From the NCBI RefSeq assembly GCF_001485475.2, contig NZ_DF977000.1:186001-250000 (forward strand): 64,000 nucleotides of DNA. The letters run 5' to 3'. Source of the stretch: Tepidanaerobacter syntrophicus. GTDB lineage: Bacteria; Bacillota; Thermosediminibacteria; Thermosediminibacterales; Tepidanaerobacteraceae. Each line of letters begins with the position of its first letter. Positions within the stretch are counted from its first letter, which is position 1. The position numbers and the translations under genes are program-made. The notes beneath the pieces were generated by a model. The model did not search any database. It was not told the DNA's origin and was given only the letters and a program-made list of their open reading frames with translations. Below are positions 1 through 64,000 of this stretch, piece after piece.

Positions 1-1696
1 GCGCTGTCCTTAAAAAGTCTGAAATCTTTTCAGATGCTCCGCATTCTTCCGGAAAAAGGCGCTTAATATTTTCAAGATATTTATTAGATTTAACATCATA
101 TCCGTTGATATCTATTAAATAGCGATATTCAATAGATTGATTTATAAAACCCGCGATTTTGTATCCTACATTGTCATAATATCTAAGATTGTATTTATTT
201 TTTATTATTCCGAAAGCATTGTGGACAGCTGCCAAAATCGTATCAAACCTTATATTTCTTGTATCATTTGCAGCATATGGTCTCATGCTTCCTAATATCA
301 GATAATCAAAAAAGTCATCTATTACAACTGCAATCTTATCCAAAACAGCATCACGATTGCTTTCAACCTGAAGAGCTTTTGAAAGCTGGACAATATCATT
401 AAAGAATATCTTATATGTCTCGGCTTGTTTTTTATTGATTAAGGAGAAGACATCCGGTGAATCGTCCTGCAAAGCCTTAATAATAAGATCATCTGTTAAC
501 ATTTCAGAAATTGTGCTCTCCGAGATGCTCTCATCTGTTATATAGTTGTGGGATAAATGTTCGGGAAGCATCATAAGATTAATATCGATACAATCTCTTG
601 CTTGGTTTTTATTGGAATAATCGTTATAAGCTCTGGCACAGGCAAGTTTTATATCGTTTTTAAGCTGCCCCACATTGCCTTTAAAATCAGAATTTACCAA
701 AACTCTCAAGGCTTGCTTGCTAATGCAAAGATTTTTTTTAATAGACAGCGCTTCCTGTTTAAAAAAGATATATATGAGCTGTACTTTTTCTGCAATCGGC
801 CGTTCCTTAAGCGGAGGTATCGTAATTACTATAGGAATTCTCCTTGAGAAAGTATCAAGTAAAAATGTTTCGGGTTTTTCAGTGGTTGCAAAGATAAATC
901 TGACACTAGCCTTTCTCCATCCGCTGCTTTCTCCCATGCGTCGAAATATGCCTTTGTCCATAAACAGAAACAACTTTTCCTGGCCTTCAGGCGGCAGCCT
1001 GTGAATTTCATCTAAAAATAAGTAGCCGCCGTCTGCCTGTTCTATTATTCCTTTAAAATCTTTTTCCGCCCCTGTAAACGCCCCTTTTGCATATCCAAAT
1101 AGGTTTGCCGAAAGCAGCTCAGGGTTATTTGCATATTCTGCACAGTTAAAAATTAAAAAAGGCGCTTCCGGTTGTATAATTTCGTTTTGCAGGGCATATT
1201 CAAACATAAGCTGAGCTAAAAAGCTCTTTCCTGTGCCAGTCTGACCGTTTATTAGTATCGGTATACCGTTTGGAGGATATTTTACTGCAGCCTTGCACTG
1301 CTCAATCTGATATTTTATGCTGCCGTCAAACCCTATAAATTTTGAGAAAGGGTTTTGTCCGGTTAAATGCACGTTGCAGAGATCTTTTTCTTTTGTCTGT
1401 GAGTTTTCTTCAAAAAGCTCCTCAAAGCTTCCATAAATTAGATTTTCGGCAGCATTTTTTCCTGTTCGCTCCTCAAAAACGTTTTTATCTATAAAGTGCA
1501 CCGGTCGAGTATTTACCTTTATTAATTTTTGCTCTCGATTTAGTTCATTAAGCAGGGAGCTTACATAGTTGCGCTTTAGTCCCAAGGCATTGGAAATTTC
1601 TTCAGCTGTAACACCGACGGTATCAGGAGTTTTTTGGTTATTCGCAAGGATCGTGCCTTTTTTTACCAGTTCATATATCTTTTCTTTATTTGTCAA
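1..1696 (-). CDS. LevR-type sigma-54-dependent transcriptional activator (3' end cut off by window start)
   Basis: I translated this frame by hand; it is open from a TTG at 1696 to base 1, so the C terminus is missing. The N terminus is a DeoR/LevR-like winged HTH (AEEISNALGLKRNYVSSLL, about residues 20-40). It is followed by a sigma-54 AAA+ domain with Walker A NGQTGTGKS, the sigma-54 contact motif GAFTGA and Walker B YLFLDEIH. The region after the AAA+ domain resembles the start of PTS-regulation (PRD) domains. LevR-type proteins drive sigma-54 promoters of PTS sugar operons and are controlled by HPr/EII phosphorylation. The TTG start has AGGAAG 7-8 bases upstream and lies inside the end of pth (11-base overlap), suggesting translational coupling. 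The regulated PTS operon should lie beyond the window edge. Family call is firm; the inducer is unknown. Confidence 0.85.
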   Translation of the reverse strand, partial: MTNKEKIYELVKKGTILANNQKTPDTVGVTAEEISNALGLKRNYVSSLLNELNREQKLIKVNTRPVHFIDKNVFEERTGKNAAENLIYGSFEELFEENSQTKEKDLCNVHLTGQNPFSKFIGFDGSIKYQIEQCKAAVKYPPNGIPILINGQTGTGKSFLAQLMFEYALQNEIIQPEAPFLIFNCAEYANNPELLSANLFGYAKGAFTGAEKDFKGIIEQADGGYLFLDEIHRLPPEGQEKLFLFMDKGIFRRMGESSGWRKASVRFIFATTEKPETFLLDTFSRRIPIVITIPPLKERPIAEKVQLIYIFFKQEALSIKKNLCISKQALRVLVNSDFKGNVGQLKNDIKLACARAYNDYSNKNQARDCIDINLMMLPEHLSHNYITDESISESTISEMLTDDLIIKALQDDSPDVFSLINKKQAETYKIFFNDIVQLSKALQVESNRDAVLDKIAVVIDDFFDYLILGSMRPYAANDTRNIRFDTILAAVHNAFGIIKNKYNLRYYDNVGYKIAGFINQSIEYRYLIDINGYDVKSNKYLENIKRLFPEECGASEKISDFLRTA

Positions 1697-2300
1697 ATAA
1701 GTCACTTCCTTTGCCTTTTTGCCTGTCCTGTGCTGCATCAAAGCCATTGTAAATGCTCATAGCTTTCTGCACGCCTTCTGATATTATACAAAGAGCGGCA
1801 TCTGCTGCTGCTTCTATTGCCGTCTTAATATCCTCCGCCTCTTCTTTTTGAAACTTGCCTAAAACATAGTTTATCGGATCTTTCCTGCCATCAGGTCTGC
1901 CTATTCCTACGCGAATTCGGCAGATTTTGTCGGATGCTAGCTGATATATTACTGAGTCCATCCCCCGATGGCCTCCGCTGCTTCCCTCAGGTCTTATTCT
2001 TATGCGGCCTGTAGGAAGGTCCATATCATCATAAATTATTATAATGTTTTCGAGAGGTATTTTATAGAATCTTGCAGCATCTGCTACACTTTCACCTGAC
2101 AGGTTCATGAATGTAAGGGGCTTTAAAAGCAGAATCTTTTCGCCCTTATACATAGCATCTCCAATTAAACCCTTGAATTTAACTTTATTAATTGATGTAT
2201 TTAATTTTTCAGATATTTTATCCAGCACCATAAATCCTACATTATGGCGCGTATCTTCATATTCTTTACCGGGATTGCCCAGACCTGCTATTAAAAACAA
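1686..2300 (-). CDS. pth: Peptidyl-tRNA hydrolase
   Basis: Hydrolyses the ester bond of peptidyl-tRNAs released by stalled ribosomes, recycling tRNA in the cytoplasm. The N-terminal FLIAGLGNPGKEYEDTRHN signature carries the conserved Asn and the catalytic His; LLLKPLTFMNLSG and YDDMDLPTGRIRIR with GSSGGHRG are the other family blocks. The start is a TTG at 2300: it has GGGAGG 8 bases upstream and puts the protein at 204 aa, the family norm. A longer reading from 2444 would overlap the rplY 3' end and add 48 low-complexity residues, so I rejected it. It follows rplY (ctc), as in most Firmicutes, but an intrinsic terminator separates the two. Confidence 0.96.
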   Translation of the reverse strand: MFLIAGLGNPGKEYEDTRHNVGFMVLDKISEKLNTSINKVKFKGLIGDAMYKGEKILLLKPLTFMNLSGESVADAARFYKIPLENIIIIYDDMDLPTGRIRIRPEGSSGGHRGMDSVIYQLASDKICRIRVGIGRPDGRKDPINYVLGKFQKEEAEDIKTAIEAAADAALCIISEGVQKAMSIYNGFDAAQDRQKGKGSDLFDK

Positions 2301-2320
2301 CTTACAATCCTCCCGCACAG

Positions 2321-2348
2321 AAAAAAATAAGGGCAATGCGCCCTTATT
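2321..2348 (-). terminator. Intrinsic terminator/attenuator overlapping the rplY stop codon
   Basis: On the minus strand AATAAGGGC and GCCCTTATT form a 9-bp stem with a 5-base loop, followed by TTTTTT. The rplY stop codon (2344-2346) is inside the 5' arm. Only about 20 bases separate it from the pth start, so it should lower read-through into pth. Confidence 0.85.
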
Positions 2349-2979
2349 CTTCCTCTTCTTCTTTACTTTCTCTAACAAGCTCCGGTTCCTTGGCCTCTTC
2401 AGTAGTTTCAGCAGCCTCAGCAGCTTCTTCAAGCTTAGGCGCAAGCACTGAAGCTATAACTTCATCCGGATCGTCTAAAATAGTAATCTTGCTGTCGACT
2501 TTCAAATCTCCTACTGTCAAAGTATCTCCAATATCAAGATCAGAAATATCAACTTCAAGGCTTTCGATCATATCATCAGGCAGTGATTTTACTGTAATTT
2601 CGTGTTTTTGATGCTGCAAGACTCCGCCTAATTTTAATCCCTTTGCCGTGCCTTTAAGGATAACAGGAAGATTGTATTCAACTTGTTCGTCCATTGATAC
2701 CTTAAAGAAATCTACATGCTCAAAGGTATCTTTCAATACATGTCTCTGCACTTCTTTTATTAGCACAGGAAATCTTTCGCCATTTAGCTCAAGATTTATA
2801 AGGGAGCTTTCTCCTTTTTCTTTTAGAATCTTAAAAAGCTCTTTTTCATCCACGCTGATATTTACTGGGCCATATCCTTTGCCGTAAACAACTGCCGGAA
2901 CTTTGCCTTCTCTTTTTAATTTATTATTTTCACTTTTTTTGGCTTCGCGAACTGTCGCTGTTAAAACTGGACGTTCCAT
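2344..2979 (-). CDS. rplY: 50S ribosomal protein bL25 (general stress protein Ctc type)
   Basis: Binds 5S rRNA in the large ribosomal subunit; the long Ctc form is stress-induced in Bacillus. The 211-aa protein has the N-terminal L25 5S-binding domain (ERPVLTATVREAKKSENNKLKREGKVPAVVYGKGY, given here only as the region 2-36), then the TL5/Ctc beta domain (about 100-185), and an acidic Glu-rich tail ending in five Glu. GGAGGG precedes the ATG. It sits between prs and pth, the conserved Firmicutes order. Usual names are rplY or ctc. Confidence 0.95.
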   Translation of the reverse strand: MERPVLTATVREAKKSENNKLKREGKVPAVVYGKGYGPVNISVDEKELFKILKEKGESSLINLELNGERFPVLIKEVQRHVLKDTFEHVDFFKVSMDEQVEYNLPVILKGTAKGLKLGGVLQHQKHEITVKSLPDDMIESLEVDISDLDIGDTLTVGDLKVDSKITILDDPDEVIASVLAPKLEEAAEAAETTEEAKEPELVRESKEEEEE

Positions 2980-3118
2980 AATAGTAATCCCTCCACGCCT
3001 TCTTCTATTTTATCGTTATCTATCTGTTTTGAGTTTTTAAAGTAAAAAGCATTAAGCTTTTATCCTTACAGCATCTTATATATTATACTAACCATTTGCA
3101 TCTAAGGCAAGTTCCTGT

Positions 3119-4060
3119 TTAATCATCGAACAGGGTGCTTAAAGGCTTATTTTCATGGATTCTAAGTATTGCCTCAGCAAAAACCGGAGCAACTGAAAGC
3201 ACCTTTATTTTATCTAATTTTTGGCTGTCGCGCAGTGGTATTGTATTTGTAACAACAATTTCGGTAATCGGAGCTGCCTTAAGCCTTTCTATGGCAGGGC
3301 CGGAAAGCACAGGATGGGTACAGCAGGCATATACAGCCTTGGCTCCTCTATCAATTAGGGCTTGGGCTCCTAATGTTAATGTTCCTGCTGTATCAATCAT
3401 ATCATCCACTATAATTACGGTTTTCCCTGCAACTTTTCCTATAATGTTCATAACTTCGGCCACATTAGGTTCCGGCCGACGTTTATCAATTATGGCAAGA
3501 GGGGTAACCAAGCGATCTGCCAGCTCCCTGGCACGGGTCACTCCGCCCACGTCAGGCGATACAACTACCACATCTGACAAATCTTTGCTTTTAAAATAAT
3601 CCGCTAATATCGGCATAGCTTTTAAATGATCTACCGGGAAATCAAAAAATCCCTGGATTTGTCCTGCATGTAAATCCATCGTAAGCACTCTGTTTGCTCC
3701 GGCCGCTGTAATTAAATCAGCAACCAGTTTAGCTGTAATAGGGTCCCTGGAGCGGGCTTTGCGATCCTGGCGCGCATAACCGTAATATGGAATTACGGCA
3801 GTTATTCTGCCTGCAGATGCCCTCATGAGAGCATCTATCATTATGAGCATTTCCATTATGCTGTCATTTACAGGGTATGAAAGCGGCTGGACTACAAATA
3901 CATCTGCGCCGCGCACGCTCTCCTTTATCCTTACCTGAATTTCTCCGTCGCTGAAAGTTCCCACCCAAGAATCTCCTATAGGTATACCCAGGTATTTTAC
4001 AATTTCTCCTGCAAGGCCCGGATTAGCATTGCCGGTAAAAACCTCAAGCCTGGTTTCCAT
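3119..4060 (-). CDS. prs: Ribose-phosphate pyrophosphokinase (PRPP synthetase)
   Basis: Makes PRPP from ribose-5-phosphate and ATP for purine, pyrimidine, His and Trp synthesis. Motifs seen are RADAGRI-like [22 protein letters not shown] (flexible loop and ATP site, around residues 90-112) and the PRPP loop [14 protein letters not shown] near residue 215. I chose the ATG at 4060 because GGGAGGA lies 11 bases upstream and the resulting 313 aa is the normal size; the ATG at 4081 contains the Shine-Dalgarno itself, and a GTG at 4066 is also possible. The start overlaps the glmU 3' end by 17 bases, so the two are likely cotranslated. The neighbouring PurR uses PRPP as effector. Confidence 0.96.
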
Positions 4061-5447
4061 TGCCACTAATTCCTCCCTCAAATTTTTGTTTTCGTTTTAT
4101 CACCCAACCGGTTTTATTTACCTGTCTTGCTCTAGCTATCCCCAAAGCATTTTCAGGCACGTCGTCTGTAATGGTAGAACCGGCAGCTATAAAAGAGCCT
4201 GCTTTTAGAGTAACCGGGGCTATAAGGTTTGAATTGCAACCTATGAACACATTATCTTCCACTACTGTTTGGTGTTTTTTGTATCCATCATAATTTACGA
4301 ATACCGTCCCGCACCCAATATTTATGTGCTTGCCTAGTACCGCATCTCCTACATATGACAGGTGGGGTATCTTAGTTCCTTCGCCAACTTTTGCGTTCTT
4401 TAGCTCTACAAAGTCTCCCACTTTAACCTTTTGTGAAAGTCTGCAATCTGGTCTTAAGTTCGTGTAAGGGCCAATTTTTACGCCATCTTCGATAACGCAT
4501 TTGTTAATTTGCGTCATAACTATCTCACAGTCATTGCCTATGGTTGTATCTATTATTCTACAAGGACCTATAATAGAGCAATTTTCCCCTATAGTAGTGC
4601 TTCCTTCCAGCATTGCGCCGGGATATATTGTAGTATCTTTGCCTATTTTGACATCACAGTCTACCATACATGTATCAGGATTAATAAAGGTTACTCCATC
4701 TTCCATAAGCTTATCGATAATTCTTTTTTGCATGATGCTTTGGACTTTTGCAAGCTGCTTGCGGTCGTTTATTCCATTAAGTTCCTCCGGGTCTGAAAGC
4801 TCAAATGCAACAACTTTTTTGTCTTCCTGATTTAAAATTTTTATGGCATCTGTTAAATAATATTCTTTCTGAGAATTGTCGTTTTGTATTTTTGCAAGAG
4901 AAGCAAAAATATCTACTGTGTTAAAGCAGTAAAAGGCGGCATTTACTTCGTTTATTTTAAGTTCTTCAGGTGTTGCGTCTTTATGTTCGCGAATATCCAA
5001 AACTTTTTTACCTTCCCGTATAATTCTGCCATAACCTGTAGGGTCTGAAACTTTAGCCGTCATAACAGTAGCATCGGCCATTTCTTTTTCGTGAAAATCT
5101 ACCATGCCTTTTATGCTTTCTGCAGTCACTAGAGGCATATCCCCACATAGCACGACAATATGAGAGCTATTTTTTACAGCATTTTCAGCCTGCATCAGCG
5201 CATGGCCAGTGCCCATTTGCTTTTCTTGAATAACAAATTCAACATCTTCATTTATGTATGCTTCTTTTATCTTATCTGCATCTTTGCCGACCACAATAAT
5301 TACCTTGTTTGCTCCTGCTCCTTTAGCTGCGTTGATAACATGGGTCAGCATAGGCTTACCGCAAACCTTATGCATAACTTTTGGTATGTTCGATTTCATG
5401 CGGACGCCCTCACCGGCAGCAAGAATGACGGCTGTAAATTCTTTCAT
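4044..5447 (-). CDS. glmU: Bifunctional UDP-N-acetylglucosamine pyrophosphorylase / glucosamine-1-phosphate acetyltransferase
   Basis: Acetylates glucosamine-1-phosphate and then uridylylates it to UDP-GlcNAc for peptidoglycan and wall polymers. The N-terminal nucleotidyltransferase half begins [22 protein letters not shown], the conserved GxGxRM-x-SxxPK loop. The C-terminal half (about 250-460) is a left-handed beta-helix with hexapeptide repeats and the [11 protein letters not shown] and GSNSNLIAP-like acetyltransferase blocks. The length of 467 aa is normal. GAGGTTATATT precedes the ATG. It is downstream of spoVG and overlaps prs, as in Bacillus. Confidence 0.97.
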
Positions 5448-5473
5448 AATATAACCTCCTCAAAATTTGCAAT

Positions 5474-5734
5474 CTACTCAGAAGCACTTTCGTAATAGTG
5501 TTTTAGAATTGTTTCTTGAATTTTTGCTCTGGCTTCAGAATTAATAGGATGGGCAATGTCCTTGAATTTTCCATCAGGAGTCCGTCGACTTGGCATAGCT
5601 ATGAATAGTCCGTTTTCGCCTTCTATGATTCGGATATCATGAACCGCAAATTCATTGTCGAAAGTAATTGATGCAACAGCTTTCATCTTTCCTCCTTCTG
5701 GTACTTTACGTATACGCACATCAGTAATATTCAT
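5474..5734 (-). CDS. spoVG: Septation/sporulation regulator SpoVG
   Basis: Small RNA- or DNA-binding protein affecting septation, sporulation timing and virulence-type gene expression. The 86-aa sequence starts [19 protein letters not shown] and includes the conserved [21 protein letters not shown] block. CAGGAGG precedes the ATG. A sigma-H-type promoter lies about 90 bases upstream, which fits spoVG being a classic sigma-H gene. It leads into glmU and prs. Confidence 0.97.
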
Positions 5735-5822
5735 TGGCGATACCTCCTGGGAAGTTTTAGTGTTGTCGAACTTTAATTAAAAAACAAATACATACTAACT
5801 TATTTTAATACCTTTGTGATAA

Positions 5823-5851
5823 AATTTCTATACAAAAGTTAAAAATCCTTC
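5823..5851 (-). promoter_or_regulatory. Candidate sigma-H promoter of spoVG
   Basis: Minus strand: GAAGGATTT (5851-5843) matches the sigma-H -35 RNAGGAWWW; after exactly 11 bases ATAGAAATT (5831-5823) matches the -10 RNNGAATWW with one mismatch. It lies in the 150-base AT-rich gap between purR and spoVG. Confidence 0.75.
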
Positions 5852-5884
5852 TGTATGAAAAATAATAATTAAAATAAAAAAGAT

Positions 5885-6694
5885 TTATAATAATTTATCG
5901 TTCACTTTTATGTAAACCTTGTTCTCGTTTATGTCGATACCCTCGAGAATCAAGAGCGATACAAAATCATTTATCAGTTTTTTATCAGGCACAGCTGTTG
6001 TGATTACCATGGCAGTGCCTATAACTTCAGCTTTAAACTCAGCCGCAAGTTCCATCATGCCTCGCGCGGTTCCTCCGCCCTTCATAAAATCATCCACAAT
6101 TAAAACCTTTGCGCTTTCAGGCAGCGCTCGCTTTGCAAGGGACATATTGTGTATCCTTTGGCTTGAACCCGATACGTAGCTGATGCTGACAGACGGCCCT
6201 TCGGTCACACGGCTGTCTCTCCTAGCTGATACCATTGGCACATTCAGCGCTCGAGCGGTCATCAATGCAATAGGTATGCCTTTAGTTTCAACTGTTAGGA
6301 CATGTGTAGGATTATACTCAATGAAAAGCTGTGAAAAAATTTCGCCGATTATGCGGGAATATTCAGGAGAAAATATTACATCTGTCATATAAAGATAGCC
6401 GCCGGGAATTATTCGTTTCTCATCCTGCAGAGTCTTGCAAAGTTCATGCAAAAACTTTATAATTGCATCCTTTGTCTTTTTAGGGCGGTATCTGACCCCA
6501 CCTGATGCTCCGGAAATTGTAGCAATTTCACCTTCGCCCATCACAGCAAAGGTATCCTTAATTATGTCTAAGTCTTCGCTGATGGAAGACTTTGCCGCAT
6601 CGAGAAGCTGGGAAAAATAATTAAGAGAAATAACCTTATTGGGGTTTTCTGTAAGCATTTTGGAGATTATAGCAATTCTATCACTGCGCCTCAT
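5885..6694 (-). CDS. purR: Purine operon repressor PurR
   Basis: Represses purine synthesis genes; binding to DNA is relieved by PRPP. A winged HTH occupies residues 1-70 (RRSDRIAIISKMLTENPNK start), followed by a phosphoribosyltransferase-like domain with the PRPP-binding loop VLIVDDFMKGGGTARGM. The ATG at 6694 has GGAGGG seven bases upstream and gives 269 aa, close to the Bacillus protein; an upstream in-frame ATG at 6736 has no such signal. It overlaps the preceding nucleotidyltransferase gene by 14 bases and lies upstream of spoVG as in Bacillus, but the usual yabJ (RidA) gene is missing. Confidence 0.95.
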   Translation of the reverse strand: MRRSDRIAIISKMLTENPNKVISLNYFSQLLDAAKSSISEDLDIIKDTFAVMGEGEIATISGASGGVRYRPKKTKDAIIKFLHELCKTLQDEKRIIPGGYLYMTDVIFSPEYSRIIGEIFSQLFIEYNPTHVLTVETKGIPIALMTARALNVPMVSARRDSRVTEGPSVSISYVSGSSQRIHNMSLAKRALPESAKVLIVDDFMKGGGTARGMMELAAEFKAEVIGTAMVITTAVPDKKLINDFVSLLILEGIDINENKVYIKVNDKLL

Positions 6695-7442
6695 TTGCAA
6701 TCCCTCCGCACAGCACTTTTTCGGCAATCTCAACATCGCTTTCTTTATCTACATCTGTCCCTATCTCCGGATAATCGCTGATGATGCCCTTAGCCTTTAT
6801 ACCAAATAACTTTCCCACTCGTTTTTCCAATTCACTTATAGTTATTGTGCCCATTAAAAATTTGATTATTATAACAGGGCCTAAGATTTGTGCAAGCTTT
6901 AAAGGTTTTTTCCTATATATCATGAATTCTTCAGCCTGCTTAATGCATCTTTTTACTGTATCTACCTTAACTAAAACAATATTACCCCCGGTAAAAGTGC
7001 CATCTTTTATTTTGACGTAGGTGCGCTTTACACCGGGGTACTTTTTCTCATTTATTTCTTTTCTAACTATGGGATAATAAAAATCAGCATCTACTTTTTG
7101 CGCTTTTTCTACAAAATCCCGTATTGCCTCTGAAGTTATCATCGGAATATCTGATGTCGCTATTAGAATTAATTCACTATCAGGGAAAACTTCGGCTCCT
7201 TTTAGGACATTTTCAGTCATAGACGAGCCGCTGTCTATAATGATGTCTGCAAAACCCTCAAGAGATACTAGTTCATCTTTAGGACCAACAACTGCTATAG
7301 TATCAATAAAGTCCAATTCTCTCATCGCATCGATGATGTATTTTATCATTTCTTTGCCGCAAATTTTAAGAAGCGCTTTGTTTTGGCAAAACTTAGTTAA
7401 AGGACTATCTTCCTGTGAACCTGCTAAAATAAGGGCTTTCAT
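6681..7442 (-). CDS. MobA-like NTP-transferase domain protein
   Basis: The 253-aa protein starts MKALILAGSQEDSPLTKFCQNKALLKICGKEM, a GT-A nucleotidyltransferase N terminus in which the LAGG-type loop is followed by the conserved Lys. LIATSDIPMIT looks like the Asp-containing metal site. The C terminus has the ISDYPEIGTDVDKESDV pattern seen in this family, where NTP transferases end with an IDTPED-like motif. Such proteins activate sugars, cofactors or phosphonate head groups, and the substrate cannot be read here. Its ATG overlaps the GntR stop codon as ATGA and its end overlaps purR by 14 bases, so the GntR-transferase-purR set is very likely coupled. Family is fairly sure; function unknown. 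Confidence 0.8.
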   Translation of the reverse strand: MKALILAGSQEDSPLTKFCQNKALLKICGKEMIKYIIDAMRELDFIDTIAVVGPKDELVSLEGFADIIIDSGSSMTENVLKGAEVFPDSELILIATSDIPMITSEAIRDFVEKAQKVDADFYYPIVRKEINEKKYPGVKRTYVKIKDGTFTGGNIVLVKVDTVKRCIKQAEEFMIYRKKPLKLAQILGPVIIIKFLMGTITISELEKRVGKLFGIKAKGIISDYPEIGTDVDKESDVEIAEKVLCGGIANEAQ

Positions 7443-8137
7443 AATGGTTCCTCCTCGAAGTCCATCTGCTTTCTGAGTATGTCCATCACATTGTATTCTA
7501 CTTTATAAATGTGTTCTTTTGCAAGTTTTTCCGCATCCTCAGCGTTACCACGCTTTATCGCATCCAGGATTTTTTTGTGTTCTGTCAAGACGCTTTGTAA
7601 TCTAGTGGGATTTGTAAAAGACTGAACTCTGAATCTATCTATCTGTTCCTTTAAATTGTTTATCATCTGAGTCAATCTGTCATTTCTTGAAGCACTAAAC
7701 AAAATCTGATGAAATTCACCGTCTTTTTTGACCAGCTCATTAATATCGCCCTTTGCAACAGCCTCAGAAATTTCCTTCAAAACTTCGTCTAAAAGCGCAA
7801 TTTCATCATCTGTAATGCGTTCAGCTGCAAGGGCTGCCGCAAGTCCTTCCAAACTGCTGCGTATTTCAAAGACTTCTGCAGCATCTTTTAAGGTAAACCC
7901 CGATACATAGGCTCCTTTGCGAGGAACCATAACCACAAGTCCTTCAAGCTCTAATTTACGTATAGCTTCTCGAACCGGAGTTCTTGATACCCCCATCTCC
8001 TCAGCTAATTGAACTTCCATCAGTCTTTCGCCGGGTTTTAACCTGCCGCTTAAAATTGCTTCTCTCATAGCCTCAAAAACCAAATCTCTCAAGGGCTTGT
8101 AATTGTCTAATTTTATTGTAGGAAATCTCTCGCTCAA
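7439..8137 (-). CDS. GntR-family transcriptional regulator, FadR/FCD subfamily
   Basis: DNA-binding regulator of 232 aa. Residues 10-75 form a GntR winged HTH (ILSGRLKPGERLMEVQLAEEMGVSRTPVREAIRKL). Residues 85-220 are an alpha-helical FCD ligand domain with the usual metal or ligand positions, including EFHQILFSAS and the late TEHKKILDAI. Members usually respond to small carboxylates or sugar acids. The TTG start at 8137 has GGAGGG seven bases upstream. It sits between ispE and the MobA-like gene, an unusual guest in the purR-ispE interval; targets are unknown. Confidence 0.92.
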   Translation of the reverse strand: MSERFPTIKLDNYKPLRDLVFEAMREAILSGRLKPGERLMEVQLAEEMGVSRTPVREAIRKLELEGLVVMVPRKGAYVSGFTLKDAAEVFEIRSSLEGLAAALAAERITDDEIALLDEVLKEISEAVAKGDINELVKKDGEFHQILFSASRNDRLTQMINNLKEQIDRFRVQSFTNPTRLQSVLTEHKKILDAIKRGNAEDAEKLAKEHIYKVEYNVMDILRKQMDFEEEPL

Positions 8138-8151
8138 TTTCCTTCCCTCCT

Positions 8152-9006
8152 TTATTCCATTTTAGCTACAAAAACCTCGTTGCCTTTTCTTAAAAATTTT
8201 TCAGCTGCTTTTTCTGCATCTTTTGCACTTTCGAAAATCCCAAAAACACTAGGGCCACTGCCTGACATCAGACTTCCCAGCGCTCCGTTTTGAAGCATAG
8301 ACTCTTTTATATCGCAAAGGACAGGATGAAGCTTTAAAGTAACTTCTTCCAGCACATTGCAAAGCCCTGAGGCCACCTTGTCAATTTTTCTCTTTTCAAT
8401 ATGTTCTAACATTGCATCGGTATTCGGATGACTTTTTATGTTTTTTATATTCAGTCGATTGTATACTTCTCTTGTAGAAACTCCGCACTTCGGTTTTACA
8501 ATGAGTATATCCACATCAGAAAGCGGTTTTATCATTGTAAGCTTTTCCCCTATTCCTCTTGCAACAGCTGCTTTACCCATTACACAAAAAGGAACATCTG
8601 CCCCTATTTCTTTGCCAAGTAGTGCAAGTTCTTCCTTTGGCCTTTTTAAATCAAAAAGCTCGTTCATTCCCAAAATAACCGCTGCCGCATCAGTGCTGCC
8701 TCCCGCAAGGCCTGCCGCTATAGGAATGCTTTTGTGTATTTTAATTAGGATTCCTGCATCAAGACTGTATTTTTCCATCATAAGCTTTGCAGCCTTATAT
8801 GCCAGATTATCTTCGTTTTGTAAAATCTTAGGATAATCTGTAATTAGCTTTATTCCGGGAGTAGAAATTAATTCTAACGAAACAGTATCCTTTAATGAAA
8901 TAGTATGCATAATCATCTCAACTTCATGATAACCGTCAGGTCGTTTGAAAAGCACGTCCAGCGTAAGATTAATCTTGCCTTTTGCGTCTACATCCAACTT
9001 ACCCAA
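8152..9006 (-). CDS. ispE: 4-diphosphocytidyl-2-C-methyl-D-erythritol kinase
   Basis: GHMP kinase of the MEP isoprenoid pathway, phosphorylating CDP-ME. Motifs are KINLTLDVLFKRPDGYHE near the N terminus, the ATP loop IPIAAGLAGGSTDAAA and the C-terminal GSLMSGSGPSVFG. I start it at the TTG at 9006, which has GGAGGT ten bases upstream and gives 284 aa, the family size. The reading from 9174 would add 56 hydrophobic, unconserved residues running into the DnaA-box region. Confidence 0.95.
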   Translation of the reverse strand: MGKLDVDAKGKINLTLDVLFKRPDGYHEVEMIMHTISLKDTVSLELISTPGIKLITDYPKILQNEDNLAYKAAKLMMEKYSLDAGILIKIHKSIPIAAGLAGGSTDAAAVILGMNELFDLKRPKEELALLGKEIGADVPFCVMGKAAVARGIGEKLTMIKPLSDVDILIVKPKCGVSTREVYNRLNIKNIKSHPNTDAMLEHIEKRKIDKVASGLCNVLEEVTLKLHPVLCDIKESMLQNGALGSLMSGSGPSVFGIFESAKDAEKAAEKFLRKGNEVFVAKME

Positions 9007-9140
9007 AACTTTTCTACCTCCGATAAAGAGCATCACAACTATGATATATTTTGCACAAAATCCTAAAACCCTGCCAAAGTAAGATGATATAATTATAATA
9101 ACATAAATAAAACTTGCTTGAAACACTAAAATTTTCAAGT

Positions 9141-9194
9141 TTATCCACATTGTTAACAGGTTATCCACATACAATCCACAGTATTTGTGGATAA
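9141..9194. promoter_or_regulatory. DnaA-box cluster between ispE and veg
   Basis: Perfect boxes TTATCCACA at 9141-9149 and 9161-9169, a degenerate one ending 9180 (AATCCACA) and an inverted perfect box TGTGGATAA at 9186-9194, all in 54 bases of noncoding DNA. Likely binds DnaA; replication role, titration or gene control is undetermined. Confidence 0.75.
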
Positions 9195-9220
9195 ATGTAT
9201 GTGATAAGCTATGAATTGAT

Positions 9221-9247
9221 AAAAAAATAATCCCATGCCTGGGATTA
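9221..9247 (-). terminator. Intrinsic terminator overlapping the veg stop codon
   Basis: Minus strand TAATCCCA / TGGGATTA form an 8-bp stem with GGCA loop followed by TTTTTTT (9227-9221). The veg stop (9245-9247) is within the 5' arm. Confidence 0.88.
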
Positions 9248-9520
9248 AAGAGAGTTGCATTTTAAGTTAGGTTCCTCATCGTCTAAAATAGTAAGCTCCA
9301 CTGTATCGGTCAAAATATCCGAATAACTGTAAGAAATCCTTCTTACAAATTCGGGCGACTCAATAACTTTCACTATGAATATATTTGGGTAAACCTGCTC
9401 GAGTACGCCTTCTTTTTCAAAGGTCTTTTTACGGCCACGGTTGGCCCGGAGTCTTACTCTTTCGCCTACATGAGATTCTATATCCTTGCGGATTTTTCTC
9501 AATGTATCTGCCGAAGCCAT
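9245..9520 (-). CDS. veg: Veg protein (DUF1021)
   Basis: Small conserved Firmicutes protein of 91 aa; in Bacillus it stimulates biofilm formation through SinR and was first known for its strong promoter. Recognised by TLRKIRKDIESHVGERVRLRANRGRKKT and the FEKEGVLEQVYPNIFIVKV region, an SH3-like beta barrel. GAGGTGAG precedes the ATG. Position between rsmA and ispE is the Bacillus order. It has its own terminator. Confidence 0.93.
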   Translation of the reverse strand: MASADTLRKIRKDIESHVGERVRLRANRGRKKTFEKEGVLEQVYPNIFIVKVIESPEFVRRISYSYSDILTDTVELTILDDEEPNLKCNSL

Positions 9521-9629
9521 AGCCTCACCTCGCTATAACACAATACTGAATGTATTATAACATTTATACAGGCAAAAGTCAAATAAGTAAATATTTTACC
9601 AGAGCAGGCTTTGTTTGTCAATACCAAAT

Positions 9630-10106
9630 TTATTTTGTGTATCTGTCCGCAACTTTGCTGGCACCGCAAGCATCCGGTTTTATTTTAACTTTGTAGCCGT
9701 TTCCCATACCCATTACCCATCCTACTACTTCCCGGATAAGCTCTTTCGTATCACCGTTTTGTCCTATATCAACATGAATTTCCATATCCATGTCTTTGTA
9801 CCGGGTTTTTATCATTTCTTCTTTTAATCGGGTTACCGTATCAAGAGACATCGAAGTTTCTGTAAATATTTTATGGCGCAAATTTCTTACGTGGGGGATA
9901 TACTTTCTGTAGTAATAGTAGCGCGCGCCTCTTCCGACGCGGTGGATTATAACGGCGGTAACAAAACAAGTATTTTCCCCGGACTGCGAGTCAGTACCTA
10001 CTATCAGCTTATACTCTGCAGAGGGATCTTCTTCCATAAAAGCCACAATATCTTGGACCATCCTGCTTATAGACATTTTGCCTTTTGTAGGATTAATAAA
10101 ATTCAT
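9630..10106 (-). CDS. Ribonuclease H-like YkuK family protein (DUF458)
   Basis: About 158 aa. IVGTDSQSGENTCFVTAVIIHR gives the first acidic residue of an RNase H-like fold; HVDIGQNGDTKELIREVVGWV and the C-terminal IKPDACGASKVADRYTK are hallmark YkuK blocks. The biochemical role of this family is not established; the fold predicts nucleic-acid processing. A GTG at 10118 and ATG at 10106 are both possible; GAGG is 14 bases before the ATG and only 2 before the GTG, so I prefer the ATG with reservation. It follows rsmA closely (about 45 bases). Confidence 0.85.
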   Translation of the reverse strand: MNFINPTKGKMSISRMVQDIVAFMEEDPSAEYKLIVGTDSQSGENTCFVTAVIIHRVGRGARYYYYRKYIPHVRNLRHKIFTETSMSLDTVTRLKEEMIKTRYKDMDMEIHVDIGQNGDTKELIREVVGWVMGMGNGYKVKIKPDACGASKVADRYTK

Positions 10107-10150
10107 AGCTATCGTCACATCCTCATAATCGCAAAAAATAGTAAAAGTAT

Positions 10151-10993
10151 TTAATTATTTTTTGACATATTAAGGGCTCTTTTAAGGGCTCCAGCTAATT
10201 TGTCAAACTCCTCAATGGAGAGAGTCTCTCCCCGGCGCATAGGATTAATACCGGCTGTGTCAAGAGCCTTGTCTATGTGACTCTGGTCTAATTCTAGAAG
10301 GTTTAGCCTGCTTTTTAGAGAATTTCTTATGGTTTTTCGTCTTTCTCCAAAAGCTGCTTCAACCACTTTAAAGAAAAACTCTTCATCAGTAGATATGCGA
10401 GGTTTTTTGTTAAGGGTTATCCTTACTATGGCTGAGTCTACTTTCGGCGGCGGTACAAACGAGCCGCGGCCTATTTCACATATTATGTCCACATCGGCAT
10501 ATACATTGACCGCAATCGAAAGAATACCATAGTCCTTACTGCCGCAAGATGCCGCCAGGCGATGAGCAACTTCTTTTTGAACCATTATTACTGCAAGAGG
10601 TATAAACTGTCGGTTTTCTACAATCTTCATAATTATGGGTGCCGTAATATAGTAGGGAAGATTTGCTACTACTTTAAAATCGCCTTCAAAAATGCTTTCT
10701 CTTATTTTTTTCCAATCCAATTTTAGCACATCTTCCTCTAATATACAAACATTTTTGAAATCTTGCGTCAGGTCATTTAATATAGGCACAAAACGCCTGT
10801 CTTTTTCAACGGCTACAACCTTTTTTACAATGCGGCAAAGTTCAAGTGTCAGCACGCCCAAACCCGGTCCTATTTCTAAAACATTATCCTCAGGCGTAAG
10901 TTGGGCTGCTTTGAGCATAGAGAAAAGCGGCTCTTCGTCTTTTAAAAAATGCTGCCCCAGCCGTTTGTCGGCTCTTATATTATATTTTTTCAT
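10151..10993 (-). CDS. rsmA: 16S rRNA (adenine1518-N6/adenine1519-N6)-dimethyltransferase
   Basis: Dimethylates two adjacent adenines in the 3' hairpin of 16S rRNA (KsgA). SAM site VLEIGPGLGVLTLELC, acidic loop VVAVEKD, and catalytic VVANLPYYITAPI are all present; the C-terminal domain includes FGERRKTIRNSL. The first ATG (10993) gives 280 aa but has no ribosome binding site close by: AGGAGG ends 26 bases upstream. That AGGAGG is ideally spaced (8 bases) from an in-frame ATA at 11011, which would add six residues that align with the ISTPKxTKEI-like start of homologues. The true start is therefore uncertain. Confidence 0.95.
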   Translation of the reverse strand: MKKYNIRADKRLGQHFLKDEEPLFSMLKAAQLTPEDNVLEIGPGLGVLTLELCRIVKKVVAVEKDRRFVPILNDLTQDFKNVCILEEDVLKLDWKKIRESIFEGDFKVVANLPYYITAPIIMKIVENRQFIPLAVIMVQKEVAHRLAASCGSKDYGILSIAVNVYADVDIICEIGRGSFVPPPKVDSAIVRITLNKKPRISTDEEFFFKVVEAAFGERRKTIRNSLKSRLNLLELDQSHIDKALDTAGINPMRRGETLSIEEFDKLAGALKRALNMSKNN

Positions 10994-11047
10994 TATATTT
11001 TTTGTATCTATGCTTATTTCCTCCTAGAAAACTTTTACACGGCTAGC

Positions 11048-11074
11048 AAAAAAGATAGGTCAACCTATCTTTTT
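11048..11074 (-). terminator. Intrinsic terminator overlapping the radical SAM gene stop
   Basis: Minus strand AAAAAGATAGG, loop TTGA, CCTATCTTTTTT. The stop codon TGA (11062-11060) lies in the loop. It separates the radical SAM gene from rsmA. Confidence 0.85.
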
Positions 11075-11656
11075 CTCAAAGCGCCTTATTTTAAATTCAA
11101 CACCTAATTCTTCGGCAAGTTTGCGGCATTTATCAATATCTATTTCAGGTATATCTACTACCGTAGCTATAACATATGGAACATGGCTCTTGCACTTTCG
11201 GATAAATTCAAGCACTGAATAAAAGGCATCCTCTCCGTATTCAGGCCGGCATATTTCGTTATATTTTTCTGCATTTTCCGCATTCAAACTAACTGAAACA
11301 GCATCGATAATTCCTTTAAAATATGGAGTTACATCTTCTTTATAAATTAAATTTGCCTGGCCGTTTGTGTTAATTCTTACAGGGGTAGCGGGATAAGTCT
11401 TTTTAATGTATTTTGCTACATCCACCACTACCTGCAGCCGTAAGAGAGGTTCTCCGTATCCGCAAAACACCACTTCCTTATATCCTGTGGGGTCTCCTAT
11501 GGCTTCGATAATTTCCTTAGTCGTGGGCTCTTTGTCCAGTATCAGGTTGTAGTCCCCTACTCCCGGACTATACTGCCTTATACAGAACTTGCAGTTATTC
11601 GTGCATCTGTTAGTAATATTCAAATATAATGCATTTCCTAATTCATATGTTATCAT
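11060..11656 (-). CDS. TatD-linked radical SAM protein
   Basis: About 198 aa. The radical SAM triad is CTNNCKFC in the N-terminal third (C-x3-C-x2-C), with the GGE-like GYGEPLLR and later VSVSLNAENAEKYNEI typical of the small radical SAM proteins encoded next to tatD. Their reaction is unknown. I start at the ATG at 11656 (ITYELGNALYLNIT); an upstream reading from 11740 adds a hydrophobic stretch without a ribosome binding site. It follows tatD by about 115 bases and ends in its own terminator. Confidence 0.85.
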   Translation of the reverse strand: MITYELGNALYLNITNRCTNNCKFCIRQYSPGVGDYNLILDKEPTTKEIIEAIGDPTGYKEVVFCGYGEPLLRLQVVVDVAKYIKKTYPATPVRINTNGQANLIYKEDVTPYFKGIIDAVSVSLNAENAEKYNEICRPEYGEDAFYSVLEFIRKCKSHVPYVIATVVDIPEIDIDKCRKLAEELGVEFKIRRFEKKIG

Positions 11657-11772
11657 TTTACACCATCCAGTAACATTAAGCCTTACAAAAAGTAATATTA
11701 TAACAAACCTTATTTTAACACAATCCTTGTAAAATAACAATAAACAGTAGCTTTAGCCGAATTCAAAAAAAA

Positions 11773-12531
11773 TTAACGTGTAATAAATAATCTATTGAAA
11801 TTAGAATAAGTAATCCTTTCTATCTCTTCCAACATTACTCCTCTAAGAGCAGCCATTTGGGCGGCGATGATGGGGATGCGCGTAGGATCGTTGCGTTTTC
11901 CGCGATAAGGTTCAGGGGACATATAAGGGCAGTCAGTTTCAAGTAAAATCCTGTCAGATGGTAGTTTTGCCGCAACCTCTTTTGGCCTTTTTGCATTTTT
12001 AAAGGTTATCACTCCGCCGAAAGAAAAATAAAAATTCATTTCGATAAACTCTTGAGCCATTTCAAGACTGCCGGAGTAACAGTGCATCAGACCGCGCTCA
12101 GGCTTTATATTTTTTAATATATCAGCCGTATCCTTGTGGGCATCTCGATCATGTACTACTACCGGAAGGTTCAGACTCTTTGCAAGCTCTATCTGTTCCC
12201 TGAAAACCTTCTGCTGTGCGTCCTTTTCACTGCTGCCATAGTAATAATCAAGACCTATCTCGCCTATGGCGATTACTTTAGGAGATTTTGCAAGTTCCTC
12301 CAGCTCTGTAAGATAATCTTTTTCGACTTTTTTGGCCTCGTGGGGGTGAATGCCAACACAGGCATATATAAAATCAAATTCTTCCGCAAGCTTTACGGAA
12401 AATCGGCTAGATGCCATATCAGAGCCGGCATTTACGACAATAATGCCGGCTTTTTCTATTTTTTTAATCATTTCCTGTCTATCAGTATCAAAAGCCTCAT
12501 CATCTAAATGGGCATGTACATCTACAAACAT
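11773..12531 (-). CDS. tatD: TatD-family metal-dependent hydrolase/DNase
   Basis: TIM-barrel amidohydrolase-type nuclease of 252 aa. Metal ligands are visible in VDVHAHLDDEAF, GEIGLDYYY, VVVHDRDA, LMHCYSGS and LLETDCPYMSP. TatD proteins have Mg-dependent 3'-5' exonuclease activity implicated in DNA repair and, in some species, RNA quality control. Situated between iorAB and the radical SAM gene, where B. subtilis has yabD after metS. Confidence 0.94.
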   Translation of the reverse strand: MFVDVHAHLDDEAFDTDRQEMIKKIEKAGIIVVNAGSDMASSRFSVKLAEEFDFIYACVGIHPHEAKKVEKDYLTELEELAKSPKVIAIGEIGLDYYYGSSEKDAQQKVFREQIELAKSLNLPVVVHDRDAHKDTADILKNIKPERGLMHCYSGSLEMAQEFIEMNFYFSFGGVITFKNAKRPKEVAAKLPSDRILLETDCPYMSPEPYRGKRNDPTRIPIIAAQMAALRGVMLEEIERITYSNFNRLFITR

Positions 12532-12544
12532 TTTTCAGCCCCTT

Positions 12545-13117
12545 TTATGCTTCCCGCATTCCTGTATTAAATGCCTTGATATTCATTTCATGAAATTTTT
12601 CAGGAAGGTAGCTCTTTATTATTTGCTCCCAATCTAAATCTGTTATACCCAGTATTTTTACTGCTGCTCCAAGCAAAACAATATTTTGCGCTCTTACGCT
12701 GCCTGCGTCTTTTGCAATATCATATGCATTTACGACAACAGTATTCGGAACCGTTGATTTGAGAATATCCAAGATATTTTCAGGATACTCTACCTGCCCT
12801 GTTAAAACCGACATGGGATAGATTTCATAATCGTTGACTATTAAAGTTCCGCCGGGTTTTAAGTAGCTTAAATGTCTTGCTGCTTCCAGTTTTTCAAAGG
12901 CAAGCAGTACATCAGCTTCTCCTGAAGTGATAATGGGCGAATAAACCTTTTCACCAAATTTTATGTGGGTGGTGACGGTTCCGCCGCGCTGAGCCATTCC
13001 ATGGATTTCTGACATTTTTATATCAAATCCCAGTTGTGTTAATCCTTCGGTAAGTATCTTGGAAGTAAGTATAGTGCCTTGTCCGCCTACACCGGCCAGT
13101 AGAAAACTTTTTGTCAT
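12545..13117 (-). CDS. iorB: Indolepyruvate:ferredoxin oxidoreductase, beta subunit
   Basis: Gamma-type domain of 2-oxoacid:ferredoxin oxidoreductases, 190 aa: LLAGVGGQGTILTSKILTEGL at the N terminus, then SEIHGMAQRGGTVTTHI. With IorA it oxidatively decarboxylates indolepyruvate and other aryl pyruvates to aryl-acetyl-CoA, reducing ferredoxin, during Trp/Phe/Tyr fermentation. The ATG overlaps the iorA stop by one base, so the subunits are coupled. Confidence 0.94.
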   Translation of the reverse strand: MTKSFLLAGVGGQGTILTSKILTEGLTQLGFDIKMSEIHGMAQRGGTVTTHIKFGEKVYSPIITSGEADVLLAFEKLEAARHLSYLKPGGTLIVNDYEIYPMSVLTGQVEYPENILDILKSTVPNTVVVNAYDIAKDAGSVRAQNIVLLGAAVKILGITDLDWEQIIKSYLPEKFHEMNIKAFNTGMREA

Positions 13118-14880
13118 TATTCTTCACCCACCCTTTCAATGGCATCAAACCTGCATACCTGTTTGCAAAGGGTGCATCCGTTGCAGGAACTCTGATCTAT
13201 AGATATTATTCCGTTTTTAAAAGATATAGCAGGACATCCTATCCTCAGACACATCTTGCATTTTGTGCATTTTTCCGGAACTACCTTACATTTTAAGTTC
13301 GCTCTTTCCCTTTGAACTTCCTTCAGCAGAGCGCAGGGCCTCTTTGAAACAATTACGAAGGGTTCATTAGCATCATAGGCTTTTTGAAGCACTTCTTGAG
13401 TTTCGGCAAGATTGTAAGGATCTATGACCTTTATATTTTCATCCTTAACTCCCACGGCTTTTGCAATCTGCACCACATCCACGGGAGGAACTTTTTCACC
13501 GCTTAAAGTCACGCCTGTACCGGGATTCGGCTGGTGTCCGGTCATAGCCGTAGTTCTATTGTCAAGTACTATCATGGCAATATTGCTTTTGTTGTAAACA
13601 GCATCTACAAGGCCTGTAATCCCTGAATGGAAAAAGGTGGAATCCCCAAGGCATCCAAAAACTTTCGTATTTTTTCCCGCCTGTTTAAAAGCTTTGTCAA
13701 ACCCTATTCCGGCAGAAAAACCGGCTCCCATGCAGATCATGGTATGGGCCGAATCAAGGGGAGGCATAGCACATAAGCTGTAGCAGCCTATGTCGCTTGT
13801 TACAACTATATCCTTGAATTTTTTTAGAGCATAAAATATTCCTCTGTGAGGACATCCGGCACAAAGCACCGGCGGCCGTGCAGGTATTGATACGTCCAAA
13901 GTGTATGTGCTTCTGGTTTTTTCGGGTTTTAGTGCTTTTTCAATGATTTCCGGATTAAGCTCATCACATATTGGAAAAACTTCTTTACCTATACATTTAA
14001 TGCCTAAAGACTTAACAAATGTTTCAAGGTATGGATCGTTTTCCTCAATAACATAGAGAGTATCTACACCATCTGCAAATTCCTTGATGAGCTTTGCGGG
14101 AAGGGGATAACTAAAGCCAATCTTTAAATAGGAGGCGTCATCACCCATAACTTCCCGGGCATGCTGATAGGAAATGCCGCTTGTGATAATGCCTATCTTG
14201 CGATTTCCCCATTCTATTCGATTTAAGGGAGATCTGTCGCTGTACTCACGAAGTTTTGCAAGTCTTTCTTCAACCACATAATGCTTTAGTTTGCCAAAAG
14301 CCGGAATCATGCAGTTTTTCTTTGCATCTTTTTTATATTCTTTAACTCCCGGATCATTACGAACTCCAGGTGTAACGAGGGATTTGCTGTGGCACACCCT
14401 TGTAGTTGTCCTTAGCAGGACAGGTGTGTCGTATTCTTCACTTAACTCAAATGCAAGTTTGGTATAGTCCAGGCATTCCTGACTGTCTGAAGGCTCCAGC
14501 ATTGGCACTTTCGCATGTAAGGCATAGTAGCGGTTGTCTTGCTCGTTCTGGGAACTGTGAAGTCCCGGATCATCTGCAGTAACAATTACCAAACCTCCGT
14601 TTACTCCTGTATAAGACAGAGTAAAAAGCGGATCTGAGGCAACATTTAAACCCACGTGTTTCATGGCTGCTAAAGCTCTTGAACCTGAAATAGCCGCTCC
14701 GCCGGCGACTTCCACTGCTACCTTTTCATTTACAGACCATTGAGAATATATTTCTTTGTAATTAGCTATATTTTCTAGTATTTCAGTGCTGGGAGTGCCG
14801 GGGTAAGCTGCTGCTACACGGCATCCTGCTTCATAGGCTCCGCGGGCAATAGCTTCGTTGCCTGTCATTATCTCTTTCAA
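13117..14880 (-). CDS. iorA: Indolepyruvate:ferredoxin oxidoreductase, alpha subunit
   Basis: TPP- and Fe-S-dependent catalytic subunit, 587 aa. N-terminal pyrimidine-binding domain starts at TGNEAIARGAYEAGCRVAAAYPGTPSTEI; the TPP-binding domain includes CPHRG and GDSTFFHSGITGL with the conserved Asn-containing IAMIVLDNRTTAMTGHQPNPG. The C terminus carries two ferredoxin-type 4Fe-4S motifs (CTKCKMCLRIGCP and CNGCTLCKQVCRF). I chose the TTG at 14880, which has GGAG eight bases upstream and gives a normal N terminus; earlier in-frame codons add unconserved sequence. The long leader carries a strong hairpin and DnaA boxes. Confidence 0.95.
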   Translation of the reverse strand: MKEIMTGNEAIARGAYEAGCRVAAAYPGTPSTEILENIANYKEIYSQWSVNEKVAVEVAGGAAISGSRALAAMKHVGLNVASDPLFTLSYTGVNGGLVIVTADDPGLHSSQNEQDNRYYALHAKVPMLEPSDSQECLDYTKLAFELSEEYDTPVLLRTTTRVCHSKSLVTPGVRNDPGVKEYKKDAKKNCMIPAFGKLKHYVVEERLAKLREYSDRSPLNRIEWGNRKIGIITSGISYQHAREVMGDDASYLKIGFSYPLPAKLIKEFADGVDTLYVIEENDPYLETFVKSLGIKCIGKEVFPICDELNPEIIEKALKPEKTRSTYTLDVSIPARPPVLCAGCPHRGIFYALKKFKDIVVTSDIGCYSLCAMPPLDSAHTMICMGAGFSAGIGFDKAFKQAGKNTKVFGCLGDSTFFHSGITGLVDAVYNKSNIAMIVLDNRTTAMTGHQPNPGTGVTLSGEKVPPVDVVQIAKAVGVKDENIKVIDPYNLAETQEVLQKAYDANEPFVIVSKRPCALLKEVQRERANLKCKVVPEKCTKCKMCLRIGCPAISFKNGIISIDQSSCNGCTLCKQVCRFDAIERVGEE

Positions 14881-14995
14881 TATTACCTCTCCTTCCTTTA
14901 GACCAAAATTGCCTATACCGATAAAGTAAATACTGCTTAATAATTTTAAGTATATCGCAATTTGCGCTCTTTGTGAACATCTCGTCAACGAAACA

Positions 14996-15029
14996 GCAGG
15001 CTTCCAGCGTTACCGCCAGAATTTCCTGC
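14996..15029 (-). other. Stable RNA hairpin in the iorA leader
   Basis: Minus strand GCAGG(AAA)TTCTGGCG, loop GTAA, CGCTGGAA(G)CCTGC: two stacked stems closed by a GNRA-type tetraloop, about 115 bases upstream of iorA. No T tract follows, so it is not a simple terminator. I do not recognise it as a known riboswitch. Confidence 0.5.
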
Positions 15030-15129
15030 TTCATTGAACTTGAAACCTACCGTCTTCACAAGCGTTAATTTGGATAGTCCCTACCCTCTAAAACAAGATA
15101 AATTTAGGATTTTCGTGCTTGTAAAAGAG

Positions 15130-15205
15130 TTTTCCACAAGTTATTAGACCAATTTCCACAAGTTATCCACAGAATCTGTGGATAAGTGCATAAAATTGTG
15201 GATAA
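15130..15205. promoter_or_regulatory. DnaA-box cluster between iorA and metG
   Basis: TTTTCCACA (15130-15138), ATTTCCACA (15152-15160, one mismatch), TTATCCACA (15163-15171), and inverted TGTGGATAA at 15177-15185 and 15197-15205. Five boxes in 76 noncoding bases; three are perfect. Confidence 0.78.
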
Positions 15206-15243
15206 ACTCAGACGGGCTCTAAGTTTTTATATATTGCCGAACA

Positions 15244-17202
<1,959 letters not shown>

Positions 17203-17234
17203 CTAACAAAATTCGTTGTGAAAATAACACTAAA

Positions 17235-17536
17235 GCCCCGCCCCAAAGTAAGGGGCGAGGCATTCTCGCGGTACCACCCAAATTCGCCTGGTTAAAGGCC
17301 TTTGCCAAGTACGGGAATAAAGTAAATGGACAGGCTTTCAGCCACTATTCCGATACCTGAAGGATTATAACGGTCCTTCACCGCAGTCGTCTACATATCG
17401 ACGACCAAACTCCGGGGCCATCTTCAGCAAGGTCTTCGGCGCCGGCTTTCACCTTTTCCGGCTCTCTTTAGGCCTATTCTGCTTGCTTACTCTTCCCTTC
17501 ATAGTCTTTCTCGCTCAATTGCACGAATTAATAAAA
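17235..17536 (-). promoter_or_regulatory. Met-specific T-box riboswitch upstream of metG
   Basis: Minus-strand leader contains the T-box consensus TGGGTGGTACCGCG (17280-17267) followed by a terminator (17261-17235: CCTCGCCCC, loop, GGGGCGGGG, CTTT). Stem I elements AGAGAGC and GGAG(T) are present. The specifier is read as ATG at 17421-17419 in the context CTGAAGATGGCC, matching the downstream metG. Uncharged tRNA-Met should stabilise the antiterminator. Confidence 0.9.
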
Positions 17537-17565
17537 TTTATATCATATTAAGGCGAGAAAGTCAA
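17537..17565 (-). promoter_or_regulatory. Sigma-A promoter of the metG T-box leader
   Basis: TTGACT (17565-17560), 17-base spacer, TATAAA (17542-17537) on the minus strand, just upstream of the leader and just beyond the end of the baeRF-like gene. Confidence 0.8.
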
Positions 17566-17579
17566 GGAGGCAGAAGTCT

Positions 17580-18731
17580 TTAATACCTGAAAATTGCTGC
17601 TGCTCCGGTATCTGTCGGCATTCTTTCTTTTGGAAGTACGACTACTTCCCCCTTGTTTTTAAACACCATTTCAGCAAGATCGTCCAATATATCGCCTACC
17701 TCTACATCTTTTAAATCTCCTTCTATAAGTTCACTTGTTTCCCTATTAATTTTCCCCGGAATTATCCTGTCTGCCTCTACGAGTAAAGTTCCGACATTAT
17801 TCGACAGCGCTGCTCTTGCAATCTGCGCCAAATCATCTGTAGCCAAAAACTTAGACCTTGCCAGTTCATAGGCATCAATTAATTTTTTTGTCTTTCCTAA
17901 ATATATTGGCTCCATTTTTTCCCATGCAGCATCTTTCAATTCGCTTACTGTTAAGGAATTAAAAGCTGTTTCAATACCTTCCTTCATTAGAAAAGGATTG
18001 CGGCTGATTTTTTTAAAAAATGTATGGTGTTCTTTTAAGGCTATTAACATAAGAGGCAATCCTGTGGGGCGAGAATAATTTTCCCAAACTACTTTGTCTA
18101 CATATCTAAAAAATTTTTCTGTCTCACTATCGATTATATCTTTTTTACTGCCTTGCCCATAAAACACGCCGCTTCCCATAGAACTAACAGTTCTTGCGCT
18201 TAACGAAGGTTCTTTGCGGCCATAAGTTTCCCCTAAGGCTTCTTCAATGGTCGTTGGGATGTCAGGTGGAATTTTAACTTCCTTAAATCCATATCTATTG
18301 CCTTCATAAAGCTTAAATTCTTTTCTATTCAGTCCTAAAAGATGATAGCGATCTGCTGACTGAAAAATTCTTATGAGAGGTTTGATATAAAAGGTATCAG
18401 CTACTACCACTACCTCTTTTACAGGTCTTGGAAGATTATATACTATACATCTGTCTTCTGTAGCAAGCACTGCCAAGCCATCTAAGGTATAATTCCAAAA
18501 CATTTTTTCTTTGGCTATGGCATAAAAAGGTTTCATGATATTGACTATTTCTCTTTTTGGGTGTTTTCGCATTAGCGAATCTTCCACTTCTCGAATAAGA
18601 TTCTTAAATCTAATTGCATCCTGTTTATTTTCAGGACTGTAGCGGTGGGTCGGCTGATAAAGTGAAATAAAAGGGGGATTTTTCGCATTTAAAATCTCGT
18701 GAGGAAAATCATTTACAATCTCATAAAGCAT
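17580..18731 (-). CDS. baeRF-family protein (bacterial archaeo-eukaryotic release factor-like)
   Basis: 383 aa. The C-terminal third has the layout of bacterial archaeo-eukaryotic release-factor domains: AALSNNVGTLLVEADRIIPGKI followed by VGDILDDLAEMVFKNKGEVVVLPKERMPTDTGAAAIFRY (positions 340-383), matching eRF1/Pelota-like Lys-Met-Pro...G-AAI endings. The family is predicted to act on ribosomes or in stress responses, without a proven reaction. Start is the ATG at 18731. It is the first gene of the accessory segment, upstream of the metG leader, and is not part of an obvious operon. Confidence 0.7.
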   Translation of the reverse strand: MLYEIVNDFPHEILNAKNPPFISLYQPTHRYSPENKQDAIRFKNLIREVEDSLMRKHPKREIVNIMKPFYAIAKEKMFWNYTLDGLAVLATEDRCIVYNLPRPVKEVVVVADTFYIKPLIRIFQSADRYHLLGLNRKEFKLYEGNRYGFKEVKIPPDIPTTIEEALGETYGRKEPSLSARTVSSMGSGVFYGQGSKKDIIDSETEKFFRYVDKVVWENYSRPTGLPLMLIALKEHHTFFKKISRNPFLMKEGIETAFNSLTVSELKDAAWEKMEPIYLGKTKKLIDAYELARSKFLATDDLAQIARAALSNNVGTLLVEADRIIPGKINRETSELIEGDLKDVEVGDILDDLAEMVFKNKGEVVVLPKERMPTDTGAAAIFRY

Positions 18732-19055
18732 ATTTTTTCCCTCCTAAACCGTCATATAGTGAGCCTATTGTCTTCACGCAAGTATGCATGCATTATATAA
18801 AGCAGCTACCTGCTTAATACAATAATACACTAAATTAAGAGATAAATCCATTAATTTCTGATTTTGAGAAATTTTTGTTTTTGCAAGAAGTACACAGAGG
18901 GACGGTTCTTTTGTGTTATTTTCGTATTTTTTAAATAAAGCTTCCAAAGCACACAAATATTACTATTTTCAGCATCAGCAAAAGATCTTTATCAAAAATA
19001 ACCTTGAGATTCTCATCTTAACTTCACTCAGAATGACAAAGTAAAATTGCGCACA
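18732..19055. other. Noncoding gap with fragments of interspersed repeats
   Basis: No supportable gene. It holds one half-copy of the GGGACGGTTCTTTTGTG repeat (18893-18917) and, at about 19007-19045, a degenerate copy of a GATTCT...TTCACTCAGAATGACAAAGT repeat related to the one at 58.4 kb. A 60-codon frame across the first repeat has no ribosome binding site and is treated as chance. Confidence 0.6.
18893..18917. repeat. Half-copy of the REP-like GGGACGGTTCTTTTGTGTT repeat
   Basis: 25 bases identical to one arm of the 63-bp palindrome at 37979-38041. Here only one arm is present. Confidence 0.8.
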
Positions 19056-19082
19056 TAAAAAAGCCGGATGGTAAAATCCGGC
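19056..19082 (-). terminator. Intrinsic terminator after the abgA-like gene
   Basis: Minus strand GCCGGAT, loop TTTACC, ATCCGGC, then TTTTTT. It starts one base after the stop codon of the amidohydrolase operon. Confidence 0.9.
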
Positions 19083-19083
19083 A

Positions 19084-20376
19084 TTAGATAAAATTTCTAA
19101 GAGCTAAATGTGCACATATTTGAATGGCTACTTTAAGGCAGGATTCATCAAAATCAAACCTGTTTGTATGATGATCGGATGCAATTGGAGTTTTAACTTG
19201 AAAATAAAGGGCTTTACCCCCTTGTGATTGAACCCTTTCCATGAAATATGTAGCATCATCACTGGCGCCAAAGTTACTTTCATTTTCTATTTTCGAAATT
19301 CCTAAGCTCTCACCAATCTGTTTTACTGTTTTAGCAAGCTCTTCATCGCCTTTGGCGCTTGGCGCACTGCCGGCATCTTTGATGTGGCAGCCAAGAGTGT
19401 ACATATTTGCGCAAGCCTTAAGTATGATTTTTGCTTTCTCCTGCATGTAATTATTTAATGCTGTAGTCTCGCCTCTAGTTTCAATTTTCATATGAGCACT
19501 TCCGGGTATTATATTGGCAGCTGTGCCTGCTGTCAATACGCCAACGTTTATGCGAGTGATTCCTTCACTGTGAGGTGCTATGGCGTGCAGATTAAGAGCT
19601 GCAGATGCAGCCCCCAGCAGGGCGTTTTTCCCTTCTTGCGGGCAAGCACCGGCGTGGGCAGTTTGACCTATATAATCAACATCTATTTTTGATGTAGCTA
19701 AAAAACCTGTGGTCTTAGCTACAAGGCTCACTGAATCAGCAGCTCCAAAGCCTATATGAAAAGCGAAAAAGTAATCCGCATCATCTACGACACCTGCCTC
19801 CACCATGGCTTTCGCACCTCTTACTCCTTCTTCAGCCGGTTGAAAAATAAGCTTTATCGTTCCGGATAAATCATCTTTGATTTTCATAAGAATTTCTGCA
19901 AGAGCCAGTCCCACTGCTGTATGACCATCATGGCCGCAAGCGTGCATTATTCCGTCATGCACCGAAGAAAAGCTTTCTTTGTATGGTCTGTGTTCATCAT
20001 CTTGAGCTTCTGTAATACTTAGGGCATCCATATCAAAGCGAAAAGCCATCGTAGGACCCGGCTTATCGGTATGAAGAATTCCTACAACCCCCGGCAGATT
20101 TTCCATCATCTCTATGATTTTAGGGTCCGCCCCTTCTTTTATCGCCCGCTTTATTTCGTTTAGTATTTCTTTCTGTGGGGGAAAACCCATGATCGCTTCT
20201 TCTTTTAGAATTTTTCTGCCAAGTTTTACTTCATAGCCTAAATCCATGAGAATTTCAGCTACTTTGCTGCTTGTGCGAAACTCCGTCCAGCCTACTTCGG
20301 GGTATTTATGAAAATCTCGGCGATATGCAATAACTTTCGGTTCTATCTTATTTACCAATGTTTTTATATCATACAT
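19084..20376 (-). CDS. M20 amidohydrolase, AbgA-like (p-aminobenzoyl-glutamate hydrolase subunit A type)
   Basis: 430 aa. Zinc-peptidase motifs: HACGHDGHTAVG (metal Cys-His/His), FQPAEEGVRGAKAMVEAG (Glu pair), HIGFG and the C-terminal SDHHTNRFDFDE. The insertion near residues 55-90 (KEEAIMGFPPQKEI) is characteristic of AbgA rather than HipO. In E. coli AbgA pairs with AbgB to split p-aminobenzoyl-glutamate after uptake by AbgT. Here it is last in an operon with an HipO-like M20 enzyme and an AbgT transporter; GGAGGAATAGC sits before the ATG, one base after the upstream stop. Substrate could be folate breakdown product or other N-acyl amino acids. Confidence 0.85.
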   Translation of the reverse strand: MYDIKTLVNKIEPKVIAYRRDFHKYPEVGWTEFRTSSKVAEILMDLGYEVKLGRKILKEEAIMGFPPQKEILNEIKRAIKEGADPKIIEMMENLPGVVGILHTDKPGPTMAFRFDMDALSITEAQDDEHRPYKESFSSVHDGIMHACGHDGHTAVGLALAEILMKIKDDLSGTIKLIFQPAEEGVRGAKAMVEAGVVDDADYFFAFHIGFGAADSVSLVAKTTGFLATSKIDVDYIGQTAHAGACPQEGKNALLGAASAALNLHAIAPHSEGITRINVGVLTAGTAANIIPGSAHMKIETRGETTALNNYMQEKAKIILKACANMYTLGCHIKDAGSAPSAKGDEELAKTVKQIGESLGISKIENESNFGASDDATYFMERVQSQGGKALYFQVKTPIASDHHTNRFDFDESCLKVAIQICAHLALRNFI

Positions 20377-20377
20377 G

Positions 20378-21565
20378 CTATTCCTCCTGCTGCAACAGTT
20401 CCATGCTCAATGCCACTAGTGCCTTAATGCCAATGGGTATGCAGCCTTCGTCAAAAATTACGCGGCTATTGTGTAGGGGCAATATTTCCTTGGCATTTCT
20501 CGAAGAAGAACCTAATTTCATATATACCGATGGCACCTCTTGAGAAATAAAGGAAAAATCTTCGCCGGAAGTTTCCTGGGGAATATCTTTTATAGTATCT
20601 TTGCCCATCTTTTCGATAAGAATTTCTTTTACTTTCTGCGTAAGGCTAGCATCATTTATCACCATAGGATATCCTTCTAGATAATTCATTTCAAAAAAGG
20701 CACCATGGCCGTAAGCTATACCCTTCCCTACCTGGTTCATATATTCCTTAATTTCATCTTCATATCCCGGCGTCATGATTCTTACAGTGCCTTCCATCTC
20801 CACTTTATCACATATAACGTTGTATCTCTGGCCGCCTGTGATTTTGCCAATGGAGATAACTACACTGTCCCGAGGATCTATCCGCCTTGATATTATAGTT
20901 TGCATGCTTGATATTACATCCGCAGCCGCTACCAATGCATCTATTCCTTGATGGGGAGCTGATGCATGACCGGATTTACCTGTTACTTTTAAAAAGAACC
21001 GATCTGATTTAGCTGTGCAAGGTCCGGAACATAAACCGATTTCGCCTACATAAAGCTGTGGCATTACATGTAGTGCTAAGGCATAGTCTACCTTCGGATT
21101 TTTAAGTATTCCTGCATCTATCATTGCCTTAGCCCCACCCTGTGGACTGCACTCTTCTGCCGGTTGAAATACAAATTTTATTTGCCCACAGATGCGATCT
21201 TTGTATTTTGATAACACTTTAGCTGCGCCAAGCAAAATAGCTGTATGAATATCGTGACCGCAGGCATGCATGATGCCGGCGACTTTTGAGCTAAAGGGAA
21301 GTCCGGTTTCTTCCTCAATAGGAAGTGCATCCATATCGGCTCTGAGGAGTAGAGTTTTTCCCGGTCGGTCGCCTTCCAAAATCCCTACTACGCCGTATCC
21401 GCCCACGCCTTCTTCCACCTTAAGGCATAAAGACTTTAATTCCTTTGCAACTAGTTCCGAAGTAGCTTTTTCCTCATAGCCCAGCTCCGGATTTTGATGA
21501 ATATGTCTTCTAATTGATATTATATGTTCTAAAATCTCGGATATTTGTTTTTCCAATTCTTCCAT
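20378..21565 (-). CDS. M20 family amidohydrolase (N-acyl-amino acid/hippurate hydrolase type)
   Basis: 395 aa. IRRHIHQNPELGYEEKATSELV opens the protein; metal and catalytic motifs HACGHDIHTAILLG, QPAEECSPQGGAKAMI and ALHVMPQ follow, with an inserted dimerisation domain about 180-290 (SGHASAPHQGIDALVAA). The family deacylates N-acyl amino acids or peptides. It is the middle gene of the abgT-hipO-abgA-like operon and shares the common ancestry of the next gene but is shorter, closer to HipO/amhX than AbgB. Confidence 0.87.
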   Translation of the reverse strand: MEELEKQISEILEHIISIRRHIHQNPELGYEEKATSELVAKELKSLCLKVEEGVGGYGVVGILEGDRPGKTLLLRADMDALPIEEETGLPFSSKVAGIMHACGHDIHTAILLGAAKVLSKYKDRICGQIKFVFQPAEECSPQGGAKAMIDAGILKNPKVDYALALHVMPQLYVGEIGLCSGPCTAKSDRFFLKVTGKSGHASAPHQGIDALVAAADVISSMQTIISRRIDPRDSVVISIGKITGGQRYNVICDKVEMEGTVRIMTPGYEDEIKEYMNQVGKGIAYGHGAFFEMNYLEGYPMVINDASLTQKVKEILIEKMGKDTIKDIPQETSGEDFSFISQEVPSVYMKLGSSSRNAKEILPLHNSRVIFDEGCIPIGIKALVALSMELLQQEE

Positions 21566-21593
21566 GCGATTTAGGCACTCCTTTTTGCAAGAT

Positions 21594-23123
21594 TTACATA
21601 TAAATTCCTGCTCCCGGTCCCAATGGTAAATCTAAGACCATCCACACTATCAATTGTAATGTCCACACTACCAAAAATATCAATGCATATGGCAGCATCA
21701 AAGACATCAAAGTCCCAATTCCAGCATCTTCATCATAGTGCTGAGCAAGACCCAAGGCTATGGGGAAGTATGGGAAAAGCGGTGTTATCGGATTGGTTGA
21801 AGAATCACCGATGCGGTATATTACCTGAGTCATTGCCGGAGAATAGCCTAACAGCATCAGCATCGGTACAAATATGGGCGCAAGTATAGACCACTTGGCA
21901 GATCCGCTGCCGATAAACAGGTTTACTATGGTAGAAAGCAATATTATTCCTATAATCAGCGGCAAACCTGTAAATCCCACATTTTGAAGAAATTCTGCCC
22001 CTTTTACCGCTATTACAACACCTATGTTAGTCCAGTTAAAATATGCTACGAACTGGCCTATGATAAAAACAAGAACTATGTAACTTGACATGGTTTTTAC
22101 TGCTTCAGCCATAAGTTTCGGTATGTCGCCGGCAGTTTTTATGGTGCCGACAGTCTTTCCGTATGCCACACCTATTGTTATAAAAAACAGCATTAGAATT
22201 GGAATAATACCGTTTAAAAGTGGCGAAGGTATAAGTCCACCGGTTTCAGCATTTCTTAAAATGGCATTTTTAGGTAGGACTGCAACAGCCAAGATTACAA
22301 GAAATATTAATGCTGCCTTGCCTGTATTTTTTAAGGCAAGATTTTCAATAGGCGTAAGGTCTTGGTTTTCGGCAACTTTTATTTTACCTTTGTATTCTCC
22401 AAGTCTCGGTGCTATGATTTTATCAGTAACCCATGCCCCTACAAAAGTAAATATAAATGTTGAGGCAAACATAAAATACCAGTTAATAGAGGGGTTGACC
22501 TGAATACTTGGATCTATGATTTTTACGGCTTCTTGGGTTATGCCTGCAAGTAGCGCATCAGTTCCTGCTATTATAAGGTTTGCGGAAAAGCCGGCGCAGG
22601 CTGCAGCATATCCCGCCATAAGACCTACTAGCGGATTTTTCCCCAGGGAAAGATAGATACTTGCCGCAAGTGTCGGTATAATGACTATGGAAGCATCTGA
22701 TGCAATGTTCCCATTTATGCCTACAAACATTACTGCTAAACTAATAGCCCATAAAGGTGCGCCATACATGGTTTTTCTCATGAAGGCAGACAGCAAACCC
22801 GCCTGTTCTGCAAGACCAATGCCCATCTGCATAGAAAGTACCAGTCCGAGAGGGGCAAAACCGGTAAAGTTTTTAAGGGCATTTACCAGCATCCACTCCA
22901 CGCCTTCTCGGGTTAAAAGGCTTTTGACCATAACTTCTTCCCCGCTGCCGGGATTTATCGCTGAAACTTGCAGTATAGATAAAACAGCAGATAGAAGCAT
23001 TATCCCTATAGTCAGATAAACAAACAGGAAAAATGGATGTGGCAGTTTATTCCCTACGCGCTCCACCCAATCCAAAAACCTTTCAAAACTGCCTTTCTGT
23101 TTTGTCAACTCATTTTTAGTCAC
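21594..23123 (-). CDS. AbgT-family transporter
   Basis: 509-aa membrane protein with roughly a dozen hydrophobic segments. AbgT family hallmarks are the N-terminal ERVGNKLPHPFFLFVYL, FAPLGLVLSMQMGIGLAEQAGLLSA, and the re-entrant hairpin GINGNIASDASIVIIPTLAA; a C-terminal GSGSAKWSILAPIFVPM block is also typical. Known members take up p-aminobenzoyl-glutamate or export sulfonamides. It starts with GTG at 23123 (GGAGG seven bases upstream). Being first in an operon with two M20 hydrolases argues for uptake of an amide-linked substrate that is then cut in the cytoplasm. Confidence 0.9.
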   Translation of the reverse strand: MTKNELTKQKGSFERFLDWVERVGNKLPHPFFLFVYLTIGIMLLSAVLSILQVSAINPGSGEEVMVKSLLTREGVEWMLVNALKNFTGFAPLGLVLSMQMGIGLAEQAGLLSAFMRKTMYGAPLWAISLAVMFVGINGNIASDASIVIIPTLAASIYLSLGKNPLVGLMAGYAAACAGFSANLIIAGTDALLAGITQEAVKIIDPSIQVNPSINWYFMFASTFIFTFVGAWVTDKIIAPRLGEYKGKIKVAENQDLTPIENLALKNTGKAALIFLVILAVAVLPKNAILRNAETGGLIPSPLLNGIIPILMLFFITIGVAYGKTVGTIKTAGDIPKLMAEAVKTMSSYIVLVFIIGQFVAYFNWTNIGVVIAVKGAEFLQNVGFTGLPLIIGIILLSTIVNLFIGSGSAKWSILAPIFVPMLMLLGYSPAMTQVIYRIGDSSTNPITPLFPYFPIALGLAQHYDEDAGIGTLMSLMLPYALIFLVVWTLQLIVWMVLDLPLGPGAGIYM

Positions 23124-23221
23124 ATGATTTCCTCCTTTTCGGCCAAATTTTGGTTATGTGGCCATATATGTTTTATTATGAATTCATCTTCTTCTCTTAA
23201 AATCCTTCTTGATTTTAAAAT

Positions 23222-23234
23222 GTATACAGTATAC
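23222..23234. promoter_or_regulatory. Palindromic operator candidate upstream of the AbgT operon
   Basis: GTATACAGTATAC, a 13-bp perfect palindrome about 100 bases upstream of the transporter start, in the position expected for a repressor site. It resembles GntR-type GTATAC operators. The binder is unknown. Confidence 0.5.
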
Positions 23235-23280
23235 TTGTCATCGCAAAAATTTCTTTATACCAAAAAGTTCTTTTAAACAT

Positions 23281-23307
23281 AAAAATACCGGTTACAAACA
23301 CCGGTAT
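23281..23307 (-). terminator. Terminator hairpin between the regulator gene and the AbgT operon
   Basis: ATACCGGT (23285-23292), 7-base loop, ACCGGTAT (23300-23307): 8-bp perfect stem, with TTTT on the minus strand and nine T on the plus strand. In the minus direction it lies 130 bases past the regulator stop. Confidence 0.75.
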
Positions 23308-23439
23308 ACTTTTTTTTTGTAAATTGTTAATTTTTAAATTGACTACATCTAATTAAATAAAGTTTGCACAATTCATCTTTAAAATAATTCCAGAAAATGT
23401 AATGATCTTAATATAATTAGTTTTCTAACTGAGCTAGCC

Positions 23440-24732
23440 CTATATTAATACTTGATATACCCGACTTGGCCTGCCCTTCCCTAATACACTTTTGTTTTCC
23501 AAAATTTTAGCCGCTCCTTTTTCTTCTAATTGAGCTAAAATCCTACGAGCGCTTCGCTGACTTATGTTCATGTATTCACTAAGTTCCTTAGCGGTCACCT
23601 TATTTTTTCCTAAGCGGCGCAGAGAAGATTTGAATTTACTCAAATTTATTACATTCATATTTAGTTTTTTCGCCAGCTCTTCCAAATCTAAATCTGCAAC
23701 ACTTTTTATTGCGCCCCTATCTTCTCGCATAGGTCCAATTACCTTACCTTCTTCCGTCACCAAAAAGCAGCAGTCGCTTCCGTTTTCCTTAGAAAGCTTT
23801 ACTGCCTGTCGGGCATTGGTCTCGGCCATCTTCGCTGTTCTGCCGAATCCTATTCCTACGGTTACTTTAAGATTCGTATTGGATTTTAGCGCTCGAAGCA
23901 GAGGCGAACCTAAAAATATATCTGTAGATTCTTCCAAACACCCGCGGGTAGTTATTATCATAAATTCTGTGTCATTTATCTTGGTTACTGTAGCGTTTGT
24001 CTGATCGCCATAGCCTAAAATTATCTGATAAAGCTCAAGAAGCTTTATTTGCAATTGATAGTTGGAGCTTTCATATAATGTATCTTCAACGTCTTCGACC
24101 CTTACTAATATAAGCGCCATTTGAGTTTCCTTAAGCTTGATACTTTCTCCATACATTATCGCTTTTTCCAAGCTGTGCCGGACGCTAGAAATAGTAGGCA
24201 ATATTCTATAGGCAGGGATGCCTGATTTCTTAAGCTCTTCATAAGTTTTGTTAAGACACGTCACTGCCGCATGGGTTTTGCCCTCATTCCATAAACTTTT
24301 ATGATAATCTACAAGTTTTCCATAGGGAAGATATTTATCGTAATCCATTGTGAATACCTGGGTAAGCGGCAGATTAAGTTCCATATAAGTTTCCTCGATA
24401 TCGCGACGGCTTATCGTATCAAAGCTCAAAGCAGAAACATCTTTGCCATCACGATAAATGTCAAAAAGCACCTTGTAAAGGCTCGTCCCGTTTCTAGGGA
24501 TATAAACCCCGGGTGTCTCAATATTGACATTGGATTTTACCCAAAAGTAAGGTGCCTGACCACTATAAAGTATTATATCCACATCTTGGGCCATTGTTGC
24601 AATATCCCCAAGGTCTTCAAAATTTTCATAAGCTTTTTCAACCACCGTAATCTCTCTGTCAAACTCACGCAAGACTTTTCTTAGTAAAATCAGAGAGTCT
24701 TCCGGTCCAACAATGCCTAGACGTATATTCAT
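23440..24732 (-). CDS. Transcriptional regulator with N-terminal sensor, cyclase/GGDEF-like middle domain and C-terminal winged HTH
   Basis: 430 aa from the ATG at 24732 (AAGG eight bases upstream; the earlier in-frame ATG at 24798 lacks one). Residues 1-190 (MNIRLGIVGPEDSLILLRKVL...) look like a Rossmann-type receptor domain comparable to PrpR-N. Residues 200-340 contain ALILVRVED and VTVGIGFGRTAKMAETNARQAVKLS, the pattern of nucleotide-cyclase/GGDEF-like folds that lost GGDEF. The C-terminal 80 residues (NKVTAKELSEYMNISQRSARRILAQLEEKGAAKIL) form a winged HTH. I cannot name a characterised homologue. Its place just upstream of the AbgT-M20 operon, same strand, suggests it controls that operon. 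Confidence 0.65.
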   Translation of the reverse strand: MNIRLGIVGPEDSLILLRKVLREFDREITVVEKAYENFEDLGDIATMAQDVDIILYSGQAPYFWVKSNVNIETPGVYIPRNGTSLYKVLFDIYRDGKDVSALSFDTISRRDIEETYMELNLPLTQVFTMDYDKYLPYGKLVDYHKSLWNEGKTHAAVTCLNKTYEELKKSGIPAYRILPTISSVRHSLEKAIMYGESIKLKETQMALILVRVEDVEDTLYESSNYQLQIKLLELYQIILGYGDQTNATVTKINDTEFMIITTRGCLEESTDIFLGSPLLRALKSNTNLKVTVGIGFGRTAKMAETNARQAVKLSKENGSDCCFLVTEEGKVIGPMREDRGAIKSVADLDLEELAKKLNMNVINLSKFKSSLRRLGKNKVTAKELSEYMNISQRSARRILAQLEEKGAAKILENKSVLGKGRPSRVYQVLI

Positions 24733-24837
24733 GGATCTCGCCTTTCTCCCTATTATTATAGCTGAGTATTTTCTATATTTACTATAATAATGATACACTA
24801 AGTCTGAGCAGCAAGTCCAATACTTTTTGATTTCAAC

Positions 24838-24885
24838 AAAAAATCAGCCCCAATACACCCAAATTTTATGGGGTGGCAAGGCTGA
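24838..24885 (-). terminator. Terminator of the nucleoside operon (after rbsK)
   Basis: Minus strand TCAGCC...CACCC, loop, GGGTG...GGCTGA with an internal loop, followed by TTTTTT (24843-24838). It ends the long operon that begins at bmpA. Confidence 0.75.
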
Positions 24886-24921
24886 ATAATTAAAGTGTCG
24901 TTTTTAGTAGAGTATTTATAT

Positions 24922-25827
24922 TTATCGCATAGAAAAATAGCTGTCAACCATCTTTCTATCAGGCAGTGATGCTTGAGCACCTTCTCTGCTCACGGTTATA
25001 CCGGCTGCACATGTGGCAAATTCGATCGCTTTTTCAAGATCCATTCCTTCAGAAAGCCCAACTGTAACAGCACCTACGAAAGCATCACCTGCTGCCGTCG
25101 TATCTACCACAGGAAATGACATAGCGGGAAAGTGTTTTGTTGTTTTCTCATTTACTAACATAGAACCATTTCCGCCCAATGTTACAATCACATTTTCAAT
25201 GCCTTTTTTGTGCAAGCTTTTTGCCATATCTTCTATCGTGCCGCTGTTATTGCAAAGAATTGCAAGTTCTGTTTCATTGGGAAGTATCATATAGATACCT
25301 TCTAGCGTTTCATCGCTTAGCAAATGGGCGGGAGCCGGATTTAAAATTACCTTAATATTTTTCTTCTTGCAGAAATCAATTACGTATTCTATGGTACTAA
25401 TTGGTATTTCCATTTGGAGTATACAGTAGTCAGCATCTTGTAAAATACATTCATACCTTTTTATTTGCTCAATGTCAAGCCTGCCATTGGCTCCTTGATT
25501 TACGACAATTGTATTATCGCCTTTGTCCGAAACACATATATATGCTGTTCCGGTAGGAAAATTTGTATCGTATTCTACGGCTTTTACTTTCACATTATTA
25601 TTAACTAATTCATTATATAGTTTTTTGCCATAAGCGTCATCGCCAAGCCGGCCTATCATATAAACATTGCCGCCTAATCTGCTTGCTGCAATAGCTTGAT
25701 TGGCCCCTTTGCCTCCGCCATAAAGCTGCTGACCTTTTGCAAGCACCGTCTCGCCTATAGTCGGGATATGAGGCACCCTTATGACTACATCCATATTAAT
25801 ACTTCCAACTACGACAATTTTCTTCAA
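24922..25827 (-). CDS. rbsK: Ribokinase
   Basis: PfkB-family kinase making ribose-5-phosphate. Motifs are VVVGSINMDVV at the N terminus, the ribose loop GGGKGANQAIAASRLGG, and the C-terminal catalytic DTTAAGDAFVGAV with its base Asp. The start is a TTG at 25827 with GGGAGGG seven bases before it (301 aa); the ATG at 25878 would run into the lacI gene. It ends an operon with a nucleoside hydrolase, so ribose liberated from nucleosides is its likely substrate. Confidence 0.94.
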   Translation of the reverse strand: MKKIVVVGSINMDVVIRVPHIPTIGETVLAKGQQLYGGGKGANQAIAASRLGGNVYMIGRLGDDAYGKKLYNELVNNNVKVKAVEYDTNFPTGTAYICVSDKGDNTIVVNQGANGRLDIEQIKRYECILQDADYCILQMEIPISTIEYVIDFCKKKNIKVILNPAPAHLLSDETLEGIYMILPNETELAILCNNSGTIEDMAKSLHKKGIENVIVTLGGNGSMLVNEKTTKHFPAMSFPVVDTTAAGDAFVGAVTVGLSEGMDLEKAIEFATCAAGITVSREGAQASLPDRKMVDSYFSMR

Positions 25828-25849
25828 TCTAGAACCCTCCCACTCAGGT

Positions 25850-26863
25850 TTAAACTTTATCGGCAGGAAAAGCAACACTTTTTCTCACGGATAGTGTAGG
25901 TTTGTATTCCACCCTCAACTGTTTTAGTTCCTCGTTTTTAATCTTTTTTATTAGCATGGCTGCTGAAATTATACCCATCTCATAAGTCGGCTGTTTAACT
26001 GAAGTTAGGGGAGGCGACAGTATTTCTGACAAAAATATGTCATCAAAACCGACTACGGATATATCATAGGGGATACTCAGGCCCTCATCATGAACTGCTT
26101 TATATACCCCATATGCCATCATGTCGTTTGAGGCAAAGATTGCAGTTGCTCCTGCTTTTAAAAGTTTTTTTGCGCCAAGTTCTCCGCTTTTTGTTTTAAA
26201 ATTACCCTCATATATTAACTCCTCATTAAAATCAATATGTGCTTCTTTTAGCGCCTTTTTGTAACCCTCAAGACGTTGTATTGCAAGTTTAGGTTTTAGT
26301 GGCCCTGTAATACAACCTATTGCCTCATGCCCAAATTCTGTCAAATGTTTCGTCGCAAGGTAGCCGCCCATGACATTATCAATAAATACAGCCAATATAT
26401 CTTCATCATCAAATGCCCGGTCAAGCACTATAACAGGAAAACCCTTACTGTTTAGTTCTCTGATTTCTCCATGATTTGACAGTGCTGTAGAAAGGAAAAC
26501 TATTCCATCTACATGTTTTGACTTTAAAACGCTTAAATATTGGTTTTCTTTTTCGGGATCATCGTCTGTATTGCATAGGATAACATTATAACCTTCGCAA
26601 TTTGCTCCATCTTCTACGCCTCTGGCAAGCTCGGCAAAAAAAGCATTGGATATGTCAGGTAAAAGCAGGCCTATAGTATTAGTTTTCTTAGTTACAAGAC
26701 CTGTAGCCAATGCACTTGGAATATAATTATATTCGTCAATTACTTTTAATACCTTATTTCTTGTTTTGTCGCTTATATCATCATCTTTTTTATTAATTAT
26801 TTTAGAAACTGTGGTAATGGACACTCCGGCCTTTTCAGCAATATCTTTAATTGTAATAGACAT
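25850..26863 (-). CDS. LacI-family transcriptional repressor
   Basis: 337 aa. HTH at 3-25 (TIKDIAEKAGVSITTVSKIIN), hinge PSALATGLVTKKT, then a periplasmic-binding-protein-like effector domain (GLLLPDISNAFFAELARGVEDGA...IFASNDMMAYG). Genes around it encode nucleoside uptake and cleavage plus ribokinase, so ribose or a nucleoside is the likely inducer, as for RbsR. Two tandem TAAAACGCTTTA sites at the bmpA promoter fit its operator class; I infer it binds them. Confidence 0.93.
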   Translation of the reverse strand: MSITIKDIAEKAGVSITTVSKIINKKDDDISDKTRNKVLKVIDEYNYIPSALATGLVTKKTNTIGLLLPDISNAFFAELARGVEDGANCEGYNVILCNTDDDPEKENQYLSVLKSKHVDGIVFLSTALSNHGEIRELNSKGFPVIVLDRAFDDEDILAVFIDNVMGGYLATKHLTEFGHEAIGCITGPLKPKLAIQRLEGYKKALKEAHIDFNEELIYEGNFKTKSGELGAKKLLKAGATAIFASNDMMAYGVYKAVHDEGLSIPYDISVVGFDDIFLSEILSPPLTSVKQPTYEMGIISAAMLIKKIKNEELKQLRVEYKPTLSVRKSVAFPADKV

Positions 26864-26968
26864 ATCGTTTCTTCCTTAAAAAATTTATGATGTTTTCTAC
26901 AGAATATTACATAATAGTTTAACTTACAAAATAAATATCATAAAAAAGAGTAGAAAGTCAAAATAAAC

Positions 26969-27709
26969 TTACTTCGTCAGGTAATCCATTAGATTTGCCC
27001 AAAGTATATCATAAAATTCCCAATTTACAAAAGCAGGGGGACCCCAATGAGGTGCACAGTCAGATGTAAATACTGCTGATTTCCCCTTTCCAAATTCGCC
27101 GACGGCTATAAAAGGATCGCCATCTATTGTGGCTATTACCTCTCCTTGAGGAATTGGTTTTGTTTTATTATAGCCAAGAAATTGCGGCCATTCCTCTGGG
27201 ATTCCTCTAAAAACCTCATGTTCTTTTACAATTATGGGCGATATGCCTTCAGGATGTTCTGCTCGGTCATCTATTTTTAGGCACTCTACCGGCAAGATAT
27301 CTTTTACAGGGGTAAATCCATATCTTGCTTTCGCATCAATTCCCGAAAAAGACATATAGCCTCCAATCATCATAAATCCTCCGCCTTGGTAAACATATTC
27401 TTTTAGAAGTTCACACCTGTTTGGTGTCTTTATACTTTTAGAAAACGTTTCCGGGCTTAGGAGTAAAGTATTCGATCCTATATCGGATAAGATAACGCAA
27501 GAATAGGTGTTCAATTCCGCTATAGAAGATGGAAATTGCACCGGAGCAAGATGGTTTGGAATAAATTCGACCACATATCCTGCTTTTTCAATAGCTTTGC
27601 GTATGTATTCAACGCCTTCTTCATATACAACAGTAGAAAAGCTGTCAAAGCCTTTTATATGAGTAGTTTGGCTAACCCATGATTCTCCAGCGATCAAAAC
27701 TTTCTTCAT
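26969..27709 (-). CDS. Putative glutamine amidotransferase-like protein (PF07090-type)
   Basis: 246 aa starting MKKVLIAGESWVSQTTHIKGFDSF, a signature of the cytosolic class-I glutamine-amidotransferase-like (ThuA-related) family. YVYQGGGFMMIGGYMSFSG and VGEFGKGKSAVFTSDCAPHWGPP resemble its flavodoxin-like core; I do not see the Cys nucleophile of true amidotransferases. The ATG at 27709 has AGGAGG nearby; an earlier in-frame ATG at 27784 has none. It sits between lacI and the M20 gene in the nucleoside operon. The reaction is unknown. Confidence 0.75.
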   Translation of the reverse strand: MKKVLIAGESWVSQTTHIKGFDSFSTVVYEEGVEYIRKAIEKAGYVVEFIPNHLAPVQFPSSIAELNTYSCVILSDIGSNTLLLSPETFSKSIKTPNRCELLKEYVYQGGGFMMIGGYMSFSGIDAKARYGFTPVKDILPVECLKIDDRAEHPEGISPIIVKEHEVFRGIPEEWPQFLGYNKTKPIPQGEVIATIDGDPFIAVGEFGKGKSAVFTSDCAPHWGPPAFVNWEFYDILWANLMDYLTK

Positions 27710-27768
27710 TAGTTTTTCCTCCTGTTTTGAGCAAAGTTGCCCAAGCAAAGTTGCCCACTTATTTAATT

Positions 27769-29049
27769 TTATCCCTGGCACCATTCTAAGATCAAATTCG
27801 CATATATCAATATAGATTTGAAATACTGTTCCATATCAATAAATTCATTTATTGCATGGCATTGGCTCGGTGAACCCGGTCCAAATTGTACAGTTGGACA
27901 TTTGGCAATATTTTTCCAAACTCTTGCATCACATCCAGACGGCGAACCTACAATCTTTATTTCCTTACCTTCTGCTGATCCATATGCGCGTTCAAATGAC
28001 TTTACAAATTCATGATCCTTTTCCATTTCAAACGGGCCGCCGGCTTGATATATTGATACACGAGGCTTGTGATCTTTCAGCCAGTCATCCCCCTCGCAAG
28101 CTCTATAAATTGCTCCTGTGTACTCCTTAACAACTTTCTCATGATTCATAGAACCTGGTAAATAATGCACACATGTTTTAAAACAACAATAATCTGCAAC
28201 AGTAGAACCTGCTACACCGCCATTAATAACACCCACATTCGAAGACGGTCCAGGCAGAAGAATATGTTTATGCTGCATAAGCCACTTATGCTCGAGCTCG
28301 TCTATTGCATTCATTATCTTCACAGCTTTTTCTATAGCACTTACCCCAACCCATTTCATCCCTGAGTGAACCGCCAGTCCCTCTATTTCAATTTTAAAAA
28401 ATATAAAGCCCATGTGTGCGATAACAAGTTCTAAATTTGTCGGTTCGCAAACTACAACTCCATCAGCCTTTTGGCCATTCATTGCGGCTATGATAGAACC
28501 ATTGCCGCCGCCCTCCTCATCTATAACAGAAGTAATTATTACATCTCCTGGAAGCTCGATTCCTGCCTCCTTTAGAAGATCAACGGCCATTATAGAGGCC
28601 ATTAATCCGCCTTTCATATCACAAACTCCAAGACCGTACATTTTTCCATTTTTAATTATAGGCTCATGAGGCGGTGTATTCCATTTATTTACATCACCGG
28701 CAGGCATAGTATCTATATGGCCATTAAACATTATGGACTTGCCGCCGTTTCCCTTGAAAGTAGCGTATACATTAAACCTGCCATCGTAATTGTGGCCTAA
28801 GTTGCCCTCATTATATAGATTAAGACTCTTTTCCAGAATTTCTTCGCTAGGAAAGTCTTTAACAATTGAATCTGCATTCATTTGCTCAAATAATTTTATC
28901 AAATATTCCTGCCCTTTTTGTTCTAATCCGCCGTCAATGCCATGACCCAATACATGAGTATCAATTGCCACAAGTTGGGAAAGTTGCAATGCATACTCGT
29001 CTTTTTTCTTGTCCAAAATTGACTTTAATCTATCATTTTTGGCATCCAT
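27769..29049 (-). CDS. M20 family ArgE/DapE-type deacylase or peptidase
   Basis: 426 aa. Zinc site motifs FNGHIDTMPAG, GLGVCDMKGGLMASIMAV and SVIDEEGGGNGSI are clear; the dimerisation domain has AVHSGMKWVGVSAIEKA. Co-occurrence with a nucleoside hydrolase, ABC transporter and glutamine-amidotransferase-like protein is unusual; it may remove an acyl or amino-acid group from a modified nucleoside or be an allantoate/ureido amidohydrolase-type enzyme. Substrate cannot be read. Start ATG at 29049 lies 30 bases after the hydrolase stop. Confidence 0.85.
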   Translation of the reverse strand: MDAKNDRLKSILDKKKDEYALQLSQLVAIDTHVLGHGIDGGLEQKGQEYLIKLFEQMNADSIVKDFPSEEILEKSLNLYNEGNLGHNYDGRFNVYATFKGNGGKSIMFNGHIDTMPAGDVNKWNTPPHEPIIKNGKMYGLGVCDMKGGLMASIMAVDLLKEAGIELPGDVIITSVIDEEGGGNGSIIAAMNGQKADGVVVCEPTNLELVIAHMGFIFFKIEIEGLAVHSGMKWVGVSAIEKAVKIMNAIDELEHKWLMQHKHILLPGPSSNVGVINGGVAGSTVADYCCFKTCVHYLPGSMNHEKVVKEYTGAIYRACEGDDWLKDHKPRVSIYQAGGPFEMEKDHEFVKSFERAYGSAEGKEIKIVGSPSGCDARVWKNIAKCPTVQFGPGSPSQCHAINEFIDMEQYFKSILIYANLILEWCQG

Positions 29050-29079
29050 AAAATTGTCTCCTTAATGAGAGTTAATTTT

Positions 29080-30009
29080 TTAATTATAAAACTTAATGCA
29101 TTCCTCTACTATATCCCAGAATTTTTCTTGATTTAGCTTTACTCCAACTTTAGCATTTGGTTCATTTTTCGTTACATGAAAATAGTCGCAGAGGGTCCTC
29201 CCATAACATTTTTCGCTTCTTATCTCAACTTCAACAAACATAGATCGTGTTTCAACACAGCTAGGATCTATTAAATAAGCAATACAAGTGGGATCATGTA
29301 GAGGTCCTCCTTCCCACCCGAAGACCTTTTTCTGTGTGGAATTAAAAAACCTCATTAGATCTACGAATAGTCGGGCAGCTCTGTTATTTATTTTATCCAT
29401 TCTGTCTACTATGCTTGGATAACACAGAGCTTGTCTTGTTAAGTCAAGGCCCATCATTACAATTGGTCTCCCCGAAGTAAATACTACATAACCGGCTTCG
29501 CCATCTGCTGCCATATTAAATTCTGCAGCAGGCGTAACATTGCCCAGTTGATAAGCTCCCCCCATCAAGACTATTTCTTGGATTTTATCTAATATCTTCG
29601 GCTCTCTTCGCATAGCCATTGCTATATTGGTAAGCGGCCCTGTAGGCACAAGGGTTATGTCGCCATTAGAGGCCATTAAGGTTTCGATTATAAAATCAAC
29701 TGCATGCTTCGACTCGGCTTTTCTGGTAAGCGGCTCGAATGTGGGTCCATCTAATCCGGTTGTGCCATGAATATCCTCAGCTATTATTTGTTGAGAACGA
29801 ACCAACGGCAAACTGCATCCGGCATATACAGGCACATCAATATCTAAAAATTGGCAGACGTTTAATGCATTTCTTGTTGTTTTTTCTAATACCTGATTAC
29901 CTGCAACTGTAGTTATTCCTAAAAGCTCTATATCTGGATGTTTTGCCGCCATCATAATTGCTACAGCATCATCATGCCCCGGATCACAATCTAAAATTAT
30001 TTTTCTCAT
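29080..30009 (-). CDS. Inosine-uridine preferring nucleoside hydrolase
   Basis: Cleaves the N-glycosidic bond of ribonucleosides to base and ribose. N-terminal calcium-binding motif DCDPGHDDA is intact; [39 protein letters not shown] and the C-terminal [10 protein letters not shown] (catalytic His) complete the family. I start at the ATG at 30009 (AAGGAG 11 bases upstream; 309 aa) since the GTG at 30021 adjoins that site. It follows the transporter permeases, so imported nucleosides should be its substrate. Confidence 0.95.
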
Positions 30010-30026
30010 ATAGTTCAGCACTCCTT

Positions 30027-30959
30027 TTATTTTTGTAATAAAGAACTCTTCATTTTCTCTCTTCTTTTAGCACTGCGCCACAAAGAAACAGATAAAACTA
30101 ATATTGTTATAATATATGGGAGCATTAATACAAATTGTGAAGGCCATCCATATGCCTGCAACCTTCCTCCTATACTGTCGATAAGTCCAAAAAGAAGACT
30201 GCCTATCCAAGCTAAGACAGGATTTGCGCCTCCAAAAAACATAGCTGCCACTCCCATGAAGCCTCGTCCATTTGTCATGTTTTCTATAAACATTTTAGAA
30301 TATCCAATCGACAAATGGGCTCCTGCTAATCCTCCTAGTAACCCGGAAATTGCCATAATTTGGTATTTGATACTTTTAACATTTATACCTGCAGTCTCGG
30401 CAGCCATTGGCAAGCGCCCCACAGAACGCAAGCGCAGCCCCCACACCGTGTGATAAAGCACAAATGTTAATGCCAAAACCATCAAGATACCTATTACTTC
30501 CATCAGAGACCAATTATTAAATATTCCATTAAGATACTTATATTTTTCAAGGAATCCAAAATGGAGGCGAGGAATACCCGCAATTTTGGGATCTGTAAAA
30601 CTTCCTGTTGTTCCTAAAAACTGTTTAATCCCGAATTTCGTAACAGCCAGAGCAAGCATATTTATTGCCATTCCAATTGCAGTTATATCCGCATTATACT
30701 TGATACTTGCAACAGCCATAATCATTGCCATTATAACTCCGACTATCATCGCCACAGCAATACCTAAAAGCCAATTGCTTGTCAAATAACTTATTAAAAC
30801 AGCTGAAAATGCTGAAACAAGCATAATTCCTTCTACGCCTATATTTAATATATCGCCTTGCTGTGTAATCACTGCCGCTAATGTTGCAAATAAAATCGGC
30901 GTAGAAGCTCTTATAGTGGAATATATTAAAGTATAATCAAAAATAGTGCCCAGATCCAT
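30027..30959 (-). CDS. Nucleoside ABC transporter permease (BmpA-type system, second permease)
   Basis: 310-aa membrane protein with about eight hydrophobic helices. Hallmarks of the NupQ/YufQ-type branch include [33 protein letters not shown] at the N terminus and [20 protein letters not shown] near the C terminus. Forms the translocation pore with the next permease. Short 17-base spacing to its partner; the stop is followed by the nucleoside hydrolase start. Confidence 0.93.
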
Positions 30960-30975
30960 TTATAGCATCCTCCCC

Positions 30976-32028
30976 TTAATCTCGTTCGCTAACCGAAGCT
31001 TGAACTGTTTTTATTCTCTTCTTCTTATAAAAAGAAAATAAATTTTCCATGGTTGCAAATATGATAAATATCGCTATTATAGTATCAACGATCGATTTAG
31101 GTAAACCTGTATAGCGTTCCATACCTAAGGCTCCAGCCTTTAAGGCAGCTATGAAGAATGCGACAAATGGCACCATTTTCATGTCGCCCTTAACCATAAG
31201 CACAACTAACATTCCATCAAATCCGACTCCTGAAGAAAAGCCGTCTAAAAAATATCCATATACTCCTAAAACTTCAATGGCACCTGCCAAGCCGCCTACT
31301 GCGCCACTTAGAAGCATCGAATTGATTATTGTTTTTTTAGGATTTATTCCTACGTATTCTGCATGCATAGGATTTAATCCTACACTCTTAAATCTGTATC
31401 CAATTGTTGTATTTTGTAATATCCAATAGATAATTGCAACGATTGCTAGTGCGATAAAAAGACCTGTATTTGCTTGACTTGGCTTTAAAATCTTTGTCAA
31501 CTGGGCTCCTTCTGCAATTGTTGGGGTTTGAGGCACGCCAGTCTTTGCGCTAAGCGGACCATTGACCAAATATGAAGTAATATATGTCGCAACATAATTC
31601 ATAAGTATAGTTACACATATTTCATTGACGCCAAGATAAGCTTTCAAAGATCCTGGTATATATGCCCATGCTGCGCCAACGATGACAGCAATAGCAAGGC
31701 ACATAAGTATTAAAATCGGACCTGGGACACTCGTAAATGTAAAACCTACCCAAGCTGCTGCTATCGCTCCTAAGTATAGCTCTCCATCGACGCCAACATT
31801 AAAAACGCCAACGCGCGAAGCTACCAGAAAAGCCACGGAAGTCAAAAGAAGAGGAACAAATTTTTGCAGTGTTGTTCCAAAGTTTAATTTACCGACAAAA
31901 GCGCCTCTTAGAAGTTGAATATAGGCCTCGATTGGATTATGACCCAAAAACAGCATTATCAGCCCGCCAATAATTGTTGACAAAAGAATTGTAAGGAGGA
32001 GGTTTAGATATTTGTTTGTTTGCTCCAT
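30976..32028 (-). CDS. Nucleoside ABC transporter permease (first permease)
   Basis: 350 aa, about nine membrane helices. NupP/YufP-like: KFVPLLLTSVAFLVASRVGVFNVGVDGELYLGAIAAA and NEICVTILMNYVATYITSYLVNGPLSAKTGVPQTP are typical, followed by VGINPKKTIINSMLLSGAVGGLAGAIEVLG. It lies between the ATPase gene and the second permease in the same operon. Confidence 0.93.
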   Translation of the reverse strand: MEQTNKYLNLLLTILLSTIIGGLIMLFLGHNPIEAYIQLLRGAFVGKLNFGTTLQKFVPLLLTSVAFLVASRVGVFNVGVDGELYLGAIAAAWVGFTFTSVPGPILILMCLAIAVIVGAAWAYIPGSLKAYLGVNEICVTILMNYVATYITSYLVNGPLSAKTGVPQTPTIAEGAQLTKILKPSQANTGLFIALAIVAIIYWILQNTTIGYRFKSVGLNPMHAEYVGINPKKTIINSMLLSGAVGGLAGAIEVLGVYGYFLDGFSSGVGFDGMLVVLMVKGDMKMVPFVAFFIAALKAGALGMERYTGLPKSIVDTIIAIFIIFATMENLFSFYKKKRIKTVQASVSERD

Positions 32029-32059
32029 AGTCTATATCATCCCCGTTTTAATTAAATGT

Positions 32060-33583
32060 TCACAAGCTAACTTCAGTTTCTCCGCCCATCATAAGTATAC
32101 CTACATTTTCTTCATTGGCTTCCTCAGCATTTAGAATGCCCATTATTTTGCCTTCATACATAACAATAATCCTGTCAGAAAGCGAAAGTACTTCTTCTAA
32201 ATCAGCCGAAATTAGAAGGACTGCTTTGCCTTCTTCTTTAACCTTATTAATTTTACTTCTTATATATTCAGTAGCACCTATATCTACTCCTCGTGTAGGC
32301 TGAGCGGCAATTAATAATTTAGCATCTGCATCGATTTCCCTTGCAATTACAACTTTTTGTGCGTTTCCGCCCGATAAAGAGCCTGCTAAAGCCCAGGGGT
32401 TATTCGGCCTTATATCAAATGTTGAAATTAGCTGTTTTGCAAAGCTTTCAATTGATTTGCGGTTTTGAACAATACCCTGTGCTAATGGTTCTTTGTCATA
32501 TTTTAGAGCAACTAAATTTTCCGCAACATTCATTTTTAAGTTTAGGCCTCTTGTATTCCGATCCTCTGCAATATGAGCTACTCCGGCTTCTCTTATTTGT
32601 AAAGGAGAAAGGTTGGTTACATTTACATTATCAACAGTTATCTTGCCGCGCTCTACCTTTCTTAATCCTGTCAGTGCTTCTACAAGTTCGCTCTGGCCAT
32701 TTCCGTCCACGCCAGCAATGCCAACAATTTCCCCTGCTTTTACATCAAATGAAATTCCACGTATTTTTGATAATTCTTTTTCACCTGATGTCCACAAATC
32801 ATTTACTTCTAATATTTTTTTTCCAGGGTTGGATTCCTTTTTCTCTATATTTAGAAATATCTCGCGTCCTATCATCATTTTGGCTAATTCATTTTTATTT
32901 GTGTCTGATTTGTTAACAGTATTTACATACTTTCCCTGGCGCATAACAGTAATTCTGTCTGAGATTTCCATTACTTCATTTAATTTATGTGAAATAAATA
33001 TTATTGATTTGCCGTCTGCTTTCATATTGTTTAGGATCTCGAAGAATTTTACAGTTTCCTGGGGAGTTAAGACGGATGTAGGTTCATCAAAAATAATAAT
33101 TTCTGCACCTCTATAAAGAGTCTTTATTATCTCAACTCTCTGGGCTTCACCCACTGAAATTTGATTAATTTTTTTATTCGGCTGTATGTCCATTCCGTAA
33201 GTATTAATGTATTTTTTAATTTCTTTTTCTGCCGCATCAAAATCTATGACGATGCCTTTTCGAGGTTCAAAACCCAATATAATATTCTCAAGCACTGTTA
33301 AATCCCCAACAAGCATAAATTCTTGATGAACCATCCCAATTCCGTATTGGATTGCTACTCTAGGGGTTAGCTCTCTTACTTCTTCTCCTCTGATTTTAAT
33401 TATTCCAGAATCTTTTTGATGTATGCCATATAGTATTTTCATCATTGTAGATTTGCCAGCGCCATTTTCACCTATTAATGAATGTATCTCGCCTTTGCGC
33501 AAATTAAATTGTCCATTTTGAATTGCTTTTACATCGCCAAAGCTTTTTGTGATATCTATCATTTCTATAATATATTCATCCAT
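32060..33583 (-). CDS. Nucleoside ABC transporter ATP-binding protein (tandem ABC domains)
   Basis: 507 aa with two ATPase domains. First: Walker A GENGAGKST, signature ISVGEAQRVEI, Walker B IIIFDEPTSVL. Second: GVDGNGQSEL in place of a normal Walker A, signature SLSGGNAQKVVIARE, Walker-like LLIAAQPTRGVDIG. The degenerate second domain is normal for RbsA/MglA/NupO-type proteins. Energises uptake of the BmpA-delivered nucleoside. Follows bmpA after a large hairpin. Confidence 0.95.
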   Translation of the reverse strand: MDEYIIEMIDITKSFGDVKAIQNGQFNLRKGEIHSLIGENGAGKSTMMKILYGIHQKDSGIIKIRGEEVRELTPRVAIQYGIGMVHQEFMLVGDLTVLENIILGFEPRKGIVIDFDAAEKEIKKYINTYGMDIQPNKKINQISVGEAQRVEIIKTLYRGAEIIIFDEPTSVLTPQETVKFFEILNNMKADGKSIIFISHKLNEVMEISDRITVMRQGKYVNTVNKSDTNKNELAKMMIGREIFLNIEKKESNPGKKILEVNDLWTSGEKELSKIRGISFDVKAGEIVGIAGVDGNGQSELVEALTGLRKVERGKITVDNVNVTNLSPLQIREAGVAHIAEDRNTRGLNLKMNVAENLVALKYDKEPLAQGIVQNRKSIESFAKQLISTFDIRPNNPWALAGSLSGGNAQKVVIAREIDADAKLLIAAQPTRGVDIGATEYIRSKINKVKEEGKAVLLISADLEEVLSLSDRIIVMYEGKIMGILNAEEANEENVGILMMGGETEVSL

Positions 33584-33632
33584 TAATATATACCCCGCTT
33601 GTAGATTTTTAGGATTGCTAGTTTTTATTAAA

Positions 33633-33671
33633 CTAAGGAATAACCGAGCATAAAGCTCAATTATTCCTTAG
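33633..33671 (-). other. Large intercistronic hairpin between bmpA and the ABC ATPase gene
   Basis: CTAAGGAATAATTGAGC and GCTCGGTTATTCCTTAG pair as a 17-bp stem (two G-T pairs) with a five-base loop. Only a weak T run follows on the minus strand. It probably protects the bmpA mRNA 3' end or partly terminates, giving more binding protein than ATPase. Confidence 0.7.
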
Positions 33672-33694
33672 AAAAGGCTTTTTGCTATTAAAGG

Positions 33695-34780
33695 TTACTT
33701 TCTTCCAAATCCTTCGTAAGCATTCACTTTAATTTCTCCGGATTTAACTTTTTCTTCCAGTTCTGCTATTTTCTCAGGAATATCTTGAGGGAACTTATCT
33801 CCCAGAGCTTCCTTCATTACTGACATATCCGTCAAGCTTACTCCGCCCTTATTTATATCAAGGTATTCTGTAGTGTTGCCTTTATAGGTTCCTTTTACTA
33901 CTGACTCTATTACTAAATAAGTAGCATTATCCACTCTTTTTACCATAGATGTTAGAATATGGCCGGGATATACATCGTCTTGATTCATATCGACTCCGAT
34001 AGCATACTTGTCTGCTTCTTTAGCTGCTTCTAGTACACCCATGCCAGTGCCCGAAGCTACGTTCATGACAATATCAGCACCTTGGCTGTATTGAGCAAGA
34101 GTTAGTTCTTTGCCTTTCAAGGGATCGTTAAATGTTCCTGCAAACGACTGCAAAATTTTTATATCAGGATCAATGTACTTTGCTCCCTGCTCATATCCTA
34201 CAAAAAAGTCATGTAAAACCGGGATATCCATTCCGCCTACCCATCCGATTACTTTATCAGCATTCACATTAGGTACTTGCGTTTTTGTTGTAAACATTGC
34301 TGCTGCAGCGCCCGCAAGAAATGAGCCTTCATTTTGTGCGAAAGTAGTAGATACGATATTATCTCCTTTTGTTACTCCATCAATTAATGCAAACTTTATA
34401 TCAGGAAATTCAGGGGCGTGTTTTGCAAGAATATCTTGAAACTGGGTCGAAACACATACAACTAAATCATATCCTTCAGATGCCATAGCTACTACATTAG
34501 ATTCCCATTCAGCCGGTTCTTTCGATTCCAATTCTTTTAACTCAATGCCAAAATCGTTTACAGCTCTCATAGCGCCTGCATGAGCTGAATCATTAAAAGA
34601 CTTATCTCCTAAAAACCCGGAATAGACCAACGCAACTCTAAGTTTTTTAGACCCGGCGGCATTATCGCCGGATGTTTCCTCTTTTGAAGAATCAGCTGGT
34701 TGAGATGACTGTGATGAACAGCCGGCTACCATCACCATAACGAAAACAAAGATTAACATGACACTAAGGATTTTTTTCAT
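33695..34780 (-). CDS. BMP-family nucleoside-binding lipoprotein
   Basis: 361 aa. Signal peptide residues 1-20 with lipobox VAGC, then a Ser/Asp-rich linker. The mature domain has the PnrA/BMP pattern RVALVYSGFLGDKSFNDSAHAGAM and AQNEGSFLAGAAAAMFTKT-like segments, GWVGGMDIPVLHDFFVGYEQG, and VDMNQDDVYPGHILTSMVKR. BMP lipoproteins bind purine or pyrimidine nucleosides outside the membrane. It is the first gene of the operon, downstream of a consensus promoter with two LacI-type operators. GGGAGGA precedes the ATG. Confidence 0.94.
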   Translation of the reverse strand: MKKILSVMLIFVFVMVMVAGCSSQSSQPADSSKEETSGDNAAGSKKLRVALVYSGFLGDKSFNDSAHAGAMRAVNDFGIELKELESKEPAEWESNVVAMASEGYDLVVCVSTQFQDILAKHAPEFPDIKFALIDGVTKGDNIVSTTFAQNEGSFLAGAAAAMFTTKTQVPNVNADKVIGWVGGMDIPVLHDFFVGYEQGAKYIDPDIKILQSFAGTFNDPLKGKELTLAQYSQGADIVMNVASGTGMGVLEAAKEADKYAIGVDMNQDDVYPGHILTSMVKRVDNATYLVIESVVKGTYKGNTTEYLDINKGGVSLTDMSVMKEALGDKFPQDIPEKIAELEEKVKSGEIKVNAYEGFGRK

Positions 34781-34825
34781 TTAACTTTTCCTCCCTGATT
34801 TAAATTTATTTTAATTTTATAAATT

Positions 34826-34855
34826 AGCTGGCCACAATATTTATTGTGAGCAGCT
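34826..34855. other. 30-bp interrupted palindrome in the bmpA leader
   Basis: AGCTG-gc-CACAATA-tt-TATTGTG-ag-CAGCT, symmetric over all four arms. It lies about 120 bases downstream of the predicted start site and 46 bases before bmpA. It could be a second operator or an mRNA hairpin. Confidence 0.5.
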
Positions 34856-34953
34856 GTAAAAAGGTAAACCGTATTTGTGTAAAACGCAAAACCGCCTGCC
34901 GCAAAGAGTGTATAAATCTTACTCAGGGCTTTTTGTCATTCATCTTTACTAAC

Positions 34954-35011
34954 TAAAACGCTTTACTAAAACGCTTTAGTTTATTATATTATTGATTATT
35001 AAAATTGTCAA
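34954..35011 (-). promoter_or_regulatory. Consensus sigma-A promoter of bmpA with two tandem LacI-type operators
   Basis: Minus strand TTGACA (35011-35006), 17 bases, TATAAT (34988-34983): a perfect promoter. Two identical TAAAACGCTTTA sites (34967-34978 and 34954-34965), 13 bases apart, cover the start site and early transcribed region. They match the CG-centred LacI/CcpA operator class. Confidence 0.88.
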
Positions 35012-35186
35012 ACATGTATAAATATATGAATTTTGACGATAGCAGCAGAAAGTAAAAGCTAAATGTGATTTAATCATGCATTTGGTTCTAATAGAAAAAA
35101 TTAGCTATTCAAAGAAAAGAGACAGTAGTATTATTAAATATAAATTAAATACTTAAGGATAAATTAAATATTAATTAATTTCTTAT

Positions 35187-35216
35187 TGACTTTTTACTCT
35201 TGATAATGTTAGAATT
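35187..35216 (+). promoter_or_regulatory. Sigma-A promoter of the GntP permease gene
   Basis: TTGACT (35187-35192), 18-base spacer, TAGAAT (35211-35216), 36 bases before the ATG and just beyond AAGGACGAGG. Divergent from the bmpA promoter. Confidence 0.65.
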
Positions 35217-35251
35217 AGAATTGCCAAAATAATCAAGAAAGGACGAGGTAA

Positions 35252-36598
35252 ATGAATCCTTTGTTCACTGTTTTTTCAATTGCTATTTCTATTGCTGTAT
35301 TAGTTTTTTTAACAGTTAGAGTAAAATTACACCCATTCTTTTCTTTAACTGCAGCTGCATTTACTTTTGGAATCTTAACCGGTCAGTCTATCCCAGACAT
35401 CATAGCTGCATTTTCATCAGGACTAGGCAGCACAATAGCCGGAATCGGCATTGTTATTGCCATCGGGACAGTGATGGGCGCTTTGCTTGAAAAGAGCGGA
35501 GCAGCAGAAACAATGGCCAAAACTATTTTAAAAATTACCGGCCCGAAACATGCTGCATTAGGACTAGCCATTACCGGCTATTTCGTTTCAATACCGGTTT
35601 TTTGCGATTCAGCTTTTGTAATACTTTCTCCTTTGGCAAAAAGTTTAAGTAGGGATACAAAGGTTAGCATGACTACAATGGCAGTATCTTTGGCAATGGG
35701 CCTTCATGCAACACATATGTTGGTTCCACCTACACCAGGTCCTTTAGCTGTTGCCGGTATTTTAAACGCAGATCTGGGACTTGTTATTCTTTTGGGTATG
35801 GTTGTATCAATACCTGTTACTCTAGTTGGCTACTATCTTGGAACACGTTTTGGCTCAAAATATTATTATCTCCCATCTGATACCGAGGAAATTGTTACTG
35901 ACAAAAAATTGCCTGGTGCTTTACAAGCATTCTTGCCTATTTTATTGCCAATTCTCTTAATGTTCCTAAATACAATTTCATCGCTAGAAAGCGCTCCCTT
36001 TGGAAAAAATAATTTCATTACATCGCTTTTCGCAGCAACTGGTCAACCTGTATCCGCCTTGCTTATTGGCTTAATTTTTGCATTTATCACATATCGCAGC
36101 ATTTATCCTGAAGATAATTTAGTCTGGACATTTGATGGTGCTTTTGGTGAAGCTCTAAAAACCGCAGGTCAGATAGTCTTAATCGTAGGTGCAGGCGGAG
36201 CTTTTGCATCTGTCCTTAGGACCTCAAATCTTGAGGAGATGGTGACAATGTATTTTTCCGGGATGACCATAGGTATACTCATTCCATTTATAATCGGTAC
36301 AATATTTAGAACCGCCATTGGCTCAGGCACTGTCGGAATGATTACGGCTGCATCTATGTTGTTGCCTCTCCTGGATATTTTAGGTTTTACAACTCCTATG
36401 GGTCGAGTCATTGCAATGCTTGCTTGTGCAGCTGGTGGGTTTATGGTATTTCACGGCAATGATGATTTCTTCTGGGTAATCACTACTACGTCTGAGATGA
36501 AGCCTGAGGTTGCTTATCGGACTTTGCCGATAATCAGCATCGCTCAATCCCTTACTGCCATTGTTTTAGTATTCATTCTTCAGGCAATCTTTTTGTAA
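35252..36598 (+). CDS. GntP-family permease
   Basis: 448 aa, 12 or so membrane helices; HATHMLVPPTPGPLAVAGILNADLG and GFMVFHGNDDFFWVITTTSEMK are GntP/DsdX family landmarks. Members carry gluconate, related sugar acids or D-serine. The gene downstream on the same strand is a D-serine dehydratase-like enzyme, which favours a D-amino acid such as D-serine over gluconate; no gluconate kinase is nearby. About 210 bases separate the two genes. Confidence 0.9.
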   Translation: MNPLFTVFSIAISIAVLVFLTVRVKLHPFFSLTAAAFTFGILTGQSIPDIIAAFSSGLGSTIAGIGIVIAIGTVMGALLEKSGAAETMAKTILKITGPKHAALGLAITGYFVSIPVFCDSAFVILSPLAKSLSRDTKVSMTTMAVSLAMGLHATHMLVPPTPGPLAVAGILNADLGLVILLGMVVSIPVTLVGYYLGTRFGSKYYYLPSDTEEIVTDKKLPGALQAFLPILLPILLMFLNTISSLESAPFGKNNFITSLFAATGQPVSALLIGLIFAFITYRSIYPEDNLVWTFDGAFGEALKTAGQIVLIVGAGGAFASVLRTSNLEEMVTMYFSGMTIGILIPFIIGTIFRTAIGSGTVGMITAASMLLPLLDILGFTTPMGRVIAMLACAAGGFMVFHGNDDFFWVITTTSEMKPEVAYRTLPIISIAQSLTAIVLVFILQAIFL

Positions 36599-36808
36599 CC
36601 TTTTACTAAATGGTTAGATTCTTGACTTTTTTAATTTCAAATATCCTGTTAAAATCTTGGTTTTTATACCTATTTTTTCGATGGCATATCCTTAATTGAA
36701 CTTTCGCAAGCTTTGTAATGCGGTTAAAATTAAGCCATAGCAATTTAAATAGATGGCAAAATTAAATTATAAACTAAAATGTTATCAATTTAAGGAGGAT
36801 TTTTAATT

Positions 36809-37930
36809 ATGGAAAAGAAAGAACTTCAAACACCGGCTATACTAGTTGACCTGGATATTTTAGAAAACAATATTAAGAAGGCTCAAGCGCTGTGTGATGC
36901 ACATGACAAAGAACTGTGGCCAATGATAAAGACCCACAAAAGCACAGAGATTGTAAAAATGCAGCAGGAAGCAGGAGCCGCCGGGTTTTTATGCGGCACA
37001 CTAGATGAGTGTGAGGGACTTGCCAAGGCAGGTATCAAAAACATCATGTATGCATATCCTGTTGCAAGCCCTGTAAATATTCAAAGGGTTATTGAGCTTA
37101 GCAAAAAATGCAATTTCATTATAAGAATCGATAATTACGACGGGGCAAAGATGCTAAATGATGCGGCAGAGGCTGCGGGAGTTAAAGTAAATTATACGAT
37201 TATAATTGACAGCGGATTGCATCGCTTTGGTATTTTGCCTGAAAAGGTATTAGATTTTGCAAACTCATTAAAGGATTTTAAGGCTCTAAACTTTTTAGGT
37301 ATCTCAACCCATCCGGGCCATGTTTACTCCGCTTCAAAGCAGGAAGATATCCCACTTTATGTAAAAGATGAGAAAAATGCTGTAAAGACCGCAGCAGATT
37401 CCCTCAGAGCTGCAGGGTATGAGTTGAAACTTATAACCAGCGGATCCACACCTACTTTCTATGATGCAGTTTTAGATGAAAATATCAACGTTTTCCACCC
37501 CGGCAATTATGTATTTATGGATAATATCCAGCTTTCTACAAATACAGCAAAAGAATCAGATTGTGCGCTTTTTGTATATGCTACAGTTATTTCTCATCCT
37601 TCAGAAGAATTATTTATATGCGATGCAGGGGCCAAATGCCTCGGCCTTGACCAGGGTGCTCATGGAAATACTGCAATCAAAGGCTATGGACATGTAAAAG
37701 GGCATCCGGAGCTTACCGTTTTTAGTCTTTCAGAAGAGGTTGGCAAGCTTCATGTAGAAGGAAAAACAAATCTTAAAGTCGGCGATACGATTGAGATTAT
37801 ACCGAATCACAGCTGTTCTACCGCAAATCTTACCAGCTACCTTATAGGCTGCCGCGGTCAAAAAGTTGAAAAGCTTATTAAAGTTGATATGAGAGGAAAT
37901 TCTACTACTAAGGGAGTAAAGCAAGAATAA
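36809..37930 (+). CDS. D-serine dehydratase/D-threonine aldolase-like PLP enzyme (fold type III)
   Basis: 373 aa. The N terminus TPAILVDLDILENNI and PMIKTHKS give the PLP-binding Lys; LHRFGILPE, LGISTHPGHVY and ITSGSTPTF match the alanine-racemase-like barrel. The C-terminal IPNHSCSTANL has the His-x-Cys metal pair of eukaryotic-type D-serine dehydratase and D-threonine aldolase. It would turn D-serine into pyruvate and ammonia or split D-threonine into glycine and acetaldehyde. AAGGAGGA precedes the ATG. Next to the GntP permease it suggests use of external D-amino acids. A large palindrome follows. Confidence 0.87.
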   Translation: MEKKELQTPAILVDLDILENNIKKAQALCDAHDKELWPMIKTHKSTEIVKMQQEAGAAGFLCGTLDECEGLAKAGIKNIMYAYPVASPVNIQRVIELSKKCNFIIRIDNYDGAKMLNDAAEAAGVKVNYTIIIDSGLHRFGILPEKVLDFANSLKDFKALNFLGISTHPGHVYSASKQEDIPLYVKDEKNAVKTAADSLRAAGYELKLITSGSTPTFYDAVLDENINVFHPGNYVFMDNIQLSTNTAKESDCALFVYATVISHPSEELFICDAGAKCLGLDQGAHGNTAIKGYGHVKGHPELTVFSLSEEVGKLHVEGKTNLKVGDTIEIIPNHSCSTANLTSYLIGCRGQKVEKLIKVDMRGNSTTKGVKQE

Positions 37931-37978
37931 AGAGAAAAGAGCACAGAGACCAGCTAACTAAAGTCAAGTCATTTTAGA

Positions 37979-38041
37979 GAGCACAGAGGGACGGTTCTTT
38001 TGTGTTGTCAGACAACACAAAAGAACCGTCCCTCTGTGCTC
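37979..38041. repeat. 63-bp perfect REP-like palindrome
   Basis: Two 31-base arms around one A: the left arm begins GAGCACAGAGGGACGGTTCT. Imperfect outer arms (AAGAGCACAGAGACCAGCTAAC on one side, its complement near 38061-38080 on the other) extend the symmetry over about 150 bases. It separates convergent genes and could also act as a bidirectional terminator. The GGGACGGTTCTTTTGTG core resembles repeats seen near REP-associated tyrosine transposases; no such gene is in this window. Confidence 0.85.
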
Positions 38042-38103
38042 CTCTGTGCTCTTTTCTCGTTAGCTGGTCTCTGTGCTCTTTCTAATGCTCTTTCTCTGTG
38101 CTC

Positions 38104-38676
38104 TCAAAAGCTGGGGGGTGTTATCGCAAAAATAAGTACTAATGGCTTCTCTGATGGATTATACCATTTGTGATTAGTATGAGGTGGGATTCTTATACTA
38201 TCCCCTGCCTCCATGATTATCTTAGAATCGTCCAAGACAAGTTCTGCCGTTCCTGATATTACAATAGCCACTTCTTCTCCTTCGTGCCCCATAGGGGTAT
38301 CCGAGGTAGACATATAAGGTTCTAGGGTTAGCTGGCAAAATTCAATGGTTCCCGCCAAATCAGGAGTTAAGAGCTCATAAATTACGCCATTAGAGTCCGG
38401 CAGATATACACGCCTTCTGTTTTCCGGAGTAACCACCTGGCTTCTAATATCGTCTTCTTCTTCCATGAAAAACTTAAAAAGCGGCACATCTAAAGCATTT
38501 GCAATAAGCTTCATCGTATTTATAGAAGGATTTGCAAGCCCTCTTTCTATTTGGCTTAACATAGATGATGTAATGTTTGCCTTTTCAGCAAGTTCCTTTA
38601 TCGTCATCTTCTTTTCTTTTCTGAATTTTTTTATCCTGCTGTAAAAAGTATTTTCTTCATAGGGTTCTTTCTTCAT
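38104..38676 (-). CDS. XRE-family regulator with C-terminal cupin domain
   Basis: 190 aa. Residues 12-66 are a Cro/C1 HTH (IKKFRKEKKMTIKELAEKANITSSMLSQIERG); residues 105-185 form a cupin barrel with GHEGEEVAIVISGTAELVLDD and IPPHTNHKWYNPSE. Such HTH-cupin proteins often control amino-acid or polyamine catabolism. It lies downstream of rocA, same strand, 147 bases away, and may regulate the hydroxyproline operon or the D-amino acid genes. A paralogue is at 51068-51640. Confidence 0.9.
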   Translation of the reverse strand: MKKEPYEENTFYSRIKKFRKEKKMTIKELAEKANITSSMLSQIERGLANPSINTMKLIANALDVPLFKFFMEEEDDIRSQVVTPENRRRVYLPDSNGVIYELLTPDLAGTIEFCQLTLEPYMSTSDTPMGHEGEEVAIVISGTAELVLDDSKIIMEAGDSIRIPPHTNHKWYNPSEKPLVLIFAITPPSF

Positions 38677-38823
38677 TTCTGCCTTCCTTCCAGCTATTAT
38701 TACAGTGCATATTCTAACATGAATATAATATTATTTACAAATAATTTTCAGGACAACAGATTGTTATCATAAAATCAATGCTAAATGAAAGGCTTTTTGT
38801 TAATTTTTTCAAACCCTGCTGCT

Positions 38824-40374
38824 CTACATTATCTTTTCCGAAACGGCTTTTGCCTGCATGAAATGCAGCAGGTAGTCTGCTCCTCCTGCTTTCGAATCGG
38901 TGCCTGACATGTTAAAGCCTCCGAAAGGATGACCTCCTACTAAGGCTCCCGTGCATTTGCGGTTAAAATAAAGGTTGCCCACGTTAAAATCCTCGCGTGC
39001 CTTGTTTAATTTTTCCCTATCGGCAGCATATACAGAGCCGCTCAAACCGTAGTCCGTATCATTTGCAATATTTAACGCATCATCAAAATCTTCGGCTTTC
39101 ATTATCGCAAGCACAGGTCCGAATATCTCTTCTTTTGCAATGACCGCATCACTTTTAACGCCTTCAAATATTGTAGGTTCAATAAAATACCCGCCGCCTT
39201 CTAAGGCTTTTCCTCCGAGAATAAGTTTTCCCTCGCTTTTTCCGATTTCAATATAGCGGCAAATCTTATTTAGCGCCTTTTCATCTATTACAGGACCCAT
39301 GTCTGACTCATAATCTTTTGCAGGTCCAACTTTTAGCTTTTCGGCTTTTGCCACAATACGCTCTAACATTTCATTATATACATCTTTATGAATTATCGCT
39401 CTGGAGCATGCCGAGCACTTCTGCCCTTGATATCCGAAGGCTGATGTTACAATACCCTCTGCCGCAGCATCCAGATTGGCAGATTTGTCTACTATAATGG
39501 CGTTCTTGCCGCCGAGCTCGGCAACAACTCTTTTTATCCGTTTTTGTCCCGGCACTATTTCTGCCGCCAATTTATTTATTCTAAGTCCCACATCCTTTGA
39601 ACCGGTGAAATTTATAAAGCCTGTCTCGGGACTTGACGTCAGATAATCTCCGACTGAATCTCCCGGCCCCGGCAAAAAATTTATAACGCCATCAGGTAAA
39701 CCTATCTCCTGCCAAATTTCTGCAAACTTTGCTGCAATTACCGGGGTATTGCTTGCGGGTTTTACGACTACGGTGTTGCCTGCCACAACCCCGCAAACTG
39801 TCGTGCCTGTTAAAATTGCAAGGGGAAAGTTCCAGGGGGAAATAACGGCGCCTACACCTATTGGTATGTAAAAACATTCATTTTCTTCGCCCGGAACTTT
39901 GCTTACCGGCATCCCTTTTGCATAATAAAGCATTTGTTTTCCGTAAAACTCCAAAAAATCAATGGCTTCTGCCGTATCTGCATCTGCTTCTTTCCATGTT
40001 TTCCCGGCTTCCATGACTATCCATGCAGAAAACTCAAATCTTCTTTCTTTCATAACTTCTGCAGCTTTAAAAAGGTAATTCGCCCTTTCCTCAGGCGGCA
40101 CACGCTTCCAGCTCTCAAAGGCGCCGGAGGCAGCATCTATCGCCTCTTGTGCCATTTTGCTGTCCGCTTTTGCACACGTTCCTATAACTTCGTCAATATT
40201 CGAGGGGTTAATTGAAACAATCCTTTTCGATGCATCCCGCTTTTTGCCCCCTATTATAGCCGGATAATGCCTGCCCATCTGTGCGTTGACTTGATTTAGC
40301 GCCTCTTGCATAGCTTTTCTGTTTTCTTGAAGGCTAAAATCAATCAACTTTTGATTTTCAAATTGTAAAAACAA
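38824..40374 (-). CDS. rocA: L-glutamate gamma-semialdehyde (P5C) dehydrogenase
   Basis: Oxidises pyrroline-5-carboxylate/glutamate semialdehyde to glutamate with NAD. 516 aa, RocA/PruA type: DFSLQENRKAMQEALNQV start, AVISPWNFPLAILTG, catalytic Glu in VVAELGGKNAIIVD and Cys in GYQGQKCSACSRAI, and C-terminal PFGGFNMSGTDSKAGG. TTG start at 40374 has GAGGGG seven bases upstream. It follows the glycyl radical activase by 44 bases; with HypD upstream, the operon would convert hydroxyproline to glutamate. Confidence 0.95.
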   Translation of the reverse strand: MFLQFENQKLIDFSLQENRKAMQEALNQVNAQMGRHYPAIIGGKKRDASKRIVSINPSNIDEVIGTCAKADSKMAQEAIDAASGAFESWKRVPPEERANYLFKAAEVMKERRFEFSAWIVMEAGKTWKEADADTAEAIDFLEFYGKQMLYYAKGMPVSKVPGEENECFYIPIGVGAVISPWNFPLAILTGTTVCGVVAGNTVVVKPASNTPVIAAKFAEIWQEIGLPDGVINFLPGPGDSVGDYLTSSPETGFINFTGSKDVGLRINKLAAEIVPGQKRIKRVVAELGGKNAIIVDKSANLDAAAEGIVTSAFGYQGQKCSACSRAIIHKDVYNEMLERIVAKAEKLKVGPAKDYESDMGPVIDEKALNKICRYIEIGKSEGKLILGGKALEGGGYFIEPTIFEGVKSDAVIAKEEIFGPVLAIMKAEDFDDALNIANDTDYGLSGSVYAADREKLNKAREDFNVGNLYFNRKCTGALVGGHPFGGFNMSGTDSKAGGADYLLHFMQAKAVSEKIM

Positions 40375-40418
40375 AACATCGCCCCTCTTTCCTTTGAATT
40401 TATTATATAAATTTTACG

Positions 40419-41324
40419 TTAGAGCTTAACATAAAGTCCTAACTGTTCAAATCTTTTCTTTATATACTCTAACTTTTCTTCAGAAGGTGCAGTTTGGGCA
40501 GACATGTTGTATTTCATCCCAAGCCTTGTATATTTTTCGGTTATGTCATGAAAAGGCAGAAGATCGATTTCCTTTATGCCATCTAAAGTCGAAATAAATT
40601 CCGCAAGACCTTCTACATTTTCTTGCGTATCGGTTATGCCGGGAATCACCGGAAAACGCAGGATTACATCGCCGCCTCTTCCTGAATCCGCCAGCATCTT
40701 GAGATTTTTCTTAATTGGCTCATTGGAAACTCCGGTATAAATAATATGGCTAGGATTGTCTGCCAATTTTAAATCATAAAGAAAAATATCCACGTTTTCT
40801 GCAACGCGCGCAAAAACATCTTCCGGCGCATATCCTGAGGTATCTAACGCAGTATGAATATCCAGTTTCCTGCATTCTTTTAATATATCTGTCAAAAACT
40901 CATACTGCACAAGGGGCTCTCCTCCCGAAAAAGTAACCCCGCCTTCTGAGTTGTCATAAAGAAGTACATCTTTTTGTATTTCCGTCATCAGTTCATCTAC
41001 AGTAACCGCTCTGCCGATACAAGTCAATGCGCCTGAGGGACAGCTTTCGCAGCATATGCCACAGCTGCTGCATTTTAAGCGGTCAATATGGTGCTTGCCA
41101 AAATCAAAGGAAATCGCATCAAGGGGGCATACATTCACGCACGTCCTGCATCCTATACATTTATATTCAAAATACATAACTGACTCCGAAAAATACATGC
41201 CTTCCGGATTGTGGCACCACCAGCACCTAAGCGGGCATCCTTTAAAAAACACCGTTGTCCTTATACCTGGTCCGTCGTGAACCTCGAATCTTTTTATGTC
41301 AAAAATAAACCCGCTATTTGCCAT
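40419..41324 (-). CDS. Glycyl radical enzyme activase (HypD-activating radical SAM protein)
   Basis: 301 aa. Radical SAM CPLRCWWCHNPEG (C-x3-C-x2-C) preceded by DGPGIRTTVFFKGCP; two ferredoxin-type clusters CIGCRTCVNVCP and CSSCGICCESCP insert after it, as in most non-Pfl activases. GGVTFSGGEPLVQ and DTSGYAPEDVF follow. It installs the glycyl radical on its partner, which is the HypD gene 42 bases upstream. Start ATG has GGAGGG before it. Confidence 0.95.
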   Translation of the reverse strand: MANSGFIFDIKRFEVHDGPGIRTTVFFKGCPLRCWWCHNPEGMYFSESVMYFEYKCIGCRTCVNVCPLDAISFDFGKHHIDRLKCSSCGICCESCPSGALTCIGRAVTVDELMTEIQKDVLLYDNSEGGVTFSGGEPLVQYEFLTDILKECRKLDIHTALDTSGYAPEDVFARVAENVDIFLYDLKLADNPSHIIYTGVSNEPIKKNLKMLADSGRGGDVILRFPVIPGITDTQENVEGLAEFISTLDGIKEIDLLPFHDITEKYTRLGMKYNMSAQTAPSEEKLEYIKKRFEQLGLYVKL

Positions 41325-41366
41325 AAAATTCCCTCCGCCGTTTTAACCTTGCTATCTTTTAATTTA

Positions 41367-43808
41367 TCAAAGATTTTTATGTTCTGTCCTTGCAATTATT
41401 TCCTCCTGCAGTCCCTTGGGCAGATTTACAAAATAGTCGCTGTAGCCTGCAACTCTTACCATCAGATCCTGAAAGTCTTTTGGGTGCTCTTGGGCTGTTC
41501 GCAAAAGCTCTGAACTTACCACATTAAACTGAACATGGTGTCCTCCCATGTTGAAAAAGGTTTTAATAAGGCTTGCGATATTCTTTAAATTTTCCCGACC
41601 CTCTAAAAGATCCGGCGTAAGCTTCTGATTAAGTAGTGCTCCACCGGTCTTATCCCAGTCGCACTTTGTAATAGACCTAAAAACTGCCGCAACGCCTTTT
41701 TTATCTGTGCCCTGGACCGGTGAAATCCCTTCTGAAACAGGAAAACCTGCTTTTCTGCCGTCAGGTGTGGCGCCTGTAACTTTTCCGAAGTAGACATGGG
41801 CAGTTGTTGGCAGGAAATAAACTCTCTTTGAGGCTTTCCTAACAGGGGAAGGGGGATAGGACTCTACTATATCAACTACAGTATCCACTATCTCTTTTGC
41901 TATCACATCGCTGTAATCCTCATCTTCTCCGTATACCGGCGTCTTATTTAAGATGATTTGTCTCATTATCTCGTATTTTCCCTCAAAGTCCTGCTTTAAA
42001 GCATCAAGCATGTCGCTCATAGAGATGGTCTTTTTATCAAATACATGGAACTTAAGGGATGTCAGACTGTAAGCAAGAGTTCCAAGACCTACTATCTGGA
42101 GGTACTGAGTATTGTAGCGGGTACCCCCTGCGTTGTAATCTTTCCCGCGCTTTACGCAGTCCTCTGTCCAAAGGGATAGAAAAGGCACCGGCATATACTT
42201 TGCAAAAAGCGCCTCTATAATATCATTGCCTGCCATTTTTATTTCCATAAAATGCTTTACCTGTTCCAAAAACGCATTCCAAAGTTCTTCGTAGCTTTTA
42301 AACGATGAAGGATCGCCGGTCTGGATTCCCAGCATTCGGCCGGTCTTTGGATCTATTCCATTATTTAATGTTATTTCTAAAATCTTAGGGAGATTAAAAT
42401 AGCCTGTCAGGATATAGGACTCTTTTCCAAAAGATCCTGTTTCTACGCATCCGCTGACCCCTGCCGTTCTAGCATCTTCCAATTTCTTGCCTTGTCTTAG
42501 CATCTTCACAATGGCACCGTCGAAATTGAAAAACGGCGGCTCGCCAAAACCGGGTCCTACAACTTCAAGGGCCTTCAAGAGAAAATGCCTGGGGTTTTTG
42601 TCGCTTACAAGAACAGCGGTATTAGGCTGCAGTGTTCTAACTTCATTAAGGACCTCTAAAACCAGATATGACACATCATTTACACCGTCAGACCCATCTT
42701 CTTTTAAGCCGCCGATATTTATTTTTGTAAAATCATTGTATGTGAAGCTTTCCTCCGCAGTAACTCCTACCTTCGGCACTGCAGGTTGATTATTGACTTT
42801 TATCCAAAATGCCTCTAAAAGCTCTTTGGCTCTTTCTCTTGTAAGTCTTCCTTCTTCAACATCTTTTTTATAGAAGGGGAAAAGGTGCTGATCGAATCTG
42901 CCCGGATTGTAAGAATCCCACGGATTTGTTTCATATACTATGCCTACATGAATAAACCAGTAATGCTGGAGTGCCTCCCAGAATGTCGTAGGGGCGTGGG
43001 CAGGAACACGGCTGCAGATTCTTGCCATTTCTAAAAGTTCCTTTTTTCTTTCAGGATTTTGCTCCTCCTCGGCCATCTTTTCCAGTTTTTCTTTATAACG
43101 CCGCGCATAAATAAGCATTGCCTCAGCAGCTATGTCCATAGCCTTCAGCTCTTCTATCTTGTCATAATAGTATGGATCGCTGGGTTTTGCTTCTTCAATT
43201 TTCTTCTTTATCTCTTCCCTTATATCAAGGAGGCCTGTCTTAAATATCCTCTCGCCGCCGGCAGTGTGTCCCGGAGCTCTCTGCTCCATAAATTCCGTCC
43301 ATATCCCGGCTTCATAGGCTTTTATCCATTCATCTGAAACACTGCCGAATATTAAGTCTCGCATTGTATTGCCTTGCCATTCTGGTATTATTTCTTCTTC
43401 GTACAGCTTGAAAGTCTCATCATCCACCAAATAAGGCATGTTTTCCCGGCTGCTAAGTATTTTAAGATCTTCTATGCTGTGGGTGCATATCTCAGGATAT
43501 GTGGGCACTTCCTGAGGACCTGTCCCTCTTATGCCTACAATGAGCTGCCCTTCTTCCACCGGTAAACTTACCCGCTCCATCAAGTATTTAAAAGCCATCG
43601 CTCTTTGATGCGGAATCGATTTGCCTTTTGCGGCACCGCTTTTATAAAAATCAGTTATGATTTTTACCCGTTCAGGGGATATTTTTACCTTGCTATTTAC
43701 GCTTTCTTCTCGAAGCTTTGCTATCCTCTCATTTATCGGCTTTACCGCAGATCTTCTTTTTTGGATTTCCTTTTCCAGTGCCGGCCTTCCTAATGAACCG
43801 TCGCTCAT
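41367..43808 (-). CDS. hypD: trans-4-Hydroxy-L-proline dehydratase (glycyl radical enzyme)
   Basis: 813 aa. Glycyl radical loop RVAGYSDYF with radical Gly at 788; thiyl Cys454 and Glu456 in GVSGCVETGSF. As I recall the C. difficile HypD structure, its active-site residues are H160, D278, S334, D339, F340, C434, E436 and Y450; with a constant offset of about 20 this protein has H181, D298, S354, D359, F360, C454, E456 and Y470, so the whole set is conserved. The reaction is dehydration of trans-4-hydroxyproline to (S)-pyrroline-5-carboxylate. Its operon continues with the activase and P5C dehydrogenase, which fits the product. A different member of the family (for example one acting on a similar imino acid) cannot be fully excluded. 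Confidence 0.88.
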   Translation of the reverse strand: MSDGSLGRPALEKEIQKRRSAVKPINERIAKLREESVNSKVKISPERVKIITDFYKSGAAKGKSIPHQRAMAFKYLMERVSLPVEEGQLIVGIRGTGPQEVPTYPEICTHSIEDLKILSSRENMPYLVDDETFKLYEEEIIPEWQGNTMRDLIFGSVSDEWIKAYEAGIWTEFMEQRAPGHTAGGERIFKTGLLDIREEIKKKIEEAKPSDPYYYDKIEELKAMDIAAEAMLIYARRYKEKLEKMAEEEQNPERKKELLEMARICSRVPAHAPTTFWEALQHYWFIHVGIVYETNPWDSYNPGRFDQHLFPFYKKDVEEGRLTRERAKELLEAFWIKVNNQPAVPKVGVTAEESFTYNDFTKINIGGLKEDGSDGVNDVSYLVLEVLNEVRTLQPNTAVLVSDKNPRHFLLKALEVVGPGFGEPPFFNFDGAIVKMLRQGKKLEDARTAGVSGCVETGSFGKESYILTGYFNLPKILEITLNNGIDPKTGRMLGIQTGDPSSFKSYEELWNAFLEQVKHFMEIKMAGNDIIEALFAKYMPVPFLSLWTEDCVKRGKDYNAGGTRYNTQYLQIVGLGTLAYSLTSLKFHVFDKKTISMSDMLDALKQDFEGKYEIMRQIILNKTPVYGEDEDYSDVIAKEIVDTVVDIVESYPPSPVRKASKRVYFLPTTAHVYFGKVTGATPDGRKAGFPVSEGISPVQGTDKKGVAAVFRSITKCDWDKTGGALLNQKLTPDLLEGRENLKNIASLIKTFFNMGGHHVQFNVVSSELLRTAQEHPKDFQDLMVRVAGYSDYFVNLPKGLQEEIIARTEHKNL

Positions 43809-44136
43809 AAATTTACACCTTCTTTTAAATTTCTTTTAATTGGAGGTTTTCTAAGGTGCATATACTCTGATCCTTTAAAATTAAACCTTATATATCGTTT
43901 TACTAACTGTAAATCCGAAAGCTATACCAACTATGCTTTACCTGGAGCGAAAGACTTTTTGGTCTTGACTTTGGCGCAAAATCCTTCTTAACCCTGCAAG
44001 AAGGTAACTGACAGCAAATGCCTGAACACTCTTGTGCACTGAAGATTGAATTTAAAACAACAAGTATTGCTTTATATAAAGGTTCGTCACATTCGCCAAA
44101 ACAACTTTCTACATTAAAATCAGTCTTGCCTTCCTT
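43809..44136. other. Noncoding gap between oppF and hypD
   Basis: Holds a probable opp terminator (43983-44004) and the hypD leader. No gene is supported. A GCAATACTTGTTG motif on the minus strand (44070-44058) resembles sequences near the symporter at 60.7 kb. I could not identify a confident promoter. Confidence 0.6.
43983..44004 (-). terminator. Probable terminator of the opp operon
   Basis: Minus strand CCTTCTT, 8-base loop, AAGAAGG, then ATTTTG. Weak T run; about 130 bases beyond the oppF stop. Confidence 0.5.
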
Positions 44137-45099
44137 CTAATACAGATAGCAGGATATAAAGTGGTTAGGACTTATCTCTTTAAGTGGCGGCTTTTCCTGC
44201 TCGCATACAGGTTTTGCAAACTTGCATCTTGATTTAAACAAACATCCCGGAGGCGGATTTATCGGGTTTGAAACATCACCTTCTACTAGAATCCTCTGTC
44301 GGCTTCTTTCAAGTTTTGGGTCAGCAATAGGTATTGCAGAAATTAGAGCTTTAGTATACGGATGCAGGGGATTATCATAAAGCTCGCTGCTGTCTGCAAG
44401 TTCCACAATATTGCCAAGATACATAACTGCCACCCTGTCTGATAAATGTTTTACCATAATTAAGTTATGGGCTATAAAAAGGTAGGTGAGCCGAAGTTTA
44501 TGCTGTAGTGATATAAGCAGATTTACTATTTGTGCCTGAACCGAGGCATCAAGAGCCGAGATAGGCTCATCACATACTATAAAGGTAGGTTCCACTGCCA
44601 GTGCCCTGGCAATTCCTATACGCTGTCTTTGTCCCCCTGAAAATTCATGAGGATATCTGTCTGCATGTTCTTTGTTTAAACCTACAAGATTTAGTAATTC
44701 ATATATTCTTTGAAGTTTTTCTTTGCCCTTATATAAGTTGTGTATATCAATGCCTTCGCCGATTATGTCTTTTACTGTCATTCTAGGATCAAGAGATGCA
44801 TAAGGGTCTTGAAATATCATCTGAACCTTTTTGGAAAACTCTCTTGCTTCCTGTCCGTTTAATTTGTGGGCATTTTTTCCTTCAAATATAACCTTGCCCC
44901 CTGTTGGAGCATATAGTCTTGCAATAGTTTTTCCGGTAGTAGATTTTCCGCAGCCGGATTCGCCAACAAGCCCTAATGTCTCTCCTTCTTTTATGGAAAA
45001 ACTTACATCATCTACCGCTTTTAATATTTGGTTTGCGCCAACCTTGAAATACTTTTTTAGATTTTTTACTTCAAGCAGGTAATCGTTATTTTCATGCAA
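44137..45099 (-). CDS. oppF: Oligopeptide ABC transporter ATP-binding protein OppF
   Basis: 320 aa. Walker A GESGCGKSTTG, signature FSGGQRQRIGIARAL, Walker B FIVCDEPISALD and C-terminal oligopeptide-family HPYTKALISAIP and Cys-rich PPGCLFKSRCKFAKPVC (an Fe-S cluster site in Dpp/Opp ATPases). TTG start at 45099 has GAGGTGA five bases upstream; the reading from 45168 would overlap oppD. Last gene of the opp operon. Confidence 0.94.
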   Translation of the reverse strand: MHENNDYLLEVKNLKKYFKVGANQILKAVDDVSFSIKEGETLGLVGESGCGKSTTGKTIARLYAPTGGKVIFEGKNAHKLNGQEAREFSKKVQMIFQDPYASLDPRMTVKDIIGEGIDIHNLYKGKEKLQRIYELLNLVGLNKEHADRYPHEFSGGQRQRIGIARALAVEPTFIVCDEPISALDASVQAQIVNLLISLQHKLRLTYLFIAHNLIMVKHLSDRVAVMYLGNIVELADSSELYDNPLHPYTKALISAIPIADPKLERSRQRILVEGDVSNPINPPPGCLFKSRCKFAKPVCEQEKPPLKEISPNHFISCYLY

Positions 45100-45109
45100 C
45101 TTGTTCACC

Positions 45110-46114
45110 TCACAGGTTAAAAGACTGCCGCACATTTTTGGCTTTCTCATGCAGCAGCCAGCAGGCACAGTGGTGACCTTCTCCTAAATCCACCGTTTCA
45201 GGATACATCTCTTTACAAATTTTCATAGCAAAGGCACACCTGGCTGCAAAGGCGCACCCTGTCGGCGGTGAAAATAAATCCGGCGGCGTGCCTTCAATCG
45301 AAGGCAGCTTTTCTTTATTTTTAAGCTCTAAAGTAGGTATTGAGCTTAAAAGCCCCCAAGTATAAGGATGTTGCGGCTTATAGAATACATCGTCTACCAC
45401 CCCTGACTCTACTATCTTCCCGGCATAAACCACCATCACTCTATCTGCCATGTTTGCCACAACTCCCAAGTCATGGGTAATTAGCATCACTGAGGTATTC
45501 ATGCTTTTTTGCAGTGATTTTATAAGTTCCAGGATTTGAGCCTGTATAGTAACATCTAAAGCTGTAGTGGGCTCATCTGCAATCAAGAGCTTTGGGGTGC
45601 ACACAGTTGCTATTGCAATCATAACCCGCTGCCTCATGCCTCCTGAAAGCTCAAAGGGATATTGGCGCATTCTCCTTTTTGGATTTGCTATGCCTACAAA
45701 ATTTAATATCTCTATAATTCTTTCAGTCATTTGCTTTTTAGTGTAATTTGTATGCTTTTTCAGCACCTCTTCAATTTGTTTTCCAACTGTCATCGTTGGA
45801 TTAAGATATGTCATGGGGTCCTGGAATATCATTCCGATTTTTGCGCCCCTTATTTTCATCATACTTTTTCTATCAAGCTTTAAAAGGTCAGTGCCGTCAA
45901 ATAGGATGCTGCCGCCTGATATTTCGCCTGGAGGGCAAGGAATAAGACCCATTATGGCTTTTGCAGTAACACTTTTTCCGCATCCCGACTCTCCTACAAT
46001 CGCAAGACATTCTCCTGTGTCTATGTCAAAGGACATGCCTCTTACAGCATTTATAGTGCCGCCGTAAGTTTTAAAATTTACTTCAAGATTTTTTACATCA
46101 AGTAGTTTGTCCAT
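45110..46114 (-). CDS. oppD: Oligopeptide ABC transporter ATP-binding protein OppD
   Basis: 334 aa. Walker A GESGCGKSVTAK, signature LSGGMRQRVMIA, Walker B LLIADEPTTALD, and C-terminal PTGCAFAARCAFAMKIC with the Cys cluster. It pairs with OppF to power import. Its stop and the OppF start are only 10 bases apart, and the OppF ribosome binding site lies within its last codons. Confidence 0.94.
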   Translation of the reverse strand: MDKLLDVKNLEVNFKTYGGTINAVRGMSFDIDTGECLAIVGESGCGKSVTAKAIMGLIPCPPGEISGGSILFDGTDLLKLDRKSMMKIRGAKIGMIFQDPMTYLNPTMTVGKQIEEVLKKHTNYTKKQMTERIIEILNFVGIANPKRRMRQYPFELSGGMRQRVMIAIATVCTPKLLIADEPTTALDVTIQAQILELIKSLQKSMNTSVMLITHDLGVVANMADRVMVVYAGKIVESGVVDDVFYKPQHPYTWGLLSSIPTLELKNKEKLPSIEGTPPDLFSPPTGCAFAARCAFAMKICKEMYPETVDLGEGHHCACWLLHEKAKNVRQSFNL

Positions 46115-46137
46115 CTTTACCCCCTATTTCGCGGCTC

Positions 46138-47079
46138 CTAAACTTTTGCCGTCCCGCGCATTTTGGGATCTAAGGCATTCCTAAGCCCGTCGCCAAGTAA
46201 ATTCAGAGACAGCATTGTTGTGCTGATGAAAAATGAAGGTAGGAATATCTCCCATGGATATGCCATAAATACCTGGGCACCTTCTCTTGCAAGCTGCCCC
46301 CAGCTTGTATCCGGCGGTTGAATACCGATACCTATATAGCTTAAAAATGCTTCCGAGAATATGGCTCCCGGAATAGCCATTGTAATATTCGTAATTAAAA
46401 GTCCCATCATATTTGGTATAAGGTGGCGCAAAATTATCCTCATGCTGCTTGCGCCAAGGACCTTTGCGGCAAGGACGAATTCCTGATTTTTTAATTGAAG
46501 CACCTGACCCCTTACAAATCGCGCACTTCCAATCCATCCGGTTATTATCATAGCTATTATGAGACTTGCTATGCCGGACTCGCCTCTTACCAATATGACA
46601 AGTATTGCAACAATAAGGGACGGTATGCCGTAAAGCACATCTATTATCCTCATTATTATCATATCAAGTTTGCCGCCAAAGTAGCCGGATATGCCGCCTA
46701 TAATGATGCCGATAAACTGATTGAGCAGTGTTACCGCAAAGCCGATAGTAAGAGACACCCTTGCCCCAAGCCAAACTCTGGCCCAAAGATCTCTGCCGAG
46801 AGAATCCGTTCCGAACCAATGTTCTTTGCTGGGCAGTTGATCCGCTATAGCTGAATTTGTCATCCTGTAGTCGGCAGAAGTCATATAAGGTCCTATTATC
46901 GCCATAATTATATAAAATATTATTATAGCAAGGCCTAACATGGCCACCTTGTTTTTCTTCAGTCTTATCCATGCATCCTGCCAGTAAGAAAGGCTGGGTC
47001 TTGTTATTAAATTATAGTTTTCTATATCTTTTCCTACAACAGTGAACATTTCATCGGTTATAATATCCGAACTGTCCAT
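46138..47079 (-). CDS. oppC: Oligopeptide ABC transporter permease OppC
   Basis: 313 aa. Extended N-terminal tail, a first helix at about 45-65, and the DppC/OppC EAA loop LAAKVLGASSMRIILRHLIPNM. HWFGTDSLGRDLWARVWLGARVSLTIG is the hallmark periplasmic/first-domain block. Works with OppB as the pore for peptide import. Confidence 0.94.
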   Translation of the reverse strand: MDSSDIITDEMFTVVGKDIENYNLITRPSLSYWQDAWIRLKKNKVAMLGLAIIIFYIIMAIIGPYMTSADYRMTNSAIADQLPSKEHWFGTDSLGRDLWARVWLGARVSLTIGFAVTLLNQFIGIIIGGISGYFGGKLDMIIMRIIDVLYGIPSLIVAILVILVRGESGIASLIIAMIITGWIGSARFVRGQVLQLKNQEFVLAAKVLGASSMRIILRHLIPNMMGLLITNITMAIPGAIFSEAFLSYIGIGIQPPDTSWGQLAREGAQVFMAYPWEIFLPSFFISTTMLSLNLLGDGLRNALDPKMRGTAKV

Positions 47080-47092
47080 AATCTACATCACC

Positions 47093-48013
47093 TTATTTCT
47101 CGGATATTCTAATTCTGGGATCTACAAATCCGTATATTATATCAACTACAAAATTTGCCGCAACCAAGAATACGCCGTAAAAAACCGTCATTCCTAAAAT
47201 CATGCTATAGTCCCTGTCATTTATGCCGGATACATAAAATCTTCCCATGCCCGGTATCGCATATATCTGCTCAATAACAAAGGTGCCGGTGAGTATGCCT
47301 GCGGTAATAGGTCCTAAAATGGTCACAATGGGAAGTATGGCGTTTCTAATTTCATGCCTTGTGACTATCTCGCAGTCCGAAAGTCCCTTTGCCTTAGCTG
47401 TAAGTATATAATCCTCGTTTATTACTTCCAACATACTAGAACGCATAGTCCTAGTTATAACTGCAAGGGTATTAAGGGACAAGGCGACTACAGGAAGCAC
47501 TGTATGCCTGAAACTTTCCCATCTTGCTATGGGAAACATGTGCAATTTTAATCCGAAAACATACTGCAGAACCGAACCTGCCACAAAGTCCGGAACAGAT
47601 ACGCCTATTATCGCTATAATGACACAAAAGTAATCAAAAAATCTGCCATTGTTTAAAGCGGCCATTACCCCTAAGAAAAGTCCCAGAACCGTTGCAAGAA
47701 CCACAGCTCTTATACCAAGGTCGGCAGAAATCGGGAAAGATTGAGCAAGTATTGTATTTACACTGCGGTTGCTGTATTTTAGTGAAAGTCCTAAGTCACC
47801 ATGCAAAAGATTGTTTAAATACTTTAAGTACTGCACATACCAAGGCTTGTCAAAGCCATGATATTCCATCATGTTTTTTCGTATTTCAGGCGTCATTTTT
47901 TCGCTTATAAAAGGGTCTCCCGGCATAAGTCTTACAAGAATAAATACCACAGTTACCAAGACCCATATTGTAAGTAAGGATATAATCAATCTTTGAAGTA
48001 TATATCTTTTCAA
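47093..48013 (-). CDS. oppB: Oligopeptide ABC transporter permease OppB
   Basis: 306 aa, six predicted helices. MKRYILQRLIISLLTIWVLVTVVFILVRLMPGDPF is the standard OppB/DppB start, and the EAA-like loop is ILTAKAKGLSDCEIVTRHEIRNA. Only 13 bases from oppC. Confidence 0.94.
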   Translation of the reverse strand: MKRYILQRLIISLLTIWVLVTVVFILVRLMPGDPFISEKMTPEIRKNMMEYHGFDKPWYVQYLKYLNNLLHGDLGLSLKYSNRSVNTILAQSFPISADLGIRAVVLATVLGLFLGVMAALNNGRFFDYFCVIIAIIGVSVPDFVAGSVLQYVFGLKLHMFPIARWESFRHTVLPVVALSLNTLAVITRTMRSSMLEVINEDYILTAKAKGLSDCEIVTRHEIRNAILPIVTILGPITAGILTGTFVIEQIYAIPGMGRFYVSGINDRDYSMILGMTVFYGVFLVAANFVVDIIYGFVDPRIRISEK

Positions 48014-48083
48014 AAATCTGTCCCTCCCTTCTCAAGATAAAATTTTCATAGTCTCTCTAAACAAAGGTCGATGGGTTTAAATT

Positions 48084-48119
48084 GTGGGGCATTTTGCGGT
48101 GAGAGATAAAATGCCCCAC
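48084..48119 (-). other. Intercistronic hairpin between oppA and oppB
   Basis: Minus strand GTGGGGCATTTT, 12-base loop, AAAATGCCCCAC: 12 perfect pairs without a T tract. Likely an mRNA-stabilising element raising OppA relative to the membrane genes. Confidence 0.7.
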
Positions 48120-48143
48120 TGAACTTTTTATTATTATATAACT

Positions 48144-49805
48144 TTATTCAAAATATGCATATATAAAGTCTACATCCGAACCCACAAAATACCTGGATAT
48201 ACCTTTAAGGTTTTCTTTTTCAAGATATGCCACCTGTCTGCACTGCAGCGGAACAAAGGGGCATTCCTCTATAAGCAACTTTTCAGCATCCCAGAAATAC
48301 TGCTGTCTTTTTACAGGATCGGTTTCCACCCTTGCAGCCTCAATCAACCTGTCATATTCAGGATTTTTCCATCCCGTGGAGTTTTGGGTATTGTTGCTTT
48401 CAAAAAGCTCGAGATATGTCATCGGGTCATCATAGTCAGGCATCCAGCCGTTGTAAACTGCCTCATATTGACCTGCCACATCGTCTGCAAGCTTTTGTTT
48501 GTATGTTACAGGGTTTACTGTTACTGTAATTCCCAGATTCCTTGTCAGCTGATCTTGCAGCACCTCAGCAAGGGGTTTGTCTCCTGCTGCATCGGAAAAC
48601 TTAAGTTCAAGAGATATATCTTTCGGGTCCATTATGTTAAGTGCAGCCATTGCTTTATCAAGATGCTCTTTTGCCTTTTCCATGTCTCCGGACAGCGGAT
48701 AACCATCAATCGGACACTCCTCGGTATACTTGCCTCCTTTTGCTCCTGCTACAAGGGGCAGTACAAGGCGGGAATAGGGCAGATAAAGTCCTTTTGTAGC
48801 GGCATTTACATATTCTTCTCTATTCAGTGCATAATTCAATGCTTTTCTAAAGTCCAAATTCGCAAGCCAAGGCCTGTCTTCGGCATTGAGATTAAGTCTT
48901 AGCCAATCTACAGCGCCGTTCATCATAAGTTTTACGCTGGGATTATCCTTGTATTTGTCCCAAAGAGTATTTGGCACATACACCCAATCCAGTTCTCCGT
49001 TTTCATACATGCTTAAGGCAGTATTAGGATCGGTAATCTGAAGTATGGTCACTTTTTCCAATTTTACAGCATCTTTATTCCAGTAGTCCGGGTTCTTTTT
49101 CAGTGTTACATTAGACTCATGCTTCCATTCTTCCAAAATAAATGGACCGTTGTAGACATTGTTAGCAGCTTCAAGAGCAAAATCTTTTCCGTATTTTTCA
49201 ACTATGTCTTGGCGGGTAGGCATAAAGCACGCAAGACTTAAATAGCCTAAGAAATATGGTGCAGGGTTTGCTATCTTTATTTCCAGTGTTTTTTCATCTA
49301 TGGCTTTGACTCCTACTTGGCTTGCATCTGTGATTTTTCCCGTATTGTAGGCTTCGCCGTTTACTATCATATATCCGGCAAAAGCATAGGCTGCTCCTGT
49401 CTTAGGATCAAGAAGTCTTTTTATTCCGTACTCAAAATCATTTGCTGTAACCGGCTTTCCGTCGCTCCATTTTGCATCCCTTAAATGAAACGTATAGGTC
49501 TTTCCATCTTCGGAAATATCCCATGTCTCTGCCATGCCAGGCTGGACTTTACCGTCATGGAGCCTTACTAGGCCTTCAAAAATTGCGTTGGAAACCTCAG
49601 TTGACGGCATTGAATTGATAAGTTGCTGGTCAAGGCTGGGTATCTCTGATGACTGAGAAAAGGTTAGTTCTTGCTTTACAGTAGTTGCGTCTCCTGCATT
49701 TTCAGTTTTTTCGGTGGTACCGGAGCCACCGCAGCCGGCAAGCACTGTGCATGCTAAAATGCATGCCGTCAGCAGGGCAAGGATTGATTTAAATTTTTTG
49801 CTCAT
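48144..49805 (-). CDS. oppA: Peptide-binding lipoprotein OppA (SBP family 5)
   Basis: 553 aa from the ATG at 49805 (GGGGG seven bases upstream; two more codons are possible). Signal peptide with lipobox VLAGC near residue 25. Family 5 signatures: EGLVRLHDGKVQPGMAETWDISEDGKTYTFHLRDAKWSDGKPVTANDF, RKALNYALNREEYVNA. Binds oligopeptides outside the membrane. It follows the Xaa-Pro peptidase by 40 bases, arguing for import of proline-containing peptides. Confidence 0.95.
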   Translation of the reverse strand: MSKKFKSILALLTACILACTVLAGCGGSGTTEKTENAGDATTVKQELTFSQSSEIPSLDQQLINSMPSTEVSNAIFEGLVRLHDGKVQPGMAETWDISEDGKTYTFHLRDAKWSDGKPVTANDFEYGIKRLLDPKTGAAYAFAGYMIVNGEAYNTGKITDASQVGVKAIDEKTLEIKIANPAPYFLGYLSLACFMPTRQDIVEKYGKDFALEAANNVYNGPFILEEWKHESNVTLKKNPDYWNKDAVKLEKVTILQITDPNTALSMYENGELDWVYVPNTLWDKYKDNPSVKLMMNGAVDWLRLNLNAEDRPWLANLDFRKALNYALNREEYVNAATKGLYLPYSRLVLPLVAGAKGGKYTEECPIDGYPLSGDMEKAKEHLDKAMAALNIMDPKDISLELKFSDAAGDKPLAEVLQDQLTRNLGITVTVNPVTYKQKLADDVAGQYEAVYNGWMPDYDDPMTYLELFESNNTQNSTGWKNPEYDRLIEAARVETDPVKRQQYFWDAEKLLIEECPFVPLQCRQVAYLEKENLKGISRYFVGSDVDFIYAYFE

Positions 49806-49844
49806 TTTCATACCCCCAATTTAATTTTGTCAGCAAAACCATAT

Positions 49845-50921
49845 TTATACGATAATAAGCTCTTTTGGTGATCGTGTCAAAATTTCACAACCGTCTTTAG
49901 TTACTGCTACCATATCTTCAATCCTAACACCTCCCCATCCAGGTATATATATACCAGGCTCCACGGTAATCACATTCCCGGCCTCTAAGATATGGGTGCT
50001 GTTAGGCGACATGGCTGGGGCTTCATGGATTTCAAGGCCCACGCCGTGACCTATGCCGTACTCGAACATTCCTTCTACGCCTTCAGATATTATCACATCA
50101 CGAGCAGCTTTATCAATCAGCCTGCATTCTACTCCGGCTCTTACAGCTTTTACTCCTTCTTCCTGAGATCTTTTAACAACATTGTAAATATATCTTTGCC
50201 TTTCATCTGCCATTTTCACCGCAACGGTCCTTGTCATATCAGATCTGTAGCCATTGTAGAGAGAACCAATATCCATTGTCACAAAATCCCCTGCCTCAAT
50301 GGGCTTGTCAGAAGGGATTGCATGGGGTTTTGAGCCATTTTCCCCTGATGCTACTATAAATGAAAAGCCTACGTCGTCAGCTCCTTTTTTCTGCACCAGA
50401 TATATAAGCTCTCTTTTTACGTCCTTTTCGGTAACTCCCGGCTTTATGTAATTTAGCACTTCATTGAAAGCCTCATCCGTAATCCTTGAGGCTTCTCTCA
50501 TATAAGAAATTTCGTTTTCATCTTTTACCTGTCGGATTTTCTCCACAAGGCCTACTGTTCCTATTAGCTCTATGCCTTTTAAATTTTCTTTTAACTTATC
50601 GTAAAAATCCACTGTGAGTACGTCTTTTTCAAAACCCAGCTTTTTTATTCCGTATTTTTCACATACCCCGCATGCCGCCTCCGGCAAAGTAGGATGAGGA
50701 GCCTTCCACTTTATTACATCAAAACCCTCGCATTCCTGTTCAGCTTGTTCTGTGTATCTTGAATCGGTTATAAGCGCCCGGGCATCCTTTGATACCAAAG
50801 CATAAGATTCTGAACCTGTAAATCCGCTGACATAACGGACATTAGCATCCTTTGCCAAAAATATCCCGTCTATATTTTCTTTTTTCATAAGATCAAACAG
50901 CTTTTCAAGTCTTTCCTTCAT
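49845..50921 (-). CDS. M24 family Xaa-Pro peptidase (aminopeptidase P / prolidase)
   Basis: 358 aa. N-terminal creatinase-like domain (YVSGFTGSESYALV) and C-terminal pita-bread domain with metal ligands D (TMDIGSLYNGYRSDMTRT), H (GHGVGLEIHEAPAMSP) and E (NVITVEPGIYIPGWGGVRIEDMV). It cleaves bonds involving proline, likely also hydroxyproline. First gene of the peptide operon; a good fit to supply free imino acids to HypD. Whether it is aminopeptidase P or dipeptidase cannot be decided. Confidence 0.92.
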   Translation of the reverse strand: MKERLEKLFDLMKKENIDGIFLAKDANVRYVSGFTGSESYALVSKDARALITDSRYTEQAEQECEGFDVIKWKAPHPTLPEAACGVCEKYGIKKLGFEKDVLTVDFYDKLKENLKGIELIGTVGLVEKIRQVKDENEISYMREASRITDEAFNEVLNYIKPGVTEKDVKRELIYLVQKKGADDVGFSFIVASGENGSKPHAIPSDKPIEAGDFVTMDIGSLYNGYRSDMTRTVAVKMADERQRYIYNVVKRSQEEGVKAVRAGVECRLIDKAARDVIISEGVEGMFEYGIGHGVGLEIHEAPAMSPNSTHILEAGNVITVEPGIYIPGWGGVRIEDMVAVTKDGCEILTRSPKELIIV

Positions 50922-51067
50922 AAAACATTTCTCCCTTCTTGATTTTGATACTTATTATAATTATATTCTTCTCGCTTCTATTTTCAAAAGATCCTATTGC
51001 TCCCGTCGCACAAAACAGGATATTTTTATGATACAATAGACTTTAAGTATTCAATAAGAGTAAATCT

Positions 51068-51640
51068 TTATTTTTGTTGAAAAATCCGCGGTATGCTTAC
51101 ACACAGGACTTTTACCAATTTATTTGTATAGTTTACCCATTCGTGAGGGATAGTAGATGCCATATGAACACAATCTCCCGGATTTAATTGATACTCTTCA
51201 TCATCAATTAAAATTGTCAGGATTCCCTCTAAAACATATGCAAATTCTTCTCCTTCATGAGTATATGTTGCCACCTTATTTTCCTTTTGATTGGGGAAAA
51301 GGGTTATTAACATAGATTCTAAGACTTTTCCGTTGACATCATTTGCAAGCCTGTTATACACCCTGGATTCCTCAACTGAAAAAATCTCTTGCTCATAACT
51401 TCGCATTATTAAGTTTTCATGTTTCTGTGGAAGAGTAAAAAAATAGGCAAGATCAGTTTCAAGGGCGCCTGCAATCTTTTCAAGAGCAGTTATAGACACC
51501 GCACTTGTTCCTCTTTCAACTTGAGACAAGAAGCTGATTGAAAGGTCTGTCTTCTCACCCAGTTCTTTTAAAGTCAACCCTTTGTTGTTGCGCAGTTCTC
51601 TTATCTTATTGCCAATATCCTTTCTTTTAATTTTATTCAC
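51068..51640 (-). CDS. XRE-family regulator with C-terminal cupin domain
   Basis: 190 aa. HTH at about 10-65 (IRELRNNKGLTLKELGEKTDLSISFLSQVERG), cupin with THEGEEFAYVLEGILTILIDD and STIPHEWVNYTN. Same architecture and length as the protein at 38104-38676. Its position upstream of the Xaa-Pro peptidase and opp genes, on the same strand, suggests it controls peptide uptake; the ligand could be an imino acid. Not proven. Confidence 0.9.
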   Translation of the reverse strand: MNKIKRKDIGNKIRELRNNKGLTLKELGEKTDLSISFLSQVERGTSAVSITALEKIAGALETDLAYFFTLPQKHENLIMRSYEQEIFSVEESRVYNRLANDVNGKVLESMLITLFPNQKENKVATYTHEGEEFAYVLEGILTILIDDEEYQLNPGDCVHMASTIPHEWVNYTNKLVKVLCVSIPRIFQQK

Positions 51641-51826
51641 TCCTTACTTGGAAAATATATCTTAAAATTTTATCGTTTAATTAAAATTCGACATGAATGT
51701 AAAAATTCCTCTATTTTTACTATAATTTATTAATATATTTTGTTTTTCAGCTAAAATCATCATAGACTCTCAAATCGTTTCAGTTCAAGCCCTTTGGCAA
51801 GAACAGCCTTGACATTGTTTAATCAA

Positions 51827-51855
51827 TTGTTAATTCATTTGCCTTTTGATATAAT
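51827..51855 (+). promoter_or_regulatory. Sigma-A promoter of yabB-rsmI
   Basis: TTGTTA (51827-51832), 17-base spacer, TATAAT (51850-51855), 33 bases before the ATG. Confidence 0.7.
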
Positions 51856-51887
51856 GAAATAAGACATTTTAGCGTAAGGTGAAGTTA

Positions 51888-52634
51888 ATGAAAGAATACT
51901 TAAAATATCCCGGCGAGCACATTGATGACTTATTGTGCGATAACCTAAAAATCATCCAGCAGGACGGGGCATATAAGTTTGCCATCGATTCAGTACTGCT
52001 TGCAAATTTTATAAAGGCCGGTAAAAACGACAGGATAATAGATTTGGGAACAGGAAGCGGAGTCATTCCCATACTGCTTTGCGCTAAAACTTGTGCAAAA
52101 GAGATAATCGGCATAGAAATAGATGAAGCAGCCTGCAGCAGAGCAAAGAGAAGCATAAAAATGAATGGTCTTGAAGACAGAGCAAAAATCATTTGCGCAG
52201 ACCTTAAAAAAGCCCCTAAGATATTTGGCAGTGAAAGCTTTACTGTGGTTTCGGCAAACCCTCCGTATATGACCGTAGATGAAGGGAAAATTAGTCCCAA
52301 CCAAAGTATCGCCATTGCAAGACATGAAATCGCCGCATCGCTGAGAGATGTTGTAAGCACCGCTTCTAACCTTTTAACTTTCGGCGGAAAGTTTTATATG
52401 GTTTATAGGACTGTAAGACTTGTTGATGCGATTTGCTTAATGAGAAGCTTTCGGCTTGAACCCAAACTTATGCGCTTTGTGCATCCAAAATTCAGCGAAG
52501 GCCCAAATTTATTTCTTGTCATGGCAAAAAAAGGTGCATCTTCAGGATTAAAGATGCTTCCGCCGCTAGTAGTTTATAATGCCGACGGCAGTTATACCGA
52601 TGAGATAATAAAAATATATTTCGGAAGTCAGTAG
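51888..52634 (+). CDS. tRNA1(Val)-adenine37 N6-methyltransferase family protein (YabB/TrmN6-like)
   Basis: 248 aa. SAM motif IIDLGTGSGVIPILL and catalytic NPPYMTVDEG of N6-adenine methylases; AIDSVLLANF is the usual start of the YabB/YfiC family. Start is the ATG at 51888 with AGGTG six bases upstream (a GTG at 51879 is less well placed). Overlaps nothing and is 9 bases from rsmI, matching the yabB-rsmI pairing in Bacillus. Confidence 0.88.
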   Translation: MKEYLKYPGEHIDDLLCDNLKIIQQDGAYKFAIDSVLLANFIKAGKNDRIIDLGTGSGVIPILLCAKTCAKEIIGIEIDEAACSRAKRSIKMNGLEDRAKIICADLKKAPKIFGSESFTVVSANPPYMTVDEGKISPNQSIAIARHEIAASLRDVVSTASNLLTFGGKFYMVYRTVRLVDAICLMRSFRLEPKLMRFVHPKFSEGPNLFLVMAKKGASSGLKMLPPLVVYNADGSYTDEIIKIYFGSQ

Positions 52635-52643
52635 GAGAGCAAA

Positions 52644-53507
52644 ATGTCAGATTCAGATAAAGGTGTACTATATCTATGTCCCACTCCAATTGGAAATCTT
52701 GATGATATAACGTTTAGAGCCTTAAATGTTCTAAAGGAAGTAGACCTTATAGCCGCCGAAGATACCCGGGTTACAATAAAATTATTAAACCACTTTGAAA
52801 TTAAAACACCGCTTACAAGTTATCATGAACACAATAAAATTTCAAAGGGTCCAAAACTCATTAATATGTTAAATGAAGGCAAAAGCATTGCCCTTGTGAC
52901 AGATGCCGGCACCCCGGCTCTTTCAGACCCCGGAGAAGATTTGGTTCAAGATGCCATAAAAGAAAAAATTAAAGTTGTTCCTCTTCCCGGAGCAGCAGCG
53001 GCTGTATGCGCTTTAGTCGCATCAGGTCTTTCCACAAGGCGCTTTGCTTTTGAAGGCTTTTTGCCTTTAAAACAAAAAGAAAAAAGGGAGTTCCTTACGA
53101 AAATCGTGGAAGATGAAAGAACATTGATATTCTACGAAGCACCCCATCGTATAGTAAAAACCCTTAAAACTTTATTTGACATCTTTGGAAACAGAAAAAT
53201 TGTTATCGCTCGAGAGATGACTAAAATCCATGAAGAATTTATACGAGGCACCATAGGAGAGATTATAGAAAGATTTGAGGCATCTACTCCTAAAGGCGAA
53301 ATGGTCTTAGTGGTTGAGGGTTTTACACCTTGCAAAAGCCCATCTGAGAGCGCAAAAGCAGACGAAGATGAGCTAAAAGCTTCCCTTCAATCGATTATTA
53401 AAGAAGAAATGTCTAAAGGCTTTACAAAAAACCAAGCCTTAAAAAGAGCGGCAAAACAAGTCGGTGTTTCAAGAAATGAGGCATATGAAATTTTAATAGA
53501 AAAATGA
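52644..53507 (+). CDS. rsmI: 16S rRNA (cytidine1402-2'-O)-methyltransferase
   Basis: Adds the 2'-O-methyl group to C1402 in the 16S decoding centre. 287 aa. Tetrapyrrole-methylase fold: LCPTPIGNLDDITFRAL, AEDTR, the TDAGTPALSDPG SAM site and LPGAAAAVCALVASGL; C-terminal HTH-like end KNQALKRAAKQVGVSRNEAYEI. GGAGAG precedes the ATG. Conserved neighbour of abrB/metG in Firmicutes, but metG is 34 kb away here. Confidence 0.95.
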   Translation: MSDSDKGVLYLCPTPIGNLDDITFRALNVLKEVDLIAAEDTRVTIKLLNHFEIKTPLTSYHEHNKISKGPKLINMLNEGKSIALVTDAGTPALSDPGEDLVQDAIKEKIKVVPLPGAAAAVCALVASGLSTRRFAFEGFLPLKQKEKREFLTKIVEDERTLIFYEAPHRIVKTLKTLFDIFGNRKIVIAREMTKIHEEFIRGTIGEIIERFEASTPKGEMVLVVEGFTPCKSPSESAKADEDELKASLQSIIKEEMSKGFTKNQALKRAAKQVGVSRNEAYEILIEK

Positions 53508-53792
53508 CAGGCCTTCCATCTTTTATCGATATAAGATAAGCTGCTAAATATTCTAGGATATGATGTAAATCAAAAACCAACACATCAGTATTTATGAAGG
53601 AAATACCTGTTTGAACAGCTGGCTTTGCCATGTGATACCTGACAAAGTAGAAAGTCTTTCAAGGTGAATGATCTTTCTTTGAACAGCTTAATATTCTTCA
53701 TTATTAAGATCTATAGAAAACGTATAATACCGAGTTCGGCAGGTAAATTCACCGAAGTTGGAATTCGCCTGTTTTATAAGTAGCAAGCTCAC
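53508..53792 (+). other. Noncoding stretch upstream of the proC promoter
   Basis: About 285 bases after rsmI with no supportable gene, followed by the proC leader. Some short frames are present but have no ribosome binding site. No repeat recognised. Confidence 0.5.
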
Positions 53793-53956
53793 TTGACACT
53801 TTACTAGATAGTATTATAAAATATTATTTAATCACAAAAGTCCTTAAAGCACCTAACGGCGCAGAGGAAAGGTGCGGTACCAAAATTCAAGCATTTGACC
53901 AAGAAATCAAGACGGCAAGCAACGACCTTTCGTCCTCTCACGGCGGAAGGTTTTTT
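53793..53956 (+). promoter_or_regulatory. proC promoter with riboswitch-like transcription attenuator
   Basis: TTGACA (53793), 16 bases, TATAAA (53815). The transcript can form GCACCT/AGGTGC (53849-53875) or an alternative AGAGG-AAAGGT (53863-53873) with ACCTTT..CCTCT (53925-53938). The latter excludes a 10-bp terminator (53925-53951) followed by TTTTT. Three mutually exclusive helices are the logic of a riboswitch or T-box. The T-box-like GGTGCGGTACC (53871-53881) departs from consensus and stem I is missing, so I leave the class open. Confidence 0.6.
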
Positions 53957-54031
53957 ATACTTGATAATGTTCTATGTCAAGATATTTTTATAGAAAATCA
54001 AAAATCAGCGCAAGCGATGGGAGGAAAGTAA

Positions 54032-54874
54032 GTGCAAAACCATAGAACCATAGGAATATTCGGAGCAGGATCTATAGCAGTTGCGATGCTAGATGGTATT
54101 TTAAGCCAGAATATAATAAATCCTGAAGATATATATGTAACAAACAAGCAAAATGATGAAAAACTTCAGGTCCTTAGGGAGAAATATAATGTTCATACAA
54201 CAAGGGACTATAAGGAAATATTGTCAAATTGCAGATATCTTATAATTGCCGTAAAACCAATAGATATTGATAATCTGCTAAAACAGCTCAAAAATGATAT
54301 AACTGATAATCACATTATAATTACCCTTGCAGCAGGAGTTGCAACAAGCTATGTAGAAGATGCATTAGGCAAAAAAATACAGGTTATTAGGGCAATGCCC
54401 AATACAGCATGCAAAGTAAGAGAATCAGCTACGGCAATAGCTTTAGGGCGATATGCCAAAGAAGAGGCTAGAAATTTTGCAGAGGAAATATTTTCTTCGG
54501 TAGGTAAAGTATCTATAGTAGAGGAAGACATGATGGATGCAGTGACAGGGCTTTCAGGAAGCGGTCCTGCCTATGTCTATTTGCTGATGGACGCTTTAAT
54601 AGAGGCAGGGGTTAAGGCAGGTATCCCTCGTCCGCTTTCTGAAGAGCTTACAGTGCAGACAGTGTATGGAGCGGCAAAAATGGTAGTCGAAACCGGACAG
54701 TCCCCTTCTAAACTGCGCAGCGAGGTCACAACGCCTGGTGGCACAACTATGGCAGGGATGAAAGTCTTGGAAAATGCAGACTTTATCGGCCTAATAGTCA
54801 AAACAGTTGAAAGCGCTGCCAAAAGATCCGCTGAGATGATGCAAGAACGCAATTCCAAGTGTATAGTCGAGTAA
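54032..54874 (+). CDS. proC: Pyrroline-5-carboxylate reductase
   Basis: Reduces P5C to proline with NAD(P)H. 280 aa, GTG start with GGGAGGA eight bases upstream. Rossmann GIFGAGSIAVAML, VIRAMPNTACKVRESATAI, VTGLSGSGPAYVYLLMDALIEAGV and the C-terminal VTTPGGTTMAGMKVLE are all typical. P5C is also the product of HypD ten kb away, so ProC could complete reductive hydroxyproline use (Stickland acceptor side). Own promoter, leader and terminator. Confidence 0.96.
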   Translation: MQNHRTIGIFGAGSIAVAMLDGILSQNIINPEDIYVTNKQNDEKLQVLREKYNVHTTRDYKEILSNCRYLIIAVKPIDIDNLLKQLKNDITDNHIIITLAAGVATSYVEDALGKKIQVIRAMPNTACKVRESATAIALGRYAKEEARNFAEEIFSSVGKVSIVEEDMMDAVTGLSGSGPAYVYLLMDALIEAGVKAGIPRPLSEELTVQTVYGAAKMVVETGQSPSKLRSEVTTPGGTTMAGMKVLENADFIGLIVKTVESAAKRSAEMMQERNSKCIVE

Positions 54875-54888
54875 AATTTTAGATACGA

Positions 54889-54925
54889 AAAAAGAAGAGA
54901 ACTTTTTTAGGGATCTCTTCTTTTT
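54889..54925 (+). terminator. Terminator of proC
   Basis: AAAAAGAAGAGA, 13-base loop, TCTCTTCTTTTT: 12-bp stem ending in Ts. Functional in both directions, so it may also stop transcripts from abrB. Confidence 0.85.
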
Positions 54926-54959
54926 AGTATTTAACTGGCTCGCTTAGCTTGACTTATTT

Positions 54960-55289
54960 TTACTTCGCCTCGGCAGATGCTTCGCTGTCGTCATCTGTAA
55001 GGCGAGCGCTCCGCTTTGAAGGATTACCTTCTACAGTGCGTTTCACCAAGGCCTTTTCAATCTTTTTTGCGCAATCTTTACAGATGTTTTTTCCGTCAAA
55101 AACAATTAAATCCTCGGCATTGCCGCAGAAAATGCAGGCAGGCAGGTATTTTTTGAGGATTATTTTGTCGGTATCCACATAAATTTCCAGCGGATCCTTG
55201 ACGGATATTCCCAGAGTCTTTCTCAGCTCTATAGGAATAACAATACGCCCCAGATTGTCGACCTTTCTTACAATTCCTGTAGATTTCAT
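54960..55289 (-). CDS. abrB: AbrB-family transition-state regulator with zinc-knuckle C terminus
   Basis: 109 aa. Swapped-hairpin DNA-binding domain MKSTGIVRKVDNLGRIVIPIELRKTLGI, then CIFCGNAEDLIVFDGKNICKDC: two C-x2-C pairs expected to bind zinc, as in clostridial AbrB. The last ~25 residues (GNPSKRSARLTDDDSEASAEAK) extend beyond the usual family end and are hydrophilic; their DNA resembles an interspersed repeat. It regulates stationary-phase and sporulation genes in relatives. Divergent from nurA. Confidence 0.92.
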   Translation of the reverse strand: MKSTGIVRKVDNLGRIVIPIELRKTLGISVKDPLEIYVDTDKIILKKYLPACIFCGNAEDLIVFDGKNICKDCAKKIEKALVKRTVEGNPSKRSARLTDDDSEASAEAK

Positions 55290-55407
55290 TTACATACGCC
55301 CCCTAATTTTATATATAATGATTTACCCTGGACAAAATCATACCAGAAATGACAAAAAAAGTCAATACAGAATTGTAAAATTTTTAAAAACTTAGGCAGG
55401 TGTAAAA

Positions 55408-56367
55408 ATGCTTGAGGTAAATGCCGATTTGAAGAAAAAATTCGAAGAGACAGCTAGCGCCATGCGATTGCGCTTGGAAAAAAGGCCTTCTCCTTCTTCG
55501 CTGCGCTCTATTATAGCAGAAAAGGGCCTGGGAAATTTTGTTATGTGCGAAAGACTTGGGCAAAAAGAGCTTTCGGGCATTACTCAAAAAGGCGGAATTG
55601 TAGGGGTGGACGGGTCAACAAACAGTGCGGGAGGACCTTTTCCTTATCTGTTTACCCTCCAACAAGCTCTTGCAAAACTTTGCATCTCCGGAGAAAACGA
55701 TCTTCTCGTAACCGATGCATTTTCTCCCCTTATAACAGAAGATGTAGCGAACGAAGAAGAATATCAGGAATTTGTAAAGCACAACCTTGCCCAGTTAGAG
55801 GCAAAAGCGGCGCTTCTGGCATTAGAAAAATTCAAGCCCGCAGTAATTTTGCTGGACGGCTCTCTAGTCCGTTATAAAATTGAGGCCGGAGCTTTGTGGA
55901 ATAAATTAAAAGAAGAGGCAATAAGTCAAAAAGTCCTGCTGGCAGGTGTTGTAGAAGGTATATCCACCGGTATAATTAGCCAGTGCTTGAAGGATGCCCT
56001 GGACATGGACGGATTTCCCGCATCAGATTGGGAAATTTTATTCGGACTTTTGCAGGTTGGAGAAGCATTGGAAATTATGCCAGGCTTATTTAAAGAAGGG
56101 TTTCGGACGCTTTTTATGAGGTCATCTCTTGATCCAAAACCTATAGGAATTGACCTTTTAGAAGAACAGCAGGAAGCAATAGGGCTTGTACCGAATCTTG
56201 TATTTACGCTAACCCCGAAAGAAAGCAGGGGGATACCTCTTTGGCTTGATATAATTGATAAAAGCGTAAGAATAAGTGATGCAGTAATGGAAGGGTTGCT
56301 GCACACTTACCTCGGAGAAGATTATGTAGAATTTATAAAGCCTAAGCGAGAAAAACGGGAGATGTAG
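55408..56367 (+). CDS. NurA-domain nuclease
   Basis: 319 aa. The N-terminal acidic loop GIVGVDGSTNSAGG and the later VILLDGSLVRYK give the two Asp clusters of NurA 5'-3' nucleases; the C-terminal PLWLDIIDKSVRISDAVMEG resembles the family end. NurA trims DNA ends with HerA during double-strand break repair in archaea and some bacteria. The HerA gene begins 10 bases after its stop. Confidence 0.87.
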   Translation: MLEVNADLKKKFEETASAMRLRLEKRPSPSSLRSIIAEKGLGNFVMCERLGQKELSGITQKGGIVGVDGSTNSAGGPFPYLFTLQQALAKLCISGENDLLVTDAFSPLITEDVANEEEYQEFVKHNLAQLEAKAALLALEKFKPAVILLDGSLVRYKIEAGALWNKLKEEAISQKVLLAGVVEGISTGIISQCLKDALDMDGFPASDWEILFGLLQVGEALEIMPGLFKEGFRTLFMRSSLDPKPIGIDLLEEQQEAIGLVPNLVFTLTPKESRGIPLWLDIIDKSVRISDAVMEGLLHTYLGEDYVEFIKPKREKREM

Positions 56368-56377
56368 GAGGAATATT

Positions 56378-58219
56378 ATGGCAAATATGCAGGTAGTTGG
56401 GCTTACAACACCGCAAGAGGTGTATGTAGCATCAAGAGACAGAAAGTTTCGGATAAATGAGCTGCTGGTTATAGAGGATCCTTATCAAGGAAACCTTATA
56501 GGCGAAGTGGTTGAAAGCAATTCTTACAACAGATTTATTCCCCTTTCCATAGGCAATGGCATTCACGACGCCGATGTTATAGAATCCTTAAAGCATCTAG
56601 GGTATTCAATAAACGAAGATGAAATAAATATTGCAAAAGTCAAGCTTATTTCAGAAGCTAATTTTCCGGTAGTAACAGGATGTAAAGCTCGCCTTCCTAT
56701 ATTCGACGAGGTCAGGAGTCATCTTTTAAAAGGCGCGCGAGAAGACGGACTTTTGATAGGTGAAATCAAAAATACCGAAGAAACTGCCGAGACCATGGAG
56801 GAAGACCTTCGCGGCCTTTGCGAAATGTTTTCTAATGGCAAGGTTTACAAGACGCGAAACGTGCCGTTTTTCTTGGATCTCAGGTCATTTCAACAGTATC
56901 CCCATATCGGAGTTTTCGGCGGGTCGGGTTCCGGCAAATCTTTCGGTCTTAGAGTTATTATGGAAGAAGTAATGAAGCATCGATTTCCGGCCTTAATCTT
57001 GGATCCGCATTATGAAATGGAATTTTCGGAAAGCCAAGAAAACGGCTTAGAAAAACGGGATTTTAAAGATGTATTTAAAAAATTTCAGATAGGCGAAGAT
57101 ATCGGCGTAGAATTTTTAAATTTATCAAGAGGAGATTTGATGGCATTGCTTTCAGCCGTATCTCCTTTAACAGAAGCCATGTCAAGCGCTGTGCAAGAGC
57201 TTCATTTAAGAGGCGATACATATTTAAGCTTTTCAAATCGCCTTGAGCTTTTGGGCGAAGCGTTAGAGATGGGGCGATCCCGCATTGAGCAGGCACTAAA
57301 ACAGGATATGGAACCTATGGAGCAAGAAAAATATATTAAAATGCGCCAGCTCTTTGAAAAGTACCAAAATACCCCTCTGCCTTCTGTGCAGGGTATCATA
57401 TGGCGGCTGAGACGATTATATAGTTCCGGTCTTTTCAGCCATGATATAAAGCCGGTAAAAGAGACAATGATGCAGGGGAAACTTGCAGTAATTCAGGGAC
57501 CTATATGGCTTCTGCAGGTATTTTCCACTTACCTGCTTTCTAACATTTACCACCAGCGCAGAGATTATAAGGATGGCGAGCTAAAAGGCCAGCCATCAGG
57601 GGAATATTTCCCGCCCTTCATAATCGCAACCGATGAGGCTCATAATTTTGCGCCAAAAGGAAAAGATACTGCCACAAAAGGAATAATTACAGAAATTGCC
57701 CAGGAAGGAAGAAAATACGGCGTATTTTTAATACTCGCCACGCAGCGGCCTACGCTTCTTGATGAAACCGTCACAGCGCAGCTTAATACAAAAATCATAT
57801 TTCGCACTGTGCGTGCCTCTGATATCGGCACTATTTCCGAAGAAACCGATATAAAGGTTGAGGAAGCTAGAAGGCTGCCTTACCTGCCTTCAGGAGATGC
57901 TTTTGTTTCATCGCCGCTTTTTGGAAGAACCGTTGCGATACGCGTTCGTTTTCCTCATACTCGAAGCCCCCATACTCAAAATCCACTAGATGAAATAAAG
58001 TTTTATCGCGAAACTTCCGAAGATAATCTGTTCGATGCCATAAAACCGCATCTTCCCATATATGCTGCAAATTTTGCCAAAGCTGTAGAAGAAATCAATG
58101 CAGCTGCCGGTGCAAACTACGAAGTAAGGACACTAAAAGCAGCGCTGGATGAACTTGTAGCAAAGGGAAAGCTCAAAAAACAAGCAAGCCCTCTGGGAGA
58201 TATTTTTATCGAGCCCTGA
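56378..58219 (+). CDS. HerA-like ATPase/helicase
   Basis: 613 aa. HAS-barrel-like N-terminal domain (about 1-110), FtsK-HerA AAA core with Walker A FGGSGSGKSFG near residue 186 and Walker B IIATDEAHNF, arginine-finger-like region RKYGVFLILATQRPTLLDETV, and a C-terminal winged domain ending in SPLGDIFIEP. HerA forms hexameric rings that translocate DNA and stimulate NurA. The pair is repair-like rather than a DUF4297/Sir2 defence fusion, but a defence role cannot be ruled out. GGAGGAATATT precedes the ATG. Confidence 0.9.
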   Translation: MANMQVVGLTTPQEVYVASRDRKFRINELLVIEDPYQGNLIGEVVESNSYNRFIPLSIGNGIHDADVIESLKHLGYSINEDEINIAKVKLISEANFPVVTGCKARLPIFDEVRSHLLKGAREDGLLIGEIKNTEETAETMEEDLRGLCEMFSNGKVYKTRNVPFFLDLRSFQQYPHIGVFGGSGSGKSFGLRVIMEEVMKHRFPALILDPHYEMEFSESQENGLEKRDFKDVFKKFQIGEDIGVEFLNLSRGDLMALLSAVSPLTEAMSSAVQELHLRGDTYLSFSNRLELLGEALEMGRSRIEQALKQDMEPMEQEKYIKMRQLFEKYQNTPLPSVQGIIWRLRRLYSSGLFSHDIKPVKETMMQGKLAVIQGPIWLLQVFSTYLLSNIYHQRRDYKDGELKGQPSGEYFPPFIIATDEAHNFAPKGKDTATKGIITEIAQEGRKYGVFLILATQRPTLLDETVTAQLNTKIIFRTVRASDIGTISEETDIKVEEARRLPYLPSGDAFVSSPLFGRTVAIRVRFPHTRSPHTQNPLDEIKFYRETSEDNLFDAIKPHLPIYAANFAKAVEEINAAAGANYEVRTLKAALDELVAKGKLKKQASPLGDIFIEP

Positions 58220-58394
58220 ATAAAAAATGCCAGAACCCAACGGCAGAGCACTCTCTTAGAGATATTATCGAGCCTTGAAGCATTGAGCATAAATTGTTGC
58301 CCTAAGCGATAACGTAATTAGAATATCATCATTAAAACGTTAATACTGCCAGAAAAAACCTTATTTTAAGTAAGAATATCACCGAAAAATGTCA

Positions 58395-58480
58395 TCATGA
58401 GCGCAAGCGAAGAATCTTCGATGATAAGTCTTAAGATTCTTCATTTCCCTTCACTCCGAATTGCAAAGTATCTGAAGGCT
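58395..58480. repeat. Interspersed repeat related to GTCATCATGAGCGCAAGCGAAGAATC
   Basis: Contains inverted GAAGAATCTT/AAGATTCTTC arms and a TTCACTCCGAATTGCAAAGT end. Similar degenerate pieces occur at 19007-19045 and in the 3' end of abrB (54975-55025). This family is widespread among bacteria but I cannot name its element. Confidence 0.6.
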
Positions 58481-58496
58481 TTTCTAAAGTAAAATT

Positions 58497-58540
58497 AAGG
58501 ACCTTCCGGAAGATAACTTATAATCTTCAGGAAGGTCCTT
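58497..58540. terminator. Bidirectional terminator between herA and the symporter gene
   Basis: AAGGACCTTCC...GAAGAT and ATCTTC...GGAAGGTCCTT form a 16-17 bp stem with one mismatch. Convergent genes lie on both sides; T runs are short in both directions. Confidence 0.75.
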
Positions 58541-58699
58541 TAGATTTTAAAAATGACCCTTGCTCGCAATTTCCATAGCCTATATATAATCTTATTACCT
58601 GTTAAGTAAACGGCTCAGCATTGAAATACCCGGTCTCATAATTATAGGCCGCAAGCTTTAGTCCGCCTGACAGGCTCTATTCCAAAATATAAAGGCGTT

Positions 58700-60157
58700 T
58701 CAAATACCGGATTTAGGCTGCTGTAGATGCAATGCAGAATCACTGTTTCTTGTCATCATAGAAACAACTATAATAAGAATGGCTGAAACAGCAAGAGCAA
58801 TAAGTATCTTATATGTGCCAAGAGAGTTGATTTGTGACAAAACAGCGCCTGTAATCATGCCTACTCTTGCTCCCCAGGGAGTCACTTTGCTGTTTCGCTT
58901 TCCGGGCTGGAATGGATCTTCCGGCCGCTCTTTCCACAGCAGGCCTACAACAAGCAGCGGCACTAAACCGCCTCCAGCCATGGAATAAGCCCTTGAAAAC
59001 AGATCCAAAATTGAGGGGGAATAAATAGATACAACAGCTGCTATTATACCTACTATAACCGTCAAGACTCTGACAATAAAAATCATTTCCTTATCTGTAA
59101 GATCAGGTTTAAATACTGCTATAATATCATTAGTCATTAAAACCGTAGCAGAGTTCAGGTTGGAGTCTGCCGAGGACATGCCTGCCGCCATTATGCACAA
59201 GAATATGCCCACAGCCACAATAGTAGGCACCATGTTCATCATAAACCAGGGCATTGGCTGTTCTCCGGTAAGATTAGGATTTACGGTATAGATTATCATA
59301 CCGACTATAGCAGTAAGCATAACGAATATAATTGCAATTGTTCCGCTGGCAAGCAGGCCATTGCGGGCAGTCTTTGAATCCTTTGCAGCAAAGCAGCTTT
59401 GCCAATACATCTGAGCTGCTAAGATGCCGACACAGCCTGTTACGAAATTAGTCAAGGCCACACCATAATTTGCACCGCTTAGGCTCCACATCTCAGGTCT
59501 TCCCATTGCAGTAAGACGCGCCCCAATTTCAGCAAAACTGAAATTTACAATCTTGAATGCCTCAAAATAGAACATTCCGCCAAATACGATAACCATCAGT
59601 CCAAGCACAAAATCCATCCAAACAAGGGAATAGTAGCCGCCTAGCGTTGTGTATACGATATAGATGGCAGTAAATAAGAATACTATTGGTACGGGATTGG
59701 CTCCTGTTATAACTTGGAATATCGTTCCAAATCCCTTAGCTTGCCCACCTGTCCAAGCTATCATTATACTGCAGGCAAGTATTGCACCAATAACACGCGT
59801 TACCTTATCTTTTACGATTAGATCATCAATCATTTCAATAAATGTACTGTAAGTGTATCTTCCAGCAAAACCTGCAAACACCAGAGCAAAGATTATCTTG
59901 GAACCCTGCTCGCCAAGTATGAAAAACAACCATGGCAAGCCGTTTGCGTAACCTTTTGCTGCATGACCCACAAAGTTGCCTACACCCATAATATTTGCAA
60001 ATTCAGTAAAGAATATGAGGAATAGGGGCAAACTGCCGCCTGCAATCGAATAGTCGGCAAAACTGGCGCTGGCTTTATGTCTGACTTTAAATCCGATCCA
60101 CAGGAAAAAGGCTCCCAGGACTACTGTTGCAATCCAGAGTATTGTGCCAAGATTCAT
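58700..60157 (-). CDS. Sodium:solute symporter family protein
   Basis: 485 aa, about 13 helices. SSS pattern: DYSIAGGSLPLFLIFFTEFANIMGVGNFVGHAAKG, AWTGGQAKGFGTIF and SSADSNLNSATVLMTNDI (sodium and sugar/amino-acid site). Members import proline, pantothenate, urea or sugars; a serine-rich proline-type core is not diagnostic here. Downstream of dapA by 622 bases on the same strand, so it may belong to the sigma-54-controlled module; substrate unknown. Starts at ATG 60157 with GGGAGGA. Confidence 0.88.
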   Translation of the reverse strand: MNLGTILWIATVVLGAFFLWIGFKVRHKASASFADYSIAGGSLPLFLIFFTEFANIMGVGNFVGHAAKGYANGLPWLFFILGEQGSKIIFALVFAGFAGRYTYSTFIEMIDDLIVKDKVTRVIGAILACSIMIAWTGGQAKGFGTIFQVITGANPVPIVFLFTAIYIVYTTLGGYYSLVWMDFVLGLMVIVFGGMFYFEAFKIVNFSFAEIGARLTAMGRPEMWSLSGANYGVALTNFVTGCVGILAAQMYWQSCFAAKDSKTARNGLLASGTIAIIFVMLTAIVGMIIYTVNPNLTGEQPMPWFMMNMVPTIVAVGIFLCIMAAGMSSADSNLNSATVLMTNDIIAVFKPDLTDKEMIFIVRVLTVIVGIIAAVVSIYSPSILDLFSRAYSMAGGGLVPLLVVGLLWKERPEDPFQPGKRNSKVTPWGARVGMITGAVLSQINSLGTYKILIALAVSAILIIVVSMMTRNSDSALHLQQPKSGI

Positions 60158-60709
60158 TACAATTCCTCCCGTTTTTTAATTTTTAACCCCAGTAAATAGA
60201 AATAAGATCCTATTAATGATAGTTTGCTTTTTTACAGCTTAGTGAAGCTGTAACTGCTTATTGGCTGCTATTGCTGTGTAATTTGCTCTTGCTTGGATGT
60301 AATAGAATGAATAAAGACGGTCCGTGATTTCAATTTTGCACTAAATTAAAACCTTGAAACTAGCAGCTCTTATCAAAATTTTTTTGAATTTCTACCTCCT
60401 TTTTTCACTAAATTCCATGCTTTAAAGAACCTCGTAAAAGTCTAAAAGCCTTTTTTCATATTGCCACTACTGCAATTACCGATTTATAAAATTATTATGT
60501 ATAAAAAATAATAGATTAAGCTGACACCGCTTATAAAATCAGGCAGCTTCAGCTCAACTGCCGCATCTTTCGCCAATCAATTTTAATAAATAGTCAATAC
60601 GTCTGATTATCGAAGAACTTTCATATTATATAGATGCGGCTTCTTTTTGGAATATTTGCAAATTCATCTTCCTTTGTAAAAGTATTAAAACTTACCGCTT
60701 TTGCGTAAA
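60158..60709. other. Noncoding region upstream of the symporter
   Basis: 552 AT-rich bases. AGGAGG at about 60396-60403 on the minus strand is not followed by a plausible gene. I searched for a GG-N10-GC sigma-54 element and found none convincing. Nothing else recognised. Confidence 0.5.
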
Positions 60710-60764
60710 AGCAGGCAGCAATACACGTATTGCTTTATGCCCGAAACAAGTACTGCCACCTGCT
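60710..60764 (-). terminator. Hairpin after dapA with alternative pairing
   Basis: Minus strand AGCAGGTGGCAGTAC and GTATTGCTGCCTGCT pair over 15 bases (three G-U pairs); an inner perfect palindrome GCAATAC-GT-GTATTGC competes for the 3' arm. TTTTAC follows. Likely dapA terminator or a switchable element. Confidence 0.55.
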
Positions 60765-60779
60765 AAAATTATGTGCTGT

Positions 60780-61658
60780 TTATTCAATTTTACCCAGCTT
60801 TTTCAGCTCACTTTTCAAAAGAGCAACCGTCTTTTCGTCAGCTTCGCACAAAGGAAGGCGCAGGCCTCCTACAGGTATGCCGATTAGGTTTAGTGCAGCT
60901 TTTACCGGTATAGGATTTGTAATGACAAAAAGAGCCTTAAACAAATCAAACAGCTTTAGATGAATTTCCTCTGCTTCTTTTGTCTTTCCTTCCTTAAAGC
61001 TTGTTATCATCTGCTTTATCTCACTACCTACCACATGGGATGCTACGCTTATAACGCCTTGGCCGCCCAGTGCCAGCATAGGCAGTGTCATGCTGTCATC
61101 TCCGCTGTAAATTTCAAGATTAGGTGCGAGCAGCCTGGTTTTGCTGGTCTTTTCCAGATTACCTACTGCATCTTTTACTGCAACTATATTTTTAATCTCT
61201 GCAAGACGCGCCAATGTTTCAGGCTCTATTGTGACTGCCGTTCGGCCCGGTATGTTGTAAGGCACAACAGGAATATCCACTGCATCGGCAATAGCTTTAA
61301 AATGTCTGTAAAGGCCTTCTTGTGTCGGCTTATTGTAATAAGGGGATACTACTAAAAGGCAATCTACTCCCACCTTCTCGGCTTCTTGCGAAAACTCCAC
61401 GCTATGAATCGTAGAATTGCTGCCTGTGCCTGCCATAATCTTTGCTCTTTTACCGGCAATTTCTTTGCATGCTCTAAAAAGATCTAGTTTTTCTGCATCC
61501 GAAAGTGTAGGTGATTCCCCTGTAGTTCCTGCCACCAAAAGGGTGTCGCTTCCTGTTGCAATAAGATGCTCAATTAATTTTTCCAAAGCATTATAATCTA
61601 TACTCAAATCCTTATCAAAAGGTGTGACCATTGCAGTTATGACTTGTCCAAAAATCAT
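60780..61658 (-). CDS. dapA: 4-Hydroxy-tetrahydrodipicolinate synthase (DapA) family protein
   Basis: 292 aa, DHDPS/NAL TIM barrel. TTGESPTL, PYYNKPTQEGLYRHFKAIA, YNIPGRTA (Tyr133/Arg138 equivalents), catalytic Lys in IVAVKDAVG and NPIPVKAAL are those of true DapA, which condenses pyruvate with aspartate semialdehyde. The context (DAO oxidoreductase, sigma-54 activator, symporter) resembles hydroxyproline-type catabolic operons in which DapA relatives deaminate pyrroline-4-hydroxy-2-carboxylate, so a catabolic paralogue is also possible. Its start overlaps the preceding gene by 44 bases. AAGGAGG precedes the ATG. Confidence 0.85.
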   Translation of the reverse strand: MIFGQVITAMVTPFDKDLSIDYNALEKLIEHLIATGSDTLLVAGTTGESPTLSDAEKLDLFRACKEIAGKRAKIMAGTGSNSTIHSVEFSQEAEKVGVDCLLVVSPYYNKPTQEGLYRHFKAIADAVDIPVVPYNIPGRTAVTIEPETLARLAEIKNIVAVKDAVGNLEKTSKTRLLAPNLEIYSGDDSMTLPMLALGGQGVISVASHVVGSEIKQMITSFKEGKTKEAEEIHLKLFDLFKALFVITNPIPVKAALNLIGIPVGGLRLPLCEADEKTVALLKSELKKLGKIE

Positions 61659-62832
61659 TTACATCGTCCTCCTTAAATCTTTCTATTGAAAGCTGCTTCA
61701 TATCTATATCCATAGATGTCTTGCCCTCAGTGATAACATCACACATCAACCTTCCGGTAATTGCCGAAAGTGCTATCCCGTCTCCTTCATGTCCTGCCGC
61801 CATATAAAACCCTTTCAAATTCGGAACTGGTCCAAGGATAGGAAGGCCGTCAGGTGTATAAGGTCTAAGACCGGAAAAACTATGTATAATGCTGACGTCT
61901 TTTAAAGCAGGAACTAGATTTGACGCATGTTTTAATATCTCCCTGAGAGCAGCATGGGTGGTTCTTCTATCATAGCCCACAAATTCTCTTGTTCCGCCTA
62001 TCAGCAGATTGCCATTTTCAGTTTGACCCAAGGAAAGCCCTATACCAAGTCGGGCGCTTTCGCCTTGACCCAGAAGCTCCGGATTAAACTTTGCCGTAAT
62101 ATATCTTGCACAGTTTATATCACCGTGAACTAATGGTGCTACAGCCTCACTTACTATTATTTGACCTCGTCTGGGCACTATCGGAACTTTTATTCCTACC
62201 ATGTTTCCGATAAAGGGAGCATACACTCCGCAAGCATTGACTACCGTATGCGTTGCAATATCGCCTTTATCAGTTACAACGCCTTCTACTCTGCCGTCTT
62301 TAACCTTTATGTCTTTTACCTCGGTTGCAAGCATTGCTTTTGCGCCGTATCTTTTTGCGCTGCGGAAAAATCCAAGTGAAAGGTATATAGGGTTTACTTC
62401 ACAATCCATCGCGCTGTAAGTTGAGCCTATTATATCTTTTGAAAAGGCCGGTTGTCTCTGCCTTGCTTCGTCTTTCCCGATTAAACTTACTGAAAGGCCA
62501 TAGCTGTTTTGCCTTTCTACAAATTCTTTCATTATCTCCCATTGCTCTTCGGTATAAATTACAATCATGCCACCGGCATTTTTAAACTCTATATCTATAT
62601 CCATATCTTTTTGCAAATCAGGAAAAAGTTTTACACTTTCAAGGGCCATCTTAAGATGAAGCCCCGGGTTTTTTGACTGTAAAAGCACTGCCTTGTCACA
62701 TGCTCCTGATGTACCCGATGCCACATCATTTTTTTCTAGCAGTATGACAGATACACCTTTTTTTGCAAGATGATATGCTATAGAGCATCCAATAACACCG
62801 CCGCCAATCACTACTACATCTGCCTCGTGCAT
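61615..62832 (-). CDS. DAO-family FAD oxidoreductase (SoxB/LhpB/HcnC-like)
   Basis: 405 aa. N-terminal FAD motif VVVIGGGVIGCSIAYHLAKKG; the SoxB-like LASGTSGACDKAVLLQ-type segment, DCEVNPIYLSLGFFRSAKRYG, and GLRPYTPDGLPILGPVPNLKGFYMAAGHEGDGI. These are shared by sarcosine oxidase beta, proline/D-hydroxyproline dehydrogenase beta and HcnC. It likely oxidises a D-amino or imino acid. Partner alpha and gamma subunits, needed by LhpBEF-type enzymes, are not seen within the window. It is the first gene behind the sigma-54 promoter. Confidence 0.87.
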   Translation of the reverse strand: MHEADVVVIGGGVIGCSIAYHLAKKGVSVILLEKNDVASGTSGACDKAVLLQSKNPGLHLKMALESVKLFPDLQKDMDIDIEFKNAGGMIVIYTEEQWEIMKEFVERQNSYGLSVSLIGKDEARQRQPAFSKDIIGSTYSAMDCEVNPIYLSLGFFRSAKRYGAKAMLATEVKDIKVKDGRVEGVVTDKGDIATHTVVNACGVYAPFIGNMVGIKVPIVPRRGQIIVSEAVAPLVHGDINCARYITAKFNPELLGQGESARLGIGLSLGQTENGNLLIGGTREFVGYDRRTTHAALREILKHASNLVPALKDVSIIHSFSGLRPYTPDGLPILGPVPNLKGFYMAAGHEGDGIALSAITGRLMCDVITEGKTSMDIDMKQLSIERFKEDDVNDFWTSHNCNGHTF

Positions 62833-62908
62833 AAGCTTCCCCTTTCCAAATGTATCTTAAGCATATAAGATACCCTTGCCGTTATTTATATTCCATAAAA
62901 TAATATAT

Positions 62909-62926
62909 ATGCAAATAATATGCCAA
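62909..62926 (-). promoter_or_regulatory. Sigma-54 promoter of the DAO-dapA operon
   Basis: Minus strand TTGGCATATTATTTGCAT: GG (-24) and GC (-12) are separated by exactly ten bases, matching TGGCAC-N5-TTGCW with one departure. It lies 77 bases upstream of the gene, next to a sigma-54 activator gene. Confidence 0.88.
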
Positions 62927-63033
62927 CAAAACCCTTTGATATTTCAGGCTTTTTCAATTTATTTTTATAATTATTATAAGTTTTAATGAAGTCTCCTGCT
63001 AAAATCTTCGAAAAGTATCAACAAAATTGCGCC

Positions 63034-63060
63034 ATTCTAAAATATAGAATATATATTCTA
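63034..63060. promoter_or_regulatory. Candidate enhancer (UAS) of the sigma-54 activator
   Basis: ATTCTA-N5-TAGAAT followed by the perfect palindrome TAGAATATATATTCTA (63045-63060), three alternating half-sites about 110-140 bases upstream of the sigma-54 promoter. Confidence 0.6.
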
Positions 63061-63212
63061 ATTCTTAGAGATAATATCTTATTTTTAGAACCTACCTTTT
63101 ATTTTCCTATCATTTTTTAAATCTTAGCTTGGAATTTGTTTTATTTACCTTCGTAAAGTGCAGCGGTTACAGCAATGTAAGATTAGGAAAATTTTCAAGT
63201 CTAGGTTAAAAT

Positions 63213-64000
63213 TTAAGCCTCAATATTATATTTTTTTATTTTGTTATAAAGTGTGGCAAGGGAAATCTTTAAGGCTTTGGCGGCCTTTTGTTTGCCTTTT
63301 ACGCTTGAGCCGTATTCTTCAAGAGCCTTTTTTATCATCCTGCACTCCATTTCTTCTATAGGCATTAGGCCATTTTTTTCGGGGTCCTTTCTCTTGATTT
63401 GATTAAAATACGGAAATAGTAAATCTTCAGTTATCCACTCTCCTTCCACCATTAAAATTGTCCTTTCAAAAATATTTCTAAGCTCTCTTACATTACCGGG
63501 CCACTGGTATGAAAGCAGTAGATCCTGGGCTTTATTTGTCAAGCCTTTGACATTTTTATAAAACTTGCGGTTAAATTCCTTTATATATGTTTCCGCAAGG
63601 GCTATAATATCTTCTTTTCTCTCCCGCAGAGGCGGTATATTTATGTTGATTACATTCAATCTAAAATAAAGGTCCTCTCGGAATCTTCCAACACGGATAA
63701 GTTCTAATAGATTCTGATTGGTGGCAGCTATAATGCGCACATCAATTTTTATGGGTTTTGTGCCGCCGACCCTCTCTATTTCCTGTTCTTGAATCACGCG
63801 TAAAAGTTTTGCCTGAAGCAGTGGGCTCATATCTCCTATCTCGTCGAGGAAAATGGTGCCACCGTTTGCAAGTTCAAATTTTCCAAGCTTAAGCTTGGCC
63901 GCACCGGTAAAGGCTCCGGCTTCGTGTCCGAAAAGTTCGCTCTCCAAAAGTTCTGCCGGAATTGCAGCACAGTTTATCTTTATCATCGGCTTTAGGCTCC
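63213..64000 (-). CDS. Sigma-54-dependent activator (5' part beyond window end)
   Basis: At least 262 codons; the sensor domain and the start of the AAA+ domain are cut off. Visible: the sigma-54 contact [12 protein letters not shown], Walker [13 protein letters not shown], sensor II region [14 protein letters not shown]-like [16 protein letters not shown], and C-terminal Fis [29 protein letters not shown]. It lies just upstream of the sigma-54 promoter of the DAO-dapA genes, on the same strand, and is the obvious activator. Confidence 0.93.

Follow-up and report, generated by a model that had tools for sequence, protein, structure and literature searches.

The proC gene of Tepidanaerobacter syntrophicus is preceded by a short leader in which a promoter, several possible hairpins and a terminator follow each other, and this arrangement raises the question of whether the leader is a new riboswitch or a variant of a known RNA switch. 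An earlier note on this DNA had described it as an uncharacterised riboswitch of attenuator-like design, partly resembling a T-box but without stem I and the T-box motif, and had suggested a covariance search with T-box models and a comparison of proC leaders in relatives as checks. Both were carried out, starting from the window, i.e., the whole stretch of 64,000 nucleotides that was analysed and to which all positions refer. The leader, which is known from one genome only, is probably a vestigial T-box: a T-box-derived RNA that has lost its sensor and would permit proC expression by passive read-through.

The proC Locus and Its Terminator

The intergenic span between the end of rsmI (position 53507) and the GTG start codon of proC (54032) holds a promoter, an intrinsic terminator and a tail (Table 1), and all three had been correctly described before. 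Promoter-like sites occur six times in 800 bp, compared with 3.5 expected. The tail between terminator and GTG comprises about 75 nt and carries a ribosome-binding site upstream of the start codon. The promoter can be aligned with the proC T-box promoter of the sister species (L047 and L048) and the tail with the sister-species tail, both being short stretches for which significance was not computed. An inverted repeat followed by TTTTAT is located 3' of rsmI (53738-53775, + strand) and likely constitutes the rsmI terminator; thus, proC would rely on its own promoter. The proC gene is intact and the sole proC match in the genome, and the presence of proB and proA shows that the rest of the proline pathway is there.

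Table 1. Positions of the features of the proC leader and gene within the window.
Feature	Position	Strand	Remarks
proC promoter, TTGACA-18-TAAAAT	53793..53822	+	Matches the consensus at 11 of 12 positions; sigma-70-like, strong
Leader core	53830..53923	+	Site of stem I, stem II, IIA/B, stem III and T-box motif in relatives; diverged
Minimum-energy-fold hairpin	53841..53868	+	53841-53845 predicted to pair with 53864-53868; occludes a portion of the antiterminator strand
Possible antiterminator, 5' strand	53863..53873	+	11 pairs with 53925-53938
AGGTGcgGTACC	53870..53881	+	Perhaps a remnant of the T-box motif AGGTGGTACC, longer by two bases; edit distance 2
Intrinsic terminator with T run	53924..53957	+	Hairpin 53924-53952; 5' strand CCTTTCGTCC corresponds to the 3' antiterminator strand of T-box relatives
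proC, pyrroline-5-carboxylate reductase	54032..54874	+	280 amino acids, GTG start; 75-77% identity with sister species

The terminator hairpin consists of 11 pairs (-13.6 kcal/mol) and shares 84% identity over 38 nt with the terminator of the L050 T-box (E 7.6e-6); an equivalent terminator is intact in all T-box relatives. One trait of T-boxes is therefore present in T. syntrophicus, namely a 3' antiterminator strand that overlaps an intrinsic terminator homologous to T-box terminators.

The terminator is also overlapped by a 32-codon frame with a TTG start (53895-53993), which could in principle point to attenuation by a leader peptide, with ribosomes stalling at proline codons. This frame contains a single proline codon and lacks an obvious ribosome-binding site; proline codons are absent from the other + strand frames. 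As a proline-codon-rich frame is lacking, leader-peptide attenuation was rejected as highly improbable.

Proline T-Boxes Upstream of Orthologous proC Genes

The comparison of proC leaders in relatives showed that the orthologues carry proline T-boxes. A T-box is located directly upstream of the orthologous proC in both other Tepidanaerobacter species examined (77-79 bits) and, again directly upstream, in three additional family genomes (83-97 bits). At 17 of 24 proC loci sampled from the class, an unaltered AGGTGGNACCGCG motif occurs together with CCC (proline) as the specifier codon; the position of the specifier was assigned visually, with the Val, Ile, Met, Ser, Phe and Leu leaders found in the T. 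syntrophicus genome as a guide. The window contains neither. Six more of the 24 loci likewise lack the motif, and for five of these (L051, L052, L053, L059 and L062) R1, a model built from 16 proC T-boxes, gave no match in the locus.

Compared with the proline T-boxes (RF00230) in front of proC (L047-L050, L054 and others), the T. syntrophicus leader is alike in its gene, position, promoter, CCTTTCGTCC-type terminator and tail. It differs in its length of about 130 nt, as opposed to roughly 280 nt in the relatives, in the absence of stem I, the CCC specifier and AGGTGGNACCGCG, and in staying below any Rfam score. A proline T-box that had moved elsewhere was sought in the T. syntrophicus genome (2,427,925 bases in 9 pieces) and not found, although 15 other T-boxes are present there; likewise, no T-box was found near proBA. 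One of the 15, a full T-box with ATG at the place of the specifier (108.6 bits), lies within the window upstream of metG (17248-17511, - strand).

In the T-boxes of the sister species, situated some 280 nt upstream of proC at L047 and L048, the AG bulge reads ACAGAA, the distal loop reads CCAAAAGG, and the specifier is preceded by four additional bases. Their distal stem I motifs look degraded, as if erosion had started before the species split.

T-box control of the last gene of proline synthesis is known from other bacteria. In Bacillus, T-boxes control proBA and proI, and the last proline-synthesis gene is under a tRNA-Pro T-box (PMC3858371, PMC13198045), a trait shared with the presumed ancestor of the T. 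syntrophicus leader. The Bacillus leaders are intact and use CCU, whereas in T. syntrophicus the sensor is gone and no T-box was found near proBA. Degenerated T-boxes have also been noted earlier (Wels et al.). Taken together with the T-boxes of the relatives, these known systems largely explain the T. syntrophicus leader as a variant, and a would-be orphan riboswitch becomes the likely remnant of a known one.

The Diverged Core and Its Predicted Folding

The covariance search returned no T-box at the leader: neither at the gathering score nor at E values up to 10 did Rfam give a T-box match or any fitting family, and the covariance score for RF00230 is below the gathering cut-off. The PyrR-binding attenuator (RF00515) has a similar layout of anti-antiterminator, antiterminator and terminator; it was ruled out, since its match, at 16.8 bits (E 6.8), stays below the cut-off of 54 and proC is not a pyrimidine gene. 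R1 covers the leader from end to end, compressing 177 model positions into 29 nt of the core, and scores 18.2 bits, as compared with 178.7 bits for a held-out intact leader; most of the 18.2 bits appear to be supplied by the terminator. Another weak match to the proC T-box model (17 bits) is present in the window at 13605-13674 (+ strand), where T-box features are not evident by eye, and is probably a chance match.

Between promoter and terminator, the core gives no significant direct alignment with intact T-boxes. Visual inspection links portions of it either to the IIA/B region and stem III of L047 or to L049 stem I, but these readings conflict. Therefore, no T-box part is assigned to individual bases, and the proposed descent is argued from the terminator, the flanking sequences, the gene itself and the situation in relatives. 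A divergent core would also be expected if the T-box had been replaced by an unrelated insert or recombinant with its own middle part, and promoter and terminator together would delimit an RNA of about 125 nt, perhaps a free-standing small RNA. Replacement is nevertheless unlikely, because alignments with the sister species are possible on both flanks (promoter and tail) and the terminator belongs to the T-box type, so that an internal deletion with divergence requires fewer steps; in addition, no homologous RNA was found in the class.

The defining parts of a T-box were sought individually, and their absence agrees with the earlier description of the leader as partly T-box-like. The best match to a specifier site has 5 mismatches, and R1 skips most of stem I. 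For the discriminator motif AGGTGGNACCGCG, which contacts the tRNA acceptor via the UGGN bulge, the best match also has 5 mismatches and is located outside the leader. The similarity of AGGTGcgGTACC to the motif is equalled in 65 of 2000 shuffles (3%), which makes its reading as a scar of the T-box motif suggestive only. If AGGTGcgGTACC formed an altered bulge, uncharged tRNA-Pro, or any uncharged tRNA, could stabilise the antiterminator even without stem I, and the leader would be a reduced T-box that still works. The retained terminator and the position of AGGTGcgGTACC beside the pairing partner of the T-box-type terminator strand are compatible with this idea. It is very unlikely, however, given the lack of a specifier and of any T-box motif within 5 mismatches, and given that the predicted antiterminator has its motif-like bases either paired or outside, leaving no bulge that faces the NCCA end. 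Moreover, a review describes stem I as obligate and the discriminator as essential in T-boxes (PMC7583486).

When relatives and 26 genomes of the class were searched at the DNA level for leaders homologous to this one, only the terminator emerged as a common element and no similar leader was found. As a consequence, no covariation is measurable, and the conserved aptamer with covariation across homologous leaders that would mark a new metabolite riboswitch was not found in these 26 genomes.

The earlier note had also drawn three mutually exclusive helices. The pairings are possible, but a switch between them is not confirmed. In the predicted ensemble, the terminator dominates (P = 0.99), while the candidate antiterminator, with its 11 bp around a 3-nt bulge, has P = 0.008, and the proposed sequestering helix (53849-53875, GCACCT/AGGTGC, 6 bp) has P = 0.015; the predicted fold prefers the minimum-energy hairpin of Table 1 over the latter. 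Once the 3' part of the terminator is removed, the leader is no more structured than its shuffled versions (z = -0.40), and for the whole leader the folding z is -1.35. When the upstream part was shuffled and the terminator strand kept fixed, an equally strong antiterminator appeared in 7% and an equally strong masking hairpin in 14% of the shuffles; both appeared together in 1.1% (22 of 2000), approximately the expectation under independence. Because the helices were picked after looking, these shuffle statistics count as weak evidence.

These data also bear on the idea that a re-tuned attenuator was recently born from the T-box, in which proline, P5C, a protein or another signal operates the switch and the terminator has been kept. 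Besides the terminator, the three drawable helices and the joint occurrence of both strong helices in so few shuffles speak for such a device. Yet that frequency is just the yield of two independent chance helices chosen in hindsight, and the leader has no excess structure, no homologues and no Rfam relative, hence no covariation, which makes re-tuning quite unlikely. In summary of this comparison, the alleged riboswitch stands where orthologous proC genes have full proline T-boxes, and neither a conserved ligand-binding domain nor homologous leaders nor covariation were found for it. It has the appearance of an evolutionary relic of a known switch, or of a plain leaky terminator, and not of a novel riboswitch class. 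The case is a reminder that a riboswitch requires more than a promoter, hairpins and a terminator that the eye can pick out.

Proposed Read-Through Without a Sensor

For the vestigial T-box that is favoured here, we infer as ancestor a transcriptional T-box of roughly 280 nt with a proline (CCC) specifier, a type of leader that its congeners and the majority of the class have retained. Deletion and divergence would then have stripped stem I, stem II, the specifier and the discriminator (T-box) motif, while promoter, terminator and tail were retained. Transcription would still start at the old promoter and, lacking the tRNA-binding part, stop at the terminator by default. Passive read-through could result from leakiness of the terminator and from the tRNA-independent antiterminator (53863-53873/53925-53938), which may form briefly before the terminator is completed. 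A response to tRNA is unlikely, since the obligate stem I and the essential discriminator are absent. The output of proC would consequently be low, roughly constant, ligand-independent and unresponsive to proline starvation.

The computed energies rank the antiterminator 4.4 kcal/mol above the terminator fold, compared with 8.4-14.8 kcal/mol in intact relatives without tRNA, an approximate comparison as the segment lengths differ. A gap of 4.4 kcal/mol fits a leader in which most transcripts are terminated and some read-through occurs without a ligand. That it is smaller than in the relatives could be a product of chance, considering the 7% of shuffles with an antiterminator of the same strength. 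As a counterpoint, a strong terminator that outlasts its sensor should be costly for proC expression, and a pure relic could have been expected to shed it.

The proC leaders of this class offer a natural series that leads from intact proline T-boxes, the predominant state in the class, via the eroded distal stem I of the sister species to the sensor-less leader of T. syntrophicus, with the motif being lost in other relatives as well. Such a series can be used to test how a regulated gene outlives the loss of its RNA sensor while the terminator persists. Within one genus, the proC T-box is present at L060 (genome G018) and absent at L062 (G013), where an apparent 3' half of the terminator remains; by sequence comparison, this looks like an independent loss.
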